This document shows positions 1-64,000 of a stretch of DNA of 64,000 bases, in pieces. The DNA is taken from NCBI RefSeq assembly GCF_004135585.1, contig NZ_CP035501.1, forward strand, positions 3,729,501 through 3,793,500, in the 5' to 3' direction. Within the stretch, counting starts at the first letter, position 1. The number at the start of each line of letters is the position of its first letter. Source of the DNA: Sphingosinicella sp. BN140058 (GTDB lineage Bacteria; Pseudomonadota; Alphaproteobacteria; Sphingomonadales; Sphingomonadaceae). The notes under the pieces are model-generated. The model worked only from the letters and a program-made list of their open reading frames with translations, had not been told where the DNA came from and ran no database searches. The position numbers were made by a program, and so were the translations under genes.

Positions 1-99
1 AAGGACATGCCGGACAGCGGCCTCGTGTTCGAGCGGCGCGGCCTCGGCTGGAAACTGGTCGGCATCGATCTGCCGCCGACGAGAGCGCCGCGCGCTTAA
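1..99 (+). CDS. 3' end of a gene cut by the window edge, possibly DUF2939 family
   Basis: The first 32 codons read in frame to a TAA at 97-99. The tail contains LVFERRGLGWKLVGIDLP, which resembles the conserved C-terminus of DUF2939 proteins, small membrane-anchored proteins of unknown function. The start and most of the protein lie outside the window, so the family call rests on about 20 residues. Its stop codon overlaps by three bases the stop codon of the convergent LysR gene. Confidence 0.45.
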   Translation, partial: KDMPDSGLVFERRGLGWKLVGIDLPPTRAPRA

Positions 100-965
100 G
101 CCGTCGCGGCCTCGGCGATCCAGTCGCGGAACGAATCCATCGCCAGGGTCGGGCGGCGCGACTTCAGCCAGGTGAGCCAATAGGCGCCGGCCGATGCGCC
201 CGCCGCGAACGGCTGGACGATTGCGCCATCGCCGAGCAGGCGGGTAAACATTGCCGGCGGGGCCAGGGCGACGCCCAGGCCTTGCGCCGCCGCGTCGACC
301 ATCGCGAGCGAGGAGTCGAACACCGGGCCGCGCACGGGCGGCGCTTCGATGCCGGCAGCGGCGAACCAGCGCGTCCATTCGTCGCTGCGATAGGAGCGGA
401 GAAGCGTGGCGCGCAGCAGATCGGCCGGAGCCGACAGGCGAGCGGCGATGGACGGCGTGCACAAGGGCGCGAACGGTGCCTCCATTAGCTTTACCGCCTC
501 GGTGCCGTGCCAGGCGCCGTCGCCGAAGCGGATCACGAAATCGAGCCCCTCCGCCGCGATGTCCACCCGATTGTTGTTGGTGAACAGGCGCAGGTCGAGC
601 GCCGGGCAGGCTTCGGCAAGGGCCGGCAGGCGCGGGATCAGCCAGCCGGTGGCGAAGGTGCTGACCGCGCCGACGGTGAGGACTTCGCGGGCGCGGCCTT
701 CGCCGACATGTTCGAGCGCGTCGGCGATCCGGTCGAAGCTGTCGACCAGAGTCGGCAGCAGCGCCAGACCTTCATCGGTGAGTGCCAGGCCGCGCGGCAG
801 CCGGCGGAAGAGCTTGTGTCCCAGTTTCTCTTCGAGCCCCTTCACCTGATGGCTGATCGCGGCCTGGGTGACGCAGAGCTCGATCGCGGCGAGGGTGAAG
901 GACAGGTGACGCGCCGAAGCTTCGAAGGCGCGAAGGGCATTGAGGGGCAGATGTGGACGAACCAT
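96..965 (-). CDS. LysR-family transcriptional regulator (GcvA-like)
   Basis: A 289-residue regulator. The N-terminal winged helix-turn-helix (about residues 5-65) carries LNALRAFEASARHLSFT and VTQAAISHQVKGLEEKLG, the pattern of the GcvA/AmpR branch of LysR. The rest is the usual periplasmic-binding-protein-like effector domain, and the length is normal. I chose the ATG at 965 over an in-frame TTG six bases upstream; neither has a strong ribosome binding site. No divergent partner is adjacent on the left because the gene there is convergent, so its target is unknown. It may act only on distant genes. Confidence 0.85.
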   Translation of the reverse strand: MVRPHLPLNALRAFEASARHLSFTLAAIELCVTQAAISHQVKGLEEKLGHKLFRRLPRGLALTDEGLALLPTLVDSFDRIADALEHVGEGRAREVLTVGAVSTFATGWLIPRLPALAEACPALDLRLFTNNNRVDIAAEGLDFVIRFGDGAWHGTEAVKLMEAPFAPLCTPSIAARLSAPADLLRATLLRSYRSDEWTRWFAAAGIEAPPVRGPVFDSSLAMVDAAAQGLGVALAPPAMFTRLLGDGAIVQPFAAGASAGAYWLTWLKSRRPTLAMDSFRDWIAEAATA

Positions 966-1009
966 GCGCAATGGCTATCGATATCCGCGGCGGAGCGGAA
1001 GCGTCCGGC

Positions 1010-1807
1010 TCAGAAGCGTTTGGCGACGTTCAGATAGAGTTGCAGGTCGGCGGTATCGTGGTTGAGGCCGAGATTGGCACCGGCGCCGAATTGCAGCGAC
1101 TCGCCGTGCATCATCGCCAGCGAGAAGCCGGCCAGCATTTCGGTCGTTTTCTGCTCGTCGTCGCGCTCGGCGGAGAGCTCCGCCGCACCGCTGAGGGTTT
1201 CGGTCAACGACGCTTCGAGGCCGACGATGCCGCTATAGGCGAGATGGTGGCCGCTGCCGCCCTCGTCGGCGGCGTCGTCGATCTCGGCGGTGATGCCGAG
1301 CGAAAGCGTGCCGCCGAGTTCATAGCTGGCCGGCACCAGCAAGCCGGCGGTCCAGTCGCCCGCGCCGATTGCCGATCCGCCGGTCGGCAGCGTGATCGTC
1401 GGCATCAGCGCGATCGAAAAACCCGAGCCATCGGGGTTGGCGAGGTTCTGGCGCAGGGCAAGTCGCACGTCGCCGCTGCCGTCGGTCTTGCGGATGGTGC
1501 CGTCGGCATTGCGCTGGCGGACATGGCCGTAGGCCGTCCACCCGAACTGCACCTCCAGGCTCTCGGTGACCCCGTAGCGAAGCAGGGTGTCGCCGGCGAG
1601 AATAATGTCCTCGCGGCTGCGGGCGTCGCGATTGCGGGTCCAGTCGACGGTCCCGACTTCGAGCGCGACATGGCCCTTGTCGATCGTGCAGGCCGGCGTG
1701 CCGAGTCCCGGCGCGTCGACGCAGAAATCGCGCAGCGTCTCGGCATCGGCGGGAGCGGCGGCGGCGCAGGCGACGCCGAGCAGGATCAGGGGCAGGAGGC
1801 GGTTCAT
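1010..1807 (-). CDS. Outer-membrane protein resembling the MetA-pathway-of-phenol-degradation transporter family
   Basis: A 265-residue protein starting MNRLLPLILLGVACAAAA, a clear signal peptide. The mature part has alternating short beta strands, with repeated patterns such as LEVQFGWTAYG and LQFGAGANLGLN. It ends in the aromatic residue of LNVAKRF, as expected for an outer-membrane beta-barrel. The family (PF13557-like) is common in proteobacteria and its role is poorly defined. I chose the ATG at 1807 because it places the signal peptide at the N-terminus; a longer reading starts ten residues upstream. It lies alone between the LysR gene and the metallo-beta-lactamase. Confidence 0.7.
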   Translation of the reverse strand: MNRLLPLILLGVACAAAAPADAETLRDFCVDAPGLGTPACTIDKGHVALEVGTVDWTRNRDARSREDIILAGDTLLRYGVTESLEVQFGWTAYGHVRQRNADGTIRKTDGSGDVRLALRQNLANPDGSGFSIALMPTITLPTGGSAIGAGDWTAGLLVPASYELGGTLSLGITAEIDDAADEGGSGHHLAYSGIVGLEASLTETLSGAAELSAERDDEQKTTEMLAGFSLAMMHGESLQFGAGANLGLNHDTADLQLYLNVAKRF

Positions 1808-1959
1808 CGGAGCCTTATAGAGACAATGCGGCGGCAAGGCGCCTCGAATGCACGTGCGCGCGACGCATTACTTCTTCTCACGGCTGCAGCGACGGAAGAT
1901 CCTTTGCCGGACCGGCGGGCGACGCGGCATCACGCCGGAAACCTTGAAGGGGAGTGACG

Positions 1960-2814
1960 ATGCGAAACATGATCCTGGCTTTGGTGCTGCTCGGGAGCGG
2001 CATGTCGACCGCGGCGTCGGCACAGGGCAGCCGACAGCGGGTCGAATGGAATCGGCCGATGGCGCCGTTCCGGATCGCCGGCAATGTTCATTATGTCGGC
2101 ACCAAGGGGCTAGGCGCCTATCTGATCACCGATCCGAAGGGCCATGTGCTGATCGACGGCGGCCTTCCGGAGAGTGCTCCGCTGATCGCCGCCAATATCC
2201 GCGCACTCGGCTTCGATCTGCGCGACGTCAGATATCTGCTGATCAACCACGCGCATTTCGATCATTCCGGGGGTCTTGCCGAACTGAAGCGGCTGTCCGG
2301 CGCTAGGCTCGTCGCCAGTGCCGGCGATCGTGCCGATCTCGAGAGCGGGCAGGTCGCCGGGCGTCCGGAGCTGCCGTCGGCGCCCCCGGTCAAGGTCGAT
2401 CGAGTCGTCGGCGATGGCGAACAGCTTCGCCTTGGTGCTACCGTGCTGACTGCCAACCTGACGCCGGGCCACACGCGCGGCTGCACGAGCTGGTCGATGC
2501 GAACCGACGCCGGAACGATCCTGTTCGCCTGCAGTCTCACCGTCGCCGGGCAGAATCTGATCGACGATCCCGTCTACCCGAATGCGGCCGACGATTTTCG
2601 CGCCACCTACGCGAAGCTGAAGGGCATGAAGGCCGACATCTTCGTCAACTTCCATCCCGAATTCTTCGATCTGGAAGGCAAGCGTGCCCGCCAGCAGGCG
2701 GGTGACGGTGATGCCTTCGTCGATCCCGGTGCGCTCCAGCGCCAGATCGCAAGCGCCGAACGCGGCTTCGAAAAGGAACTCGCCGCCCAGCGCGCTCAGC
2801 GCACCAGCCGGTAG
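1960..2814 (+). CDS. Subclass B3 metallo-beta-lactamase
   Basis: A 284-residue secreted protein: signal peptide ending near ASAQG, then the metallo-beta-lactamase fold. The zinc ligands of subclass B3 are all visible: HAHFDH (residues 97-102, giving H116, H118, D120 and H121 in standard numbering), the histidine of TPGHTRGCTSW (H196) and the histidine of VNFHPEFFDLEGK (H263). Position 221 lies in ACSLTV, as in B3 enzymes that lack a cysteine ligand there. I chose the ATG at 1960 because AAGGGGAG ends five bases before it; a GTG at 1954 is in frame. It is predicted to hydrolyse beta-lactams in the periplasm, although some B3-like proteins act on other substrates. The 3' end overlaps the convergent PD40 gene by 19 bases. 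Confidence 0.88.
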   Translation: MRNMILALVLLGSGMSTAASAQGSRQRVEWNRPMAPFRIAGNVHYVGTKGLGAYLITDPKGHVLIDGGLPESAPLIAANIRALGFDLRDVRYLLINHAHFDHSGGLAELKRLSGARLVASAGDRADLESGQVAGRPELPSAPPVKVDRVVGDGEQLRLGATVLTANLTPGHTRGCTSWSMRTDAGTILFACSLTVAGQNLIDDPVYPNAADDFRATYAKLKGMKADIFVNFHPEFFDLEGKRARQQAGDGDAFVDPGALQRQIASAERGFEKELAAQRAQRTSR

Positions 2815-4325
2815 CTGACGAAGGCGATCTGCTTGCCGTCGGGGGACCAGGAGGGCACGTTGATCGTGCCCTGACCGCCGAACAATGTGGTCAGCACCCG
2901 CGGTGGCGCGCTGCCGTCCACGGGCATGATGCGCAGCACGACGTCGCGATTAGGCGGGTGGTCGCCGAGCTCGACGTCGAGGCCGAAGGAGATGAAGACG
3001 ATCCATTTCCCGTCGGGGGATAAATGCGGGAACCAGTCGCGCCACGCCGGATCCCTAGTCACTGGCTGCGGATTGCCGCCGTCGGCATCGATCCGCCAGA
3101 TCTGCATCGCGCCGGACCGCGCCGAGTTGAAATAGATGTGGCGCCCATCGGGGGAATATTCGGGTCCGTCGTCAAGCCCCTTGGCATCGGTCAGCCGCCG
3201 TTCGGGCCCGCCGGCGAGGTCCCGGGCGTAGATGTCGAAGTCGTTCGTGTCCGGCCGTGTCGCCGTATAGGCGATGGTACGTCCGTCGGGAGACCAGCCG
3301 TGCCAGTAGGACGGAGTCGAAGGGTGGCTCGCAACCAGACGCGGCGCCTTCGATCCGCCGACCGGAAGCACGTAGATGCGGGAATGATCGTCCGCCTCCG
3401 ACTGATCGGAAATGGCGAGCATCGTGCCGTCGGGCGACAAGCCGTGGTCATTGTTGTTCTTGCGCTGCGGCCCGGTCTCGATCGGCGCCGGTTCGCCGCC
3501 GGTCGGCGGAATGCGATAGAGCAGACCCTTGCTGTTGTAGATCAGCCACTTGCCGTCGCGAGTCCAGTTCGGCGCTTCGATCTTGCCGTCGAAATGGTGG
3601 ACGACCCGCCGGCCTTCGGCACCGGTCAGGTCCATGATCTCAAGCGTGCTCTCGACCGCGGCCGGATAGCCGGTGTCGGGCACGTGGGCGAGCTTCGGCA
3701 CGTGCAGCGTGACGTTGGTGAAGGACGCGGTCTCGGTGACCTTGTCGTCATGGGCGGATACGGCGAGGCCGGCGAGATAGGGTTCGGCGAAGCGGATCCG
3801 GTAATTGCCGCCGCCATGACGGAAGATCCCGTCCGGTCCGGCGACCGAGAAGAAGACATAGTCGCCCTCCCGCTCCAGCCGCAGGCGCCCGGCGCCGGTG
3901 ACGTTGGCGCGGATCTCGTGGGTCGGGCCGTCCTGCACGTCCCGATATTGAAGTGAGACGAGGCCGTCGCCGTGCAGCATCAGATCGGCATAAGGCGATC
4001 CCGGAGACTCGTTCTGGCGGATCATCGGACCGGCCTTGCGATGCGGATCCTTGCCCTTGCCGAGAAAGGCGACGTCCGCCTCGATGTGGAGATCGCCGGA
4101 ACGCTTGGTCCACACGTAACGGAAGGCATCGGCGCTGCCCCAGATGTTGGCACCGCCGCCGGTGATCCGAAAGGCACACGACGGCTCCCGCACTGCCGCA
4201 CCGGCCACGGCGACCCTTCCGATATCGGCCGAGCGCTCGAACGGCGCCAGACCCTGCGCCGCGGCCGCTCCGGCCGTGCCGGCGAGGAGCAGGGCGAGGC
4301 CGCCGTGCAAAAGCCTGATACGCAT
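2796..4325 (-). CDS. Secreted TolB/PD40 beta-propeller protein with N-terminal lectin-like domain
   Basis: A 509-residue protein with a signal peptide (MRIRLLHGGLALLLAGTAGA). Residues about 40-225 resemble a DUF1349/concanavalin-like beta-sandwich. Residues 240-505 contain repeated propeller blades with PD40 motifs: LSPDGTMLAI, WSPDGRTIAYT, YSPDGRHIYFN, LSPDGKWIVFI and WSPDGKQIAFV. Such proteins are usually periplasmic and bind peptides, glycans or partner proteins. The ATG at 4325 follows a good GGGGAG site. It lies 60 bases downstream of the serine hydrolase gene on the same strand, so it may be the last gene of the scavenging operon. No catalytic residues are evident. Confidence 0.8.
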   Translation of the reverse strand: MRIRLLHGGLALLLAGTAGAAAAQGLAPFERSADIGRVAVAGAAVREPSCAFRITGGGANIWGSADAFRYVWTKRSGDLHIEADVAFLGKGKDPHRKAGPMIRQNESPGSPYADLMLHGDGLVSLQYRDVQDGPTHEIRANVTGAGRLRLEREGDYVFFSVAGPDGIFRHGGGNYRIRFAEPYLAGLAVSAHDDKVTETASFTNVTLHVPKLAHVPDTGYPAAVESTLEIMDLTGAEGRRVVHHFDGKIEAPNWTRDGKWLIYNSKGLLYRIPPTGGEPAPIETGPQRKNNNDHGLSPDGTMLAISDQSEADDHSRIYVLPVGGSKAPRLVASHPSTPSYWHGWSPDGRTIAYTATRPDTNDFDIYARDLAGGPERRLTDAKGLDDGPEYSPDGRHIYFNSARSGAMQIWRIDADGGNPQPVTRDPAWRDWFPHLSPDGKWIVFISFGLDVELGDHPPNRDVVLRIMPVDGSAPPRVLTTLFGGQGTINVPSWSPDGKQIAFVSYRLVR

Positions 4326-4385
4326 CTCGTCTCCCCTGCCTTTGCTCGGCACGCTAACGGCGATCGCTAGCGGAGGCGAGTGGGA

Positions 4386-5948
4386 TCAGGGCGCCGGCGT
4401 GAAGTTGAGGTCGCGATAATCGTAGCTGAAGTCGGCGATCGGAGAGACCGGCTGCATCGTGATCCGAGCCACCTTGCCCTCGGCGTCGAGGGCGAAGGTG
4501 ACGTAAGCGGGCTCGACCACCGGATCGTTGAAGCGCGTCTTGAACGTGTCGTACTGATGATGCTCGAGCGTCGCCGCGAGCCCCGGCCAGTGCGGGAAAT
4601 CGATGGCGAGCTTGCCGTCCTGCTCGCGGATCCTGATCGTGCCGAACCAGGGATCCTGATAGGCGCCCGCATAAGCGGAGAGCGGCAACGACGGCCCGAC
4701 CTTCGCCGGCTGCGCCGCCGGCGTCTGCAGGAAGGCGATCGCCTCCTTCTGGCGGGCGTCGAGAAAGGCAGTGAACGCCTCCGGCCATTTGCCGCGAGGG
4801 CGGCCGAGATAATGGTCGAGCAGCTCGTAGGTGAGGCCGGCGAGCATGCCCGATTCCTCGCTGTTCATCATGATCGAGAAGCCGACATTCTTCTCGGGGA
4901 TCAGCACCACCTGGGTGATCGATCCGAACACGCCGCCGCCATGAAGGACGATCTTGGCGCCGTGATAGTCGCGCACGTTCCAGCCGAGCGCATAGGTGCT
5001 GAAATTCGCCTGCGTCTGCCGGATCGGCTCGGGCCAGGGGCTGATCGGCATCAGCACCTGCGGAGTCCACATCTCCTTGGCCTGCACGTCGCTGAACAGG
5101 CGCGCCTCGCCGGGAAGGTCGCCATGGGCAAGCTGAAGCGCCAGCCACTTGCTCATGTCGTTGGCGCTCACCGACATGCCGCCCGCCGGCGCCGCAACCG
5201 CCGGGATCACCGCTTCTGGGCCGAGCGGCTCCTGATCGCCCGAACCGCGGATCGGACCGTTAAGCCGGGCATGCGGCCGGGCGATGTTGCCGGCGGCCGC
5301 ACGTCCGGGAATGTCGACCGTGGTGCGCATCATGCCGGCCGGGCGCAGGACGTTCTGGATCATGAACTGCTCCCAGCTCGATCCGCTTACCTCCTCGATC
5401 AGCTGGCCGGCGACGACATAGAGGACGTTGTCATAGGCGTAGGCGCTGCGGAAGCTGGTCGCAGGCGGGATGAAGCGGAGTCGTCGGACGATCTCCTTGC
5501 GCGCAAGATCGCTGCGGGGCACGAACAGCAGATCGCCCGCGCCGAGGCCGAGGCCGCTGCGGTGAACGAGCAGATCGCGAATGGTGAACTCCCGCGTCAC
5601 CCAGGGATCCCACAGCCGGAAATCGGGCATGTGGTCGATCACCTTGTCGTCCCACTTGATTTTGCCTTGGTCGACGAGGATCGCGAGCGCCGCGGCGGTG
5701 AAGGCCTTGCCGGTCGATCCAGTGAAGAACAGAGTGTCGGCGTCGACCGGTTTGGGTGCGCTGAGATCGGTCACGCCGAAGCCGCGTGCGAAGGTGGTGC
5801 GCCCGTTCTCGACGATGGCGACGACCGCGCCTGGCGTGCCCGAGCTTTTGCGCAAGGCTTCGACCCTTCTCGCGAAATCGGCCGGCGGCGCCGCGGCTGC
5901 GGGTGCGGGGACGAGCAGGACGAGACACAAAGCAAGCGTGCGGATCAT
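4386..5948 (-). CDS. Secreted serine hydrolase, beta-lactamase/penicillin-binding fold (class C-like)
   Basis: A 520-residue protein with a signal peptide (MIRTLALCLVLLVPAPAAAA). Active-site motifs of the serine beta-lactamase/D-aminopeptidase superfamily are present: S78-T-G-K81 (SxxK), Y172-D-N174 (YxN) and HGGG in place of KTG. A C-terminal domain of about 110 residues follows. The ATG overlaps the TGA of the permease gene by one base (TGATG) and has GGAGG upstream, which indicates translational coupling. Beside a D-amino-acid acetyltransferase and an epimerase, a role in releasing amino acids or peptides containing D-residues in the periplasm is an inference. An esterase or true beta-lactamase activity is also possible. 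Confidence 0.85.
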   Translation of the reverse strand: MIRTLALCLVLLVPAPAAAAPPADFARRVEALRKSSGTPGAVVAIVENGRTTFARGFGVTDLSAPKPVDADTLFFTGSTGKAFTAAALAILVDQGKIKWDDKVIDHMPDFRLWDPWVTREFTIRDLLVHRSGLGLGAGDLLFVPRSDLARKEIVRRLRFIPPATSFRSAYAYDNVLYVVAGQLIEEVSGSSWEQFMIQNVLRPAGMMRTTVDIPGRAAAGNIARPHARLNGPIRGSGDQEPLGPEAVIPAVAAPAGGMSVSANDMSKWLALQLAHGDLPGEARLFSDVQAKEMWTPQVLMPISPWPEPIRQTQANFSTYALGWNVRDYHGAKIVLHGGGVFGSITQVVLIPEKNVGFSIMMNSEESGMLAGLTYELLDHYLGRPRGKWPEAFTAFLDARQKEAIAFLQTPAAQPAKVGPSLPLSAYAGAYQDPWFGTIRIREQDGKLAIDFPHWPGLAATLEHHQYDTFKTRFNDPVVEPAYVTFALDAEGKVARITMQPVSPIADFSYDYRDLNFTPAP

Positions 5949-7054
5949 CAGGACCTCCTGACCAGACGGGCGGTGCCGAGGGTGAGCAGCGGCAGGACGA
6001 AGACGGCGAGCATCAGCCAGGCGAGCGCCCGGTAGCCGCCGGCGATGAGCGAGACGAGGCCGAAGCGCCCCGCCAGCAGCATGCAGCCGGCGAGCAGGAC
6101 GAGGGCGAGGACGAGCCGGGCCTGCGCTCCGAGCGGCGTGCCCCGGCGGCGCTGCCAGACCGCGTCGATCCGCTCGTTGATCGCATGGACGGCGCTGGCG
6201 CCGCTCTCGAGCAGAGCCGAGAAGATCATCGCCTGGAAAAGGAGCTGGAAGAGCGGCAGGTTCATCCGCGCGAGCAGGAAATCGGAGGGGAGGGTGGCAC
6301 TTGCCACCTCCGGATAGAAGGCCACCATCGCGGTGAGGAACAGCAGGCCGGGCAGCATCGCCAGCGGCCCGCAGATCGCGCCAGCGATCACCGCGTCGCG
6401 ATTGCTGGTGAGGTGCCGCAGCACCGGCAGGATGACCACGGCGCCGATGATGTTGTAGCTCGCATAGGTGGCACCGCCGAGCGCCCACCCGTCCATCGGC
6501 GCGTGGACGGCGAAGCCCTCGCCGATGCGATCGCCGAAGCGGACGAAGGCGAGCAGCACGAACAGGGCGTAGATGCCGTAGAGCAGGTACGAGACCCAGG
6601 CGAACAGCCGCTCGACCGCCTTGTTGCCGAAGGTCACGAACAGGATGATCCCCGCCATCAGCACGAGCGTGCCGGCGATCGCCGGGAGGCCGAGCAGGGC
6701 CTCGCCGATCGCTCCCGCGGCAGCCCCGTAGACGGCGAGGATCAGGATCACGAAGAGGATGTAGACAGCTTCGAAGGCGACCCAGCCCGGGCCGAGCAGC
6801 GCCTTGAAGAAGCTCCCGTAATCGCGAGCGGCAGTGGCGCGGGCGAACAGGAAGGTGACGATGCAGACCAGGCTGAACAGGACGGTCGCGAGCAGCATTC
6901 CGGCAAGTGCCCCGGCGGGGCCGCTCGGAAGGAAGAATTCGGCGAGTTCCCGGCCGGTCGCATAGCCGCCACCGATCACCACCGCCTTGAAGGCGAGGCC
7001 CGGCAGCAGCCAGCGCTGGAACCGGGTCGGCGGCGCGGCGGAGCCTTCCGTCAT
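5948..7054 (-). CDS. YkvI-like inner-membrane permease
   Basis: A 368-residue hydrophobic protein with about ten predicted membrane segments. The N-terminus GLAFKAVVIGGGYATGRE matches the uncharacterised YkvI family (COG3949), related to the APC amino-acid transporters. The ATG at 7054 overlaps the TGA of dgcN in an ATGA junction. The 3' end overlaps the hydrolase start by one base, so the three genes form a tight operon. The context suggests that it moves an amino acid, plausibly D-glutamate or an N-acetyl derivative, across the inner membrane. No transport substrate is established for the family as far as I know. Confidence 0.8.
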   Translation of the reverse strand: MTEGSAAPPTRFQRWLLPGLAFKAVVIGGGYATGRELAEFFLPSGPAGALAGMLLATVLFSLVCIVTFLFARATAARDYGSFFKALLGPGWVAFEAVYILFVILILAVYGAAAGAIGEALLGLPAIAGTLVLMAGIILFVTFGNKAVERLFAWVSYLLYGIYALFVLLAFVRFGDRIGEGFAVHAPMDGWALGGATYASYNIIGAVVILPVLRHLTSNRDAVIAGAICGPLAMLPGLLFLTAMVAFYPEVASATLPSDFLLARMNLPLFQLLFQAMIFSALLESGASAVHAINERIDAVWQRRRGTPLGAQARLVLALVLLAGCMLLAGRFGLVSLIAGGYRALAWLMLAVFVLPLLTLGTARLVRRS

Positions 7055-8124
7055 GGCGCGAGGCACTGATCGAGCAGCCGCTCGAACCGCGGCCCGCCGC
7101 GCATCGGATCGGCGACTGGGAGCCCGAGTCGATCCGCCTCCCCGTCGAGCAGGATCGCGGCATCCTCGTCAGACAGCCTGGCGGTGTTGATCGTCACGCC
7201 GCCGCAGCGTATCGCCGGATTGGTGCGGCGCCCCAACGTCCGGGTCAGCGCGATCACCTCTTCCAGATCCGGCAAGGCAAATCCTGGCGTACCCAGAATG
7301 GCCGCGCGGCCAGCCTCGTGGCAGGCGATGAACATATCGGGCTGGCTGCCGTGAAGAAGCGCGAGCGAGACGCCGGCATAAGCGGGGTGGAAGAGCGAGC
7401 CCTGGCCCTCGATCACGTCCCAATGGTCAGGAGCGGCATCGGGGCTCAGCATCTCGGCCGCGCCGGCGGCGAAATCGGCGATCACCGCGTCCATCGGAAT
7501 TCCGCTGCCCGAGATCATGATCCCGGTCTGGCCGGTGGCGCGGAAATCGACGTCGAGGCCGCGCGCCCGCATACCCCGTGCGATGGCCAGCGCGCTATAC
7601 TTCTTGCCGAGGGCGCAGTCGGTGCCGACGGTCAGCAGGCGCTTGCCGCTGCGCTTGCGCCCGGTCGCGATCGGGATCGTGGCGGGCGGCGAGCGGACGT
7701 CGATCAGCCGCCGGCCGAAACGCGCAGCCGCTTCGGCGAGATCCGGCAGGCTGGCGAGGCGGACGTGCATGCCGCTGACGATGTCGAGCCCCGCCGCGAG
7801 CGCCTCGACCAGCGATGCGCGCCAGTGCGCCGGAATGACTCCGCCGCTGTTCGCGACACCGATCACCAGCGCGCGCGCACCCTTGGCGTGTGCGGCGGCG
7901 GGCCGCATGTGCGGCAGCCCGGTGCTGACCGCATCCGGCGAGCAGGCGAACTCGCCGATGCACTTGTCCCGGGCCCAGTCGCGCAGCCCGAAGGCGGTCT
8001 TGGCGAAACCCGGCTCGATCGTGTCGCCCAGGAACAGAAGGTAGGGCTGGGGAAGCGCCAGCGCGCCGAGCGCTGGGTGGACCGCGTTCCCCGGGGTCGC
8101 CGTGTCGATACGATTGTGGTTCAC
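7051..8124 (-). CDS. dgcN: DgcN-type N-acetyltransferase (DUF1611 family)
   Basis: A 357-residue protein of the DUF1611 family. It has a Rossmann-like N-terminal half and a P-loop-like segment LLTVGTDCALGKKYSALAIA near residue 155. Conserved pieces include TGQTGIMISGSGIPMDAV and VIEGQGSLFHPAY. DgcN proteins acetylate D-glutamate in the D-Glu catabolic route (DgcN then DgcA) reported from marine proteobacteria and haloarchaea. A DgcA-like epimerase gene lies in the same cluster. The start is a GTG at 8124 with AGGGAAG upstream. The gene couples to the permease by a four-base overlap. It lies 55 bases downstream of the TonB receptor and is probably cotranscribed with it. Confidence 0.8.
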   Translation of the reverse strand: MNHNRIDTATPGNAVHPALGALALPQPYLLFLGDTIEPGFAKTAFGLRDWARDKCIGEFACSPDAVSTGLPHMRPAAAHAKGARALVIGVANSGGVIPAHWRASLVEALAAGLDIVSGMHVRLASLPDLAEAAARFGRRLIDVRSPPATIPIATGRKRSGKRLLTVGTDCALGKKYSALAIARGMRARGLDVDFRATGQTGIMISGSGIPMDAVIADFAAGAAEMLSPDAAPDHWDVIEGQGSLFHPAYAGVSLALLHGSQPDMFIACHEAGRAAILGTPGFALPDLEEVIALTRTLGRRTNPAIRCGGVTINTARLSDEDAAILLDGEADRLGLPVADPMRGGPRFERLLDQCLAP

Positions 8125-8179
8125 GCGCTACTTCCCTGCCGGCGAGAGATGGACGGCCGCTGCCGCGGTGTCCCTCGGT

Positions 8180-10441
8180 TCAGAATTCGGCACCCAGCGA
8201 CATGCCGAACGTGCGCGGCCGGATCACGCCGGTGCCGATCGCGCCTCCCGGATAGAGAGGAAAGCCGCCGAACACGTCGGTGCCCGTGGTCGAGGTACGC
8301 CCGTGGCTGTTGCCGAGGTTGCGGACGAAGGCGTCCACGGAGAAGCGCCCGAAATCGACGCCTGCGCGCAGGTCTATTACGTCGTAGGCCTCAACGCGGC
8401 GTTGCCGCCCGTTCTCGGTGCGGAACGCAGTGTCGAAGCTGCCGGACTGGCTCGAGACGTGGCGCAAGGAGCCGCCGATGCGGGCCGTGGCATCGTTGCC
8501 GACCGCCCATTTGTAGTCGGCGTTGAGCGAGGCGCTGAACTTGGGCGTGAACGGTAGTCTGTCCCCGTCGAGACCGCCGATTTCGGTGTCGGTGGTCAGC
8601 CGGGCGTTGGTGTAGGCGCCGTTCACGGACAGCGAGAGACCGGGGGTCGGATTGATCCGGGCGGAGAGTTCCGCGCCGTCGACCTTGGCACCGCCGCCAT
8701 TGGCGTTGAAATTAAAGCCATCCTGGGTTGCGAGCAACTGGATGTCCTTCCAGTCGATGTGGAACAGCGCGATGTCGAGGCCGAAGACGCGATCGGCGCT
8801 CTGCATCTTCAAGCCAGCCTCGTAGCTGATCACCGAATCGGAATCGTAGCTGCCGAACTCGGCGGGAGCTCCCGGAGGCAGGACGTTGGGCCCGCCGGGA
8901 CGGAAGCCCTTGGCAATTCGGGCGTAGATCGAAGCATCGTCGCTGAGCGCGAAGCGTGGCGCGACCGAATAGGTGAACACGTCCTCCTTCGATCGGATGT
9001 TGCCGAAATCGTTCGCGCCGCCGACCAATATGCCGTCGGTCAGCTGGTGAGCCTTCTGCTTGTTGCTGCTGTAGCGGCCGCCGACATCGATCTCGAAGCG
9101 GTCCGTCAGGTGCCAGGTGACGTCGGCAAACACGGCAATTTCGCGATAGTCCGATTCCACCCGCGCGAAGCCGATCAGCGGCAGGCCTGCGATCGGCGTC
9201 GTCGATCCTGGGGTTGCGGCAATGAAGTCCTGAAGGATGAGGCCGTCTTCGCTGGTGTAATAGGCACCGACCAGCCAGTCGGCCACCTTGCTCTCGCCCG
9301 AGAGCCGAAGCTCCTGGGTGAACTTCTTGGAATCGGTCCTCTGCGCCTGGAAGAACTCGTTCGGCACGCCCAGAAGCGCTTCGATCAGCGGCGACAGAGC
9401 GAAGCTGTAGTCCGTCTGCAGTTTCTGCTTCTGGGTCGCGTAGCTGGTCGACGAGGTCAGCTCGCCGAACCCGAGGTCCAGCGTCCCGGTGGCGTTGTAG
9501 ACGCGATAGCGCAGATCGCTGAACGTGGGCACGAACTGAGCTTGCGTGAGCCTGCCGTACAGCGTGTCGAGCGTGTCCGGATCGCTCTCGACCAGCGACG
9601 CTGCGTCCGCCTTGATATTCTGGGCCACGGCGGTCAGGCGTAGATTGAAGGTTTCGGAGGGTTTGATCAGGAGCGAGGCGCGGCCGCCATAGATTTCGGC
9701 ATCGTTGATGTTCTTGTCGACATCCGAGCCGCCGGTTCCGATCGAGTCGATGAAGCCGCCCTCCCGCCGATAGGTACCCGACGCACGAAAGGCGACGCTG
9801 TCGGACAAGGGAATGTTGACGACAAGATTGCCGCGGTAGCTGGCATCGCCGCCATCCGAGGTCTCGATCCCCGCCCGTGTCCGAACCTCGATCCGGTCGG
9901 TGGAAGGCGCGCGCGTGACGAATTTGAGCACGCCGCTCAAGGAACTCGCGCCATAGAAGGTGCCTTGCGGACCGCGAAGGACCTCGATCCGGTCGAGATC
10001 GAACGTGTCGAAGTCGCCGGCGAGCACGGCCGCGTTGACCAGGCCGCTGCTCGATCCGAAGGGCGTCTCGTCCATGTAGACGCCCACGGTGGAAGCGACG
10101 CCCTCGGTATTGACGCCGCGGATGATCAGGCGCGCCTGGCCCTGTCGGCTCTCGTCCAGCTGCAGTCCGGGGACGAGCTTGAGATAATCGGCGAAGCTGT
10201 CGGCTTGCTGGCCCTCGAGCGTCGCGCCCGACACGACCGAGATCGATTGCGGAACCTCGATCAGCGCCTGTTCCCGCCGCTGCGCGGTCACGATGATTTC
10301 CTCATCGGAACCACCTGCATCTCGCGCGACCTGGTCTCGCGTGGCCGGCGTCTCCTGCGCCGCCGCGGCGCCGGTGACGAGCGAGGTTGCGGCAGAGGCG
10401 GCAAGCGCCCAGCGCATCGTCAAGGATTTGGACCTCGTCAT
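8180..10441 (-). CDS. TonB-dependent outer-membrane receptor
   Basis: A 753-residue receptor: signal peptide, a short TonB-box region near EEIIVTAQRR, the plug domain (about residues 55-165, with VPQSISVVSG and VLRGPQGTFYG), then a 22-strand barrel ending in the aromatic tail GMSLGAEF. No FecA-type signalling extension is present. It starts at 10441 after a purine-rich stretch. It lies downstream of its own intergenic region carrying the operator-like sequence at 10597-10642. The cluster contents suggest that it imports peptides or muropeptide-like ligands rather than a siderophore; this is inference from neighbours. Confidence 0.9.
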   Translation of the reverse strand: MTRSKSLTMRWALAASAATSLVTGAAAAQETPATRDQVARDAGGSDEEIIVTAQRREQALIEVPQSISVVSGATLEGQQADSFADYLKLVPGLQLDESRQGQARLIIRGVNTEGVASTVGVYMDETPFGSSSGLVNAAVLAGDFDTFDLDRIEVLRGPQGTFYGASSLSGVLKFVTRAPSTDRIEVRTRAGIETSDGGDASYRGNLVVNIPLSDSVAFRASGTYRREGGFIDSIGTGGSDVDKNINDAEIYGGRASLLIKPSETFNLRLTAVAQNIKADAASLVESDPDTLDTLYGRLTQAQFVPTFSDLRYRVYNATGTLDLGFGELTSSTSYATQKQKLQTDYSFALSPLIEALLGVPNEFFQAQRTDSKKFTQELRLSGESKVADWLVGAYYTSEDGLILQDFIAATPGSTTPIAGLPLIGFARVESDYREIAVFADVTWHLTDRFEIDVGGRYSSNKQKAHQLTDGILVGGANDFGNIRSKEDVFTYSVAPRFALSDDASIYARIAKGFRPGGPNVLPPGAPAEFGSYDSDSVISYEAGLKMQSADRVFGLDIALFHIDWKDIQLLATQDGFNFNANGGGAKVDGAELSARINPTPGLSLSVNGAYTNARLTTDTEIGGLDGDRLPFTPKFSASLNADYKWAVGNDATARIGGSLRHVSSQSGSFDTAFRTENGRQRRVEAYDVIDLRAGVDFGRFSVDAFVRNLGNSHGRTSTTGTDVFGGFPLYPGGAIGTGVIRPRTFGMSLGAEF

Positions 10442-10638
10442 TCCCCCAGTCCTTTCTTGTCGAGAGCCGCCGCGAAGCGGCCGCTATGATTGATCCGGGT
10501 TCCTGACGCAGCGTGGAAGGCGCTCTTGCTCCGCAACATTTTGCAGATCGGCCGAGATTGCGCCACTCTGATCCACATTTTCCGATCCCGGGATTGTATG
10601 TCCTGATCCGGACAGTAGCTACCTAATCGGAAATATTG
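10442..10638 (-). promoter_or_regulatory. Control region of the TonB receptor-dgcN operon with operator-like sequence
   Basis: This gap separates the POT transporter stop from the receptor start. It contains TATGTCCTGATC (10597-10608), whose reverse complement GATCAGGACATA also occurs exactly at 15074-15085 before the XRE-cupin gene. Further on, CCTAATCGGAAATATTGTCA (10622-10641) resembles CCTGATTAGAAAAATGTCA in the same arrangement at 15091-15109. TGTCC and GGACA form an inverted pair (10599-10603 and 10610-10614). The reuse of two motif halves suggests binding by one regulator, most simply the XRE-cupin protein. Confidence 0.55.
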
Positions 10639-11961
10639 TCAAGAGGCTCGGAGCCCCGCCTGCGGATCGAGGTCGTTCTCCAGTTCGCGAGCTGCGACCA
10701 CCGCGCGTGCCGGACGATCGATCAGCAGCAACAGAAAGGCGGCGACCGTCGCGATGACGGTGAGCAGCAGAAAGTAGGCACTGTGCCCGAGCCGGCTCCA
10801 CAGGGTGCCGACCAGCCCGGCGGCCAGGCTGCCGGCGAAGATCGCAAGGTACCATGCGGCGACGGTGGTGGCGCCGAAGCGCGGCGGTGCAAGTCGGGCG
10901 AACAGGCCTAGCCCGTTCGGCAGGATGAACAATTCGCCCACCGTAAACACGAGGAAGAAGCCGGCGAGCCAGACCCAGCTGGCCCGGCCTTCGCCTGCGA
11001 ACCCGGCGGCGACCGCCAGCAGCAGGTAGGCGCCGGCGACGATCAGCGCACCTATGGCCATTTTCTGCAGTGGCGAATGCTCACGGGCGGCGGCAGCGCG
11101 GCGCTGCCAATAAGCGAGCAGAAAGGGCGTGATCGCAATCACCAGCAGCGGGTTCAAAGACTGGAACCAGGTCATCGGAATGGTCAGGTTGCCGAGGCTG
11201 CGGTCGATGCCGCTGTCGGCCCACAAAGCGACCGTATTGCCGACCTGCTCGTAGGCACCGCGGAAGACGGTGACGGCAAGGCCGATGGCAAGCAGCACGC
11301 CGTAGGCCCGGCGGCTGTCCGAGCGAATGCGTTGCGTCTGCGCAGCCGCAGGTTCGAAGCGCCGTTCCGGCGGCAGATAGCGACTTCCGGCGAGATAGAT
11401 GATCAAGCCGGCGAGCATGCCGAAGCCGGCTGCGGCGAAGCCGTAATGCCAGCCATAGACCTCGCCGAGGGTGCCGCAGACCAGAGGCGCCAGGAAGCCG
11501 CCGACGTTCACGCCGACATAATAGACGTTGTACGCCCAGGGGCGGCGCGGGTCGTCGGCATGGTAGAGGTCGTTGATCTGGCTTGGCAGGGTCGGCAGGA
11601 ACAGGCCGTTGCCGAGCGCGATCGTCGCGAGTGCGACGTAGAAAGTCGCCTCGAACGTCATCAGGAAATGGCCGAGCGCCATCACGCTGGCGCCGATCAC
11701 CACTGCCTTCTTCTTGCCCAGCCATCGGTCGGCGATCGCTCCGCCGATGATCGGCGTGAAATAGGCGAAGGCGGTGTAGGTGCCGTAGAGGAAGGACGCC
11801 GCCTGCTGCTCGATCAGCAGGCTCTTGGTCATGTAATAGACCAGCAGCGCCCGCATGCCGAAATAGGAGAATTGCTCCCACATGTTGGTGAGGAACAGGA
11901 TGGTCAGGCCGCGTGGCTGTCCGAACCAACTGCCGGGCTCGGCGGGGCCGGTGCCGCTCAT
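10639..11961 (-). CDS. POT/PTR2-family proton-dependent peptide transporter
   Basis: A 440-residue transporter with about 12 membrane segments. The signature NMWEQFSYFGMRALLVYYM corresponds to the ExxERFxYYG region of proton-coupled oligopeptide transporters. YYVGVNVGGFLAPLV matches the PTR2 signature around helix 4. It is somewhat shorter than DtpA, which has two extra helices. The start ATG at 11961 overlaps the epimerase stop in an ATGA junction. POT proteins import di- and tripeptides, which fits a cluster with a dipeptide epimerase. Its 3' end touches the operator-like sequence of the receptor operon. Confidence 0.88.
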   Translation of the reverse strand: MSGTGPAEPGSWFGQPRGLTILFLTNMWEQFSYFGMRALLVYYMTKSLLIEQQAASFLYGTYTAFAYFTPIIGGAIADRWLGKKKAVVIGASVMALGHFLMTFEATFYVALATIALGNGLFLPTLPSQINDLYHADDPRRPWAYNVYYVGVNVGGFLAPLVCGTLGEVYGWHYGFAAAGFGMLAGLIIYLAGSRYLPPERRFEPAAAQTQRIRSDSRRAYGVLLAIGLAVTVFRGAYEQVGNTVALWADSGIDRSLGNLTIPMTWFQSLNPLLVIAITPFLLAYWQRRAAAAREHSPLQKMAIGALIVAGAYLLLAVAAGFAGEGRASWVWLAGFFLVFTVGELFILPNGLGLFARLAPPRFGATTVAAWYLAIFAGSLAAGLVGTLWSRLGHSAYFLLLTVIATVAAFLLLLIDRPARAVVAARELENDLDPQAGLRAS

Positions 11962-12968
11962 GCCGTCTGCATCGCTCCGGCGCCCCACACCGCCTCGTCG
12001 CACCAGATCGTGCCGTCCTGATAGCGCACGGAAGGTTGGCGGTCGCGCTCCAGGAAGGTCGGGCCGTCCAGATCGACGACATCGCATTGCTGACCGAGCA
12101 GGAAGGCCGGTGCCATGGCGAGGCTGGTGCCGACCATGTTGCCGACCATGACGCCGAGGCCGAGTTCGCGTGCCCGGGCAGCCATCGCCAGGCCCTCGGT
12201 CAGGCCGCCGCATTTGTCGAGCTTGATATTGGCCACCTGAAAACGGCCGACGAGCCGTTCGATGTCGTCGAGCGTCAGTACGCTTTCGTCGGCGGCGATC
12301 GGGATCGGCGAGGCAAAGCCTTCGAGATCGGCCTCACGCCCGCGCCTCAGTGGCTGCTCCAGCAAGGCGACGTCCGCATCGAGCAAGCCGGCAACGAGCG
12401 AGTCGAGCGTGTCGCGGCCGAAGCCCTGATTGGCGTCGACGCCGAGCCAGACGTCGGGACGCGCTGCGCGGATCGCCTTGACCCGGGCAAGATCGAGCTC
12501 GAGCTCGCCCGTCAGCTTGACCTTGATGGCCTTGGCCGTGGCATAATCACGTGCGCCTTCCGCCATGACAGCGGGATCGTCGGCCCCGAGGGTAAAGGTG
12601 GTGACCAGCGGCCGGCGTTCTTCGATCCCCGCGATCCACCACGCCGGACGTCCGGTCCGTCTCGCCTCCAGCTCCCACAACGCGCAATCGATCGCGTTGC
12701 GGGCGCCGCCGGGTGGCATCAATGCCTGCAGCGCGTGACGGTCGACGCCGCTTTCCAAAGCGCTCCGGTGTGCCTCGATCGTGTCGATGATGTGGGCGGC
12801 ATCGTCGCCCGTATAATAGACGCCGGCGGCCTCGCCCCGCCCGAGATGATCGTCCTCCGTCAGAGTGGCGACGATCACCTGGGCGCTCTCGAACACATAG
12901 CCCGAGATGCGGAAGGGCGCAGCGAGGCGGAGACGCTCGGAGCGAACCTCTAATGCCCGGCGCGGCAT
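11958..12968 (-). CDS. dgcA: Dipeptide epimerase / DgcA-type racemase (enolase superfamily)
   Basis: A 336-residue member of the muconate-lactonizing-enzyme group. Active-site motifs are in the expected order: IKVKLTGE (the KxK base), GVDANQG and LEQPL (metal ligands), AADES (third metal ligand), and NIKLDKCGG (the opposing lysine). This matches L-Ala-D/L-Glu epimerases that act on peptidoglycan dipeptides, and also DgcA, which racemises N-acetyl-D-Glu. The presence of dgcN favours the DgcA role, while the POT transporter fits dipeptide epimerisation; both are possible. The ATG at 12968 shares one base with the hydrolase stop (TGATG). Confidence 0.82.
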   Translation of the reverse strand: MPRRALEVRSERLRLAAPFRISGYVFESAQVIVATLTEDDHLGRGEAAGVYYTGDDAAHIIDTIEAHRSALESGVDRHALQALMPPGGARNAIDCALWELEARRTGRPAWWIAGIEERRPLVTTFTLGADDPAVMAEGARDYATAKAIKVKLTGELELDLARVKAIRAARPDVWLGVDANQGFGRDTLDSLVAGLLDADVALLEQPLRRGREADLEGFASPIPIAADESVLTLDDIERLVGRFQVANIKLDKCGGLTEGLAMAARARELGLGVMVGNMVGTSLAMAPAFLLGQQCDVVDLDGPTFLERDRQPSVRYQDGTIWCDEAVWGAGAMQTA

Positions 12969-14989
12969 CAGTAGTTCGCGCCGAGTGCGATCAGGTGGAA
13001 GGCGAGGCCGAGCCACAACGCGACGATCGCCGCGAGCAGCAAGGCCACACTCCAGACCTTCGCCGGCCAGCGGCGACCGCCGCGCCATGTCACCCAGACG
13101 TTCCAGGCGAGGACCAGGAACCCGCCGATAAGCGCGAGGATGGTGAAGATCTGGAGGAGCCAGATGATGGGGTCGGTCGCGGCGCTGAGATTGACGATGT
13201 CGCCCATCATCACCGTGATCGCCGCGGCCCAGCCCACGAGCGCGAGCAAAATCGCCAGTGCCGCGAGCCGGCTATACAGGTGGGCACGGCGCAGCGGCCC
13301 TTCGAGCGCGAGCTTGGCGCCGAAATGGCGGCGAACGAGGGCGCGCACCGGCCACAGCAGGACGGTCAGCAACAGGATCACGATGCTGGCGATCAGCAAC
13401 GGGGTCAGCAACGCCGAATTCTGGTACCAGGGCGCACGATCGAACATCATGAACGGCAGACCGCTCAGGCTGAAGCGGACGATCTTGCCGTCGACCACCT
13501 TGGCGGCGAGCTGCTCGTGGCTGTTGAGATCGTTCCACAGGAAGGGCTCGACTTCGACCCAGACCCGCGGCTGGCCGTTGAGGCCCATCGTGACCGGAAC
13601 GATCGGGCGACCATCCTTGTCGAGACCGACCGAAGTCTGGCCGAGCAGGCTGGTCAGGCTGAGGAAGCTCGAATGCGATCCGCGCGAGTTGATCCAATTG
13701 CCGGTCAGCATCCGCGCATGCTCGGCCGCGACCTCCGGCGGCACGCGGCGCGTGTCCTTGCGCGCGGCGGGCAGGTAGCGATCGGCAAACTCCTCGAAGA
13801 AGGCGTTGCGTATGTCGCCGGCAGCGCCGTCTCGGCCGATGCTGTTCATCGAGATGTAGATGCCGACCTTGTCGTCGGTGAACAGGTGCACGTCCGAATG
13901 GAAGGCGATGGTGTCGCCGCCATGAGCGATCGCCTTGTGGCCGTTGATGTTGGTCTCGTAGAAGCCGAGCAGCATGCGGTTGAGGTGCGGCAGAATGGTG
14001 TTGGCGGTGTTGTGCATCGTCCGCGCCGTTTCCAGACGGAGAATTCCGGCACCATCATTGAGGTGGGCGATCATGAACTTGGCCATGTCGGCGCCCGTCG
14101 TCGAAAGCGCGCCCGCCGGCGCTGGGCCGATGATCTCGAAGGGCACGATCTCTCCCGAGGCCTGCTGGTACCCGGTCGCCATCATCGGACGCAGGCGCGG
14201 CGGCAGCGGCTGGTCGAAGCTGGAATGGGTCATGCCAAGCGGTGTGAAGATGTGTCGCTGGACATAAGTGTTGAACGGCTCGCCCGAGACCCGCTGGACG
14301 ATATAGCCGGCGAGCGACGTCGCATAGTTTGAGTAAGCGGGCGTCGTCCCGGCCGGATAGACCCGCTCGGGCACCCATTGCTTCAGCAAGGCTTCATAAG
14401 CTGGAACACGGTCGCGGTCGTAGCCGATGATCGATTTCACCTGCTCTTCGAAGCCGGCCGTGTGGGTCATGATGTTGCGGAGCGTGACCGGCTTGCCCTC
14501 CAGCGGAGGAATCTTGAAGTCGAGATAGGTGTTCACGTCGGCGTCGAGGTTCAGCCGGCCCTGTTCGACCAGCTGCATGACCGCGGTCCAGGTGAACAAT
14601 TTGGAAATCGAGCCCGGACGGAACAGAGTTCCTGCCGGGTCGACCGGTTTGCGCTTGGCCACGTCGGCGAAGCCGTATCCGCGCTGGGTCAGTACCTGCC
14701 CATCGCGGACCACCACCACCACCGCACCGGCGACATCGCCCTTGCCAAGGGCATAAGGCATGAAGCCGTCGAGCCAGGCGTTGACGTCCTGGCCGGTGAG
14801 GTTCGGAATCGCCGCCGTCTGCGGCTGTGCGGTTGCAGCCGCAACGGCACCCTGATCCGCTCGCTCGGTCGATACGCGCGGTCCAAGCGGCTGGATCTGC
14901 TGCGCAGCTGCGGTGACGCCGATCATGGCGAGAAGGGCGACGATCATCGCCATGGCGCGACGTGCGGTGACAGGCAGGCGGAAGTGCAT
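12968..14989 (-). CDS. Serine hydrolase (beta-lactamase fold) with C-terminal membrane domain
   Basis: A 673-residue protein. After a signal peptide or anchor (MAMIVALLAMIGVTAAA), the hydrolase domain shows S127-I-S-K130 (SxxK), YSNY (YxN) near residue 217 and HGGD near 330. A linker follows, and then four or five hydrophobic helices occupy roughly the last 160 residues, so the catalytic domain should face the periplasm. The same layout occurs in membrane-bound serine hydrolases of unknown substrate. The ATG at 14989 has GGGGAG about ten bases upstream; a GTG at 15025 is a weaker alternative. It is the first gene of the epimerase-POT operon and is divergent from the XRE-cupin regulator. Confidence 0.83.
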   Translation of the reverse strand: MHFRLPVTARRAMAMIVALLAMIGVTAAAQQIQPLGPRVSTERADQGAVAAATAQPQTAAIPNLTGQDVNAWLDGFMPYALGKGDVAGAVVVVVRDGQVLTQRGYGFADVAKRKPVDPAGTLFRPGSISKLFTWTAVMQLVEQGRLNLDADVNTYLDFKIPPLEGKPVTLRNIMTHTAGFEEQVKSIIGYDRDRVPAYEALLKQWVPERVYPAGTTPAYSNYATSLAGYIVQRVSGEPFNTYVQRHIFTPLGMTHSSFDQPLPPRLRPMMATGYQQASGEIVPFEIIGPAPAGALSTTGADMAKFMIAHLNDGAGILRLETARTMHNTANTILPHLNRMLLGFYETNINGHKAIAHGGDTIAFHSDVHLFTDDKVGIYISMNSIGRDGAAGDIRNAFFEEFADRYLPAARKDTRRVPPEVAAEHARMLTGNWINSRGSHSSFLSLTSLLGQTSVGLDKDGRPIVPVTMGLNGQPRVWVEVEPFLWNDLNSHEQLAAKVVDGKIVRFSLSGLPFMMFDRAPWYQNSALLTPLLIASIVILLLTVLLWPVRALVRRHFGAKLALEGPLRRAHLYSRLAALAILLALVGWAAAITVMMGDIVNLSAATDPIIWLLQIFTILALIGGFLVLAWNVWVTWRGGRRWPAKVWSVALLLAAIVALWLGLAFHLIALGANY

Positions 14990-15122
14990 GCGACGTGCTC
15001 CCCGTTGATCGCGCTGGTTTGCCACGCCGGCCGTGCCGGACTATTGTTCACCTGAGACCGCGACCTATATGCTGATCAGGACATAATGATCCTGATTAGA
15101 AAAATGTCAAACGAGAGATTCG
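14990..15122. promoter_or_regulatory. Divergent control region with inverted repeat, likely XRE-cupin operator
   Basis: Between the divergent hydrolase and regulator genes is a perfect inverted repeat, ATCAGGA (15075-15081) and TCCTGAT (15090-15096), separated by eight bases. It is followed by an AT-rich GTCAA tail. GATCAGGACATA (15074-15085) recurs exactly, reversed, before the TonB receptor. An XRE regulator binding here would control itself and the hydrolase operon. Confidence 0.6.
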
Positions 15123-15815
15123 ATGGCAAAATCGGAACAGCCGACGCTCGGCAAGGTGCTGAAGGGTCTACGCGCCCGGCATGACTGGACCCTGCGCGAG
15201 ATGAGCGAGCGCAGCGGCATTCCGGTGTCGACCCTGTCCAAGGTCGAGCATGACCGGCTGACGCTGACCTATGACAAGCTTCTGCAGCTCAGCCAGCGAT
15301 TGGGACTCCGGATCTCCGACCTGTTCGCCGAGCCCGCCGGGCAGGCTGAGCCGCCGGTCACCGCTCGCCGCAGCATCGGCAGCCTCGATCGCGCGGTCCA
15401 GGTGACCACCCCCAATTACGATTATCATTATCTCTGTCCGGAGCTGCGCCGCAAACGCATGGTGCCGATCATCACCATCATCCGCGCAAAGACGGTGGAG
15501 CAGTTCGGCGAACTCGTCCGTCATCCCGGCGAGGAATATATCCACGTGCTCGAAGGACGGATCGAGGTGCACACCGAATTCTACGATCCCGTGGTGCTGG
15601 ATAAGGGTGAATCGATCTACATCGATTCGAACATGGGCCATGCCTACATCGTCGCCGAGAGCTGTGACGAGGCGACGGTGCTTGGAGTCTGTTCGAGCGC
15701 CGACGAGAGCCTGATGAATTCGCTGATGAGCCTGCACGCGCCCGCAGCCTCGAACGAGGATGGCGGGGAGGCGCCTTCGGGGGGCAGGGTCAGGAAGGCG
15801 CGCGCCACCATATAA
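15123..15815 (+). CDS. XRE-family regulator with C-terminal cupin domain
   Basis: A 230-residue protein. Residues 8-68 form an XRE helix-turn-helix (LRARHDWTLREMSERSGIP, then STLSKVEHDRLTLTYDKLL). Residues about 125-190 form a cupin (RHPGEEYIHVLEGRIEVH and GESIYIDSNMGHAYIV). Regulators of this class (for example PuuR) sense small metabolites through the cupin, often amino acids or polyamines. It is transcribed away from the peptide/D-amino-acid cluster, and the shared operator sequences make it the likely local regulator. The sequence does not show whether it represses or activates, or which ligand it binds. Confidence 0.88.
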   Translation: MAKSEQPTLGKVLKGLRARHDWTLREMSERSGIPVSTLSKVEHDRLTLTYDKLLQLSQRLGLRISDLFAEPAGQAEPPVTARRSIGSLDRAVQVTTPNYDYHYLCPELRRKRMVPIITIIRAKTVEQFGELVRHPGEEYIHVLEGRIEVHTEFYDPVVLDKGESIYIDSNMGHAYIVAESCDEATVLGVCSSADESLMNSLMSLHAPAASNEDGGEAPSGGRVRKARATI

Positions 15816-15998
15816 CCATCTGCGCTTCGGGCGCCTTCACCAGCCGCCCGTGCTGCCCAAAGTGTCTGATATCTCTCCTTTTCGACCAGCCTTGACCACA
15901 ATTTGGCCGCAACCGTCCCCGATATCGGAGTGATTAGGGGCATCGAGAGCGAAGATCATGCCCGCGGGCATGGGCGGCTTTCAGGAGTGGCTGGATTC

Positions 15999-16502
15999 AT
16001 GTTGAAGATGGTTTTCCCCGTTGCGCTTGCGGTTCTGGCCTTTGCGCCGGCGGCGTCGGCGCAGGCTGCGCTCGGCCCGGATGCGGCGGCGTGTGCACCG
16101 GGTTCCAATCGGCCTGCCGTGCTGGTCAGCGTCAACGGCTTCAAGAATCGCGCGGGCAAGATCAGGGTTCAGCTGTACGGCAGCAACCCTTCGGAATTTC
16201 TCGCGAAGGGCAAGAAGCTGCGCCGCATCGATCTGCCGGTGACCCGGGCCGGATCGATGGACGTCTGCGTCGCGGTGCCGAAGCCCGGCACCTATGCGGT
16301 GGCGGTGCGGCATGATGCCGACGCCAATGGCAAATCCGGCTGGAACGATGGCGGCGGCTTCTCGAACAATCCGCGCATCTCGCTGCTCGATCTAAAACCT
16401 TCCTTGCGCGAGGTCGCGATCAACGTCGGCTCCGGCATCAAGCCGGTCAACGTTGTGCTTAACTATCGTTCGGGCCTGTCCATCGGCCCGGTGGGGCGCT
16501 GA
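15999..16502 (+). CDS. Secreted DUF2141 protein
   Basis: A 167-residue protein with a signal peptide (MLKMVFPVALAVLAFAPAASA). The mature domain contains VSVNGFKNRAGKIRVQLYG and GTYAVAVRHDADANGKSGW, typical of DUF2141, a small beta-sandwich of unknown function. The start at 15999 follows CAGGAG; longer in-frame readings lack the signal peptide at the N-terminus. It ends four bases before the diacylglycerol-kinase-family gene on the same strand, so the two are probably cotranscribed. Confidence 0.8.
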   Translation: MLKMVFPVALAVLAFAPAASAQAALGPDAAACAPGSNRPAVLVSVNGFKNRAGKIRVQLYGSNPSEFLAKGKKLRRIDLPVTRAGSMDVCVAVPKPGTYAVAVRHDADANGKSGWNDGGGFSNNPRISLLDLKPSLREVAINVGSGIKPVNVVLNYRSGLSIGPVGR

Positions 16503-16506
16503 TCGA

Positions 16507-17481
16507 ATGGCCCGAGTCGCACTGCTTTCCAATCCACGGTCGACAGGCAATCGTTCGTTGCTGCCGCGTGTGCGCAGCTTCTGTGCCGAGCATCAGGACA
16601 TCTTTCACTACGAGGTTGAGCGGGTCGATCAGGTCGGCGATGCGCTGAAGACAATCGCGCGCGTTCAGCCGACCGTTCTGGTGATCAATGGCGGTGACGG
16701 TACCGTGCAGGCGGCGCTGACCGAGATCTTCAACGGCGGCTATTTCGGTGACAACCCGCCGCCGGTCGCCGTTTTGCCCAACGGCAAGACCAACCTCATC
16801 GCCCACGATCTTGGGGCCAGCGGCGATCCGATCCTCGCGCTCGAGCGAGTGCTGGAAATCGCCCGGTCGGATCTCGACACGCACATCGTCCGGCGCGAAT
16901 TGATCGAGCTTTCCGGCGGTACCGCCGATGGCAAACCGGTGCTCGGCATGTTCCTCGGCGGAGCCGGGCTTGCCGATACGATGCTCTACTGCCGCCACAA
17001 AATCTATCCGCTCGGACTCCCCAACGGGATTGCCCACTTCATTGCGCTGATGCTCGGGCTGTTTTCGGCGGCGGGGGGCAAGCGGATCAGCGTCGGCCCG
17101 ATGCGGTCGAATCCGCTGCGGGTCTCGGTGCTGAAGCAGGGCGAGATTAACGGCCAATTCTCGGTGCTGCTGGTGACGACGTTGCAGCGGCTGCTGTTCG
17201 GAACTCAGATGTCGGCATCATCGACCCGTTTGGGTGCGATGCAGCTCGTGCTCATCGATCGCAGCATTTTGGCGCTGTTGCGGGCGCTGACGGCAGGGAT
17301 CCTCGGCAAGCTTGGGCGGATCCGGGTGTCCGGAGTGCATCTCGAGCGCGGCGACGAGATCCACATCCAGGGCGAGCAGTCGAACGTAATTCTCGACGGC
17401 GAGCTGTTCTCGGCTGACCCTGGTCAGCCGATCGTGTTGAAGCCGACGTCGCCGGTTCCCTTTCTGCGCCTCGCTGCCTGA
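16507..17481 (+). CDS. Diacylglycerol kinase family protein
   Basis: A 324-residue protein with the DAGK/sphingosine-kinase/NAD-kinase catalytic fold. Near the start are ALLSNPRSTGN and the nucleotide-binding VINGGDGTVQAAL, followed by VAVLPNGKTNLIA. The C-terminal beta-sandwich ends with GELFSAD, as in DAGK proteins. The substrate could be diacylglycerol, a sphingoid base or an undecaprenyl-type lipid; sphingolipid genes lie 7 kb away but are not linked by operon structure. The ATG at 16507 follows the DUF2141 stop by four bases. Confidence 0.82.
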   Translation: MARVALLSNPRSTGNRSLLPRVRSFCAEHQDIFHYEVERVDQVGDALKTIARVQPTVLVINGGDGTVQAALTEIFNGGYFGDNPPPVAVLPNGKTNLIAHDLGASGDPILALERVLEIARSDLDTHIVRRELIELSGGTADGKPVLGMFLGGAGLADTMLYCRHKIYPLGLPNGIAHFIALMLGLFSAAGGKRISVGPMRSNPLRVSVLKQGEINGQFSVLLVTTLQRLLFGTQMSASSTRLGAMQLVLIDRSILALLRALTAGILGKLGRIRVSGVHLERGDEIHIQGEQSNVILDGELFSADPGQPIVLKPTSPVPFLRLAA

Positions 17482-17497
17482 CACGCACGACGCGGCC

Positions 17498-18709
17498 TCA
17501 ATGCGCGGTTGCAAGCCTTCCGGTTCGGCTATCCCGACCGCGGGCATGCACGAGCGACAGCGCCCAGAACAGGAGCCCACCGAGCGCCAGTGCAGAGCCG
17601 ACCCACCCGGTCGAGGTCCAGCCGTAGCCGGCCGCGATCGCGAGGCCACCGAGCCAGGGGCCGAGCGCATTGGCGAAGTTGAAGGCGGAGTGATTGAGCG
17701 CCGCGGCGAGGCTCTGCGCGTCATCCGCGACGTCCATCAGCCGGGTCTGCAGCACGGTGCCGAGCGAGCCGCCGACTCCGATCGCGAACACTGCCGCAGA
17801 GATCGTCCAGATGTTGCCGGCCGAAAAGGTATAGAGCGACAGAGCGGCGGCGCTCCATAGCAGCAGACCACCGGCCGTCGGCATCAGCCAGCGATCGGCA
17901 AAACGCGGCACGATCAAGGTTCCGATCGTCGTGCCGAGGCCGAAGATCACGAACACGATCGGGGCGGTGCCGGCGCTGACGCCCGTCACCTCGATCAGGG
18001 TCGAGCCGAGATAGGTGTAGACCGCGAACATGCCGCCGAACCCGATCGCACCGGTGGCAAGGGTCAGCCAGACCTGTCCGCGGCGGAGTGCCCCCAGTTC
18101 CTTCAATGGGCTTGCCCCAGGCTCGGGCCGATCGCGCGGAGCCACCAGCCACAGGGCCGCCACGGTGGCCGCCGCAACTGCGGCGACCACGCCAAAGCCC
18201 CAGCGCCAGCCAAATGCCTGGCCCAGCCAGTTGGCGAACGGCACGCCGACAAGCGTTGCCGTGGTCAGGCCGAGCATGACCCGGGCGACCGCCTGGGTCC
18301 GCCGCTCCTGCGGAACCAGCGAGGCGGCGACCAGCGCGGAGATGCCGAAATAGGCGCCGTGAGGGAGTCCGCTCAGGAAGCGGAAAACGAGCATGGCTTC
18401 ATAGGAAGGGGCGAGGGCGCTGAGGCCGTTGGCGACGGCGAAGATCGCCATCAGCAGGAGAAGCAGAGTCCGCCGCGCCATTCGGGCGGAAAGCACCGCG
18501 AGCAGTGGAGCGCCGACGACCACGCCGAGCGCATAGGCGCTGATGACATGGCCGGCGGTCGGCTCGTCGATCCCGAGCCCGCGCGAGAAGAATGGCAGCA
18601 GGCTCATCGTCGCGAATTCGGTCGTGCCGATCGCGAATCCACCCATTGCGAGCGCGAAATGGACGAGAGCAGGAGAGGCGCGAAACGGGCGCACGGCATC
18701 AGCGGACAT
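17498..18709 (-). CDS. MFS transporter, AraJ/drug-exporter type
   Basis: A 403-residue protein with 12 predicted membrane segments. MGGFAIGTTEFATMSLLPFF near the N-terminus and RFLSGLPHGAYFGISALVAA are typical of the AraJ/YdhP/Bcr-like subgroup that exports sugars, purines or drugs. No dedicated regulator is adjacent. The 3' end is 16 bases from the convergent kinase gene. The substrate cannot be told from sequence alone. Confidence 0.85.
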   Translation of the reverse strand: MSADAVRPFRASPALVHFALAMGGFAIGTTEFATMSLLPFFSRGLGIDEPTAGHVISAYALGVVVGAPLLAVLSARMARRTLLLLLMAIFAVANGLSALAPSYEAMLVFRFLSGLPHGAYFGISALVAASLVPQERRTQAVARVMLGLTTATLVGVPFANWLGQAFGWRWGFGVVAAVAAATVAALWLVAPRDRPEPGASPLKELGALRRGQVWLTLATGAIGFGGMFAVYTYLGSTLIEVTGVSAGTAPIVFVIFGLGTTIGTLIVPRFADRWLMPTAGGLLLWSAAALSLYTFSAGNIWTISAAVFAIGVGGSLGTVLQTRLMDVADDAQSLAAALNHSAFNFANALGPWLGGLAIAAGYGWTSTGWVGSALALGGLLFWALSLVHARGRDSRTGRLATAH

Positions 18710-18895
18710 GGACTATCTCTTGGGCGGCGAAGGGAGTTCGTGCTGCAACGCAGCATCGAGCAAATCGGTCCTTGCTGCCGTAGCGTCAAGGGGCAGGGCC
18801 TACGCAAAGCTCCGTAGTCGGAGCGTAGGCTGCCGTGAAGTTGTTCCGATGTAGCGATTGCGCGGTGCAAAAACGCTGAGTTGAGACATCGAGAC

Positions 18896-19756
18896 ATGGA
18901 CACGATCACGCTGAACGCGCCCGACCGAACCTCGGTGATGCTGCGGCGCGCAAAGGGCGCCGTCGATGGTCCGCTGGCCCGTCGGCACCGGCTGCGCTTC
19001 GTCGGCAATGGCGAAGAGATCGTGGTCTTTTCGCACGGCCTGGGTACGGACCAGAGCGTCTGGAACGGCGTGGTCGAGACGTTGCCCGACGCGTTCACGG
19101 CGATGCTGTTCGATCTGCCGGGCGCCGGGCCGCTGCTTCCCGCCGATTTTGATCCCGAGGATTATGCGTCTTTGGCGCCGTTCGCGGACGATCTTCTCGA
19201 CCTGCTCGACGAAGCCGGGGTCGAACGCTGCCGCTATGTCGGCCACTCCGTGTCCGGAATGATCGGCGTGCTCGCCGCGATCGAGGCGCCCGACCGGTTC
19301 GAGCAGCTCGTTCTCCTCTCCGCCTCGCCGCGCTACCTTAACCACGAGGATTATGTCGGCGGGTTCGAGCGGGAGGATCTCGATTCGCTGTTCGAGACGA
19401 TGACCGCCAATTACCAGGGCTGGGTTGCGGGCTTCGCGCCGATGGCGATCGGCGCGAACGTGCCCGAGGCCGTTCAGGAATTCGCCGCGGGGCTGCTGGC
19501 GATGCGTCCCGACGTCACGGCCACGGTGGCGCGTGCGATTTTCGAGTCCGACATCCGCCACCTCCTGCCGCTCTGCCAGGTACCGGTGAGCCTGCTTCAT
19601 TCCGCCAACGATGTCGCGGTCCCTGCCGCTGTTGCGCACTATCTCCATCGCCATCTTCACGGCAGCAGCCTGACCTGGCTCGATACCGACGGGCATCTGC
19701 CCCATCTGTCGGCACCGCAGGTGGTGGCAAGGGCGCTTTATGAGCAGCTTGCTTAG
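18896..19756 (+). CDS. RsbQ-like alpha/beta hydrolase
   Basis: A 286-residue alpha/beta hydrolase. The catalytic triad is visible: serine in GHSVSGMIG, aspartate in SANDVAVPA and histidine in DGHLPHLS. Long stretches follow the Bacillus RsbQ pattern (HGLGTDQSVWN, ASPRYLNHEDYVGGF, NYQGWVAGFAP). RsbQ binds a small hydrophobic ligand and works with a PAS-containing partner encoded next to it. Here the partner position is taken by a diguanylate cyclase whose gene overlaps by 17 bases. I chose the ATG at 18896; a TTG 15 bases upstream is possible, and the ribosome binding site is weak. Confidence 0.82.
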   Translation: MDTITLNAPDRTSVMLRRAKGAVDGPLARRHRLRFVGNGEEIVVFSHGLGTDQSVWNGVVETLPDAFTAMLFDLPGAGPLLPADFDPEDYASLAPFADDLLDLLDEAGVERCRYVGHSVSGMIGVLAAIEAPDRFEQLVLLSASPRYLNHEDYVGGFEREDLDSLFETMTANYQGWVAGFAPMAIGANVPEAVQEFAAGLLAMRPDVTATVARAIFESDIRHLLPLCQVPVSLLHSANDVAVPAAVAHYLHRHLHGSSLTWLDTDGHLPHLSAPQVVARALYEQLA

Positions 19757-21044
19757 CCGCGTCTCTCTCCCGGTGTCGCAAGGCCCCGTCGCGATCGGTG
19801 CCGCGCTGGAGCTGATCGAGCCGAGCATTCCGCACGGCTTCTGTGCGCTGGTCAGAGCGATCGGGGACGAGCGCGGGTTCGTCGAAGATGCGCCGCAGCG
19901 GGTCGAACTCATCGGTCAGGAAGTTCGCTTGCCTCCGGGATTGCTCGGGGAGAGCGCAACAGCGCTGGATGCCCGTGTGGTCCGCGTACCGCTGGCGTGG
20001 ACGGTGGCCTGTGCGGGGCGGCCGGACTGGTTCCTCGCAGCTCCGGTGCGGGGCGGAAGGCTTCATCTCGTCGCCGTCGGAACGGGCGAGCACCGGTTGA
20101 CGGCCAGCCGGCTGACATCAGTTGCCGATCTCCTCAGTCAACTGATGCAAGCCGGGGAAGCCACCAGGGTGCAGCGTGATGCCGTCGAGCGCCTTCAGGC
20201 CCTGGTGCGCCACGTGCCGGTTCCGGTGCTGTTCGTCGACGCAATGGGCTCGCACGACGTTCAAATGAACGATCAGGCCGCCGCTCTTCTGGGGCTCGAC
20301 GCGCGGCAGCCGCAGGTCGTCGCCGGGGCTTTGGCGCGACTGATCGACGCAGGGAATCGCGAGACCCTGCACCGCGCCTTGACCCAGGACCCGCACGCCG
20401 ACCTTCAGTTCGAAGTCCGACAGGGTGCGATGGACTTCCGAGTCGACAGCCGCTGGATCGACGACGATTCACTTTCCGGTCGGCTGTGGCTGTTCACCGA
20501 CATCAGCCGGGAGAAGCAGCTTCAGCGGCAGCTTGTCGACCTGGCTGCGCACGACCCGCTCACCGGTCTGCTAAACCGTGGCAGCTTCGACCTCCGACTC
20601 CGCGAAGAGGTCGAACGGGTACGTCGCCATGATGCGCCGCTGAGCCTGATCATGTTCGATCTCGATCACTTCAAGGCGGTCAACGACAGCTGGGGACACC
20701 CGGCGGGAGACGAGGTGCTTCGGCGAGCATCTGCCGCGGCCGCCGGCGCGCTGCGCGAGACCGACGTGCTGGCGCGGATCGGCGGAGAGGAATTTGCCGT
20801 GATCCTGCCGCAAACCGACGCACAGGGGGCGCTTGGCGTTGCCGAGCGGATCCGCGGCGCTGTCGCGGCCGCGCGCGTAAGCCATGGCGGCGCGAGCATC
20901 CGGGTGACCTGCAGTCTGGGCGTCGCACCCTGTCTCGACGACGATCGCGAGCAGCTCGTCGCACGCGCCGACGAAGCGCTGTACAGCGCCAAACGCGGCG
21001 GGCGCGATCGTACCGTGCTGAGCGGAACCGCACGCGCCACTTGA
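19740..21044 (+). CDS. Diguanylate cyclase with PAS-like sensory domain
   Basis: A 434-residue protein without membrane segments. Residues 1-145 look GAF-like, about 160-265 PAS-like (PVPVLFVDAMGSHDVQMND to LWLFTDISREKQ), and about 275-425 are the GGDEF domain. The catalytic signature is GGEEF, preceded at the right distance by RETD, a product-inhibition I-site (RxxD). The enzyme should therefore be active and feedback regulated. The start overlaps the RsbQ-like gene by 17 bases, so the pair is translationally linked and probably forms a sensory module making cyclic di-GMP. Confidence 0.9.
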   Translation: MSSLLSRVSLPVSQGPVAIGAALELIEPSIPHGFCALVRAIGDERGFVEDAPQRVELIGQEVRLPPGLLGESATALDARVVRVPLAWTVACAGRPDWFLAAPVRGGRLHLVAVGTGEHRLTASRLTSVADLLSQLMQAGEATRVQRDAVERLQALVRHVPVPVLFVDAMGSHDVQMNDQAAALLGLDARQPQVVAGALARLIDAGNRETLHRALTQDPHADLQFEVRQGAMDFRVDSRWIDDDSLSGRLWLFTDISREKQLQRQLVDLAAHDPLTGLLNRGSFDLRLREEVERVRRHDAPLSLIMFDLDHFKAVNDSWGHPAGDEVLRRASAAAAGALRETDVLARIGGEEFAVILPQTDAQGALGVAERIRGAVAAARVSHGGASIRVTCSLGVAPCLDDDREQLVARADEALYSAKRGGRDRTVLSGTARAT

Positions 21045-21076
21045 CCGCACGGGCCCGGCTGCGCGAAGCGCGGCAC

Positions 21077-21991
21077 GTGTCCGACGCGCCATCCCAGCAA
21101 CCGATCGAGCTTCTCGTCGCCGGCGAACTCGCCCAGCCGGTCGATCCCCGCGTGACCGCGATGGCGGCGGCGCTTGCCGGCCAATATCCCGCGGCGGCGC
21201 GCGCCGTGCTCTTCTACGGTTCCTGCCTGCGCGAACGGCAGCTCGAAGGGCTGATGCTCGATTTCTATCTGATCGTCTCCGATTATGCGGACGCCTATGG
21301 CAAGAGCTGGATGGTCCGGGCCAACCGGCTAATCCCGCCGAACGTGTTTCCATTCCAGCATGACGGGCTGGTGGCCAAATATGCGGTGCTCAGCCAGGCC
21401 GACTTCCACCGCCTGAACGGCCCCGAGACCGTATCCGTCTCGGTCTGGGCGCGGTTCGCGCAGCCTTCTCGCCTGGTGTGGAGCAGCGATGCGCAAGCGG
21501 CCGCTCAGGCGGTCGCGGCGGTCGCGCGCGCGGCTCCGACCCTGCTTGCCCAGGCGCGTCCGCTCTATTCAGGTTCGGACCCGCTCGACCTGTGGCGGCT
21601 CGGCTTTCAGCTTACCTATGGCGCCGAGCTGCGATCGGAGCGCAAGGGCAGGGCGATGTCGGTGGTCGATGCCGATCCCGACCGTTACACCCGTTTCACG
21701 ACTGCCGCGCTCTCGGCCGCCGACCTGTCACTCGACAGGCCGATCACGCCGGCAGAGCGCCGACGGGCGCTGGGGCGCTGGGCGCGGATGCGGCGCTCCG
21801 GCAAGGCACTGACCGTGGTGCGGCTGATCAAGGCCAGCGGCACCTATGCCGGCGGCATCGACTATCTCGCATGGAAGATCAACCGGCACGCCGGCACCGA
21901 GATCGAGATCCGGCCCTGGCAGCGGCGCTGGCCGCTGGTGGCGGCGCTTACTCTGCTGCCGAAACTTCTTCGGCGGGGTGCCATCCGCTGA
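21077..21991 (+). CDS. Tam41-like nucleotidyltransferase (putative CDP-diacylglycerol synthase)
   Basis: A 304-residue protein. The N-terminal half has a nucleotidyltransferase pattern: AVLFYGSCLRER, then LDFYLIVSDY with the expected acidic residue, then VAKYAVLS. Later segments LTYGAELRSE and KASGTYAGGIDYLAWKI line up by eye with mitochondrial Tam41, which makes CDP-diacylglycerol. The start is uncertain: GTG at 21077 was chosen, and a TTG at 21041 overlapping the cyclase stop is an alternative. The 3' end overlaps the convergent kinase gene by 44 bases, unusually long for this window. The assignment rests on recalled motifs, so confidence is moderate. Confidence 0.55.
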   Translation: MSDAPSQQPIELLVAGELAQPVDPRVTAMAAALAGQYPAAARAVLFYGSCLRERQLEGLMLDFYLIVSDYADAYGKSWMVRANRLIPPNVFPFQHDGLVAKYAVLSQADFHRLNGPETVSVSVWARFAQPSRLVWSSDAQAAAQAVAAVARAAPTLLAQARPLYSGSDPLDLWRLGFQLTYGAELRSERKGRAMSVVDADPDRYTRFTTAALSAADLSLDRPITPAERRRALGRWARMRRSGKALTVVRLIKASGTYAGGIDYLAWKINRHAGTEIEIRPWQRRWPLVAALTLLPKLLRRGAIR

Positions 21992-23966
21992 CGCGATGCG
22001 AAAGCGCATTGGCGACCGCATTGGAAAGACCGGACACCGTGAACGGCTTGCGCAGGATGTCGTGCCCGCTGAGATCGTCGGCATCGCCGGCCTCTCCGAC
22101 ATAGCCGGTGACGAACAGCACTGCGATCCACGGCCAGCGCCGGGCCGCTTCGCGAATGAGCTCGGGACCGGTCATTTCCGGCATCATCACGTCGGTGATG
22201 ATGAGGGCGATGTTCGGCTCGCGCTCGAGCAGTTCAATGGCCTCGCGGCCGCTGGCACAGGCGATGGTGCGGTAGCCCAGTTCCTCGAGCGCGCCGACGG
22301 TCGCGCGGCTGACCCGCGGATCGTCCTCCACCACCAGGATCGAGATACCGGTGGCCGCCTCTGCATCCTTGGTCACAGCCATGCTGTCGGCGACCCGGAC
22401 GTCGCCTGCTTCCTCGCCACCAACTTCGCTGCGCGGCAGCAGGATGGAGACGGTGGTGCCCACGCCCACCGTGGATTCAAGGACGATGTCACCGCCCGAT
22501 TGGCGCGCGAAACCGAAGATCTGACTGAGGCCCAGCCCGGTACCCTTACCGACCGGCTTGGTGGTGAAGAACGGCTCGAAGACCCGGTCGATCATCTCCG
22601 GCGGAATGCCGGATCCGGTATCGGAGACGCTGATCTTCACATAGTCGCCGGCGCCGAGTTCGTTGACCTCACGATCGTCCAGGCGGACATTGTCGACTCG
22701 GATCGCAAGACGGCCCTGGCCATCCATCGCGTCGCGGGCATTGACGGCAAGGTTGAGCACGGCATTCTCGAGCTGGTTGGTGTCGACGCGTACGTGCCAC
22801 GGCAGGTCCGGGAAGCGGGTCGAGACCGAGATGCGCTCGCCGATCGAGCGATCGATCAGATCGAGCATGCCTTCGACGAGCTCCGACGGCGCGGTCGAGA
22901 CTGGCAGCAGCGGCTCGGCGCGGGCGAAGGCAAGCAGGCGCCGGGTCAGCGCGGCGGCGCGGGTGGCGCCTTCCATCGCGTTGTCGAGATGGAATTCCAC
23001 CTCCCGCTTGGAGCTCCGCAGCTTGCGCTTGGCGAGATCAAGACCGCCGACGACCACAGCAAGCATGTTGTTGAAATCGTGGGCGATGCCGCCGGTGAGC
23101 TGGCCGACCGCCTCCATCTTCTGCACCTGACGAAGCTGCGCTTCCGCAGCGGCGCGCTCGGCCGCTTCGGCCTGAAGCGCCTGATTGGCCTCAAGCAGTT
23201 CGCTGGTCCGCACCCGCACTGCTTCCTCGAGGCGCTGAGCGCGGCTCGCTTCGCTATCGGCTTCGGCAAGCGCGTCGAGGCGCTGGCTGATCGCGCGGAA
23301 CGCGAGATAGCCGAGAATAACGGCGCCGATGCCGATAAGCACCGCGATCCAGCCCAGCCACTCGGTAAGCTCGTTGGCGCGAGCGCCGGACGCGCCGGTC
23401 GCGGTCATCCGTTCGAGCAGATCGTGACGCTCCTCTTGAGCGATCTCCGACAGTTTGGCGCGTAGCGCGGGCCCGGGACCGTCGTCGGACATGCCGGCCT
23501 GGTAGAAGAGGCTGATGCCGCCGGCGCCCTTCTGGGCAGCTGCGGCTGCGGCGGCCGCCGCGAGTTCGGCCCCTCGGTCGCGGTACATTTTGCGAAGCGC
23601 CTTGACGCGGGCATATTGTTCGCGGTCCCGGTACACCATGCGCTCGAGCTGGGTGATCTGCCGCTCGGCCAGGCGCCACTCATTGTAATAGGTGGTACCG
23701 GTTTTCTGCTGCTCGTCGAGAACGTAGCGGCCCAGCGCCGCTTCGGCGCGCGCGATCGAGCCGTCGGCGCTGCGGGTGAGCAGCATGACGTCGTAGCTGT
23801 GGCGTTCCGAAAGGATCGCCTGTTCGCGTGCCCGGTTCGAACTGGTCACCATGTACATCAGAGCGACGAGCAAAAGCGTCGTGACGACTGCTCCCACGCT
23901 GGCCAGAAGGCCGCGTCCCCTGCCTGAAGATCCGTCCACGGACGTCTCAAATCCTTCACCCGCCAT
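21948..23966 (-). CDS. Hybrid sensor histidine kinase with CHASE3-like sensor and receiver domain
   Basis: A 672-residue protein. It has two membrane helices (about 20-40 and 205-225) flanking a helical CHASE3-like periplasmic domain. A coiled coil and HisKA domain follow, with the phospho-acceptor in GGIAHDFNN. The HATPase domain carries [16 protein letters not shown] and [12 protein letters not shown]-terminal receiver domain (about 545-655) has the phospho-acceptor aspartate in [12 protein letters not shown]. No separate response regulator is adjacent, so the output partner is unknown. The gene is transcribed toward the Tam41-like gene. Confidence 0.9.
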
Positions 23967-24030
23967 TTACCAAGTCTATTCCAAAGCAAATGCGCTGGAA
24001 AGACCAGGGAAGCTACGTAAAGGGGTGCCG

Positions 24031-24058
24031 CACCCCCGCATCCTGTAGGACGGGGGTG
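24031..24058. terminator. GC-rich hairpin between the SPT and histidine kinase genes
   Basis: CACCCCCG (24031-24038) pairs with CGGGGGTG (24051-24058), with TCC and GGA extending the stem inside the loop. It lies about 50 bases past the SPT stop on the minus strand, in the gap before the kinase gene. It lacks a clear U-tract, so termination is a guess. Confidence 0.4.
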
Positions 24059-24111
24059 TGCTGGGGCGCGTGGGCGTTACTGAAATGCTTCGTTGCGGAC
24101 CTGAAAGGAGG

Positions 24112-25377
24112 TCAGGCGATTACGCCGGTTGCACGTCCGGCGGCCTCGAACATAGCCAGGATGCGGCCGACTTCGTCACTGGAATGCTCCGCGCAGAGCG
24201 AGCAGCGGAGCAGGAACATGCCGGCCGGCGTGGCTGGGGGGCGCGCCATGTTCACATAGACTCCGGCTTCGAGCAGCGCCTGCCACATCAGGACAGTGGT
24301 CTGCTGATCCGGCAACAGCACCGCAATGATCGCCGACTGCGCATCGGGAGTCGCGATGTTGAAACCGAGTTCGCGCAGGCCCTGGTGCAGCCGGCGGCTA
24401 TTCTCCCAGAGATGCGCGCGCTTCTCGCCGGCATGCATCAGCTTGCGGATCGAAGTCGCCGCCGTGGCGACGACCGACGGCGGCAACGAGGCCGTGAAGA
24501 CATAGGGACGGCAGACCAGGCGCAGCACTTCGAACTTGGGATGGTTCGAGACGATGAAGCCGCCGACGGTGCCGACCGATTTGGAGAAGGTGCCGACGAC
24601 GAAGTCGACCTGATCCTCGACGCCTGCCTCCTCGAAGACACCGCGACCACGCTCGCCGAAGAAGCCCATGCCGTGCGCTTCGTCGACGACCACCATCGCG
24701 CCGTGGCGCTTGGCGACCTCCACCATCTCTTTGAGCGGTGCGATGTCGCCCAGCATCGAATAAACGCCTTCGAGCACGACCAGACGTCCGCCCTCGGCAG
24801 GCAAGCGCTTCAGCCGCCGCTCGAGATCGTCGACACTGTTATGCCGGAAGCGGACGATCTGGGCGTTGCCGAGCGCGCAGCCGTCATAGATCGAGGCATG
24901 GCTGTCGGCATCGAGGATGATGTAATCCTCCTTGCCGGCGATCGTCGACATCAGGCCGAGATTGGCCTGGTAGCCGGTCGAGAAGACCATGGCATGCGCA
25001 GTGCCGTAATAGTCCTTGAGCGCGTCCTCGACTTCGCGATGGCCCTGATAGGTGCCGTTCAGGACGCGGCTGCCGGTGGTGCCCGCGCCATATTCGTCCA
25101 GGGCGCGCTTACCGGCGGCGACGACGTCGGGGTCGAACGTCATGCCCATATAATTGTAGGTGCCGAGCAGGATCGTCTCCTTGCCCTTGATGATCGCCCG
25201 GGTGGGGGAGAGAACTTTCTCCATTACCAGGCCGAACGGATCGCGGACTCCGGTGTCGAGCAGGGCTTCGCGTTCGGCGATCAGCGAGTCGAACTTCGAG
25301 AACAGGTCACGGCCGTGCGAGGGCGCGACCGCGGTCTCGTCGGAGGGATCCATGGGGTTGCGCGCAGCTTCGGTCAT
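24112..25377 (-). CDS. spt: Serine palmitoyltransferase
   Basis: A 421-residue PLP-dependent alpha-oxoamine synthase. It condenses serine with a fatty acyl thioester to give 3-ketosphinganine, the first step of sphingolipid synthesis. The PLP lysine is K266 in GTFSKSVG. VVVDEAHGMGFFG and LDADSHASIYDG supply other cofactor contacts. Length and many segments (LLGTYNYMGMTFDPD, FTASLPPSVVAT, YVNMARPPATPAG) agree closely with the Sphingomonas paucimobilis enzyme as I remember it. The ACP gene ends five bases upstream, which suggests an acyl-ACP donor as in Caulobacter. The start is the ATG at 25377. Confidence 0.95.
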   Translation of the reverse strand: MTEAARNPMDPSDETAVAPSHGRDLFSKFDSLIAEREALLDTGVRDPFGLVMEKVLSPTRAIIKGKETILLGTYNYMGMTFDPDVVAAGKRALDEYGAGTTGSRVLNGTYQGHREVEDALKDYYGTAHAMVFSTGYQANLGLMSTIAGKEDYIILDADSHASIYDGCALGNAQIVRFRHNSVDDLERRLKRLPAEGGRLVVLEGVYSMLGDIAPLKEMVEVAKRHGAMVVVDEAHGMGFFGERGRGVFEEAGVEDQVDFVVGTFSKSVGTVGGFIVSNHPKFEVLRLVCRPYVFTASLPPSVVATAATSIRKLMHAGEKRAHLWENSRRLHQGLRELGFNIATPDAQSAIIAVLLPDQQTTVLMWQALLEAGVYVNMARPPATPAGMFLLRCSLCAEHSSDEVGRILAMFEAAGRATGVIA

Positions 25378-25381
25378 CGCC

Positions 25382-25630
25382 TCAGCCGTCGCTACGGAGC
25401 TGTTCGACCGCGTCCACCAACTGGCCGACCGTCTCGATCTCGGCCTGCATGTTCATCGTGATCAGAATGTCGAACTCGTCTTCGACCGAGGCGACGAAAT
25501 CCATCACGATCAGGCTGTCCCATTCGAGATCGCCGGCAAAGGTGGTGCTCTCGGCGAGCGTCACGCCCTTCTTGTTGAACGGGGCGATGAGCTGGCTCAC
25601 CTTGTCGAAGATCTCGTCTCTGTCGGTCAT
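25382..25630 (-). CDS. Acyl carrier protein dedicated to sphingolipid synthesis
   Basis: An 82-residue acidic acyl carrier protein. The phosphopantetheine attachment serine is S39 in EWDSLIVMDFVASVED. It lies directly upstream of spt on the same strand with a five-base gap, the arrangement seen in Caulobacter, where a separate ACP feeds serine palmitoyltransferase. The start at 25630 has AAGGGA upstream. It differs from the housekeeping AcpP by its diverged motif (DSL followed by IVMDF), which supports a specialised role. Confidence 0.88.
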   Translation of the reverse strand: MTDRDEIFDKVSQLIAPFNKKGVTLAESTTFAGDLEWDSLIVMDFVASVEDEFDILITMNMQAEIETVGQLVDAVEQLRSDG

Positions 25631-25754
25631 TGCCGTCCCTTAGGTTCCGTGCGCCCTCCTGCCAAGACAATTGGGCCGGAATGCGACCCTGGGGAGGCGC
25701 AGAGGGGAGCGTGCCGGAAGGCGGGCCGACGGCGTTCGCCGGCCCGCCGCCTGC

Positions 25755-25928
25755 TCAGCGGCCCGGCGCGAGTGCCGGCCGATGGTGGAGCCGGTCCTTG
25801 ACCGCAAGCCGCAGTCTCTTCAGCCGCAGCAATCGCGTCCAATCGGGAAGGCGCCGCCTCAGCTCGCGGCGAATCTCGTCGTCAAGCCTGCGGTGGACGA
25901 GGGTCAGGCGAAAGGTCATTGCATTCAT
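25755..25928 (-). CDS. Small DUF465/YdcH-like basic protein
   Basis: A 57-residue basic protein (MNAMTFRLTLVHRRLDDE...). It has two helical blocks: HRRLDDEIRRELRRRLPDW and RLKRLRLAVKDRLH. The second matches the LKrlKLalKDrl pattern of DUF465/YdcH proteins, which are common and of unknown function. The start at 25928 has TTGGAG at good spacing. It lies between acp and cerR on the same strand. Whether it belongs to the sphingolipid operon is unknown. Confidence 0.6.
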   Translation of the reverse strand: MNAMTFRLTLVHRRLDDEIRRELRRRLPDWTRLLRLKRLRLAVKDRLHHRPALAPGR

Positions 25929-26121
25929 TGCCACACTCCAATCGATGGTTGGTCATCGATCGGGTCGGCTGCGATGCAGGCAGGCAAATGGTCGTGACTG
26001 CATCGAGCTAACCCGATGCGGTCCGACATCACGATCGTTCCTGAAGAACGGCCGCCAGAGGGGCCCGGTCCCGCACGCTCAATTTAGGGCCGGGCCGCGG
26101 AGGGTTCAAGTCGCGCGCGCC

Positions 26122-28091
<1,970 letters not shown>

Positions 28092-28092
28092 C

Positions 28093-28156
28093 TAGAGCAT
28101 GATCGTCTGAGGTGGAAGCGCTTCGCGCTTCCACCGATGACGTGAATCATGCTCTA
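28093..28156. repeat. Nested palindrome: 11-bp outer and 10-bp inner stems
   Basis: TAGAGCATGAT (28093-28103) pairs with ATCATGCTCTA (28146-28156). Inside, GGTGGAAGCG (28111-28120) pairs with CGCTTCCACC (28126-28135) around a five-base loop. The AGAGCATGAT-type outer stem is known from dispersed palindromic repeats in alphaproteobacteria. No second copy was noticed in this window. It could act as a terminator between the TetR gene and obgE. Confidence 0.7.
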
Positions 28157-28184
28157 TCATAGGGTTGAGACCAAGATTCACGCC

Positions 28185-28808
28185 TCAGGCTGATTCAGCC
28201 TGAGAGATCGTGGTCTCGGGACGCACGCCTTCCGCTGCCACGCCGATCGACGAAAGAAGGTGGTTGCGGGCGAGTTCGCGGGCCTTTTCAGGGCGCAGGC
28301 CGAGCGCCGCCGCCATCGGCTCGCCAAGCAGCGAGTCGCCGAGCGCCGCCAGTACCAGCCATAGGGTGATTTCGTGCACTGGCCGGTCCTCATGACCTCG
28401 GCCGAGATGATCGACCAGGCGATGGATCGCCTCCAGCACGGGGTTGAGCGCATCCTTGTTGCCCGACAGGATCATCCAGGCGGCGAGCGCCCCGGCGCCT
28501 TCGCGGCCGAAGGCATCGAAGGTACGATCGACGATTTCGCGCGGATCGGCCGTGCCGTGCCGCGCCCGAACCACCGCATCGCCGATCGCCGCCGTGATCC
28601 GCTCGGAAAGGTAACGGGCAAGCTCCGCCTGCAACTCGGCGGCGGAGCCGAAATGGTGGAGCAGATTGGCATGGGTCCGGCCGATGCGGGCCGCGACGGC
28701 CTTGAGCGTAACTGCCTGTGGCCCAGCCTCGATCAGCAGGGTACGGGCGGCTTCGAGGGCGGCGGAACGGCTTTCTTCCGGGGTGAGGCGGGCTCTGGCT
28801 GTTGACAT
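28185..28808 (-). CDS. TetR-family transcriptional regulator
   Basis: A 207-residue regulator. The N-terminal helix-turn-helix (AALEAARTLLIEAG, then TLKAVAARIGRTHANLLHHF) is typical of TetR. The ligand-binding domain is helical and includes AAWMILSGNKDALNPVLEA. It is divergent from the metal-dependent hydrolase, with only 43 bases between the starts. A TGACA-TGTCA palindrome covers its own start codon, so self-repression and control of the hydrolase are likely. The last codons form a perfect inverted repeat (CTCAGGCTGA, TCAGCCTGAG). I chose the ATG at 28808 because it begins just before the HTH; a longer reading exists. Confidence 0.85.
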   Translation of the reverse strand: MSTARARLTPEESRSAALEAARTLLIEAGPQAVTLKAVAARIGRTHANLLHHFGSAAELQAELARYLSERITAAIGDAVVRARHGTADPREIVDRTFDAFGREGAGALAAWMILSGNKDALNPVLEAIHRLVDHLGRGHEDRPVHEITLWLVLAALGDSLLGEPMAAALGLRPEKARELARNHLLSSIGVAAEGVRPETTISQAESA

Positions 28809-28816
28809 CAGTGTCA
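28803..28816. promoter_or_regulatory. Probable TetR operator
   Basis: TGACA (28803-28807) and TGTCA (28812-28816) form an inverted repeat with a four-base spacer, between the divergent TetR and hydrolase genes and over the TetR start codon. TTGACA here may also serve as the -35 box of the hydrolase promoter. Confidence 0.5.
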
Positions 28817-28851
28817 GTAATCGCGATCTGTCATGGCGAAGGAGATACAGC

Positions 28852-29685
28852 ATGGCGAGCGTTGCGACACCCTCCGATCTCACGATCACGCCCCGTGACC
28901 AGAAATTCGGACGCGGCGGCCAGACTGAGCGCTGGTGGCTCGGCGGCGACCCGATCGGCACCGCGCTCTACAATGCACTTTCCGCGACCTTCCCGAAGGG
29001 AGAAGCCTTTTTCGTCGAGAGCGTTCGCGCCTTCCGCGACGGTGCCGAGCCGAGGCTTGCCGCCGACATCAAGGCGTTCACCACTCAGGAGGTCTTGCAC
29101 AGCCGCGAGCATGTCGCCTTCAACAAGCGTGCGGTCGACGCCGGCTATGATCTTAGCAGGCTCGACAAAGCGGTCGATCATCGCCTGGCGATCGTCCGCG
29201 CCAAGCATCCGATCGTCAGCCTCGCGGTCACCATGGCGCTTGAACATTATACGGCGATGCTTGCGCACGAGCTGCTCGCCGAGCCACGCCACCTCGCCGG
29301 CGCCGATCCCGAAACCGCCGCCTTGTGGCGCTGGCATGCGATCGAGGAGATCGAGCATAAGGGCGTCGCCTACGACACCTGGCTGCACGCCACGAAGGAG
29401 ATGGGCCGGTTCAAGCGCTGGAGCATCAAGGCACGAGTGATGCTTCTCGTCACCCATCACTTTCTCGTCGATCGCACCAAAGGCGCGCTCGATCTGCTGG
29501 CGCAGGATGGGATCAAAGGCCCCAAGGCCTGGTCAGGCTTGTTCTGGTTCGCGTTCGCGAAGCCCGGGATGATGCGGAAGATTCTGGGCGCGTGGCTCAG
29601 CTTCTTTCTTCCCGGCTTCCACCCCTGGAATCATGACGACCGCGCTCTGATTGCGGCCGAAGAGAAAGCGCTCGGCTACGCCTGA
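28852..29685 (+). CDS. Predicted metal-dependent hydrolase (COG3687/PF10118)
   Basis: A 277-residue helical protein with metal-binding motifs: TTQEVLHSREH (about residues 80-90), VTMALEHYTAMLAHELL and RWHAIEEIEHKGVAYD. The spaced E-x-x-H pairs resemble ferritin-like or di-iron proteins. The family is annotated as predicted metal-dependent hydrolases and is often controlled by a neighbouring TetR gene, as here. The ATG at 28852 has GAAGGAGA at good spacing. The substrate is unknown. The 3' end overlaps the next, convergent gene by ten bases. Confidence 0.82.
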   Translation: MASVATPSDLTITPRDQKFGRGGQTERWWLGGDPIGTALYNALSATFPKGEAFFVESVRAFRDGAEPRLAADIKAFTTQEVLHSREHVAFNKRAVDAGYDLSRLDKAVDHRLAIVRAKHPIVSLAVTMALEHYTAMLAHELLAEPRHLAGADPETAALWRWHAIEEIEHKGVAYDTWLHATKEMGRFKRWSIKARVMLLVTHHFLVDRTKGALDLLAQDGIKGPKAWSGLFWFAFAKPGMMRKILGAWLSFFLPGFHPWNHDDRALIAAEEKALGYA

Positions 29686-30083
29686 TCGGCGGGCGGGATC
29701 GACGAGACTGGGTCCTCGGCATGCGTCGGTGCGAATTCAATCGCGAGCACGGCGACGATCCAGATCGCGAGGGTGGCCACCAATCGATGCAGATCACCCT
29801 CGCTGAGCCCGTTCGGGGCCATGCGCTCGCTGCCGAACACCATTGCGAGCAGGCCGACGTAGAGCGCCAGGGATGCCAGAGCGTAGAGCCGGCGTTCGGA
29901 CGTGGAGATCATTCGCAGCACCGCCACGGTGCCGGCCAGCAGGATGATCAGCAGGACATAGTCGCGGAGCGGCACCGTGCCGAGCGTGCCCAGATTGGCG
30001 CCGAGCAAGGCCCCGAAGAACAGATTGAAGCCGTCGATGAAGCCGAGCTTTTCCGCCTTGGTCTGCTTCCAGATCGATTTCAT
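29676..30083 (-). CDS. Small inner-membrane protein of unknown function
   Basis: A 135-residue protein with about four hydrophobic segments: FFGALLGANLGTLG, YVLLIILLAGTVAVL, LYALASLALYVGLLAMVF and LVATLAIWIVAVLAIEF. The N-terminus MKSIWKQTKAEKLG is basic and cytoplasmic. No family was recognised. It starts at 30083 after a G-rich ribosome binding site and lies downstream of the acetyltransferase gene on the same strand. Confidence 0.7.
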   Translation of the reverse strand: MKSIWKQTKAEKLGFIDGFNLFFGALLGANLGTLGTVPLRDYVLLIILLAGTVAVLRMISTSERRLYALASLALYVGLLAMVFGSERMAPNGLSEGDLHRLVATLAIWIVAVLAIEFAPTHAEDPVSSIPPADQA

Positions 30084-30144
30084 CCCATCCCCCTGCGTCC
30101 GCTACCGGGATAGACCGGCCGCGGATCGCAGGAAAGGGTAGGGC

Positions 30145-30696
30145 TCAGGCCGCCATTCGCGCGTCTGCGGAGACGTCCTCTTCGGCGCCGAGCTCCAGCG
30201 CATAGTCCCGGCAGGGCGCCAGGCCGCGGCGTCCGGCGCTGTACCGTGGCGCGACGCCGGCCGGACGAAAGCCCAGCTTGTGCAGAACGCGGCCCGACGC
30301 GGGATTGTCGAGGAAGTGCCCGGCATGGACCCGCGGCAGTCGCAGGCTCTCGCGGGCCATGGCAATGACGGCGCGGCCGGCCTCCGTGGCGTAGCCGAGA
30401 CCCCAGAACGGGCGCGCGATCCAATAGCCGAGTTCCATCTCGCCGTCCGGCCGCCGCCCGAAACCGATCGCGCCCGCCAGCTGCGGTGCGCCGAGGGTGC
30501 GGCGGAAAATCAGCATCGACGGTTCCGCCGGCAAGCGCTCGGTTTCGAGAAACGCCTCGGCATCGCCGAGCGTGTAAGGCCACGGCGCGCTGGCGAGATT
30601 GCGAACGATCGCTTCATCGGCGACCGCCGCGTAGAGGGCGGGTGCATCCTGAGCCCAGCCGGGCCGCAGCAGCAATCTCTCGGTCCTAGCAAACAT
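30145..30696 (-). CDS. GNAT-family N-acetyltransferase (RimJ-like)
   Basis: A 183-residue acetyltransferase. ARTERLLLRPGWAQDAPAL at the start, LGYWIARPFWGLGYATEAGR (the acetyl-CoA-binding beta-strand and Q/RxxGxG-like loop) and NPASGRVLHKLGFRPAG are hallmarks of the RimJ/RimL subgroup. Genes of this type sit between rpmA and obgE in many alphaproteobacteria, so the location is conserved even though the target is unknown. The ATG at 30696 has AAAGAGG upstream. Confidence 0.88.
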   Translation of the reverse strand: MFARTERLLLRPGWAQDAPALYAAVADEAIVRNLASAPWPYTLGDAEAFLETERLPAEPSMLIFRRTLGAPQLAGAIGFGRRPDGEMELGYWIARPFWGLGYATEAGRAVIAMARESLRLPRVHAGHFLDNPASGRVLHKLGFRPAGVAPRYSAGRRGLAPCRDYALELGAEEDVSADARMAA

Positions 30697-30770
30697 CGTC
30701 TCTACCTCTTTCTCTTTGGCCGGGCCGCTACCGCGATGAGGTTGCAGCCTGGTGACAGTTTCGAGGGAGA

Positions 30771-30802
30771 AACGAAAAAGGGAGAGGGGGTGACCCCTCT
30801 CC
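30771..30802 (-). terminator. Rho-independent terminator of rplU-rpmA
   Basis: On the minus strand, a nine-pair stem (GGAGAGGGG with CCCCTCTCC, 30781-30802) and a four-base loop are followed by CTTTTTCGTTT (30770-30780), a U-rich tail. It lies 62 bases after the rpmA stop. Confidence 0.8.
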
Positions 30803-30863
30803 CTCTTATGGTGCTCTTGCGAGTACCTGGGGGTCACCCTCTAGGGGCGACCCAGGTCGCCCG

Positions 30864-31133
30864 TCATTCGGCTGCTTGCGCAATCATGTCGACGCATACG
30901 TATTTGCGGCCGAGCTTGCCGTCGCGGAACGTCACGCGGCCTTCGGTAAGCGCGAAAAGGGTATGGTCCTTGCCCATGCCGACGTTGGCGCCCGGATACC
31001 AACGGGTACCGCGCTGACGCACGATGATGTTGCCGGCGAGAACCTGCTCGCCGCCGAACTTCTTCACGCCGAGACGACGACCCGCCGAGTCGCGACCGTT
31101 GCGGGAGGAACCGCCTGCTTTCTTATGTGCCAT
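30864..31133 (-). CDS. rpmA: 50S ribosomal protein L27
   Basis: An 89-residue ribosomal protein starting [16 protein letters not shown], the nearly invariant L27 N-terminus that reaches toward the peptidyl-transferase centre. [20 protein letters not shown] and [15 protein letters not shown] follow. There is no N-terminal pre-sequence of the Firmicutes type. It lies 18 bases downstream of rplU and ahead of a terminator. Confidence 0.98.
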
Positions 31134-31151
31134 CTCTGATCTGCCTTCGTC

Positions 31152-31685
31152 TTACTCGGAGTCGCTCTTGTCAGCGACCGGGGTATCGGTTGCCGGGCTC
31201 TCAGCGCCCTCAACCTTGAGCGGAGCCTGAACATGCGCCTCGGTGTCGGCCGGGGCTGCGGCCTTCTTGGCGCGCGGCTTCTTGGCGGGCGCTTCGGCGG
31301 AAGCCTCGGGTGCCGGAGCTGAAGTCTCGCCAGCGTCCTGCGCTGGCGCGGCGGCCTTGGCAGCCTTCGGCTTGCTCTCCGCCTGCTGATCGCCGATGCC
31401 GACGATGCGCAGGATGGTGTGCTGCTGACGATGGCCCTTCTTGCGGCGATAATTGTGCCGGCGCCGCTTCTTGAAGACGATGACCTTCTCGGCCTTCGCC
31501 TGCGCGATGATCTCGGCGGCGACCGTCAGGCCGTCGGTCGAGCGCAGCTCGGATCCCTCGCCGGCGATGAGGACATCGCCAAGCGTGATGGTGTCGCCCG
31601 CTTCACCAGCGAGCTTCTCGACGACGATCTTGTCTCCTGCGGCAACGCGATACTGCTTGCCGCCCGTGCGCACGACTGCGAACAT
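31152..31685 (-). CDS. rplU: 50S ribosomal protein L21 with long Ala/Lys/Pro-rich tail
   Basis: A 177-residue protein. Residues 1-100 are canonical L21 ([36 protein letters not shown]). A tail of about 75 residues, rich in alanine, lysine, proline and glutamate, follows; the Escherichia coli protein ends near residue 103. Such extensions occur in sphingomonad L21 proteins and are probably disordered. The ATG at 31685 was chosen over a start four codons upstream because MFAVV is the conserved N-terminus. It is cotranscribed with rpmA. Confidence 0.97.
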
Positions 31686-31849
31686 GGCTTGTCTCAACTA
31701 CCTTCCAGCTTTTACCCGCATGCGGAATCGGCGAGAGCCGGTGGCTCCGCGCAGGAGAGTTGAGGGCTGCTACAGTGAGGTGCCCTGCGTGTCAACCAAG
31801 AGTGAACCCTAAATCGCCTGCACGTCCGAACCGGTCGATCAACGGGCGA

Positions 31850-32224
31850 TCAGTGGGTCCGTTCCCGCCGCAACCGGTAGCGGCCTTCGGCATAAGCGTC
31901 GAACAGGCCGGCGATTTCCGGATGATCGATCGGCTCGTTGCTGTCGTCCACCTCGAGGTTCTGCTGGCTGACATAGGCGATATAGCTCGATTCGCCATTC
32001 TCGGCGAGGAGATGGTAGAAAGGCTGGTCCTTGGCGGGTCGCAGATCCTCCGGGATCGCCTGGTACCATTCGTCGCTGTTGGCGAATACCGGATCGACGT
32101 CGTAAACCACGCCGCGAAAATCGTAGAGACGGTGTCGGACGATGTCGCCGATCGCGAAATCCGCATGTCGGACGACAGGAGCGATGGGGCTGCCGTCGGC
32201 CGTGATGTTTTTGATGCCCTGCAT
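31850..32224 (-). CDS. hspQ: HspQ-like heat shock protein (YccV domain)
   Basis: A 124-residue protein. ADFAIGDIVRHRLYDFRGVV and VDPVFANSDEWYQAIPEDLR, then DQPFYHLLAENG and YVSQQNLEVD, are the YccV/HspQ hemimethylated-DNA-binding domain. HspQ is a specificity factor or substrate of Lon in enterobacteria. The start at 32224 is the first sensible methionine, with no strong ribosome binding site, so the N-terminus is uncertain. The family usually has about 105-125 residues. It lies upstream of rplU on the same strand. Confidence 0.85.
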   Translation of the reverse strand: MQGIKNITADGSPIAPVVRHADFAIGDIVRHRLYDFRGVVYDVDPVFANSDEWYQAIPEDLRPAKDQPFYHLLAENGESSYIAYVSQQNLEVDDSNEPIDHPEIAGLFDAYAEGRYRLRRERTH

Positions 32225-32347
32225 GAACGCGATGTAGGAAAGTTGCGCGGATCCGCAAGATTGCGGGGTTGGCAAGCGTCAAACGCTCGGCTAAGCGCCC
32301 CGCCTGACGACCCACCGCCGGCCTGTTCCGGTGCGTAGACCTTTCGC

Positions 32348-32438
<91 letters not shown>

Positions 32439-32594
32439 TTCCCTGTCCAACGCCGTCCATCAACGACCTGAAAACCCTAGGATTTCCGGGGGTTGTCGGG
32501 CAAGATGCGTCCATCGCGATCCACCCGGAAACACCGCCTACCAGAGAAAAGTGGGGGCATTTTGGGGGCATCGAAACTGAACGATGGGGGCACT

Positions 32595-33881
32595 GTGCTC
32601 ACGAATCTTCAGGTGCGTCAGGCAAGGCCAAAAACGGCCGACTACAAACTTGCCGACGGCGGCGGACTCTATCTGTTCGTCAGCAAGGCCGGATCCAAAT
32701 CGTGGCGGTTCAAGTTCCGCATCGGCGGCAAGGAGAAACGCCTCGTGTTCGGGACCTATCCGGATATGTCGCTCGCGGAGGCGCGCCTGCGCAGAGAGGA
32801 CACCAAGAGCCTCGTACGCGAGGGGCGGGACCCCGCGATAGAAGCGTGGAAGGACCGGTTTGTCGCCAAGGCAAAAGCGGAGGCGACATTCGAGGCAGTC
32901 GCCCGCGACTGGCACGCCTTGCAAGCCCCGCGCTGGACGCCGGTTCATGGAAACGATGTGATCAGCAGCCTGGAGAAGGAGGTCTTTCCCTATGTCGGCC
33001 GGCTGCCGCTCACCGACATCGACGTCCCCCTGACCCTCGCAGTGCTCCGCAAGATCGAAGAACGCGGCGCGCTCGAAACCGCCAAGAGGGTTCGCCAGCG
33101 AATGTCCGCCGTGTTCGTCTACGGAATTTCGTGCGGTATCTGCTCCGCCGATCCCGCAGCTCCTGTGGCTAAGGCGCTACGACCCACCCCGAAGAAAGCG
33201 AGGCGCCCGGCTATCACCGACATCGAGGGATTGCACCGTCTCCTCAACACCGCGGAAGCTTCGAACGCCAGTCCCGTCACCAAGGTGGCATCCCGGCTCC
33301 TGGCCCTGACCGCCGTTCGTCCGGGGGTGATCCGCGGAGCAACGTGGGACGAGTTCGAAGGCATCGACTGGAAGGCCGCCGATCCGACAATGGCCGGACA
33401 GCCGATCTGGCGCGTTCCGGCAGCACGGATGAAGATCGTCCTCGAGCGCAAGGACGACGAGGCCTTCGACCATCTGGTCCCGTTGTCACGCCAGGCATTG
33501 GAGTTGCTGGTCGCGATCAGGCCGCTGACCGGCCGGCTGAAGATAGTGTTTCCTTGTACCCGTCACCTTCATCGTCCGCTGAGCGAGAATGCGATCGGCT
33601 ATTATTACAACAGAGCCGGCTATCACGGCCGTCACGTACCTCATGGCTGGCGCGCGGCATTCTCGACCGTGATGAACGAGCGGGCGGAGCGGACAGGGCG
33701 GCCCGGTGATCGAGCCATCATCGACCTGATGCTTGCCCACCTGCCACAGAACCAGATCGAAGCCGTTTACAACCGCGCCGCCTACATGGACCGCCGCCGC
33801 GAGATCGCGCAGGAGTGGGCCGACCTGCTGACTGCAGGACTGGCGCCGGCGGCTGACTTGCTCAAGGGGCCAAGGCGGTGA
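32595..33881 (+). CDS. P4-type tyrosine-recombinase integrase
   Basis: A 428-residue integrase. The N-terminal DUF4102 domain is present (LTNLQVRQARPKTADYKLAD, GGLYLFVSKAGSKSW). The catalytic domain shows the first arginine in LTAVRPGVIRGATWDE, the HxxR box HGWRAAFSTVMNE, and the histidine and tyrosine of LAHLPQNQIEAVYNRAAYMD. The start is probably the GTG at 32595, after GGGGG; a longer reading begins at 32493. It appears intact. It marks a mobile or formerly mobile element inserted at tRNA-Ser. Confidence 0.9.
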   Translation: MLTNLQVRQARPKTADYKLADGGGLYLFVSKAGSKSWRFKFRIGGKEKRLVFGTYPDMSLAEARLRREDTKSLVREGRDPAIEAWKDRFVAKAKAEATFEAVARDWHALQAPRWTPVHGNDVISSLEKEVFPYVGRLPLTDIDVPLTLAVLRKIEERGALETAKRVRQRMSAVFVYGISCGICSADPAAPVAKALRPTPKKARRPAITDIEGLHRLLNTAEASNASPVTKVASRLLALTAVRPGVIRGATWDEFEGIDWKAADPTMAGQPIWRVPAARMKIVLERKDDEAFDHLVPLSRQALELLVAIRPLTGRLKIVFPCTRHLHRPLSENAIGYYYNRAGYHGRHVPHGWRAAFSTVMNERAERTGRPGDRAIIDLMLAHLPQNQIEAVYNRAAYMDRRREIAQEWADLLTAGLAPAADLLKGPRR

Positions 33882-34115
33882 GGTGCCTCGCATTGGCATG
33901 CGGCAGAACTGCCTTGCGGAGTTGAGGCAGCGATTGAGTGTGCCGCAGTCCACAATGCGCAGAGCTCACGAGATGCATGCTGATGGGTGTCCTGACAAGA
34001 CGATGTATTATGCTTGTCCATCGCTCGGGCCCGTCGACGCTAGTCGCCGCACTATGAGCCGTTCCTGGTGACCAGGCCTGAACCGGAACGGACATGTGCA
34101 GAGCGCACAGCTCGC

Positions 34116-34433
34116 TCAAAGCCACTGCATGGAATGGATCGCGCTCGGTGACGCTACGTTCGTCTTCGCGCAATAATGGCAATCAGCCACGATCTCCCCT
34201 GAGCCATCGAACGAGATCGTGTCCGATCCATTGGAAGCATCAGCGAACAACGGCGTTGCCTTTCCGCATTGGTTGCATTCCAGTGAGAAATACCACGATC
34301 CCGCTATCGGCGCCGGCGTAGCAAAATAATAGTTATCGTCAATCCGTGCCGGAGTTGTGCCGTGCGTTACGCAATAGACGATCACCCTTTCGAAAGCAGC
34401 CGTGTTCGCTCGCTTGTCATCGTCTGTAATCAT
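34116..34433 (-). CDS. Hypothetical protein with two CxxC pairs
   Basis: A 105-residue protein of unrecognised family. It contains SLECNQCGKATPLF and VADCHYCAKTNVA, two CxxC pairs about 35 residues apart that could bind zinc. The N-terminus MITDDDKRANTAAFERVI is helical. Codon use looks coding and there is no competing gene. It lies just inside the putative integrated element, 235 bases after the integrase. Confidence 0.5.
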   Translation of the reverse strand: MITDDDKRANTAAFERVIVYCVTHGTTPARIDDNYYFATPAPIAGSWYFSLECNQCGKATPLFADASNGSDTISFDGSGEIVADCHYCAKTNVASPSAIHSMQWL

Positions 34434-35407
34434 TGCAGATGCCCCTCTCTACCTGCTGCCGGCTAATGCTAGTCATATTTTCGGGATAATCCAGCCTCCC
34501 CTTGATGCGGGATCGAGGGGGTCTTGGGAGGGCGGGGCCCGGCTCGCGCGAGCACCACCGCCCAGATGCCGTTTCGCTGCCGAGGCGCAGGTGCGTTCAA
34601 CCAATTGAACGATCTGGAGCGAAAATCTCCAAACGCTTCGATCTCCATCGCGTCGGCGCGGCTCCACCTTCATGAATACCAATGGGCTCAAGATGGCGCG
34701 GAGATCCGGAGCGGCAATTCGGGAAACCTCAGCATTGTGCAAACGCCTGAGGCGTCCATGCCCCAGACCCACAGAGGTTCTCTTAATGTGCGGCCCTGGG
34801 CTCGCCGCCTCACTCCTGGAGGTGGCGGCGACCCAGGCCGCCATGGGAGAACGGGAGTTCAGCCGGTCAGGATCTGCCGTTGGCCCGCCGCGGTTGAGCT
34901 TGGTAGCGGAAGGCGGAGAAGGCGCAGAGGGGAGTTGGCCGACTGCTTTCTTGAGTTTGCCAGAAAGACTAGCCCGAAAGTGCTATTCATTTGATGAGGC
35001 GTTAATCGCGTTTGGTCGAACCTGAAGACAAATTTAGGCATCAGCGGAAATACATTCTATCCCGTTTCCCATTCAATTCGGCGACAGCGACTTGTGCGTT
35101 TGATGCGCATGTGCTGCAATCCATAAGCGTCAAAGTACAGGCGGCTGTAGCGTCTGGGCGATCCCTATCCGCATACCCCCTGGAAGAAGGGGTCGCCCCT
35201 TTTCACGTTCGCTTGGACGCGTGAAATCGACCAGGAGTGGAAACCGACGACGGACACGCCGCCTGCCGTGACGACTCAACGCGCCGCTGCCCGCGCGCGC
35301 GGTCGACCTTGACGGCAGGCGAGCGTATAGCCGCCGATGCGCGGATCAACGGCAGTCGGCGTCATCCTGTGATCAGGATATGGCGGTATTCCTCCGGAGA
35401 AGGCTCG
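34434..35407. other. Gene-poor stretch
   Basis: I see no convincing gene in these 974 bases. Open frames exist on both strands but have no recognisable domain, poor start sites and arginine/proline-rich translations typical of GC-rich non-coding frames. The likely control region of the small membrane-protein gene at 35408 is at the right end. Confidence 0.5.
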
Positions 35408-35512
35408 ATGGCTAAGCCCTGGATCAATTCACCCGAGTTCAAGCGCGGAGCGCTGCACGCCTTTTTGCTGGTGGCAGCCGTCTTCGTGCTGATGATGGTC
35501 TTCACAGACTGA
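35408..35512 (+). CDS. Tiny single-pass membrane protein (34 residues)
   Basis: MAKPWINSPEFKRGALHA leads into one hydrophobic helix (FLLVAAVFVLMMVF) ending TD. GGAGAAGG precedes the ATG at about nine bases. A perfect 12-pair hairpin begins two bases after the stop codon, which supports a real, separately transcribed gene. No family was recognised. Similar tiny membrane proteins occur at 39359 and 45198. Confidence 0.55.
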   Translation: MAKPWINSPEFKRGALHAFLLVAAVFVLMMVFTD

Positions 35513-35514
35513 AC

Positions 35515-35550
35515 GGGCCGAGGCGCACGAGTCCAGAAGCGCCTCGGCCC
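35515..35550 (+). terminator. 12-bp perfect hairpin after the tiny membrane-protein gene
   Basis: GGGCCGAGGCGC (35515-35526) pairs perfectly with GCGCCTCGGCCC (35539-35550) around a 12-base loop. No U-tract follows, but the position two bases past the stop fits a terminator or an mRNA-stabilising stem. Confidence 0.55.
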
Positions 35551-35851
35551 TGACCGGCAGGTCCGAAGGGGGCGACAGCTCACCGGCTTTAATAAAGATG
35601 CGCCTTAAAGTCATTCTCGTCGATATGGCAGAAGGGCCGTAATGTTCCTGGCACCTGTCTTCGGAGGCGTCCAGTACTCGATCTTCTGCCGGCAATCCGC
35701 ATGGGAGCGCTGGACGGGCCTCCGGTCGTATCATCGCTGGGCGAAATGCAAGCGCGCCGAAGCAGAACTTCGCCTGACGTCGAGAGCCTCGTCCGCGACT
35801 CCGAGATCGAGGCAGAGCTGCGCAGTCGAAGAAACGCAAGCCGATGTCGGG
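35551..35851. other. Non-coding gap
   Basis: The 301 bases between the hairpin and the 3' end of the TPR gene show no gene or repeat that I can support. Confidence 0.5.
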
Positions 35852-37627
35852 CTACAGTCGGTCCATCCTCAGCCAGGTGCGGTCGCCGGCCCATGCGCGT
35901 TCCAGGGCCGCCTCTGCCGCGGCCGCTTCCGCCTTGTGCCCGAGCGCGCGCTCGGTCGCGGCAAGGCCATAGAGCGCCCAGCCACTGCCCGGCGACTGCA
36001 GGAGCGCGGCACTGAACGCGTCTCGCGCCTCATCATATTGGCGAGCCTGGTAGAGCACGGCGCCCAGCGATTGCTGCACCGGATAATACCAGAAAGGCGG
36101 CTCCATGTACGCAAGCCTGTTCTGAAGCGCCACGGCCGCACGGTAGTGCATCGCCGCTTCACCCGGATGGCCGTTGGCCTGCGCCCAGCGGGCCTGCGCA
36201 ACCCGGTCCGCTACCTGCACGAGGTCGCGAGCCGGCACGCCCTGGGTCTCCATCGTCTGCAGCACCTTGCCTTGGCGGAAGATGCGGAGAGCCGCGATTT
36301 CCCTGTCGAACGCAGGCCGGTCACGCTGCCGGGCAAAGGCGATGGCCCGGGCATATCGTCGCATCGCCGCGGCATAGGGTATACGCGCATCCGGTTCGGC
36401 CATTGCGAGGATCTGGCGGGGCGTCGCGAATTGCGCTGCTGCGAAAAAGGGAGCGGCGCTGATCGCCTGGATCCAGGCGATCCGACCGCTGGTCTCCGGA
36501 TCGAGAAGGCTCTCCAGTCGTCGCGCCTCGCGAATGGCTGTTCGCATATCGCCGGCCATCTGCGCTGACGTGACGATGAAATGCACATTATGCGGGTAAT
36601 AACCGTAGCGAACGAGCCCCTTGTCGCCGCTCGACCTGATCCAGGCTTCGTCGGCCCGAGCGGCGGCAACGTTGACGCGCATCGAGTCCTTCCACCGCCC
36701 GACACGGAAATAGATATGCGCGGGCATGTGGACGAGGTGACCGGATTGCGGCGCCAGGGGCGCGGCGAGCCGGTCGGCGGCCGCCTCAGCCCGCTTCGGG
36801 TCGGGACCGTTTTCCATCAGGTGAATATAGAGGTGCGCTGCCTGCGGATGGTCAGGGTTGCGCGCCAGCACCGTTTCGACGAGCCGCACCGCTTCCCCGA
36901 TCCGCGGTTGGGGGGTACGGCGATCGGCCTGCCAATAATCCCAGGGCCTGGTGTCCATCGCCGCTTCGGCGGCGAGCAGCGCGAGATCGTCATGCCCGGG
37001 GTATTCTTCGGCGGCGGCGAGCATGGCATCGGCATAGGAGGCGTCGAGCGTGGCCCGGTCGACCTTTGCGTTGGCCGAGTAGCGCCGGAGCATCGCAGCC
37101 GTCAGCGCCCGCTCGGGCGGGGTGGCGGCTCCCGCCAGGTCATCGGCGCGACGCGCCAGCTCGATCGCGCGCGCGTTCACGCCGCCATCCATCGGCGCGT
37201 TGATATTGGGCCCGTGCGCCAGCGCCTCGCCCCAGAAGCACAACGCGCAAGCAGGGTCGAGCCGTTGCGCTTCCTGGAATGACGCGATCGCTGCCGCGTG
37301 GTTGAAGCCATAGGCAAACAACAGGCCCTGATCGAAGTATAGCTGTGCCTTCCGGTTGCTGGTGGTGATCGGGAACTGCACCCGGCCAAGGCGACTGGAG
37401 AGCGGCGGAGCCGGTGCTGCCTTTCTCTGCACGGCAGCCGCAGCAACCATCAGTCTCTGGCGCATCGCGCCGCTTCCGACCTTCCCCCCGCACATGTTGC
37501 CGAGCTTTCGTGTCGGATCGAGCAGGCTCAGCAGTTCAGGCGAATAGCGCGTCGGGGTATCGGGGCGTACGCCCATCAAAGTTCCGGCGACGAGGAAAAG
37601 CGCCAAGGGGCGCACTATCTTCTGCAT
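35852..37627 (-). CDS. Secreted tetratricopeptide-repeat protein
   Basis: A 591-residue protein with an N-terminal signal sequence (MQKIVRPLALFLVAGTLMGV). TPR-like helices appear early (FDQGLLFAYGFNHAAAIASF, EAQRLDPACALCFWGEALAH) and late (SLGAVLYQARQYDEARDAF, GWALYGLAATERALGHKAEA). The middle contains conserved HMPAHIYFRVGRWKDS and WYYPVQQSLGA. The family is widespread in proteobacteria and has no assigned function. The ATG at 37627 has AGGAGG at good spacing. It stands alone, flanked by non-coding sequence. Confidence 0.82.
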   Translation of the reverse strand: MQKIVRPLALFLVAGTLMGVRPDTPTRYSPELLSLLDPTRKLGNMCGGKVGSGAMRQRLMVAAAAVQRKAAPAPPLSSRLGRVQFPITTSNRKAQLYFDQGLLFAYGFNHAAAIASFQEAQRLDPACALCFWGEALAHGPNINAPMDGGVNARAIELARRADDLAGAATPPERALTAAMLRRYSANAKVDRATLDASYADAMLAAAEEYPGHDDLALLAAEAAMDTRPWDYWQADRRTPQPRIGEAVRLVETVLARNPDHPQAAHLYIHLMENGPDPKRAEAAADRLAAPLAPQSGHLVHMPAHIYFRVGRWKDSMRVNVAAARADEAWIRSSGDKGLVRYGYYPHNVHFIVTSAQMAGDMRTAIREARRLESLLDPETSGRIAWIQAISAAPFFAAAQFATPRQILAMAEPDARIPYAAAMRRYARAIAFARQRDRPAFDREIAALRIFRQGKVLQTMETQGVPARDLVQVADRVAQARWAQANGHPGEAAMHYRAAVALQNRLAYMEPPFWYYPVQQSLGAVLYQARQYDEARDAFSAALLQSPGSGWALYGLAATERALGHKAEAAAAEAALERAWAGDRTWLRMDRL

Positions 37628-38207
37628 CACCACCTCCTGGGAGGGCCGGTCGCGGCGCCGATCGTACCACTATCCGCACGGCAGGTCAGCCGGTTGTCCA
37701 GAGAGCGCGCCTCCTACTCTGAACCCCCAGTCGTTCGGTCTTCGCCTTCGTAGCGGCCTGGCGGGCCGGCGTGCGGGCCGGCTGTTCGGTTCGGCGGGCA
37801 TGCAGGCGGTATGAGTCGCTACGATGGTGCGGCATGGTTGAGGACGGGGCGCCGCGAGGCACGAGAGTTCATGCTCGAGTCCGGCGCGCTCGCCGCTCGC
37901 CGCTCGCGCTCCTGCTTCCTGCCGACGGGACATATGTCCATCGATTGCGTGTCGTCCGCAGGCAAGCGCCACGAGCACCACCGGGAAGCTTACATGGTCT
38001 TGCCGGATGCGCACCCGCGCGATGCTTCCGGAATCCTCCGCGACACCCGGAAGGGAGCGGCTGCCGTTTCGCATGGCGGCGATTGCAGACGGCCAGCCCC
38101 GAGCGGGTAACGACAACGAACTTGCCGGCGAGACGAAAGGGAGATCGGAACGCCTCGCCCGCCGGCGGCCGAGCGAGAAGGCGCCGCGCAGGCGGCGCCC
38201 TCTTTCT
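37628..38207. other. Non-coding gap containing a terminator
   Basis: These 580 bases hold the upstream region of the TPR gene and the downstream terminator of the small secreted-protein gene. No open frame has a recognisable product or good start site. Confidence 0.5.
38180..38199 (-). terminator. Hairpin terminator of the small secreted-protein gene
   Basis: GGCGCCGC (38180-38187) pairs perfectly with GCGGCGCC (38192-38199) around GCAG. It lies nine bases past the minus-strand stop at 38208. TTCTC follows on that strand; CTCTTTCTTC follows on the plus strand. Confidence 0.6.
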
Positions 38208-38444
38208 TCATTTCCCGGGCGCGGTGCTGCCGTCCGGCCGATCCCGAATGCGGAAGCTCCAACCCTCTCCCTCCCGGCGGCACTCACGCGTGTAGTAATA
38301 GGGGTCCTGCATGCGCGCCTGCGCAAGCGCTGTCTTGCAGTCGGCCAGCGTCCCGTAAATGACGGTATCATCGACCTGCGCCGACGTAATGGTCGGAGTT
38401 GCGAAGCCGACTGCGAACAGAAAGAGAGCTGCTGCTTTTTTCAT
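38208..38444 (-). CDS. Small secreted protein of unknown function
   Basis: A 78-residue protein with signal peptide MKKAAALFLFAVGFATPTITSA and probable cleavage before QVDD. The mature part of about 56 residues contains two cysteines (LADCKTALAQA and TRECRREGEGWSF) that could form a disulfide. The ATG at 38444 has TTGGAGACG upstream. A hairpin terminator follows the stop. No family was recognised. Confidence 0.7.
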   Translation of the reverse strand: MKKAAALFLFAVGFATPTITSAQVDDTVIYGTLADCKTALAQARMQDPYYYTRECRREGEGWSFRIRDRPDGSTAPGK

Positions 38445-39061
38445 GGTTCGTCTCCAAGGGGAAATTGCGTCCCCATAGGCCGTCATAGAGCAGTCGCACA
38501 CGACGGGATGCGACCAGATGGTGATCATCCATAATTTCTTTCAGCCGCTTCTCGCGACAAGTGGTCATCTTCAACAGATCGTTCCTGACGCTGCCCGCGG
38601 TCCTGCCGATTGCTTCGCCACGGCACGGCCATCCCGGCTGACCGGCTGCCAGCCCCTGGTCACTCTTGGCAAAGAGCATCTGGGAGAGCATCACCTGTTC
38701 CTAGTCCGGGCGCGAAGCCTTCTCTGCGGCAGGCTCAAGCCAGGGTCGCGCAACGCTTCTACGCGAGTCGAGGAACTCGGGATTAGCAGGAACCAACTTC
38801 CTTTGGCGCGCGTAACTGGGAGTTCGCAACGCATTCCGTTGAAGCCGAACGGCTTGGGCTTTTCTCCGAAACCCGGTGCCGCATAGCCCCGGTGTGTGCA
38901 TGTCGTACCGCCATTTTCTGCTGTCTGCGCAGCTAATTATCTCTCGCGAACCAACTTTATAAGTGCCTGCGGCACGGTAACATCGTGTTTGGTGATCCAT
39001 GATAATGACGGGCATCGATCGGACGATGCACGTTCAAACGACTTCGTTGTGGAGACGTTCG
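38445..39061. other. Non-coding gap
   Basis: These 617 bases separate the divergent small secreted-protein and 39062 genes. I see no supported gene. Confidence 0.5.
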
Positions 39062-39232
39062 ATGCAGACTGCCGATATCGGTTATCTCCTGCAGCGTGTG
39101 CGTGAGGAGCAGGCCGCTGCCGGAGCTGCCCGCGATCCGCGGGCAGCGGCAGCGCATGCACGGCTTGCCTCGGCCTACCGGCAAGTCCTGGCGGCGGCGG
39201 GTGGCAAAGCCGGCGCGCCTGCGGTGCCGTAA
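39062..39232 (+). CDS. Small helical protein of unknown function (56 residues)
   Basis: MQTADIGYLLQRVREEQAAA continues into an alanine/arginine-rich helix with ARLASAYRQVLAAAG. Such short helical proteins are frequent in sphingomonad genomes but have no known role. The start at 39062 lacks a strong ribosome binding site. The protein at 44613 is similar in style (helical, RxxAEAYRAEA pattern), though homology cannot be claimed. Confidence 0.45.
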   Translation: MQTADIGYLLQRVREEQAAAGAARDPRAAAAHARLASAYRQVLAAAGGKAGAPAVP

Positions 39233-39358
39233 CGAAGGCGAAATTTCTGCTTCACGCGCGACGAGAGCCGACGGTGCTCCGCCTCGAGCGTGGCTCTCTT
39301 TCAAGCCTGGGCAGGCGTGGAGTTGTGCGGAAACGGCTCCGGCGCGGGAAATCTTCGC

Positions 39359-39475
39359 TCAAAGCGAGGCGAGAAGCTGCAGGCCCGCATGCACGAGTGC
39401 GCTCAGGAGGAGAAACGTCACTGCCGCCATTGCGAGGCGGGTCGTGACGAAGTGGGGCTCCGAGGGTCTTTGCAT
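39359..39475 (-). CDS. Tiny single-pass membrane protein (38 residues)
   Basis: MQRPSEPHFVTTRLAMAAVT leads into one hydrophobic helix (MAAVTFLLLSALVHAGLQLL). GGGAG precedes the ATG at seven bases. It resembles in layout the 34- and 52-residue proteins at 35408 and 45198: a short polar or basic head and one C-terminal helix. No family was recognised. Confidence 0.5.
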   Translation of the reverse strand: MQRPSEPHFVTTRLAMAAVTFLLLSALVHAGLQLLASL

Positions 39476-40657
39476 CCGTATACTCCCGTGGCGCCTCTCC
39501 AGAGAGACTCGTCACCTGGTGCGCCAATCGCAGGCGGGGGCGGCGAACCTTCCGAATCCAACTGGCTGTGACCACCCTGACGTTATGACAATCCCCGCCG
39601 AGTAAGGGTCGTCTCGGCGGGGACCGGCTGCCGACCAAGCAGCGGCGCTGAAGGGAGTCAGCGCGCACTTGAAGTCAAACACCAAGCGGGCGTTGGCGCA
39701 ATTGGAACAATAGGGCCGGGGACGGCTATTCCGGGTGGCGTCGTACGCCTTTCGGCGAAGGTTTCCGGGCTTTCTCGACCCGATGTTCCCATCCCTTTCG
39801 ATCAGCCTCTTCGCCGAGAGCGCGGCAGGACAACGAGCCCGCAGGCCGTTGCGCTTGGCGGTCGGCTGAGCGAACGCGCGAAGGCAGGTCCCGCGGCGGT
39901 CGGGGACAAGGTTTGCTCAGCACGCGACTGTCGCAACCTTGGATGGCAGTCGAGCTCCCCGTATGTGCAGGGTAGGATACTGCAAGATGCCCGAGGGCGG
40001 AATGTCCATGAGGTCCAACGAGTCAAAGCGGCATGGCGGATCTGGAAGCGTATGGGGGACGGGCTGCTGGTGCTGCCGGATTAAGACCGGGCCAAGCATC
40101 GACTGCTGACCCAGCGGGCCTGGAGCAAGCCGGACGGGGGGGTGCCGGGAGGATGCTCAACGAAACATCCGGTGCTTCGTTCGGGAAACAGAATAGGCTA
40201 TGACGCTTCGCCGCAGCACGGAGATCCGAGATGGACATCTGGACACGACTCGCCACCCGACCTGGTGATCAGAAGCCGCGCGAGCTTCTGGTTGGTGCGG
40301 GGCGCATGAGCGAGGCTTCGACGTGCAAGGCCGCGCCGCCGTTGAAGCTGAGCCATGCGGCGCTAGCGTCGTTGCGATCCCGGTTCCTGGTGAACAATCC
40401 GCATTAAGCGGCTTTGGCTGCAGTCTCGAGCGTTCTTCATGGACCGCCGGACAAAGGGATATCCATATTCCCGATCGGCAGCTGTCGCCGTGATCCCGGC
40501 GGGACGTAGGGCGGGTTGCGAAACAATGCCGGGCTCAAACCGCGTCGGCGGGTTTGGATGCCGTGCCCGGCGGACTCGATCTCTGCGGGGTCCAGCCGGG
40601 AAGGGCGGCACGCGGCCGGCGGGCAGTGGCGCACTCTGCTCTTCCCGGCGTTGAGTC
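39476..40657. other. Gene-poor stretch with orphan hairpin
   Basis: About 1.2 kb without a convincing gene, apart from a tentative small frame at 40231. CCCCGCCGAG (39593-39602) pairs with CTCGGCGGGG (39613-39622), a perfect ten-pair stem not next to any gene I can support. The region may be decayed accessory DNA. Confidence 0.5.
40231..40407 (+). CDS. Tentative small open frame (58 residues)
   Basis: MDIWTRLATRPGDQKPRELL continues for 58 residues to a TAA and has CGGAGATCCGAG just before its ATG. The composition is plausible for a soluble protein, but no family is recognised and no neighbour supports it. Treat as a candidate only. Confidence 0.25.
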   Translation: MDIWTRLATRPGDQKPRELLVGAGRMSEASTCKAAPPLKLSHAALASLRSRFLVNNPH

Positions 40658-42199
40658 TCAGATCTTGTAGCCGCAATTTACCGGCGGGACGGCGACATTG
40701 CCCCGCCCCACTCGCAGGATGACGTTACCCGCAGCATCCTGATCGCCCGCCAGTTCGTTCAGGAATTCCTCGAAATTGGTATAGCCGTCCCGGTCGGGGT
40801 CGAGGTTCGGGTCCTTGAGGCCTCTCGCGGACTCCCACAGATCGCTCATCCCGTCGCGATCCGCGTCCGGATAGGCCGTGCCGCTCGCCAGCGCCGGCCA
40901 GCCCCCCACCTGCGCCGGGCTGTCGATGATCTTGCCCTTGCAAGCCAGGAAGTCGCTCATGACACGGGCATCGGACACGTCGCGCGGGAACGCGCCGGCA
41001 AATTGAACGACGTCGCGCACGGCCTGGGCGGCGCCGCTATAAAGTGACATCGACAGCGGAAATGGATAGGCCGTGACGTAGCGCCAGTCTTTGGGTTCAA
41101 GGAACAGGCGTTCGTCAAGTGTAACGTGGCTCCTTCGACCGTCGATATTACCCTGGATATAAATCTTGGCATGGCCAGGAAAGGTGGAATATTCTTCCTG
41201 ATAGTCGCCGCCGAAGATCGGCAACCAGGCCGATGAGCTCGGACCGCGCGAAACCCAGTTGCCGATGACGTTCGCTTCCCGGTTGACCCCTGAGGAGGGT
41301 TCGCGGGCGACCTGAAGCATCGAGAAATATTGGTGGGCCCGTTCGCGCATATTGTAGGAAACGACGTTCACCACGTCGACTCGCCCGCCGACGCCTGCAT
41401 TAGGCATGCGGTCGGTCGCGTGTCCGATGAAGCTGTGATGCACGGTGATGCCGCTGCCTTCGATAAACATTCCCTTGGCATGTTCGAGCTGGATGTGCGT
41501 GGAGTGGCTGAGGCCCTCATAGATGAGCGACCATTGCACGGTGATGTTCGCGGAAGCCTTGGTGGAATTGAACGGCTCGTCGGTCGCCCATGACAGGGAA
41601 ACGTGGTCGAGAATCGTGTTGCGGGCGCCTGCGTCGACGGTGATCGCGTCCGTCGTGTCCTGCTTCTTGCCGGACGTCGGCCCGGGACGGATCCGGATAT
41701 GGCGAATGATGTTGTCGGGCTTGTTGAGCGCGATTGGCGAGCCGGTCAGGTTGGACGGAGCGTTGCGGATGGCAATTCCGCCGCCGGGTGCGGTCTGGCC
41801 GGCGATTGTCAGATTGCCGGATCGAGGCTTGATCTGCTTCACGAGCTCGATCGTTCCCGCGATCCGGAAAATGCAGGTTCGTGGGCCGCTTGCTTCCATG
41901 CAGTCGCGCAGCGAGCCCGGCCCTGAATCCGCAAGCGTGGTGACCCACATGGCCTTGCCGCCACGCCCGCCCTTCGCGGCCGCACCGAACCCCTCGGCCG
42001 TCGGGAAGGCGCGCTGCGCGCCGTCCGGAAGCTTGGCCGGATTATAGCCGGGGGGCGCGGCGGTGGCGCCAGCGATCGGCGCGGCTCCGTTGCCGCCATT
42101 CCCATTCGGTCCGGTCATCCCGGCGAGCGCGAGAGCGGTAACAAACAGGGCCACCGCGCGCGAGCTTCCACCAGCTTCGATTATAAATCCGTTGGTCAT
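40658..42199 (-). CDS. Secreted pectate-lyase-like beta-helix protein with C-terminal EF-hand-like repeats (copy 1)
   Basis: A 513-residue protein. A signal-like hydrophobic stretch is followed by YNPAKLPDGAQRAFPTAEGFG. The right-handed beta-helix carries LTIAGQTAPGGGIAIRNAP, IRHIRIRPGPTSG and NTILDHVSLSWATDEPFNST, the last resembling the conserved region of pectate lyases. Two calcium-binding loops lie near the C-terminus (YPDADRDGMSDLWE and DPDRDGYTNFEEFL). It is strikingly similar throughout to the protein at 47617. The ATG at 42199 follows GGGGAGGG. It is predicted to cleave an acidic polysaccharide outside the cell; the substrate is unknown, perhaps the strain's own polymer. Confidence 0.82.
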   Translation of the reverse strand: MTNGFIIEAGGSSRAVALFVTALALAGMTGPNGNGGNGAAPIAGATAAPPGYNPAKLPDGAQRAFPTAEGFGAAAKGGRGGKAMWVTTLADSGPGSLRDCMEASGPRTCIFRIAGTIELVKQIKPRSGNLTIAGQTAPGGGIAIRNAPSNLTGSPIALNKPDNIIRHIRIRPGPTSGKKQDTTDAITVDAGARNTILDHVSLSWATDEPFNSTKASANITVQWSLIYEGLSHSTHIQLEHAKGMFIEGSGITVHHSFIGHATDRMPNAGVGGRVDVVNVVSYNMRERAHQYFSMLQVAREPSSGVNREANVIGNWVSRGPSSSAWLPIFGGDYQEEYSTFPGHAKIYIQGNIDGRRSHVTLDERLFLEPKDWRYVTAYPFPLSMSLYSGAAQAVRDVVQFAGAFPRDVSDARVMSDFLACKGKIIDSPAQVGGWPALASGTAYPDADRDGMSDLWESARGLKDPNLDPDRDGYTNFEEFLNELAGDQDAAGNVILRVGRGNVAVPPVNCGYKI

Positions 42200-42820
42200 G
42201 ATTAGAAATCCCTCCCCAAGATAAGCTGCAATCTTCTGCGCGAGGCAATCCTCTGCGCGTCCCGCGGCCGCAGACACGCCGCAGGGTCCTGAAGTCGCAA
42301 TGGTCTGTACAGGCAGGCTAAGTCTGTTGATTTACCAAATTTGCGCCCCTCTCCCGCAGTGTTCGGCGCTCGAACCTGATCGCGTGTTTCAGGTGGTTTC
42401 GGGTTAAGCAAGTATTAATCGTCCGTTCGCTTAGCTTGTCCGGCGAGCTGTGCTCATTGCGGTTACCCGATCACGCTCCGGTAAGAGCAAGCGAGACGAT
42501 TGCTTCTGGTGTTCTTGCCCTACTGAGGAAGTGAAAGGGCTCCGGGCGCCGCAGACTCCTGGACGCTCCGCTCCTCTGCTCGCGAACCGATGTCCGACAG
42601 ATTTCCTCCGACCCTCCTGCCTCGTCGAGGCTGTCCGGCGTACTGCCGGTCGGCACCTTTCGTCCCAGGGGTCAGTCCCGGGAGAGATAGGTCGTGATGT
42701 GCCAAACGACTGAGCGTCTTTGCTTTATAGTCGTCGATCCAAGTCGTGCCTTGACGCGCTGCGGTCCGGGCCGCACGCTCTCGAGTTCGCTGTTGTGGGC
42801 AGCGCGTGGTGGAGTGTTGG
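42200..42820. promoter_or_regulatory. Divergent intergenic region between lyase copy 1 and ToxR-like regulator
   Basis: This 621-base gap separates divergent starts and has AT-rich patches near 42310-42420, where promoters are likely. No gene, clear palindrome or riboswitch was recognised. Confidence 0.4.
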
Positions 42821-44224
42821 ATGGATCCTCTGGGACCGGCGACAGGGACGCGGCTCGACGGCTGGAAGAAGGTCGCAGCCTATTTCAACCGTGACCGGAC
42901 GACGGTGATGCGCTGGGCACGCGAGCGTAACCTTCCGGTCCATCGTCTGCCCGGGGGGAAGCAGGGTTCGATCTTCGCCTTCGAGCACGAGCTTGCCGCC
43001 TGGGCGCTTCGGCAGGACGATATAGCGACCTCCCTGGGGGAGGGTGCGGGAACGCCGGCCCAACTGCCGGAACCCGATCGGGTTGGCCCCATGCAGGCGC
43101 CGCGCCCGAGGCCGGCATGGCAGGGGCGCGCGGTGAGCGGCGTTGTTGCGCTCGTCCTGCTCGTCTTCATCACCATCGCCTGGCAGCAGGCCAGTCAGCC
43201 TGCCCAGGGGACTGGCGCGCCGCGGGCGATCAGCCTGCCGCGCGACCCTGCAGTGGCTGCCGATTATGTCACCGCCCGTGATCTGTGGGCGCGCCGCTCT
43301 CCCGCCGACCTCAATCGTGCGATCGGCCTCTATCGAAGCGTGATCCGCCGCGAGCCGCGCTTCGCGCCGGCCCATGCCGGCCTGGCAGAGGCCTGGCTCC
43401 TGATCCGCGAATATGGTGCGGTGAATGATCCGACCGCCTATCGCCACGCGCGCCGGCACGCAGAGGAGGCGCTGCGGCTCGATCCGGAACTTCCGAGCGC
43501 GTATCGTGCGCTCGGCTTCATCGATTACTGGTGGAGCGGCAAGGCTCCTTCGGCCGTGCAGAATTTCCAGCGCGCGATCGCACTGGACGGCCGCGATGCC
43601 CAGTCACATTTCTGGTACGCCAATGTGCTCGCGGATCTTGGCGAGGATCAATCGGCCCAGCGGGAATATGACAAGGCCCGCTTGCTCTCCCCAGGATCGC
43701 GGACCATCGAGGTCGAGCAGGCCTGCTCGCATTGGCAGGCAGGTCGCGATCGCAAGGCGCTGGAGCAGCTCGAAGCTCTTGCACGACGCACCCCTGATGA
43801 TGCGACCATCTATAATTGCCTCGCATGGCTGCATATCTCGAGAGGCGACATCGTCGGCTATTCGCGTGCCTTCTCGGCGCGCGCGCGGCTGCAAGGCGAG
43901 CCGCATCTGCTGGGGGCCGCCTCCGCGATCGACGCAGCGGTCCGGCGAAATCCCGACACGGCTGTCGCGGAACTGATCGCGCAGTCCCGGCGGGAGATTG
44001 CCGTCGGCGCGCGCAAGCTGCGTGATACCCCCGCATTCTTCGCGTCTGCAATGGGCGACCGCACGGCTTTGGTGGAGCTCCTCCACGAAGCCAATGACCT
44101 GGGCGAAAAATGGTATTCCGCGCCCGTGACGCGTCGGATCGCCGCCCGCTGGAAAGGAGATGCCGAGGTGCAGCGGCTCCTCGAGCCGCTGCTGCCGGCA
44201 CCGCCCATGGCCTCGAGTTCATAG
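42821..44224 (+). CDS. ToxR-like membrane regulator: HTH, TM helix, periplasmic TPR
   Basis: A 467-residue protein. The N-terminus carries a MerR/excisionase-like helix-turn-helix (LDGWKKVAAYFNRDRTTVMR, VHRLPGGKQGSIFAFEHELA). A single membrane helix (VSGVVALVLLVFITIAW) follows near residue 115. TPR-type repeats occupy about 150-330 (LNRAIGLYRSVIRREP, HARRHAEEALRLDPELPSAY, SAVQNFQRAIALDGRDAQ). This is the layout of one-component membrane regulators that sense the periplasm and bind DNA directly. It is divergent from lyase copy 1. The ATG at 42821 has GGAG at six bases. Confidence 0.75.
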   Translation: MDPLGPATGTRLDGWKKVAAYFNRDRTTVMRWARERNLPVHRLPGGKQGSIFAFEHELAAWALRQDDIATSLGEGAGTPAQLPEPDRVGPMQAPRPRPAWQGRAVSGVVALVLLVFITIAWQQASQPAQGTGAPRAISLPRDPAVAADYVTARDLWARRSPADLNRAIGLYRSVIRREPRFAPAHAGLAEAWLLIREYGAVNDPTAYRHARRHAEEALRLDPELPSAYRALGFIDYWWSGKAPSAVQNFQRAIALDGRDAQSHFWYANVLADLGEDQSAQREYDKARLLSPGSRTIEVEQACSHWQAGRDRKALEQLEALARRTPDDATIYNCLAWLHISRGDIVGYSRAFSARARLQGEPHLLGAASAIDAAVRRNPDTAVAELIAQSRREIAVGARKLRDTPAFFASAMGDRTALVELLHEANDLGEKWYSAPVTRRIAARWKGDAEVQRLLEPLLPAPPMASSS

Positions 44225-44612
44225 GCCCGGCAGCGTTTTCATCATTATACCACAATTTGCCACCTCAGCGGACGGGTCGACCTGCGCGATATTGGCGGAC
44301 GCCCGAACCGCCGCGGGGCGGGCGGGCGCCTAGGGGAAGCAGGGGCAAGATGATCAGGCGAGAGCCGCCGGCAAGGCTGGCCCGGATGCAGTGGCTGCGG
44401 GCGGTGTCCGTCTCCGCGGCATCGATGCGGTCCCTGCTTCCGGAAAACCGCGGAACAAAGGGGGGTGTTCGCGGACGGCCCGGGCGTCGGCGGGCGCCCG
44501 GGCCGCAGCTCGGAATGGCGACAGGCCCGAGGCGCGCTCTAAGCCAGCACCGAGGCGGGGTGCGGGATCGTCTTAGGACGCCGCCACCGCCGGGTTCCAA
44601 AGGATCAAGGTC
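44225..44612. other. Intergenic region with very stable GC hairpin
   Basis: CGGCCCGGGCG (44476-44486) pairs perfectly over 11 bases with CGCCCGGGCCG (44495-44505). No gene is supported in these 388 bases. The hairpin lies upstream of the small gene at 44613 and has no U-tract. Confidence 0.5.
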
Positions 44613-44798
44613 ATGTCCCTCCCGGAGCGCTTGAGTGCGCGCCTCTTGGAGCGTGCCGGCCGCTACCGCGCCCAGGCCGAGGAACAGGGAGAAGCGGGAC
44701 GTCGCGACCTGCTCCGGATGATGGCTGACGCGTATCGCGCCGAAGCCGAGCGTCTGGACGGCGCCGGGGAACTCCGGAGTTCTCGCACCGTCAGGTGA
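44613..44798 (+). CDS. Small helical protein of unknown function (61 residues)
   Basis: MSLPERLSARLLERAGRYRA begins a protein predicted to be almost wholly helical, with DLLRMMADAYRAEAERLDGA toward the end. AAAGGATCAAGG precedes the ATG, a good ribosome binding site. The charged pattern suggests a small helical hairpin. No family was recognised. Confidence 0.5.
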   Translation: MSLPERLSARLLERAGRYRAQAEEQGEAGRRDLLRMMADAYRAEAERLDGAGELRSSRTVR

Positions 44799-45008
44799 TC
44801 GGCGCCGTGTCGCGGCCGGGATATGCCTGCCAGGGGGGGCGCACGCGCCCGCCCATTGCTTTGCATGAATTGCAAAAACACCTACGAAGTCGCTAAGCGC
44901 GTTTACACCTGTGTCAGCTAGGTCGTGCTTCCGAGCAATTTGGTCGCTGCCTTTCTCGCAACGCCCCGTGCGACGGATGACGGGACGATCGAGGACTGGA
45001 CCACGAGG

Positions 45009-45143
45009 ATGAACCAGATCACCGAAAACGAACTTGCGGACGTACGCAGGCTGGTCGCCGAGGGGCGCTCCGTTCCCGCCGTTATCGTCGGCGCGCTCTT
45101 GGCCCGGATGGACAGGGCCGAGCGGATGCTGGCGCGCCGTTGA
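45009..45143 (+). CDS. Small helical protein of unknown function (44 residues)
   Basis: MNQITENELADVRRLVAEGR and VPAVIVGALLARMDRAERML form a short amphipathic protein. The upstream stretch GAGGACTGGACCACGAGG is a weak ribosome binding site; a longer reading starts at 44925. A hairpin follows six bases past the stop. Confidence 0.4.
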   Translation: MNQITENELADVRRLVAEGRSVPAVIVGALLARMDRAERMLARR

Positions 45144-45148
45144 CGTTC

Positions 45149-45179
45149 GCCGGCCGCGCTTCAGCTGGGACCGGCCGGC
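45149..45179. terminator. Hairpin between convergent small genes
   Basis: GCCGGCC (45149-45155) pairs with GGCCGGC (45173-45179). It lies between the convergent stops at 45143 and 45198, so it could serve both strands. No U-tract is evident. Confidence 0.4.
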
Positions 45180-45197
45180 AGGCGCCTCGCGTCCGGA

Positions 45198-45356
45198 TCA
45201 GCGGAGGAAGGCGATTCCGGTGATGATGGCGAGAAGGAGCAAGAGGGCTGCGGCGAGGAAGGGCCAGTCGGTTCCCGCGGCTCGATCCTTGAGGCGGCGC
45301 TTGGTGGTATATGAGGGCTTGAGGGAGGCTCCCCACTTGCTTCGGCGCTTTGACAT
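45198..45356 (-). CDS. Tiny single-pass membrane protein (52 residues)
   Basis: A basic head (MSKRRSKWGASLKPSYTTKR) leads to one C-terminal helix (FLAAALLLLLAIITGIAFL). AAGGGT precedes the ATG at a good distance. The orientation rule (basic head inside) predicts a tail-anchored-like topology. No family was recognised. Confidence 0.6.
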   Translation of the reverse strand: MSKRRSKWGASLKPSYTTKRRLKDRAAGTDWPFLAAALLLLLAIITGIAFLR

Positions 45357-45849
45357 GGGCTGACCCTTGCTCGGAGAGGCTGATCCGAGTCGGCAGGTTG
45401 CAGGCCGCGAAGGCTTTTCCTCGCTCCCTCGACCCGCCGAATGTATCTCGTGCTGCAGGAAAGCTGCTTACCCGCCCCCGCGCAACGGACAAGAAGGACT
45501 ACGCCTTTCGGCCGAACGGGGAAGGCGCTCCCGGGCTTCGAGGCAATAAGTCTCTGAACCGAGACGAAAATACTGGCTGCTATGACCGCTCACAAGGCGA
45601 AACACCATCTTCTGCGGCGGGGTAGCGCCATTGTCCCGGTGCAATCCTTCGAGTAACCCACGACGGACCGAAATCGTTCTTCCTGCGCAACGGGATCGCG
45701 CGGGCTGGCGCGCCGGTAAGAAGACGGAAGCCGAACGTGCGAGCCGATGGCGCGATTCGGATGGGAACGCATCGGCAGAGGAGAGCAGAGGGTGCTTCAG
45801 GCCCATGGAGCATTGCCCGTGCCGACCGCTTTCGTGCGGAGGTGACGCG
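45357..45849. other. Intergenic region upstream of the response regulator
   Basis: I see no supported gene in these 493 bases. A long open frame on the minus strand crosses the response regulator and is arginine-rich shadow. Promoters for the divergent 45356 and 45850 genes must lie here. Confidence 0.5.
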
Positions 45850-46602
45850 GTGACGATGGAAGTCCTCGTTGTCGAAGATGATCCGAAGCTTCGATCCGTG
45901 CTGAGTTCGACGGCCGAAATTGGCGGCTTCAACACGCGCGAGGCGGCGAGCGGCTCCGAGGCGATCTCGCTGGTGTCGCAAGGCGTTGGAGATGTCGTTC
46001 TGCTCGACCTTGGTCTTCCCGATTATGATGGGCGCGAGCTCCTCATTGTCTTGCGGCAGCTCTCGGACCGGCCGATCCTCGTCGTGTCGGGACGCGGTTC
46101 GGAGCGCGAGCGGGTAGAGGCGCTGGATCTGGGCGCCGATGATTTCATTGCCAAGCCGTTTATGCCGGGTGAGCTCCTGGCCCGTATTCGCGCGAGTTTG
46201 CGGCGATACGGCAAGCCAAGTGCCGCCGCCGAGCTCCAGGATCTGCCGTCCGATACGGCGGCGCGTCTGCCGGTCGCGATCGGGCCGTTCCTCATGGACC
46301 CGTTCGACCAGAGCGTGTCGTTCAACGGCGGCAAGGCGCGCTTCAGCGAAGCCGAGTATCGGATCCTTGGGGTCCTCGCGGCCGCCTCCCAAGGAATTGT
46401 AAGCCGGGCGGAGCTGCTCGCCGCTCTCTATGGGGATCATGCACCGAGCGCCTCCAAGATCGTCGACGTCTACATCTCGCGCATACGCGCAAAGCTGCGC
46501 GCGATCCCAGGCGGTCAGAATATTCTGCTGACCGTCCCCTCGAGCGGATGGCGCCTGCTGGCTCCTTCGGAGATTGCGCTGAAGGCAGGACGACACGAAT
46601 AA
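45850..46602 (+). CDS. OmpR-family response regulator
   Basis: A 250-residue response regulator. The receiver domain has acidic residues in VVEDDPKLR, the phospho-acceptor D53 in LLDLGLPDYDG and the conserved lysine of IAKPFMPGE. A C-terminal winged helix follows (SEAEYRILGVLAAASQGIVS, KIVDVYISRIRAKL). The GTG at 45850 is chosen because GGAGG lies seven bases before it; an ATG six bases on is the alternative. No cognate kinase is adjacent, so it is an orphan in this window. Confidence 0.88.
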   Translation: MTMEVLVVEDDPKLRSVLSSTAEIGGFNTREAASGSEAISLVSQGVGDVVLLDLGLPDYDGRELLIVLRQLSDRPILVVSGRGSERERVEALDLGADDFIAKPFMPGELLARIRASLRRYGKPSAAAELQDLPSDTAARLPVAIGPFLMDPFDQSVSFNGGKARFSEAEYRILGVLAAASQGIVSRAELLAALYGDHAPSASKIVDVYISRIRAKLRAIPGGQNILLTVPSSGWRLLAPSEIALKAGRHE

Positions 46603-46919
46603 GGACGGCGCGAAGCCGATAGCGCGATCCCTCGAAGCGGCTTGCCGTGGCGCATTACGAGGGAAAGTCCGGCGGTTTTCCAGTGGGACGGTGGGCGCAT
46701 GGCGCAGCCGGACGATCCGGAGCCCGGGCGGAGGCTCGCGGATGGACATGCCTGCTTCCCGCCGCGGTGAAGCAGCCGTCCGGCAGGGCTGCCGGTTTCT
46801 CGCTCGGACGCGTCGGATCGCTCCCGTGCGACCACCAAGACGCGCGATCGAAATCTTTCCGTCACTTTTCTGTGGATAAAGTCGTCGGGCCCGCTTGATT
46901 TAAGATAGGAAAAAACGTC
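46603..46919. other. Non-coding gap
   Basis: These 317 bases hold no supported gene. The AT-rich patch near 46870-46915 (ATTTAAGATAGGAAAAAA) probably contains promoter and ribosome-binding signals of the next gene. Confidence 0.45.
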
Positions 46920-47174
46920 GTGTGCCGAGCCATGAGACGATCGCCCCCCGGAACGCTCTACGAGAGAGCGCCCTCCGCCGCGGACCGAACGACTCAGTTC
47001 AGCATCCGCTCGTCAGGCATGCCGACCTCGGCCGTGCGCCGTTACGAGGTCTGTGGGGAAGATGCCGACGGCAATATCCACAGCTTCCATACCGACAATC
47101 ATGATCAGGCGGTCGATATCGCCGAAATCATGGGCGAGGACCTCGACTGCGTCAGGATCCTGGAGAACGGCTGA
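46920..47174 (+). CDS. Small protein, paralogue A of a facing pair
   Basis: An 84-residue protein. From about residue 25 it matches the oppositely oriented protein at 47251: TQFSIRSSGMP, then RRYEVCGEDADGNIHSFHTD and DIAEIMGEDLDCVRI. The shared core is about 60 residues, with HSFHTD invariant. The start is unclear: the GTG at 46920 has AGGA about nine bases upstream, and an ATG at 46932 is in frame. The function is unknown. Confidence 0.65.
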   Translation: MCRAMRRSPPGTLYERAPSAADRTTQFSIRSSGMPTSAVRRYEVCGEDADGNIHSFHTDNHDQAVDIAEIMGEDLDCVRILENG

Positions 47175-47250
47175 CACCGGTTCCGGGCGTTTCTCGACGG
47201 CGTCTTCATGCGTATTCGTTGGCTGCGGCGCTTGCGACTGTCTCGTTGGG

Positions 47251-47472
47251 TCAGGATCGCGAGGCGTGCCGATCGACGCGAACCTCGCTCAAGTCGCAAC
47301 GGAAAATCTCGGCAATATCGCCGGCGAGCTGCTCGCAATCCGTGTGGAAGCTGTGCACGAGCCCCGTCTCGTCCTTTCCCCTGGCTTCGAAGCGGCGCAG
47401 CGCCGGCGAGGGCGCACCGGCACTCCGGATCGTAAATTCGGTTGAGCGCTCCAGGCGTGCAGCTTTCGTCAT
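47251..47472 (-). CDS. Small protein, paralogue B of a facing pair
   Basis: A 73-residue protein, clearly related to the protein at 46920: TEFTIRSAGAP, LRRFEARGKDETGLVHSFHTD and DIAEIFRCDLSEVRV. GGAAGGA precedes the ATG at 47472. The two genes converge with 76 bases between them. No known family was recognised; the conserved HSFHTD and DIAEI segments suggest a small alpha/beta fold. Confidence 0.7.
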   Translation of the reverse strand: MTKAARLERSTEFTIRSAGAPSPALRRFEARGKDETGLVHSFHTDCEQLAGDIAEIFRCDLSEVRVDRHASRS

Positions 47473-47616
47473 ATCCTGCGTCCTTCCGGCCGGCTCCAGG
47501 GCGATCGCTTCAGCTTCTCGACACGAGGACGAAGGTGCAAGGCCGGCCGTTGCGGATCGTCACGCGTCCGCCACGGCCCGCCGTGACCCGGACAGGCGCC
47601 GCCTGCCCGGGATTTC

Positions 47617-49248
47617 TCATTTGACGGCAAAGCCGCAATTCACCGCGGGAACGGCGCCATTGCCGCGCCCGGTCCGCAGGATGAGGTTTCCGGCTGCGTC
47701 CTGGTCGCCGGCAAGCTCGTTCAGGAACTCCTCGAGGTTGGTGTAACCGTCGCCGTCGGCGTCGAGACTGGCCTGGCTGATGCCGTTCACCGCTTCCCAC
47801 CGATCATCCATCCCGTCGACATCCGAGTCCGGATAAGGCGAGCCCTGGGCGAGTGCAGGCCAGCCGCCGACCTCCGTCGGGCTGTCGATGATCTTGCCCT
47901 TGCAGGCGAGAAAGTCACCGACGACCCGTGCATCGGAGGCATCCCTCGGGAAGGCGCCGGCGAACTGGGTCACGTCGCGAACGCCCTGCGCCGCATCCGT
48001 GTAGAAGGAGACGGCCATCGGGAAAGGATAGGCAGTGACGTACTTCCAGTCCTTGGGCTCGAGGAAGAGCCGCTGATCGAGCGTGTTGTGGATCCGGCGG
48101 CCGTCGATATTGCCCTGGAGGTAAAGCCCGGCATAGCCGGGATAAGTCGAATATTCCTCCTGATAGTCGCCGCCGTAGATGGGCAGCCACGCCGAGGAGC
48201 TCGGCCCGCGGGACACCCAATTCCCGATCACGTTGGCCTCGCGCTTGACGCCGGAGCCGGCTTCGCGGGCGATCTGCAGCATCGAGAAATATTGATGCGC
48301 CATTTCGCGCATATTGTAGGATACCACGTTGACGATATCGACGCGGCCGCCAACGCCGGCATTGGGCAGGCGGTCGGTGGCATGGCCGATGAAGCTGTGG
48401 TGGACGGTGATCCCGCTGCCCTCGATGAACATGCCCTTGGCATGTTCAAGCTGCTTGTGGGTGGAGTGGCTGAGACCTTCATAGACCAGCGACCATTGTA
48501 CCGTGATGTTCGACGACATCTTGGTCGAGTTGAACGGTTCATCGGTGGCCCAGGAGAGCGATACGTGATCCAGAATGGTGTTCTTCGCGCCGGCATCGAC
48601 CGTCACGGCATCCGTCGTGTCCTGCTTCGCCCCTGACGTCGGGCCGGGCCGGATGCGGATGTGACGGATGATATTGTCCGGCTTGTTCAGGAAGATCGGG
48701 GAACCGGTCAGGTTCGACGGCGCATTGCGAATGGCAATGCCGCCGCCCGGAGCGGTCTGCCCGGCGATCGTCAGTGCGCCCGACGTGGGCTTGATCTGGC
48801 TGAGCAGCTCGATCGTGCCGGACACCCTGAACACGCAGGTACGGGGTCCGCTTGCCATCATGCATTCCCGAAGCGACCCGGAACCGGAATCCGCGAGCGT
48901 GGTCACCGCGAAGACCTTGCCGCCGCGGCCGCCGAGCGCACCCGCCCCGAACCCTTCCGCGGTTGGAAAAGCGCGCTGCGCTCCGCTGGGGAGCTTCGCG
49001 GGATTGTAACCGGCCGGACTTGGCACCGGCGAGGGGGTCGGGGCGGGTGTCGGAGGCGGAGCCGGCGTCGGCGTGGGTGGCGGCGGTGGTGGTGGTGGTG
49101 CGGGGGCCGGTGGCGGCGGTGGTGGGGGCGGCGCGGGCACCGGGTTGGTCGGCTTTGGCTTTGGCTTGTCAAACGCAATCGCCTCGCTGGTCGCCAGGCT
49201 TAGTACGAAGCCGCTGGCAACCAGCAAACACATGTACTTACTCTTCAA
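47617..49248 (-). CDS. Secreted pectate-lyase-like beta-helix protein with Pro-rich linker and EF-hand-like repeats (copy 2)
   Basis: A 543-residue near-twin of the protein at 40658. It has a signal peptide (MKSKYMCLLVASGFVLSLAT) and an added linker of about 45 residues made largely of proline, alanine and threonine. The same beta-helix motifs follow (LTIAGQTAPGGGIAIRNAP, NTILDHVSLSWATDEPFNST) and two calcium loops (YPDSDVDGMDDRWE and DADGDGYTNLEEFL). I kept the TTG start at 49248 because it gives the signal peptide its positive head; an ATG five codons on is possible. The linker may span the cell surface or polysaccharide layer. The substrate is unknown. Confidence 0.82.
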   Translation of the reverse strand: MKSKYMCLLVASGFVLSLATSEAIAFDKPKPKPTNPVPAPPPPPPPPAPAPPPPPPPPTPTPAPPPTPAPTPSPVPSPAGYNPAKLPSGAQRAFPTAEGFGAGALGGRGGKVFAVTTLADSGSGSLRECMMASGPRTCVFRVSGTIELLSQIKPTSGALTIAGQTAPGGGIAIRNAPSNLTGSPIFLNKPDNIIRHIRIRPGPTSGAKQDTTDAVTVDAGAKNTILDHVSLSWATDEPFNSTKMSSNITVQWSLVYEGLSHSTHKQLEHAKGMFIEGSGITVHHSFIGHATDRLPNAGVGGRVDIVNVVSYNMREMAHQYFSMLQIAREAGSGVKREANVIGNWVSRGPSSSAWLPIYGGDYQEEYSTYPGYAGLYLQGNIDGRRIHNTLDQRLFLEPKDWKYVTAYPFPMAVSFYTDAAQGVRDVTQFAGAFPRDASDARVVGDFLACKGKIIDSPTEVGGWPALAQGSPYPDSDVDGMDDRWEAVNGISQASLDADGDGYTNLEEFLNELAGDQDAAGNLILRTGRGNGAVPAVNCGFAVK

Positions 49249-49769
49249 CGCAAAATACCTTCATGATACAATATTGACCTCCGGCAGAAACAATGCCGAG
49301 AAGCCCAGCGTGGAGTTGAATTCGCCTGGCAAGGCGAAGACGAGGACGTGCAGGAGGAGACGGCTTGAAGTGCCGTCTTCCTGGCCGGCTTTGACACGGG
49401 CGGTGATCTATGATCCGGCCGTTCGCGCGAAGCTGGCGGCGCCCCATTGCCGGATGCGCAACTGTTAGCAATGTCGCAAATACACTATCGACCAAAAGGC
49501 GTAGTCGAATAAATGCCTTGTTACTTAACGGACGGGTCGTCCGGTTATCGCGTGTTTGACAGCTGCCGGCGGCCGGCGCGGCTCAAGCTTCGTTTCGAGG
49601 AACGGGCCGGGCGGTCGAACGATCGAAGGCGCGGCAGCGGGGCGTCGCCGGCTTTTCCCCGCTCGCACGCCACAGGTTGGGTCGGACGAAGCAGCCGGTA
49701 CGCCATATCGATGGCCTTGAAGATGAGGAGTCTTGGCGCGGGGCTGGGCGGCCCCTCCACGGGCGCGCG
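49249..49769. other. Non-coding gap before the exopolysaccharide locus
   Basis: These 521 bases hold no supported gene. CGGACG (49529-49534) and CGTCCG (49538-49543) form a short palindrome. The region includes the promoter side of lyase copy 2. Confidence 0.5.
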
Positions 49770-50843
49770 TCAGCCGCGGGCCGGCCCGATGTCAGGTGAT
49801 CGGGTGCGACCGTAAAGACGCTGCCGGAAAAACCATTCATAGGGTCGCCGTTCGAGATACAGATGGACGACGTGCGATCCCGCGAGCGAGAGTGCGGTCA
49901 CGGCGACCGAGAAGGCAATCATGGACTGGGGAATTGCGTCGGTGAACAGGCCCAGCCGCAAAAATCCCTCCCGCAGCGGAAAATAGACGTACGGGTGGAC
50001 GAGATAGAGGCTGTAGCTGATCGTTCCGGCATAAGCGGTGACCGGATTGGCGAGCAGCCGACCGCTGAGGCTGCCGGCGAGCGTCGCAAGATGAAAGTAC
50101 AGGCCCGTGAAGAGCAGACAGGCGAGAAGGGTGGGACGATCGAATTCGTGCCACTGATAATCGTGCCGGCCCAGAGTCACGGCGTAGAGCGCGAGCAACA
50201 GAGCCGGAGCTTCGAGGAGACGCGACCACCGGCTCGCCACCTGGCCGGTCCGGGCCTGGACCAGGCGTATGACCACGCCGACCAGGAAGTAGATCGAGAT
50301 CGGCTCGAACAACAGGAAGGACGCGGCCAGCGAGAAGGCGGCCGCTTTCAACAAGATGCTGTTGGTACGCAATGCCGCATGGACGCATAGCGCCGTCAGG
50401 CAATAGAAGACGACTTCATAGGAAAGGCTCCAGGCATTCGGCGTCAGCTGCTCGGTCGGTGTGAACAGGTCGAGAAAGAGAAAGCCGGCAAGCACGGCTC
50501 CGAGGCTGTTCTGCTTCGGATAGGCATTGGTCAGCGCGTTCAGGATTACGAACAAGGCCGAGAAAGTGAAGAACAACGGATAGATGCGCAGCCATCGACG
50601 AAGCGCAAACTCGCGCGGGGGGTAGCGGATTGCGCTCGGCAGGATGACATAGCCGGAGATGACGAAGAACAGATAGACACCGTAGGTCCCGAACAAGGAG
50701 GGGATCCGGACCAGGGCGACATAGTCCCGGTCTCCGGGATAGACGTGCTCGGCCGCACCCGCCAGGATGTGCGCTGCGAGGACCAGCAGGCAGGCGATAC
50801 CCCGAAGGCCGTGCGCCGCCGGGCTGAAACAGGAACCGCTCAT
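49770..50843 (-). CDS. Acyltransferase family 3 (OafA/YrhL-like) membrane protein
   Basis: A 357-residue membrane protein with about ten helices. The N-terminal AAHGLRGIACLLVLAAHI supplies the conserved histidine. YLFFVISGYVI, FALRRWLRIYPLFF and SLSYEVVFYCL follow the acyltransferase 3 pattern. Such enzymes add acetyl or succinyl groups to surface polysaccharides, which fits the neighbouring locus. The ATG at 50843 has GGAGG close upstream. Confidence 0.87.
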   Translation of the reverse strand: MSGSCFSPAAHGLRGIACLLVLAAHILAGAAEHVYPGDRDYVALVRIPSLFGTYGVYLFFVISGYVILPSAIRYPPREFALRRWLRIYPLFFTFSALFVILNALTNAYPKQNSLGAVLAGFLFLDLFTPTEQLTPNAWSLSYEVVFYCLTALCVHAALRTNSILLKAAAFSLAASFLLFEPISIYFLVGVVIRLVQARTGQVASRWSRLLEAPALLLALYAVTLGRHDYQWHEFDRPTLLACLLFTGLYFHLATLAGSLSGRLLANPVTAYAGTISYSLYLVHPYVYFPLREGFLRLGLFTDAIPQSMIAFSVAVTALSLAGSHVVHLYLERRPYEWFFRQRLYGRTRSPDIGPARG

Positions 50844-51113
50844 CCGCCTCCAAGCGGCGGCCGGTGGCGGGGACTGGTGCGATTGCGAGGGTGGAGCACC
50901 GCCGCGGTCACCATCGCCTGGTGGTGAGTGCCAGGATTGGGCCTTGCTCGGAGACTGACGAGGCATCGAACAGATTACCCTTGGATCGACCACGCACCTG
51001 GACCGGGCTCGCCGAGCCCGGCCTGGAGTAGCCTAGCATCGCCGGCGCGGCTTGCGCGGGCGCTTGCGGGTGAGGGGAAAGGCGTGCTTCTACCTCGAAA
51101 GGCGTAGGTCTAA

Positions 51114-52526
51114 ATGTATCGCCGCTGGGCTCTTGCGCATTTGCGGCGGGACGTCGGCACGCCCAGGATCAGCCGGCACGCAGGAGGCCGGCCCGTGAAC
51201 CAGGATCTTACCCGAGACCAGGCGATGGCACCATCTATGATGCCCAGGGATGCGGCGGGATCCCGGAGGCAATCCAGGGCGGCCGGCAATCCGTTGCTCA
51301 GGGTGGAGCCGGGGAGCGACCTGTGGGTCGCTGCCGCCCGCATGCTGCTGTTTCTGTCCGTCCTCGCCGGTGGATGGCATGTGCTCCGCCCAGGCACCCT
51401 CAACATCACCATCTCAGACATCGCGTTCGTCGGCTGTTTCGGGATCATGGTCGCCACCGGGCGCCTCAGCGGCGCTCCGTTCGGAGGGATCACCTCCTTG
51501 TGGTTCCTCGCCGTCGCCATGCTGCTCGGCGGCTTGTTCCTGAGCACTGCCGTCAATGGCGATCTCAGCCGATGGCTGGTGGTCGGCGCCCAATATAGCT
51601 TCTCGCTATGTCTCATTCCGATGCTGCTCAACTCCTATCCGGTGGAGCAGACGAGCAGGCTCCCGCTGATCTATTGCATCGGCACATTGCTCTCCGAGCT
51701 GGTCGGTATCCTTGCGATCAACCTCTTCTCCTACGGCCAGACGAGCGCGCTGCTGGGAACCAAGTTCATCACCGGCAGCGAGCGGCTCGGTGCCCTGGCC
51801 GGAGAAGCGAACTGGAACGGCGCGGTGATCGCATTCTCGGCACCGATGCTGATCTACTCGCTGCACAAGAAGCTGATCGGCTGGTTTCCGGCGCTGCTGT
51901 GCGGCGGCATCCTTGCCTGGGGATTGCTGCTGAGCGCCTCGTTCACCGGCTTCTCGGCGACCTTGCTGTCGACCTCGGTAACGCTGGTCCTCGTCGGTTG
52001 GCGACAGATGGTCCGGCTCGCGCTCGTGGTCGGGCTTGCCGGCGCGCTCTTTGTCGCGAGCGGAGCGCCGCTCCCGGCGACGTTCGAGAAGCGTGTCGCG
52101 GGCGCGATCACCAGCGGCGACCTCAACCAGGCAGGCACCTTTGCGGGCCGGGCGGAGCTGATCAAGGAAGCCTGGACAATGGCGGAGGACACGACCCTCG
52201 TCGGCCTCGGGGTAGATCGCTTCCGCGAGGAGAGCCTGCACGGCGCGCCCGTGCACCAGCTCTATCTGCTGATCTGGACCGAAGGCGGCTTCATCGCCTT
52301 TCTGGGCCTGTTGAGCATCCTCGGCGTGCTCGTCTTGCTCACCTTCAATGCGGTTCGGATCGACAGGGCCGCCGGCGCGATGGCGGCAGGCGTGCTGGTG
52401 GTCTTCCTTATCTATACGAACACCAGTGCGCACATGTATGCCCGGCTCTGGCTGATGCCGGTGATGGTTGCGCTCAGCACCGTTTATGGGGGGCGCTGGG
52501 CCGGGAGCGGCCACGACCGCCGTTGA
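51114..52526 (+). CDS. O-antigen ligase / polysaccharide polymerase-like membrane protein
   Basis: A 470-residue protein with 10-12 hydrophobic segments. The Wzy_C/O-antigen-ligase region shows FAGRAELIKEAWTMAED, LVGLGVDRFREES and HQLYLLIWTEGGFIAFLG, with the arginine and histidine expected on the large periplasmic loop. In an exopolysaccharide locus it most likely acts as the Wzy polymerase. The start is uncertain: 51114 is the first ATG, but the first 40 residues are polar and the true start may be near 51225-51240. Confidence 0.75.
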   Translation: MYRRWALAHLRRDVGTPRISRHAGGRPVNQDLTRDQAMAPSMMPRDAAGSRRQSRAAGNPLLRVEPGSDLWVAAARMLLFLSVLAGGWHVLRPGTLNITISDIAFVGCFGIMVATGRLSGAPFGGITSLWFLAVAMLLGGLFLSTAVNGDLSRWLVVGAQYSFSLCLIPMLLNSYPVEQTSRLPLIYCIGTLLSELVGILAINLFSYGQTSALLGTKFITGSERLGALAGEANWNGAVIAFSAPMLIYSLHKKLIGWFPALLCGGILAWGLLLSASFTGFSATLLSTSVTLVLVGWRQMVRLALVVGLAGALFVASGAPLPATFEKRVAGAITSGDLNQAGTFAGRAELIKEAWTMAEDTTLVGLGVDRFREESLHGAPVHQLYLLIWTEGGFIAFLGLLSILGVLVLLTFNAVRIDRAAGAMAAGVLVVFLIYTNTSAHMYARLWLMPVMVALSTVYGGRWAGSGHDRR

Positions 52527-52593
52527 GACACGATGCGCCGGGTAAGCCGGAGCCTGGGGGTCGGGATCTGGCGAAGGTCGGCGGCGCAGCAGC

Positions 52594-53709
52594 TCAGGCC
52601 GCGCGGCGCGAGAGCTGGTCGCCGCGCAGCGCATCCGCGTAGAGCTGCAGATGCGCTCTTGCGCATCCATCGATCGTGAATGCGGCGGCGGCGGACAAAG
52701 CGCCCTGCGACAGCCGTCTGTAGCCGAGCTCGTCGGTAAGCGCGGCCTGGACGGCCAACGCAAGCGCTTGCGGGTCCGATCCGGGGACCAGGATCCCGCT
52801 TCGGTTGTCGATCAGTTCCCGGTTCCCCGGCACGTCGGTCGCGACGATCGGCAACGCCGACGAGAGCGCCTCGAGAATCGCGATCGGCATGCCTTCGTAC
52901 AGGGAGCAGTTCACGTAGAGGTCGGCCTCCGTCATCAGCGCCCGGACATCGCTGCGCGGGCCCAGCAATTCGACGATCGAGCCCGCGCGCTCGCTGGCCA
53001 CAAGGGTTTGAAGCTCCGCCATCAGCGCACCACCGCCGGCAATCCTGATGCGCGGCGTGCGGCCGGTTGCAGCCATGGCCGTGGCCAGGTGGGACGCCGC
53101 GCGGATGAGGGTTGGATAATCTTTCTGGGGGGTCAGCGCGCCCACGCTCAGGATCATCGGCCGCTCGGCCGGCCGGGTCCGCGGCGCGGCCGCGCGGAAG
53201 GCCTCCGATGCCGCATTGGGTATCAACCGGATCGGCCGACGCGCATGCGCGCGCGCGATCCGCGCGCATTCGGGCGTGATCGCCACATATTCTCGCACGC
53301 TGAGGTCGAAGAAACGGAACATCGCCGGCGGAAAGCTAAGCCTTGTATTATGGTGGGTGAGAAGGATCGGGGCTTTGGTGCGCGCGAGCCACAGCATCGG
53401 AATGGCCCGGGCCGTATGCGCATGGATCACGTCCGGCCGAAGCTCCGCCATCAGCCGCCGCACGGCCAGCGCTCCGGAAAAAAGATTGCCGCGACGGACG
53501 AGGGAGAGCGAGCGCGCATTAATCCCCGCCCGGCGCGCCTCGGCCATCATCTCCCGCTCCGTGTCGGGGCTGTTGCCGACTGCCGCCGCATCTGCGAGCG
53601 CCACGATCGTTACCGAATGCCCGTCTCCGGCAAATTGCTTCGCCAGGTTGCAGACGAGCATCTCGGCGCCTCCCGAGGTGAAGCTGGTCAGGACAGACAA
53701 GATGCGCAT
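52594..53709 (-). CDS. Family-4-like glycosyltransferase
   Basis: A 371-residue GT-B transferase. The N-terminal domain begins MRILSVLTSFTSGGAEMLVC, and DVIHAHTARAIPMLWLA follows. The C-terminal donor-binding domain has SVGALTPQKDYPTLIRAA and CSLYEGMPIAILEALSSALP, the EX7E motif of family 4. It is presumably one of the sugar transferases assembling the repeat unit. It is divergent from the sulfotransferase at 53824. Confidence 0.87.
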   Translation of the reverse strand: MRILSVLTSFTSGGAEMLVCNLAKQFAGDGHSVTIVALADAAAVGNSPDTEREMMAEARRAGINARSLSLVRRGNLFSGALAVRRLMAELRPDVIHAHTARAIPMLWLARTKAPILLTHHNTRLSFPPAMFRFFDLSVREYVAITPECARIARAHARRPIRLIPNAASEAFRAAAPRTRPAERPMILSVGALTPQKDYPTLIRAASHLATAMAATGRTPRIRIAGGGALMAELQTLVASERAGSIVELLGPRSDVRALMTEADLYVNCSLYEGMPIAILEALSSALPIVATDVPGNRELIDNRSGILVPGSDPQALALAVQAALTDELGYRRLSQGALSAAAAFTIDGCARAHLQLYADALRGDQLSRRAA

Positions 53710-53823
53710 GGCCTACTCCCTCCGGCCGACAATCGGGTCGCCGCCGGGAGCTCGCAATTGCGATTCCGGATTAGGCAATATGCGCCTTGGCGGACGCGAC
53801 GGTTCCCGTGGCAGAAGTGTGGC

Positions 53824-54834
53824 ATGGATCACGTCGGAGAGCCCCGGGCGCAGGCAGGGGCGGGGGAAGATTGCGGCTTTGACCGGCAGGTCCGGACACC
53901 CTTGCTGCTGCACATCGGCTATCACAAGACCGCGTCGACCTGGCTGCAGTCGAACCTGTTCGACGCGCGCGATCAGGGGTTCATGACCGATCCGGCGACT
54001 CCCCGGCACGCGCTGGTCGAGGCGCTCGTCCGACCCGACCCGCTTTTCTACGATCCGGCCGCGGCCGCCGCCGCCTATCGCCCGGCATCCGATCTTGCGC
54101 TGGCGCAAGGGCGCACGCTCGTTCTCAGTCATGAACGCCTGTCGGGTTACCCCTCGTCGGGCGGAAGGGACCGCCAGCTCATCGCCGAGCGCCTCGCCGC
54201 AACCTTTCCCGAGGCGCGGATCCTGATCGTGATCCGCGAGCAGAAGGCGGTCATCCGCTCGATGTACAGCCAGCACGTGACCGACGGCGGCGTCGAGTCG
54301 ATCGAGCATTTCCTGGTCACGCCCGAGCCTCGTCTGTGCCGGAAGCCGAGCTTCTCTCTCGAATATTATTGCTACGACCGGATGCTGGACCTCTACCGGG
54401 GGCTTTTCGGAGCCGAGCGGGTACTGGTGCTTCCTTATGAGCTCCTCGCCCGCGACCCCGCCGCGTTCAGCGCGAGGATCGTCCGGCATTGCGGCGGCGC
54501 GCCGGCGCCGGTGGGAGAAGCGAAGCGCGTCAACGCGGCGCGGCCGCTCCTCATGCAGGCCGTGCAGAGACCGCTCAACATGTTGCTCTACCATAATGAG
54601 CTAAGTCCTGGCGCCTTGCTCCACATCCCCCGCTTCCACAAACGATATGCGCGCCTGCGGCCGCTCTTCGCCGCGCTTTCGCCACGCTTTCTGGAACGCC
54701 GCCTGGACGCACGGCTGCGCAATGTGATCGCCGCCCATGTCGGTGACTTCTATGCCGAGAGCAATGCCCGCACCCAGGATCTGATCGACGTCGACCTGGC
54801 GGCGCTCGGCTACACGGTGGAGGGACGGAAATGA
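53824..54834 (+). CDS. Sulfotransferase family protein (1)
   Basis: A 336-residue cytoplasmic protein. The PAPS 5'-phosphosulfate loop is HIGYHKTASTWLQSNLF (about residues 31-47), and the 3'-phosphate motif is ILIVIREQKAVIRSMYSQH. LVLPYELLARDP is also typical. It should transfer sulfate from PAPS to a sugar hydroxyl. The ATG at 53824 is the closest start before the fold; an unrelated open frame extends far upstream in the same phase. The stop overlaps the next glycosyltransferase start (ATGA), which ties sulfation to polymer assembly. Confidence 0.78.
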   Translation: MDHVGEPRAQAGAGEDCGFDRQVRTPLLLHIGYHKTASTWLQSNLFDARDQGFMTDPATPRHALVEALVRPDPLFYDPAAAAAAYRPASDLALAQGRTLVLSHERLSGYPSSGGRDRQLIAERLAATFPEARILIVIREQKAVIRSMYSQHVTDGGVESIEHFLVTPEPRLCRKPSFSLEYYCYDRMLDLYRGLFGAERVLVLPYELLARDPAAFSARIVRHCGGAPAPVGEAKRVNAARPLLMQAVQRPLNMLLYHNELSPGALLHIPRFHKRYARLRPLFAALSPRFLERRLDARLRNVIAAHVGDFYAESNARTQDLIDVDLAALGYTVEGRK

Positions 54835-55967
54835 TCGCGCAGCCGCCCGGCCGCCGCCATATCGCAATCGTCACCGCCGGGCTCGGCGCAGGCGGCGCGG
54901 AGCGGGTGATCGCGCAGATCTCGGGGAGCTGGGCGGCGGTCGGCGACAAGGTCACGGTGATCAGTTTCGACCGTGGCGAGGACCGTGTCTATCATGGCTT
55001 GCCCGAGCGCGTCGACGTCGTGAAACTCGGGCTTCCGCGACAAGCCGGCGCATCCGGCCTGATCGCGCGGATCCGGGCCCTTCGCTCCGCGCTGCGCAGG
55101 CTGGATCCGGACGTCGTGGTGAGCTTCCTCACCAAGATCAACATCCTGACCCTGATCGCGACCATCGGCCTCCGGGTGCCGGTGGCAGTGGCGGAACGAA
55201 ACAATCCGGAGCGGCAGGATGCCCATTTCCTGTGGCGGCTGACCTCGAGCCTCGTCCATGCCCGTGCGAGCCTCGTCATCTGCCAGACCCAAGGGAGCGT
55301 CCGCTGCATCCCGCGTACGGCCCGCCGCCGCGTGAAGGTGATCCCCAATCCGGTCAGTCCCGCCGACTTCAGGCCGGTGTCGGCCGGAGCACCGGTGCTC
55401 GTCGCCGTCGGGCGCCTGACCCGGCAGAAAGGGTTCGATCTCCTCGTCGACGCCTTTGCCACGATCGCCGACGCTCACCCGGCCTGGGAGCTGCATATCT
55501 GGGGCGAAGGACCCGAGCGAGCCGCGCTCGCCGGGCGGGCCGCGGCGGTCGGATTGTCGTCGAGGATCCTCTTGCGCGGCCTCAGCGCCGAACCGGGAAG
55601 CTGGCTGATCCATGCCGATGCCTTCGTGCTGTCTTCCCGCTACGAAGGCTTCCCCAACGTGCTCGGAGAAGCCCTTGCCGCCGGTCTGCCGGTCGTCGCC
55701 ACCAACTGCGATTTCGGGCCCTCCGACCTCGTCCGGGACGGGCAGAATGGATTGTTGGTCGCCCCGGACGACGTCGCCTCGCTCGCCGCCGGGCTCGATC
55801 GGCTGCTCGGAGACGAAGCACTGCGCGCGCGGCTCCGGACCGAAGCGCCGGAAGCGGCGATCCGGTATGCGCCCGAACGCATCTTCCTCGCATGGAACGA
55901 CGCGGTCACCTCGCTTGGCGGCACTCCGCCGGTGCGCGGCGAATGCCCTCAGCCGAGCGCGGCATAG
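54831..55967 (+). CDS. Family-4 glycosyltransferase
   Basis: A 378-residue GT-B enzyme. IAIVTAGLGAGGAERVIAQI at the start and AVGRLTRQKGFDLLVDAF, IWGEGPERAAL and SSRYEGFPNVLGEALAAGLP in the donor domain match family 4 (GalNAc- and glucose-transferring enzymes of O-antigen loci). The ATG overlaps the sulfotransferase stop in an ATGA junction. The 3' end overlaps the convergent glycosyltransferase by 19 bases. The sugar specificity is unknown. Confidence 0.9.
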   Translation: MIAQPPGRRHIAIVTAGLGAGGAERVIAQISGSWAAVGDKVTVISFDRGEDRVYHGLPERVDVVKLGLPRQAGASGLIARIRALRSALRRLDPDVVVSFLTKINILTLIATIGLRVPVAVAERNNPERQDAHFLWRLTSSLVHARASLVICQTQGSVRCIPRTARRRVKVIPNPVSPADFRPVSAGAPVLVAVGRLTRQKGFDLLVDAFATIADAHPAWELHIWGEGPERAALAGRAAAVGLSSRILLRGLSAEPGSWLIHADAFVLSSRYEGFPNVLGEALAAGLPVVATNCDFGPSDLVRDGQNGLLVAPDDVASLAAGLDRLLGDEALRARLRTEAPEAAIRYAPERIFLAWNDAVTSLGGTPPVRGECPQPSAA

Positions 55968-57115
55968 AGTTCCGCGACGCGGGCGCAATGATGCTCCTGG
56001 CCGAAGCGGGTCATGGCATCCTCCCGGGCCAGGCCGGCAAGCCGCGCCGCGAGAGCGGGATCGTCCGCAAGCGCGCAACAGGCCTCCGCGAGCGCGGATG
56101 AATCCTCGGGCGGGACGAGAAAGCCGAGCGCGCCGTTCCGCAATGCCTCGACATTGCCTCCTGAGCGGGTCGCCACGATCGGGGTGCCGACCAGCATGGC
56201 CTCGACCAGTGTTCGCCCGAACGGTTCGCCGATCGCGGGGACGACGAGCTGGTCGCAAGCCGCGATCCATTCGGCGCCCGGAGAGCGATACCCCATCAGC
56301 CGCACGACGTCTTCGGCTCCGGCTTCTTCGATCCGGCTCCTCATGGCGGCCTCCATTCCCGGCTCCTCCGGGCATCCGAACATCAAGCCGGCCACCGGCC
56401 GGTGCGAGCGCAGGTCCCTGATCCGCGCGATGGTGTCGATGAAGGCGAGGGGGCGCTTGCGGTGAATGAAGCTGCCGAAATAGCCGAGGACCAATGTGTC
56501 CTGCGGCAACCCCGTCTCCTCGATCAGTGCCGCCCTGGCGCGCACCCGATCGGGCCGGATCGAGGTGTCGAACGGGCTGTGCAGCACTTCGGCCTTGCCC
56601 GCCGCCGACCAGAGGCCCGGCGCCGGGAGCGCGAAGGTCGAGACCGCGAGCACCCGGTCGGCCAGCAAGGGTGCGAGCAGCCGCAGGCCGCGCGCGGAGG
56701 GATCACCGCGATGGTGCCATACCAGACGGGCTCCGGCGAGGCGGGCGGCCAGGGCCCAACTCGCATGGGTGCGCCCGTCATTGCTGTGAACGATGTCGAC
56801 TCCGTGGCGGCGCAGGAAGCGGACCTTGGCGCCGAGGCCCGCCATCGCCTGCAAGGCCTCCCTCGCGCCGACCCGCCCGCCTGGCCCGGGCGGTCCCGCC
56901 TGCGCCTCGGGGCTTGGCAGGATCTCCTCACCCGCGAACAGCCGGGCGATGGCGCCGTCGCCGACCTGAGGCACGACGAGAATGCGGAGTCGCAGGCGAT
57001 CGAGACCGGCGAGGAGGCCGAGCACCGATATGTGGCTGCCGCCGACCGTGTCGCCGGTGAAGGGGAAGCAGATCGTCCGGCGGCCGCTCGTCGCCGATCC
57101 GCCCGGCCTGGTCAT
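55949..57115 (-). CDS. Family-4-like glycosyltransferase
   Basis: A 388-residue GT-B transferase. ICFPFTGDTVGGSHISVLGL near the start and DIVHSNDGRTHASWALAARL in the acceptor domain precede the donor site LVVPAIGEPFGRTLVEAMLV (EX7E). The ATG at 57115 overlaps the UDP-glucose dehydrogenase stop in an ATGA junction, so the two are coexpressed. A glucuronosyl role is an attractive but unproven guess from that coupling. Confidence 0.87.
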   Translation of the reverse strand: MTRPGGSATSGRRTICFPFTGDTVGGSHISVLGLLAGLDRLRLRILVVPQVGDGAIARLFAGEEILPSPEAQAGPPGPGGRVGAREALQAMAGLGAKVRFLRRHGVDIVHSNDGRTHASWALAARLAGARLVWHHRGDPSARGLRLLAPLLADRVLAVSTFALPAPGLWSAAGKAEVLHSPFDTSIRPDRVRARAALIEETGLPQDTLVLGYFGSFIHRKRPLAFIDTIARIRDLRSHRPVAGLMFGCPEEPGMEAAMRSRIEEAGAEDVVRLMGYRSPGAEWIAACDQLVVPAIGEPFGRTLVEAMLVGTPIVATRSGGNVEALRNGALGFLVPPEDSSALAEACCALADDPALAARLAGLAREDAMTRFGQEHHCARVAELYAALG

Positions 57116-58491
57116 CGCGCGGCGCTCACCATGGCCGTGCGCGGCTCCGGCATGCGCTCGAATGCAGCGTCCGCCGCTTGCGGAGCGGCGCTCGTCCCGA
57201 TCGCGCTGTAGGCAAAGCCGGCGGCTGCCGCCGCGTCGCGGCGATAGATGTTGCGCAGGTCGATCAGGCACCGGCGGCGCATGACGGCGCCGAGCCGTTC
57301 AAGGTCGAGGGCCCGGAACACGTCCCATTCCGTGACGATGGCAACGGCATCCGCGCCTTCGGCCGCCTCGTAGGGATCTGCAGCCATGGTGGCCCCGGGC
57401 ACCAGCAGGCGCGCGGCATCCATCCCTTCGGGATCGTAGGCGCGGACTTCGACCCCGGCATCTTCCAGGGCCTGGATGATCGCGATCGACGGCGAGTCCC
57501 GCATGTCGTCGGTGTTGGGCTTGAAGGTCAGGCCGAGCACCGCAACCCGGCTGCCCCGTGCCGGGCGTCCGAGCGCCCGGATGATCCTCCGGCCCATTGC
57601 CCGCTTGCGGGCGTCGTTCACGGCGGCCACCGCCTCCACGACCCGCAGCGGCGTCTCATGGTCCTGTGCGGTCTTGAGCAAAGCGAGCGTGTCCTTGGGG
57701 AAGCAGGATCCGCCGTAACCGGGGCCGGCGTGGAGGAATTTGGCGCCGATCCGGTTATCGAGGCCCATCCCGTGCGCGACATTCTGGACGTCGGCGCCGA
57801 CCGCCTCGCAGAGATCGGCAAGCTCGTTGATGAAGGTGATCTTGGTCGCGAGAAACGCATTGGCGGCATATTTGGTGAGCTCGGCGCAGCGACGACCCAT
57901 TCGTACCACCGGCGAGCGGTTGAGGAAGAGGGGGCGATAGACTTCCTCCATTACCGCCGCCGCACGGGCGCTTTCCGCGCCGATCACGATCCGGTCGGGC
58001 CGCTTGAAATCGCTGATCGCGGCGCCCTCCCGGAGGAATTCGGGATTGGACACGACGTCGAACTCCGCATCCGGCGCGACGTCGCGCAGGATCGCCTCGA
58101 CCTCGTCGCCCGTGCCGACCGGAACCGTCGACTTGGTCACGATCACCGTATAGCCGGCCAGGTTGCTGCCGATCTCGCGGGCGGCCGCATGAACGTGGCT
58201 GAGATCGGCGTGGCCGTCGCCGCGCCGCGACGGCGTTCCGACCGCGATGAAGACGACGTCCGCGCCGGCGACGGCGGACGCCAGCTCGAGCTCGAACCGG
58301 AGGCGGCCCGAACTGGCGTTGCGCATCACCAGTTTCTCGAGGCCGGGCTCGTAGATCGGCATTCGGCCATGCTTGAGCGCCGCGACCCTGTCGACGTCCT
58401 TGTCGACGCAGGTGACGTCATGGCCGAAGTCGGCGAAGCAGGCTGCCGAAACGAGGCCGACATAGCCGGCGCCCACGATCGTGATGCGCAT
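57112..58491 (-). CDS. ugd: UDP-glucose 6-dehydrogenase
   Basis: A 459-residue enzyme that oxidises UDP-glucose to UDP-glucuronate. The NAD-binding start is MRITIVGAGYVGLVSAACFA. The catalytic cysteine lies in GPGYGGSCFPKDT. LKTAQDHETPLRVVEAVAAV and VAVLGLTFKPNTDDMRDSP are further signatures. It implies that the exopolysaccharide contains glucuronic acid or a derivative such as galacturonate. The start at 58491 lies just past the lyase stop on the same strand, with a one-base gap. Confidence 0.95.
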   Translation of the reverse strand: MRITIVGAGYVGLVSAACFADFGHDVTCVDKDVDRVAALKHGRMPIYEPGLEKLVMRNASSGRLRFELELASAVAGADVVFIAVGTPSRRGDGHADLSHVHAAAREIGSNLAGYTVIVTKSTVPVGTGDEVEAILRDVAPDAEFDVVSNPEFLREGAAISDFKRPDRIVIGAESARAAAVMEEVYRPLFLNRSPVVRMGRRCAELTKYAANAFLATKITFINELADLCEAVGADVQNVAHGMGLDNRIGAKFLHAGPGYGGSCFPKDTLALLKTAQDHETPLRVVEAVAAVNDARKRAMGRRIIRALGRPARGSRVAVLGLTFKPNTDDMRDSPSIAIIQALEDAGVEVRAYDPEGMDAARLLVPGATMAADPYEAAEGADAVAIVTEWDVFRALDLERLGAVMRRRCLIDLRNIYRRDAAAAAGFAYSAIGTSAAPQAADAAFERMPEPRTAMVSAAR

Positions 58492-58492
58492 C

Positions 58493-59911
58493 TCATGAAT
58501 CTCCTTGAAGCGAGGGTCGGGCGCTGGATGGCGGGGCGGCGGTCAGCCGCCGGTGAAGGTGATCGAGGAATTCGTCGAGATTGTAGTCGCCGTCCTCGTC
58601 GGCATCGCCCCAGGCATCGGGTCGCTGCGGGTCGGTGCGCATTTGCCGTTCCCAGTCGTCGGCCATGCCGTCCCGGTCCTGGTCCGGATACGGGGCGGTG
58701 GCGTCGCTCGTCGGCGGGATCGAGCCGGGCGCGGTCTTGATCCTGCCGCGCCGCGTCCGCACGTCCTCGATCACGCGCCTGTCGATGTCGTCGCGCGGGA
58801 AGGCGCCGGCCCCGGCGAGCACGCGCCCATAGGCCTGGTCCGGCGTCAGCGGCACGATCGTCATCGGACAGGGCGGCTGCGCCACCGTGGCGGGCGCAAG
58901 CAGCGGCGAGGTATGGACGAACTTGCCGTCGAAGCGGTTGTCCCAGAGATAGATTCTGGACAGGCCCTTGGCACCGATGATCTCGCGATCGATCCCGACC
59001 GCATGGCGCGCGGTATTGGGGCCGCCGCGGAAGTAATTTCCGGCGATGGCCACCGGCGTTCCGCCATAGCTTTCCCAGACTTCGGCAAATTGGGAGTTCG
59101 CATTGTAGAAGACGTTGTTGATCACCTCGACGCAGGATCGCGGCTCGAAATTGATGTCGGGATTCCGGTCGCCGCTGTGCGCGCACAAATTGCCGATGAA
59201 GCTGACATTTTGCGGCCCGTCCGGGTCGCTGCCGAGCAAGGCGCATTTGTCGTGCGGCGGTATGCCTTCCGCGAAGATCGACCAGCTGATCGTCACCCGG
59301 TCATTGTCGCCATAGGGATTGACCAGCTCGTCGCGAGCCCAGCTGCCGCTGACATGATCGAGAATGACGTTGCGGCTGTTCTCGATGGTGAAGGCATCCT
59401 CGCCGGCGGGATCGGGGCCGAACGTGTCGAGCCGCACCCGCACGTGGCGGATCACGACGTCATGGGTGCCCTTGACGATGATCGGGGTGCGGCCGGCACC
59501 GTCGGCGCTGTTGGCGATGGTGATCCCGATGCCCGGCGCCGTTTGTCCGGCGATGGTCAGATAGGGGTTCTTGATCGCCGGCGAGGCGCCTTCGAACCGG
59601 ATGATCCCGCTCACCCGGAACACGCAAACTCGGGGGCCTTCCTCCTCGATGCAGCGCCTCAGCGTGCCCGGCCCGCGATCGGTCAGGCTGTCGACATAGA
59701 GGATCCGGCCGCCGCGGCCGCCCCGGCTGGTCGCGCCATGACCGATCGCCCCGGGAAAGGCGAGCTCGCCGGAAACTGGTGCCGGGGGCGGCGGCGCCGC
59801 GGCCTCGGTCGGCTCGGAACAGGATGGCAGCAGGGCCAATGCGAGAGCAAGCAGTGGCCGCTCATAGCGGGATTGGCGAAGGGCTGCATGAGGGGCGGGG
59901 CGGCTCGGCAT
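58493..59911 (-). CDS. Beta-helix polysaccharide lyase-like lipoprotein in the biosynthetic operon
   Basis: A 472-residue protein. A hydrophobic start with LALALALLPSCSE could be a lipoprotein signal (cysteine after LPS). The beta-helix shows LTIAGQTAPGIGITIANSAD, VVIRHVRVRLDTFG and NVILDHVSGSWARDELV, distantly like the twin lyases at 40658 and 47617. A C-terminal calcium loop (YPDQDRDGMADDWE, GDADEDGDYNLDEFLDHL) follows. Lyases in export operons (such as AlgL) trim or clear the polymer from the periplasm. It lies between the barrel gene and ugd with gaps of seven bases and one base. Confidence 0.78.
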   Translation of the reverse strand: MPSRPAPHAALRQSRYERPLLALALALLPSCSEPTEAAAPPPPAPVSGELAFPGAIGHGATSRGGRGGRILYVDSLTDRGPGTLRRCIEEEGPRVCVFRVSGIIRFEGASPAIKNPYLTIAGQTAPGIGITIANSADGAGRTPIIVKGTHDVVIRHVRVRLDTFGPDPAGEDAFTIENSRNVILDHVSGSWARDELVNPYGDNDRVTISWSIFAEGIPPHDKCALLGSDPDGPQNVSFIGNLCAHSGDRNPDINFEPRSCVEVINNVFYNANSQFAEVWESYGGTPVAIAGNYFRGGPNTARHAVGIDREIIGAKGLSRIYLWDNRFDGKFVHTSPLLAPATVAQPPCPMTIVPLTPDQAYGRVLAGAGAFPRDDIDRRVIEDVRTRRGRIKTAPGSIPPTSDATAPYPDQDRDGMADDWERQMRTDPQRPDAWGDADEDGDYNLDEFLDHLHRRLTAAPPSSARPSLQGDS

Positions 59912-59918
59912 CACGCGC

Positions 59919-61151
59919 TCAGAATTGCAGCCTGAGCTCGAGCGCGCCGCGGAAACGCTCGAAGTCATCGCCCGGACGGCTGCTTTCGCGGTCGGCGTAG
60001 CGGCCGCTGAGCGCGACTGCGACGCGGCGGTTGACGAGATATTCGACCTCGCCATAGCCGCCGAGCGTCTTCTCGACGACGCTGGTGCCAAGAAATGCCG
60101 ATCGGCGATAGACGAGGCCACCCTGCCAGTGGAGGTTGCGCCGGGCCTCCTGCTGGATGCCGAGGCGCACACGCGTGTCCTCCCGCGCATAAGCGCCGCT
60201 GCGGACTGTGGCAGCGTCTCCGTGGAAGCCGTCGAGGGTGAAAGCGAGCCGCGCCCGCGGCTGGTAGATGAGCGCGGCCTGCGCCGAAAAGCCCGTCCGG
60301 GCGGAAAGCGTAGGATCCTGGGGATTGAACCTGAAGATGCCGGCTCCGGCTTCCCCCCGGAGCACGCCGCCCGGATCGATCGCGATCCCGATCCTGCCGC
60401 CGGTGGTCGCGGAATCGCGATCGACGCCGCTGGCGTCCCGGGCAAGCGCGAAGTCGCGGCGATTGTAGAACAGCTCCGCGAAGGCGCTGCTGAGATCGCT
60501 CAGCAGGTAGCGGATCCGGCCGCTGAGCGAGAGGCTGTCATGGTCGCGCTCGCGATCGACCGCGCTGACATGATCGAAGCGGGCGCCGGTCCCGCGAATC
60601 CGGAAGCCGATCCGGGTTCCCGTCCGGTTATAGCCGAACTCGGCACGCGAGATGTCGATCAGCCGGGGGCCGGTGGTCGGCGTGGTGCGCGCCTCGGGAT
60701 CGCCGCGCGATTCGACCGCGCGTTCGTAGGAAGCCAGAGCAGTGATGGAGTCGGTCGCCCGCAGCCGGAACTCGCCGGTCGCGCCGATGCTTGCCGCCGT
60801 CGAATCCTCCGTGGTGACGTCGAAGAAGCGCTCCGCCCGGGCATTGGCCCACCCGGTCAGCCGATAGCGATCCTTGTCGAGCACCGCGGTCACGGCCGGC
60901 GCGATGACGACCTTGAAATCGGACGTGACATCGTGCGACTGGGCATAGACATTGCTGTCATATTCGAGGCGAACGTCGCCGTTGAAGAAAAGCCGGGTGT
61001 CGCCCACGGTCACCGGCGTGCGCGGATAATCACTCTCGGCGGTGCCGATCACCGGCGTTGCGCGGCTGAGCTCCTGCGCATCGCCGAGCGCGGGTGCCAC
61101 CAGGGCGAGCGTGGCAGCCGAAAGAGCGAGCGGGCCGGTGACGCGCTTCAT
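59919..61151 (-). CDS. Outer-membrane beta-barrel protein of the exopolysaccharide locus
   Basis: A 410-residue protein with signal peptide MKRVTGPLALSAATLALVAP. The mature part is made of regular amphipathic strands and ends in FERFRGALELRLQF, the terminal-phenylalanine signature of outer-membrane barrels. It resembles the BBP2-type barrels found next to wza in sphingomonad and other exopolysaccharide loci. It may form or stabilise an export pore. It starts four bases after the Wza-like gene on the same strand. Confidence 0.75.
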   Translation of the reverse strand: MKRVTGPLALSAATLALVAPALGDAQELSRATPVIGTAESDYPRTPVTVGDTRLFFNGDVRLEYDSNVYAQSHDVTSDFKVVIAPAVTAVLDKDRYRLTGWANARAERFFDVTTEDSTAASIGATGEFRLRATDSITALASYERAVESRGDPEARTTPTTGPRLIDISRAEFGYNRTGTRIGFRIRGTGARFDHVSAVDRERDHDSLSLSGRIRYLLSDLSSAFAELFYNRRDFALARDASGVDRDSATTGGRIGIAIDPGGVLRGEAGAGIFRFNPQDPTLSARTGFSAQAALIYQPRARLAFTLDGFHGDAATVRSGAYAREDTRVRLGIQQEARRNLHWQGGLVYRRSAFLGTSVVEKTLGGYGEVEYLVNRRVAVALSGRYADRESSRPGDDFERFRGALELRLQF

Positions 61152-61155
61152 CCGC

Positions 61156-61734
61156 TCAGAACCACTTCTCGTAGACAACGATCGTGTCGCCCGGCATCAC
61201 CCAGGAGGTATCCGAGGCACGCGTGGTCACCGGCCGTCCGCCGACCACCCGGGTGATCGCAACCCGCCCCTGGACGGCGCGATAGGTGTAGCCGCCCGCG
61301 GCGGAGACGGCGGCGAGCACCGCCATGCCGGGGCGGAACTGATATTCGCCCGGATTCCGGACCTCTCCGGTGACGTAGACCGGCCGCAGCTTGACCGGCT
61401 GGATGCTGACGCTCGGTGCAACGAGATATTCGCCTGCGACCAGCTTAGCGGCGATCGACTTCTCGAGTTCGCTGACGGTGAGGCCGGCCGCCGGTACCGC
61501 GCCAAGCACCGGCAGCGAAAGCTCGCCGCGGTCGTTGATCGCATAGGTGGTATTGCCTGTAGGGTCGGTGCCGCTCAGGCCCGGCACGACGATCCGAAGC
61601 TCGTCGCCGGTGCCAAGCCGGAACTCGGCCGCCTCTGCACCGGCGAGCTGCGGAAGGTCGCCAAGGCCGCTCGAACAGGAAGCGGCAAGCAACAGTGCCG
61701 CGGCACAAAGGACTTTCAAACCTGGACCGGGCAT
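61156..61734 (-). CDS. Wza/GumB-like polysaccharide export lipoprotein
   Basis: A 192-residue lipoprotein; the lipobox is LLAASC. The polysaccharide-export domain (FRLGTGDELRIVVPGLSG, YAINDRGELSLPVLGAVPAA) is followed by one SLBB-like unit (VYVTGEVRNPGEYQFRPGM) and the terminal MPGDTIVVYEKWF. It is short, like GumB, and lacks the C-terminal helix of Wza, so the adjacent beta-barrel may supply the outer-membrane pore. No Wzc kinase is in the window. Confidence 0.88.
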   Translation of the reverse strand: MPGPGLKVLCAAALLLAASCSSGLGDLPQLAGAEAAEFRLGTGDELRIVVPGLSGTDPTGNTTYAINDRGELSLPVLGAVPAAGLTVSELEKSIAAKLVAGEYLVAPSVSIQPVKLRPVYVTGEVRNPGEYQFRPGMAVLAAVSAAGGYTYRAVQGRVAITRVVGGRPVTTRASDTSWVMPGDTIVVYEKWF

Positions 61735-61850
61735 CTGACATCTCCAACTCGGATCGGGCGCCTAGAAGACTAGACCCCGCGCCGCCGATTCGGGCTGGGG
61801 ATTCCGGTCCCTGGTCTGACCAAAAGGAGCATCCGCCTGCCTCGAAATGG

Positions 61851-62714
61851 CTAGCCTGCCGCCGCCCGACGGGGCGGGGCGAGGTCGATCCCGACCCAGG
61901 GGCCGAGTTCCCGCCCGATGAGCTCGGACAATTGGACGACGTCGTCCGCATAATAATCCATCAGGGCCTGACGGAGGACGGGGGTGAGCGGGGGATAGGC
62001 GATTTCCCGGGCGAGAAGCCCCCGGACCCTCGTGAACATGGCGTTGTTCCGCAACGGCTTCACGGCGCCCTTCAGCGGCTTGAGGAGGCGGCGCATGCCC
62101 AGCGGCAGGAAGCGTTCGGAAGCATCGTTGAAGCGGCGCGCGCCGGAGGACGGGGAATAGACTTCCGGGGCTCCGATGTGCCGGCAGACGGAACGCACCG
62201 TGTCCTCCGGACTGTTCCGCACGTCCTCGTACAGCAACACCTTGATCTGGTGCCTCGGGAAATGGTCGAACCAGCGCCTCAGATGCTTCGCGTAGAGGCC
62301 GTCTTCCAGAAAGCGGCGATGGTCGCGATTCGCGGGGGTGAGGTGAAGCTCCGGCCCGCCCCGGATCGTGCCTCTCCGGTACAGCATCTTGTAGTCCGAA
62401 TAAGCGCGCTCCACGGGGTTGCGAAGCTGGACCACAAGCGGAACGCCGGGCAGCGCCCTGGCGAGGCGGGCCGGTGCCTGCGGGTGCGCCAGATAATCCG
62501 CCGACTTCTCGCCGAGCAGCTGGCCGGGCGCCGCGCCCCTGAAGAAGTCCGCGTAGAAGGCGAACCCGCGTTGATAGTCGCGGCTGAAGAAATGGGGCTC
62601 CGGGTCGGGCAGGTAGACGCCGGGATTGGCCTGCAGCTGGCCGTGCAGCCAGGTCGTTGCGCCTTTCACCGCACCAATGATCACGAAGTCGGGCAGAATG
62701 AGAGTGTCGGTCAT
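61851..62714 (-). CDS. Sulfotransferase domain protein (2)
   Basis: A 287-residue protein. The PAPS loop is FVIIGAVKGATTWLHGQLQ, and the 3'-phosphate site is VVQLRNPVERAYSDYKML. LPDPEPHFFSRDYQRG and YEDVRNSPEDTV also match heparan- or carbohydrate-type sulfotransferases. It is unrelated in detail to the first sulfotransferase, so the polymer may be sulfated at two positions. The ATG at 62714 overlaps the DegT stop in an ATGA junction. Confidence 0.83.
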   Translation of the reverse strand: MTDTLILPDFVIIGAVKGATTWLHGQLQANPGVYLPDPEPHFFSRDYQRGFAFYADFFRGAAPGQLLGEKSADYLAHPQAPARLARALPGVPLVVQLRNPVERAYSDYKMLYRRGTIRGGPELHLTPANRDHRRFLEDGLYAKHLRRWFDHFPRHQIKVLLYEDVRNSPEDTVRSVCRHIGAPEVYSPSSGARRFNDASERFLPLGMRRLLKPLKGAVKPLRNNAMFTRVRGLLAREIAYPPLTPVLRQALMDYYADDVVQLSELIGRELGPWVGIDLAPPRRAAAG

Positions 62715-63982
62715 CCAACGAGCTCCACGCAGCGGGATTTGGCGGCAAGGCATTTGAGGATGGCGGCCGCCATGAAGATCATGTCGGCATCGCCGAGCGT
62801 ATGGTCGACGGGAAGGCAGATGTTGCGGCCGGCGAGCGAGGCCGCACCGTCGAGCGGCACCGGATTGACGAACCCTTCCGCCCTGAACGCCTCTTCGCGC
62901 GACATGTCGAAGCAGGTTCCGGCGCTTGCCGGAACACCGAGATCGATGAGGCTCCGCAGGAAGCTCGGATCGGAGGGAGTCCCGGCGATACCGGCATCGA
63001 CGAGGAAGTTGAATTTGTAGAAAGCATGCTCGAGCCCGTCCGGGACCTGCGGGACCTGCAAAGCGGCCTCGTTCAGCAGCGCCTCGGTCAGGATGGCGGC
63101 ATTTCGCCGACGCCTCGCCAGCCAGAGTGGCAGGCTGCGCAGCTGCACCCGGCCGATCGCAGCCTGCATCTCCGTCATCCGGAAATTGGAGCCGAAGCTG
63201 TCATGGACGTAGCGGAACGCGCCGGGAGGCGCCTTCGCCCGCACCTTGGCCAGGCTCTTGCCATGATCCTTATAGGCCCAGGCCCGGGCATGGACGGCCT
63301 CGTCGCGGAGCAGCAGCATCCCGCCTTCGCCGCCGGTCGACATGATCTTGTCGGTGCAGAAGGAGAATGCGGCCGCATCGCCGAAGCAGCCGACCTTCCG
63401 GCCATGATAGGTCGCGCCGTGCGCCTGCGCGCAATCCTCGACGAGGACGAGCCCGTGGGTGGTGGCGAGCGCCTGCAGCTCATCCATCGCGCACGGCCAG
63501 CCGCCGAGATGAACGCAGATGATGGCCCGCGTCCGAGCGTTGACCAGCTGCGCCGCCGAAGCCGGGTCGATCGTCTGGCTGACCGGGTCCACGTCCGCAA
63601 AGACCGGGGCCGCGCCCACTGCGACCACACAGGCCGCCGTGGCAAAGAAGCTTCGTGCCGGAACGATGACCTCGTCGCCCGGACCGACGCCGAGGGCACG
63701 AAGCGCAAGCTCGAGGGCCAGCGTTCCATTCGCCACCGCGATACCCAAAGGCGCGCCGCAAAAGGCCGCGAACTCCTGTTCGAACGCGCGGGTCTCCTCG
63801 CCATGAACGAGCGCATTGACCCGCCCGCTTTGCAGCACGTGCTGTACCGCCGCGATCTCGTCCGCATCGTGGCGGGGCCAGCCGGAGGCGATCTTGCCCA
63901 CGGAAGCTCCGCTCCGCCCGGCGTCCGGATCAAGTGCGAGGGTGGCGCCCGCCGCGTCGAGCGTGGCGTAGGGACTGATCAT
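62711..63982 (-). CDS. DegT/DnrJ/EryC1/StrS-family aminotransferase
   Basis: A 423-residue PLP enzyme. The cofactor lysine lies in FSFCTDKIMSTGGEGGML. VEDCAQAHGATYHGRKVG and the FRMTEMQAAIGRVQL segment are typical of sugar aminotransferases (3- or 4-amino sugars). The ATG at 63982 follows GGGGAGGAAAGC. It suggests that the polymer or a linked glycan contains an amino sugar. It overlaps the sulfotransferase start and is the first gene of this operon inside the window. Confidence 0.92.
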   Translation of the reverse strand: MISPYATLDAAGATLALDPDAGRSGASVGKIASGWPRHDADEIAAVQHVLQSGRVNALVHGEETRAFEQEFAAFCGAPLGIAVANGTLALELALRALGVGPGDEVIVPARSFFATAACVVAVGAAPVFADVDPVSQTIDPASAAQLVNARTRAIICVHLGGWPCAMDELQALATTHGLVLVEDCAQAHGATYHGRKVGCFGDAAAFSFCTDKIMSTGGEGGMLLLRDEAVHARAWAYKDHGKSLAKVRAKAPPGAFRYVHDSFGSNFRMTEMQAAIGRVQLRSLPLWLARRRRNAAILTEALLNEAALQVPQVPDGLEHAFYKFNFLVDAGIAGTPSDPSFLRSLIDLGVPASAGTCFDMSREEAFRAEGFVNPVPLDGAASLAGRNICLPVDHTLGDADMIFMAAAILKCLAAKSRCVELVG

Positions 63983-64000
63983 GCTTTCCTCCCCGGATAT

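Follow-up and report, generated by a model that had tools for sequence, protein, structure and literature searches.

The nine genes between positions 2796 and 15815 of the analysed stretch of Sphingosinicella sp. BN140058 DNA (64,000 nucleotides, hereafter the window) may well constitute an inducible nutrient locus for peptides containing D-amino acids, in which the central enzyme pair acts on a non-acidic D residue and not on D-glutamate. We assign this reading a probability of about 55%. Established here are the gene content of the locus, its conservation, a common promoter-operator, the loss of cationic residues, and the predicted fold and catalytic motifs of the SH1 and DgcA-like proteins.

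Table 1. Genes and regulatory elements of the cluster, with their positions in the window
Feature	Position	Strand	Basis and remarks
PD40 beta-propeller protein, accessory	2796..4325	-	PD40 profile; 1/76 relatives
SH2, S12 serine hydrolase with DUF3471 and hydrophobic, signal-like N terminus	4386..5948	-	50/76 relatives
YkvI-family membrane transporter	5948..7066	-	names of relatives; 58/76 relatives; alternative ATG 7054
DgcN-like protein (DUF1611)	7051..8124	-	NF041892, 442.6 bits vs cut-off 480
TonB-dependent receptor	8180..10441	-	PF07715 and PF00593; same type in 45/76 relatives
Promoter-operator, second copy	10591..10642	-	TTGAC box 10642-10638; half-site-like ATCAGGACATACAATCC 10607-10591
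POT-family peptide:H+ symporter	10639..11961	-	PF00854, TIGR00924; 27/76 relatives
DgcA-like epimerase/racemase, enolase superfamily, without Glu-binding Arg	11958..12968	-	MR_MLE, NCBIfam score, loop alignment, model
SH1, S12 serine hydrolase with four C-terminal hydrophobic helices	12968..14989	-	PF00144, motifs, model
Promoter-operator, unit 1	15075..15110	-	TTGAC box 15110-15106; palindrome ATCAGGA-N8-TCCTGAT 15096-15075
XRE-cupin regulator	15123..15815	+	HTH_3 and Cupin_2; homologue in 63/76 relatives

Pfam and NCBIfam profiles run on the window confirmed the nine genes and the families that the first-pass annotation had given them. The Pfam matches comprised PF00144 (twice), MR_MLE, PTR2/POT, the TonB receptor with its plug, the N- and C-terminal parts of DUF1611, PD40, and HTH plus cupin. 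The POT gene agreed with both symporter models (PF00854, 158.9 bits; TIGR00924, 282 against a cut-off of 130.2), while the regulator exhibited a weak similarity to PuuR in NCBIfam (43.5 bits, cut-off 211). No Pfam or NCBIfam match was obtained for the gene at 5948-7066; many of its relatives bear the JGI or NCBI name YkvI (best 120 of 5131 listed). The N terminus of the PD40 protein looks signal-like when judged by eye, but the sequence scan did not flag it. Eight genes reside on the minus strand, and the regulator gene is divergently oriented on the plus strand. That most junctions are overlaps of 1 to 4 bases was true of four out of seven, namely SH1/DgcA (1 bp), DgcA/POT (4 bp), YkvI/SH2 (1 bp) and, given the ATG at 7054 as start of YkvI, DgcN/YkvI (4 bp). 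The other three are loose, with 197 bp between POT and TonB, 55 bp between TonB and DgcN, and 33 or 60 bp between SH2 and PD40, depending on the start chosen.

The 197-bp gap harbors the same promoter-operator element as the region upstream of SH1, and its TTGAC box overlaps the POT stop codon. Since the element is present in two copies in the window, the cluster can be read as two co-regulated units, and its genes are tied together by a common promoter-operator. The motif used for counting had been rebuilt on two window promoters and four from relatives, six in all, and was thus partly fitted on the data counted; with it, the element occurred at 62 sites in 45 of the 80 loci analysed (best 80 of at least 555 relatives) and at none in 21 control loci. 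Half of these sites (31/62) lie in front of SH1 in the relatives. An earlier, narrow regular expression for the palindrome had matched in just 8 of 76 intergenic pieces. We infer that the promoter-operator is bound by the XRE-cupin protein.

The relatives were found by similarity to DgcN, Sphingomonas deserti GL-C-18 being the nearest one with a name among the matches listed. Neighbours were counted with curated query proteins in the 76 loci of at least 15 kb among the best 80, leaving out L053, L071, L090 and L110; because the 76 loci were picked by DgcN similarity and are mutually related, Fisher tests on these counts overstate independence. A core of XRE-cupin, SH1, DgcA-like and DgcN-like genes together with POT or YkvI was detected in 57/76 loci, belonging to Sphingomonadales, Lysobacter and Steroidobacter groups and one Chthoniobacterales MAG (best 80 of at least 555). 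The core set is thus not confined to one strain. A comparison of gene neighbourhoods, which had been suggested together with the original annotation, disclosed co-conservation in Sphingomonadales and beyond, except for the PD40 gene. SH1 was found in 65 of the 76 loci and at least two S12 genes in 63, compared with 0/21 in both cases around canonical dgcN, while the 6.07-Mb genome contains about 19 S12 genes (21 matches, four of which are halves of two genes). These rates point to a clustering beyond chance. An M19 dipeptidase gene accompanies 48/76 loci including the closest one, L033 (best 80 of at least 555). None is present in the 64-kb window; four reside elsewhere in the genome, and one of these shares 54 percent identity with a member of one of the two M19 types that recur in the relatives.

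Both hydrolases belong to family S12 by their SxxK, YxN and HxG motifs and PF00144. In SH1 the motifs are SISK127, YSN219 and HGG356. Its model (pLDDT 88.2) gave structural matches that included the DL-peptidase Lip3 and a D-amino acid amidase, and among the 50 structural matches listed only Lip3 (9sn1) reached the C-terminal helices. The sequence matches of SH2 included an alkaline D-peptidase and ClbP.

The first-pass annotation had interpreted the cluster as a putative scavenging system for D-glutamate and muropeptides. In this reading DgcN would acetylate D-Glu, DgcA would racemise N-acetyl-D-Glu and the hydrolases would trim cell-wall peptides. The scavenging part is supported by the receptor, the hydrolases, the permeases, the D-to-L conversion and the dedicated regulator. 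The proposed target, however, was not supported. The DgcN-like protein misses its NCBIfam cut-off (Table 1), as does the DgcA-like protein (NF042940, 373.5 vs 400), whereas a second DgcN/DgcA pair elsewhere in the genome exceeds both (494.4 and 424.5). Furthermore, the DgcA clade of the window has lost three cationic loop residues that are fixed in canonical DgcA, and they are gone in every relative read. One of them, the Arg of the 20s loop, is presumably the residue that binds the glutamate side chain. It occurs in 21/21 canonical sequences and in 0/69 relatives, all 69 of which have Gly (69 rows from 67/80 loci, best 80 of at least 555; the row of L068 ended before these positions), corresponding to Gly23 in the window. 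In addition, a Pfam scan of the 18 recurring neighbour families, one member each, yielded no LdcA, NlpC/P60, AmpD or AmpG, although peptides of the cell wall could be substrates of S12 and class A enzymes. On account of the cut-offs, the other pair and the lost loop residues, we rejected D-Glu or muropeptides as the leading reading and consider this substrate unlikely.

The DgcN-like protein aligns over residues 25-352 with the solved relative 7xrj. In a tree in which 18 of the 21 canonical loci were represented by a row, it falls in a clade separate from canonical DgcN, with support of 0.68-0.83 at the midpoint-root split and 0.99-0.999 for the inner window clade; one row of the window group, L046_win1, groups with the canonical rows. 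The model of the DgcA-like protein (pLDDT 93.9) had dipeptide epimerases among its best structural matches. The protein keeps the KxK motif, the metal ligands, the second Lys and the DxD motif, which are functional residues of enolase-superfamily dipeptide epimerases, DxD binding the amino end of the dipeptide. DxD is retained in the window clade and in canonical DgcA (29 rows: DLDGP in 28, DCDGP in one), and since both groups keep it, we ceased to use it for telling dipeptide from N-acyl substrates. The two central enzymes seem to have given up D-glutamate, the amino acid on which their known relatives act.

In the reading that we prefer, which builds on homology throughout, the TonB receptor would carry short peptides with D residues into the periplasm, where the putatively membrane-anchored, DL-peptidase-like SH1 and the soluble SH2 would cleave beside the D residue, probably assisted by the M19 dipeptidase in most relatives. 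POT and the YkvI-type carrier may then import the small products, whose D residue, which might be hydrophobic, small or an amide, would be turned into the L form by the DgcN-like and DgcA-like proteins. This inversion could follow the logic of the known D-Glu pathway, in which the amino acid is N-acylated, racemised in its N-acyl form and deacylated, or the dipeptide might be epimerised directly. The XRE-cupin protein is predicted to sense a product and to govern both promoters.

The same genes could primarily serve defence. The S12 enzymes would then act in the periplasm to destroy peptide antibiotics with D residues, and the pieces would be disposed of or reused by way of uptake and D-to-L conversion. 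PMC9541196 cites the S12 member BogQ as a peptidase that attacks nonribosomal peptides D-stereoselectively, and reports a Bacillus activity cleaving gramicidin A with no gene assigned; Lip3 and Lip7 cleave a lipopeptide according to an excerpt of PMC13188892. Beta-lactamase genes are also found near some loci, a class A gene close by in 6/76 and a B3 gene adjoining the cluster in the window. However, feeding is a better fit than disposal for a locus in which a receptor, importers and a conversion pair share one operator, and among the recurring neighbour clusters, inspected partly by eye, no efflux or immunity gene was recognised. We therefore regard a primary role in defence as improbable. 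Little credence is likewise given to the assumption that the epimerase works on free dipeptides, the DgcN-like protein not being N-acylating, and that the locus serves ordinary dipeptides, partly containing D residues. The DxD motif of the window clade and the affiliation of POT to a family of di- and tripeptide importers would agree with it, but the motif cannot discriminate for the reason given above, and a DgcA-like gene lies within 67/76 of the loci.

As a tentative extension of the feeding reading, it is conceivable that these are loci for eating the nonribosomal peptides or lipopeptides of other microbes, with a logic like that of polysaccharide utilisation loci. A copy-specific receptor and S12 peptidases might pick the peptide, and a shared DgcN/DgcA-like pair might be re-tuned to hydrophobic D residues, rendering the mirror-image portion usable; the multiple DgcN-type genes, at least seven in some genomes, could be for different peptides.

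No publication describing the locus was found in the literature searched, mostly papers available without subscription. If true, the preferred reading of a nutrient locus for D-residue peptides would provide a genetic handle on such feeding in Sphingomonadales and in Lysobacter- and Steroidobacter-type bacteria, and possibly a natural breakdown route for peptide antibiotics and lipopeptides. The DgcN/DgcA pair would be a toolkit wider than the D-Glu pathway, so that dgcN counts in metagenomes may overstate the use of D-Glu. The YkvI transporter family, for which our search surfaced no function in the portions of the literature seen, would gain a testable role, and the promoter-operator motif could be used for finding further such loci.

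DgcN and DgcA reportedly constitute a D-glutamate catabolic pathway, said to have been described by Yu et al. in ISME J in 2023. The window pair resembles it in combining a DUF1611 protein with an enolase-superfamily racemase in which KxK and DxD are kept; it differs by its scores below the NCBIfam cut-offs, by three missing cationic loop residues, the Arg among them, and by its position within a locus of SH1, SH2, YkvI, POT and XRE genes, which is absent around 21/21 canonical pairs. The DgcA-like protein shares its fold, KxK, metal ligands and DxD with dipeptide epimerases (1jpd, 4gfi, 3jva, 3q45, 3rit), but its specificity loops are unlike the Glu type and its partner is a DgcN-like gene. 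Lip3 and Lip7 are DL-peptidases that reportedly remodel one lipopeptide (Zhang et al. 2026, as told in the excerpt of PMC13188892). Lip3 has the S12 fold of SH1 and a match range running on to the C-terminal helices of SH1, at an identity of 19 percent. According to the part of PMC9889268 seen, ClbP is an S12 peptidase with three membrane helices that activates a prodrug by removing N-acyl-D-Asn. In both ClbP and SH1, membrane helices at the C terminus come after a periplasmic domain of the S12 type, and D-residue chemistry, predicted in the case of SH1, is a further common trait; SH1 differs by four hydrophobic helices and a catabolic-looking locus. Finally, in a marine gammaproteobacterium a TonB receptor gene beside a D-aminoacylase gene has been proposed to serve N-acyl-D-amino acid derivatives (PMC3400609, in part). 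There, as in our cluster, TonB-mediated uptake of D-amino acid derivatives was proposed from gene context; the portion of the paper seen describes a single gene pair and mentions neither an epimerase pair nor an S12 enzyme, a dipeptidase or an operator, in contrast to the set of genes under a common promoter-operator reported here.

All nine genes that the first-pass annotation had placed side by side between positions 2796 and 15815 were recovered (see table). Its statement that most junctions are overlaps of 1-4 bases held for four of seven; the others, among them the 197 bp before the TonB receptor gene, are no such overlaps. The PD40 gene is convergent with a gene for a subclass B3 metallo-beta-lactamase, which overlaps its 3' end. 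This enzyme is SPG-1-like but falls under the SPG-1 family's own cut-off; its gene adjoins the cluster in Sphingomonas deserti (L033) as well.

Genes of the cluster in order of transcription, with the divergent regulator and the neighbouring beta-lactamase gene (SH1 and SH2, the two S12 serine hydrolases)
Gene	Position	Strand	Remarks
SH1		-	unit 1; S12 serine hydrolase, C-terminal hydrophobic helices
DgcA-like epimerase		-	unit 1
POT symporter		-	unit 1
TonB receptor		-	after 197 bp
DgcN-like DUF1611 protein		-	
YkvI-type transporter		-	
SH2		-	S12 enzyme with DUF3471
PD40 protein		-	
XRE-cupin regulator			divergent from the other eight genes
Subclass B3 metallo-beta-lactamase	1954-2814	+	318.3 bits (cut-off 240)

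The DgcN of the window served as query against named bacterial genomes, and the best 80 of at least 555 relatives were used. Neighbours were counted with curated queries in those 76 loci of this set that reach 15 kb, families being assigned by Pfam on one member each. DgcN was present in 76/76, DgcA in 67, SH1 in 65, XRE-cupin in 63, YkvI in 58, SH2 in 50, an M19 dipeptidase in 48 and the window-type TonB receptor in 45. An Amidohydro_3 gene resembling D-aminoacylase recurred in 29 loci, POT in 27, Lrp in ten, an ELFV dehydrogenase in nine and PD40 in one; 63 loci had at least two S12 genes. The ELFV (Glu/Leu/Phe/Val) amino acid dehydrogenase lay near the cluster together with an Lrp-type regulator in nine loci (L054, L070, L083, L088, L092, L094, L096, L101, L103). 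A core set of XRE-cupin, SH1, DgcA-like, DgcN-like and POT or YkvI genes occurred in 57 of the 76 loci (gamma 16/20, other 2/2, remaining 39/54, grouped manually by organism name). The controls were 21 stretches, each 20 kb long and containing a canonical dgcN (the described D-Glu type), taken from the host genome and from 20 members of its family that were chosen among 45 genomes over the DgcN cut-off. SH1, SH2, YkvI, POT and XRE-cupin were found in none of these stretches, M19 and the window-type TonB receptor in one each and the D-aminoacylase-like gene in 16.

The SH1 and TonB promoters share the motif TTGACN(6-9)YRATYAGG. It occurs seven times in the host genome (these two promoters, one site inside the TonB gene on the opposite strand, four others) and not at all in the reversed-pattern control. 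Among the best 80 of at least 555 relatives, from which the motif was partly drawn and whose sites are common by descent, 62 sites were found in 45 loci versus 0.4 in base shuffles; for both reasons the contrast with the 21 canonical dgcN loci, in which there was none, is the stronger part of the evidence. The sites precede SH1 (31), TonB (13), M19 (13), DgcN (2), DgcA (1), the D-aminoacylase-like gene (1) or none of these (1). In relatives, where the motif precedes it, the M19 gene that the window lacks thus seems to be a member of this regulon. The locus is almost certainly a conserved, co-regulated unit.

D-glutamate, previously proposed as the target, was given up as the leading reading because the cluster DgcN and DgcA proteins both miss their NCBIfam cut-offs, a canonical pair lies elsewhere in the genome and the cations of the epimerase loops are lost. 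The canonical pair, two adjacent genes (C1:1409897 and 1410892; C1:1409897-1411857), scores above both cut-offs; a D-aminoacylase-like gene adjoins it. In the enolase superfamily, specificity lies in the 20s and 50s loops, and the Arg at the window G23 position holds the glutamate side chain in the L-Ala-D/L-Glu epimerases of E. coli and B. subtilis. Where the window has G23, F26 and Y52, canonical DgcA has R, K or R, and R (21/21 loci); the relatives have G, F or I, and Y or F (69/69 rows each, read from 67 of the 80 loci). E. coli 1jpd and 4gfi keep the cationic residues, unlike the window clade; E. faecalis 3jva does not keep them and has a similar 50s loop. Loss of the Arg alone would not settle the matter against glutamate, since B. 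theta 3ijq lacks it and has L-Ala-D-Glu bound according to its structure title. However, 3ijq, which also lacks the third cation, keeps the middle one, whereas none of the three is left in the window clade.

In the DgcN tree, window-type and canonical proteins fall apart. Canonical DgcN carries R51 in 20/21 and R230 and R277 in 21/21 cases; in the window group other residues stand there, mostly A, A and L (80, 80 and 75 of 83 rows), and the arginines are kept in one row only, the second, canonical-type copy of the relative L046. In 7xrj, aligned with window DgcN, positions 51 and 277 are R and position 230 is N. The DgcN/DgcA-like pair probably does not prefer glutamate. According to a passage of PMC12363236, the dgcN pathway acts on acidic D-amino acids and on their amides. 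The non-acidic candidates therefore include an amide (D-Asn, D-Gln), and a hydrophobic residue, rather than a small one or an amide, was lowered from an even chance to somewhat less than that. That the locus serves peptides with D residues we put at roughly 0.65.

In a second sample of 398 Pseudomonadota genomes, a search with a DgcA alignment found 127 genomes with matches at 1e-60, and 30 loci were kept. The three best, one being the window itself and two belonging to family genomes already met in the DgcN search, lack the Arg and are adjoined by SH1, M19, POT, TonB or XRE genes; the fourth also lacks it and has DgcN as neighbour. Within the 1.5-kb flanks of the other 26, no cluster gene except DgcN was seen. 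The epimerases of L155 (PFRITGWTY) and L172 (PFIITGYQF) are likewise without Arg, with more distant DgcN relatives nearby; their loops may perhaps represent further specificities. Four genomes (G085, G201, G242, G253) have seven scored DgcN matches each (first-look candidates 11, 12, 11 and 14), and neighbours differ among the multi-DgcN loci looked at (L142-L159). This pattern would fit a radiation of DgcN modules toward different substrates.

The S. deserti locus, closest among the best 80 of at least 555 relatives, aligns with the window over three DNA blocks (76, 83 and 85 percent identical) and has an M19 gene between POT and TonB, where the window has none. DgcA, PD40, SH1, POT, SH2 and DgcN are 83-89 percent identical, TonB 56 and YkvI 54-55 percent (best segments; window 5948-10441). 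The far lower values of the latter two suggest that the parts expected to select the substrate were exchanged.

A description of the cluster locus was not found in the literature searched. Passages of PMC12363236 and PMC10845958 present a pathway for D-Glu racemisation with dgcN as its key gene, and an excerpt of PMC3400609 proposes a role in the use of N-acyl-D-amino acid derivatives for a TonB receptor gene adjoining a D-aminoacylase gene. The cluster unites known families in a combination that is conserved and apparently co-regulated, and whose specificity has apparently changed.
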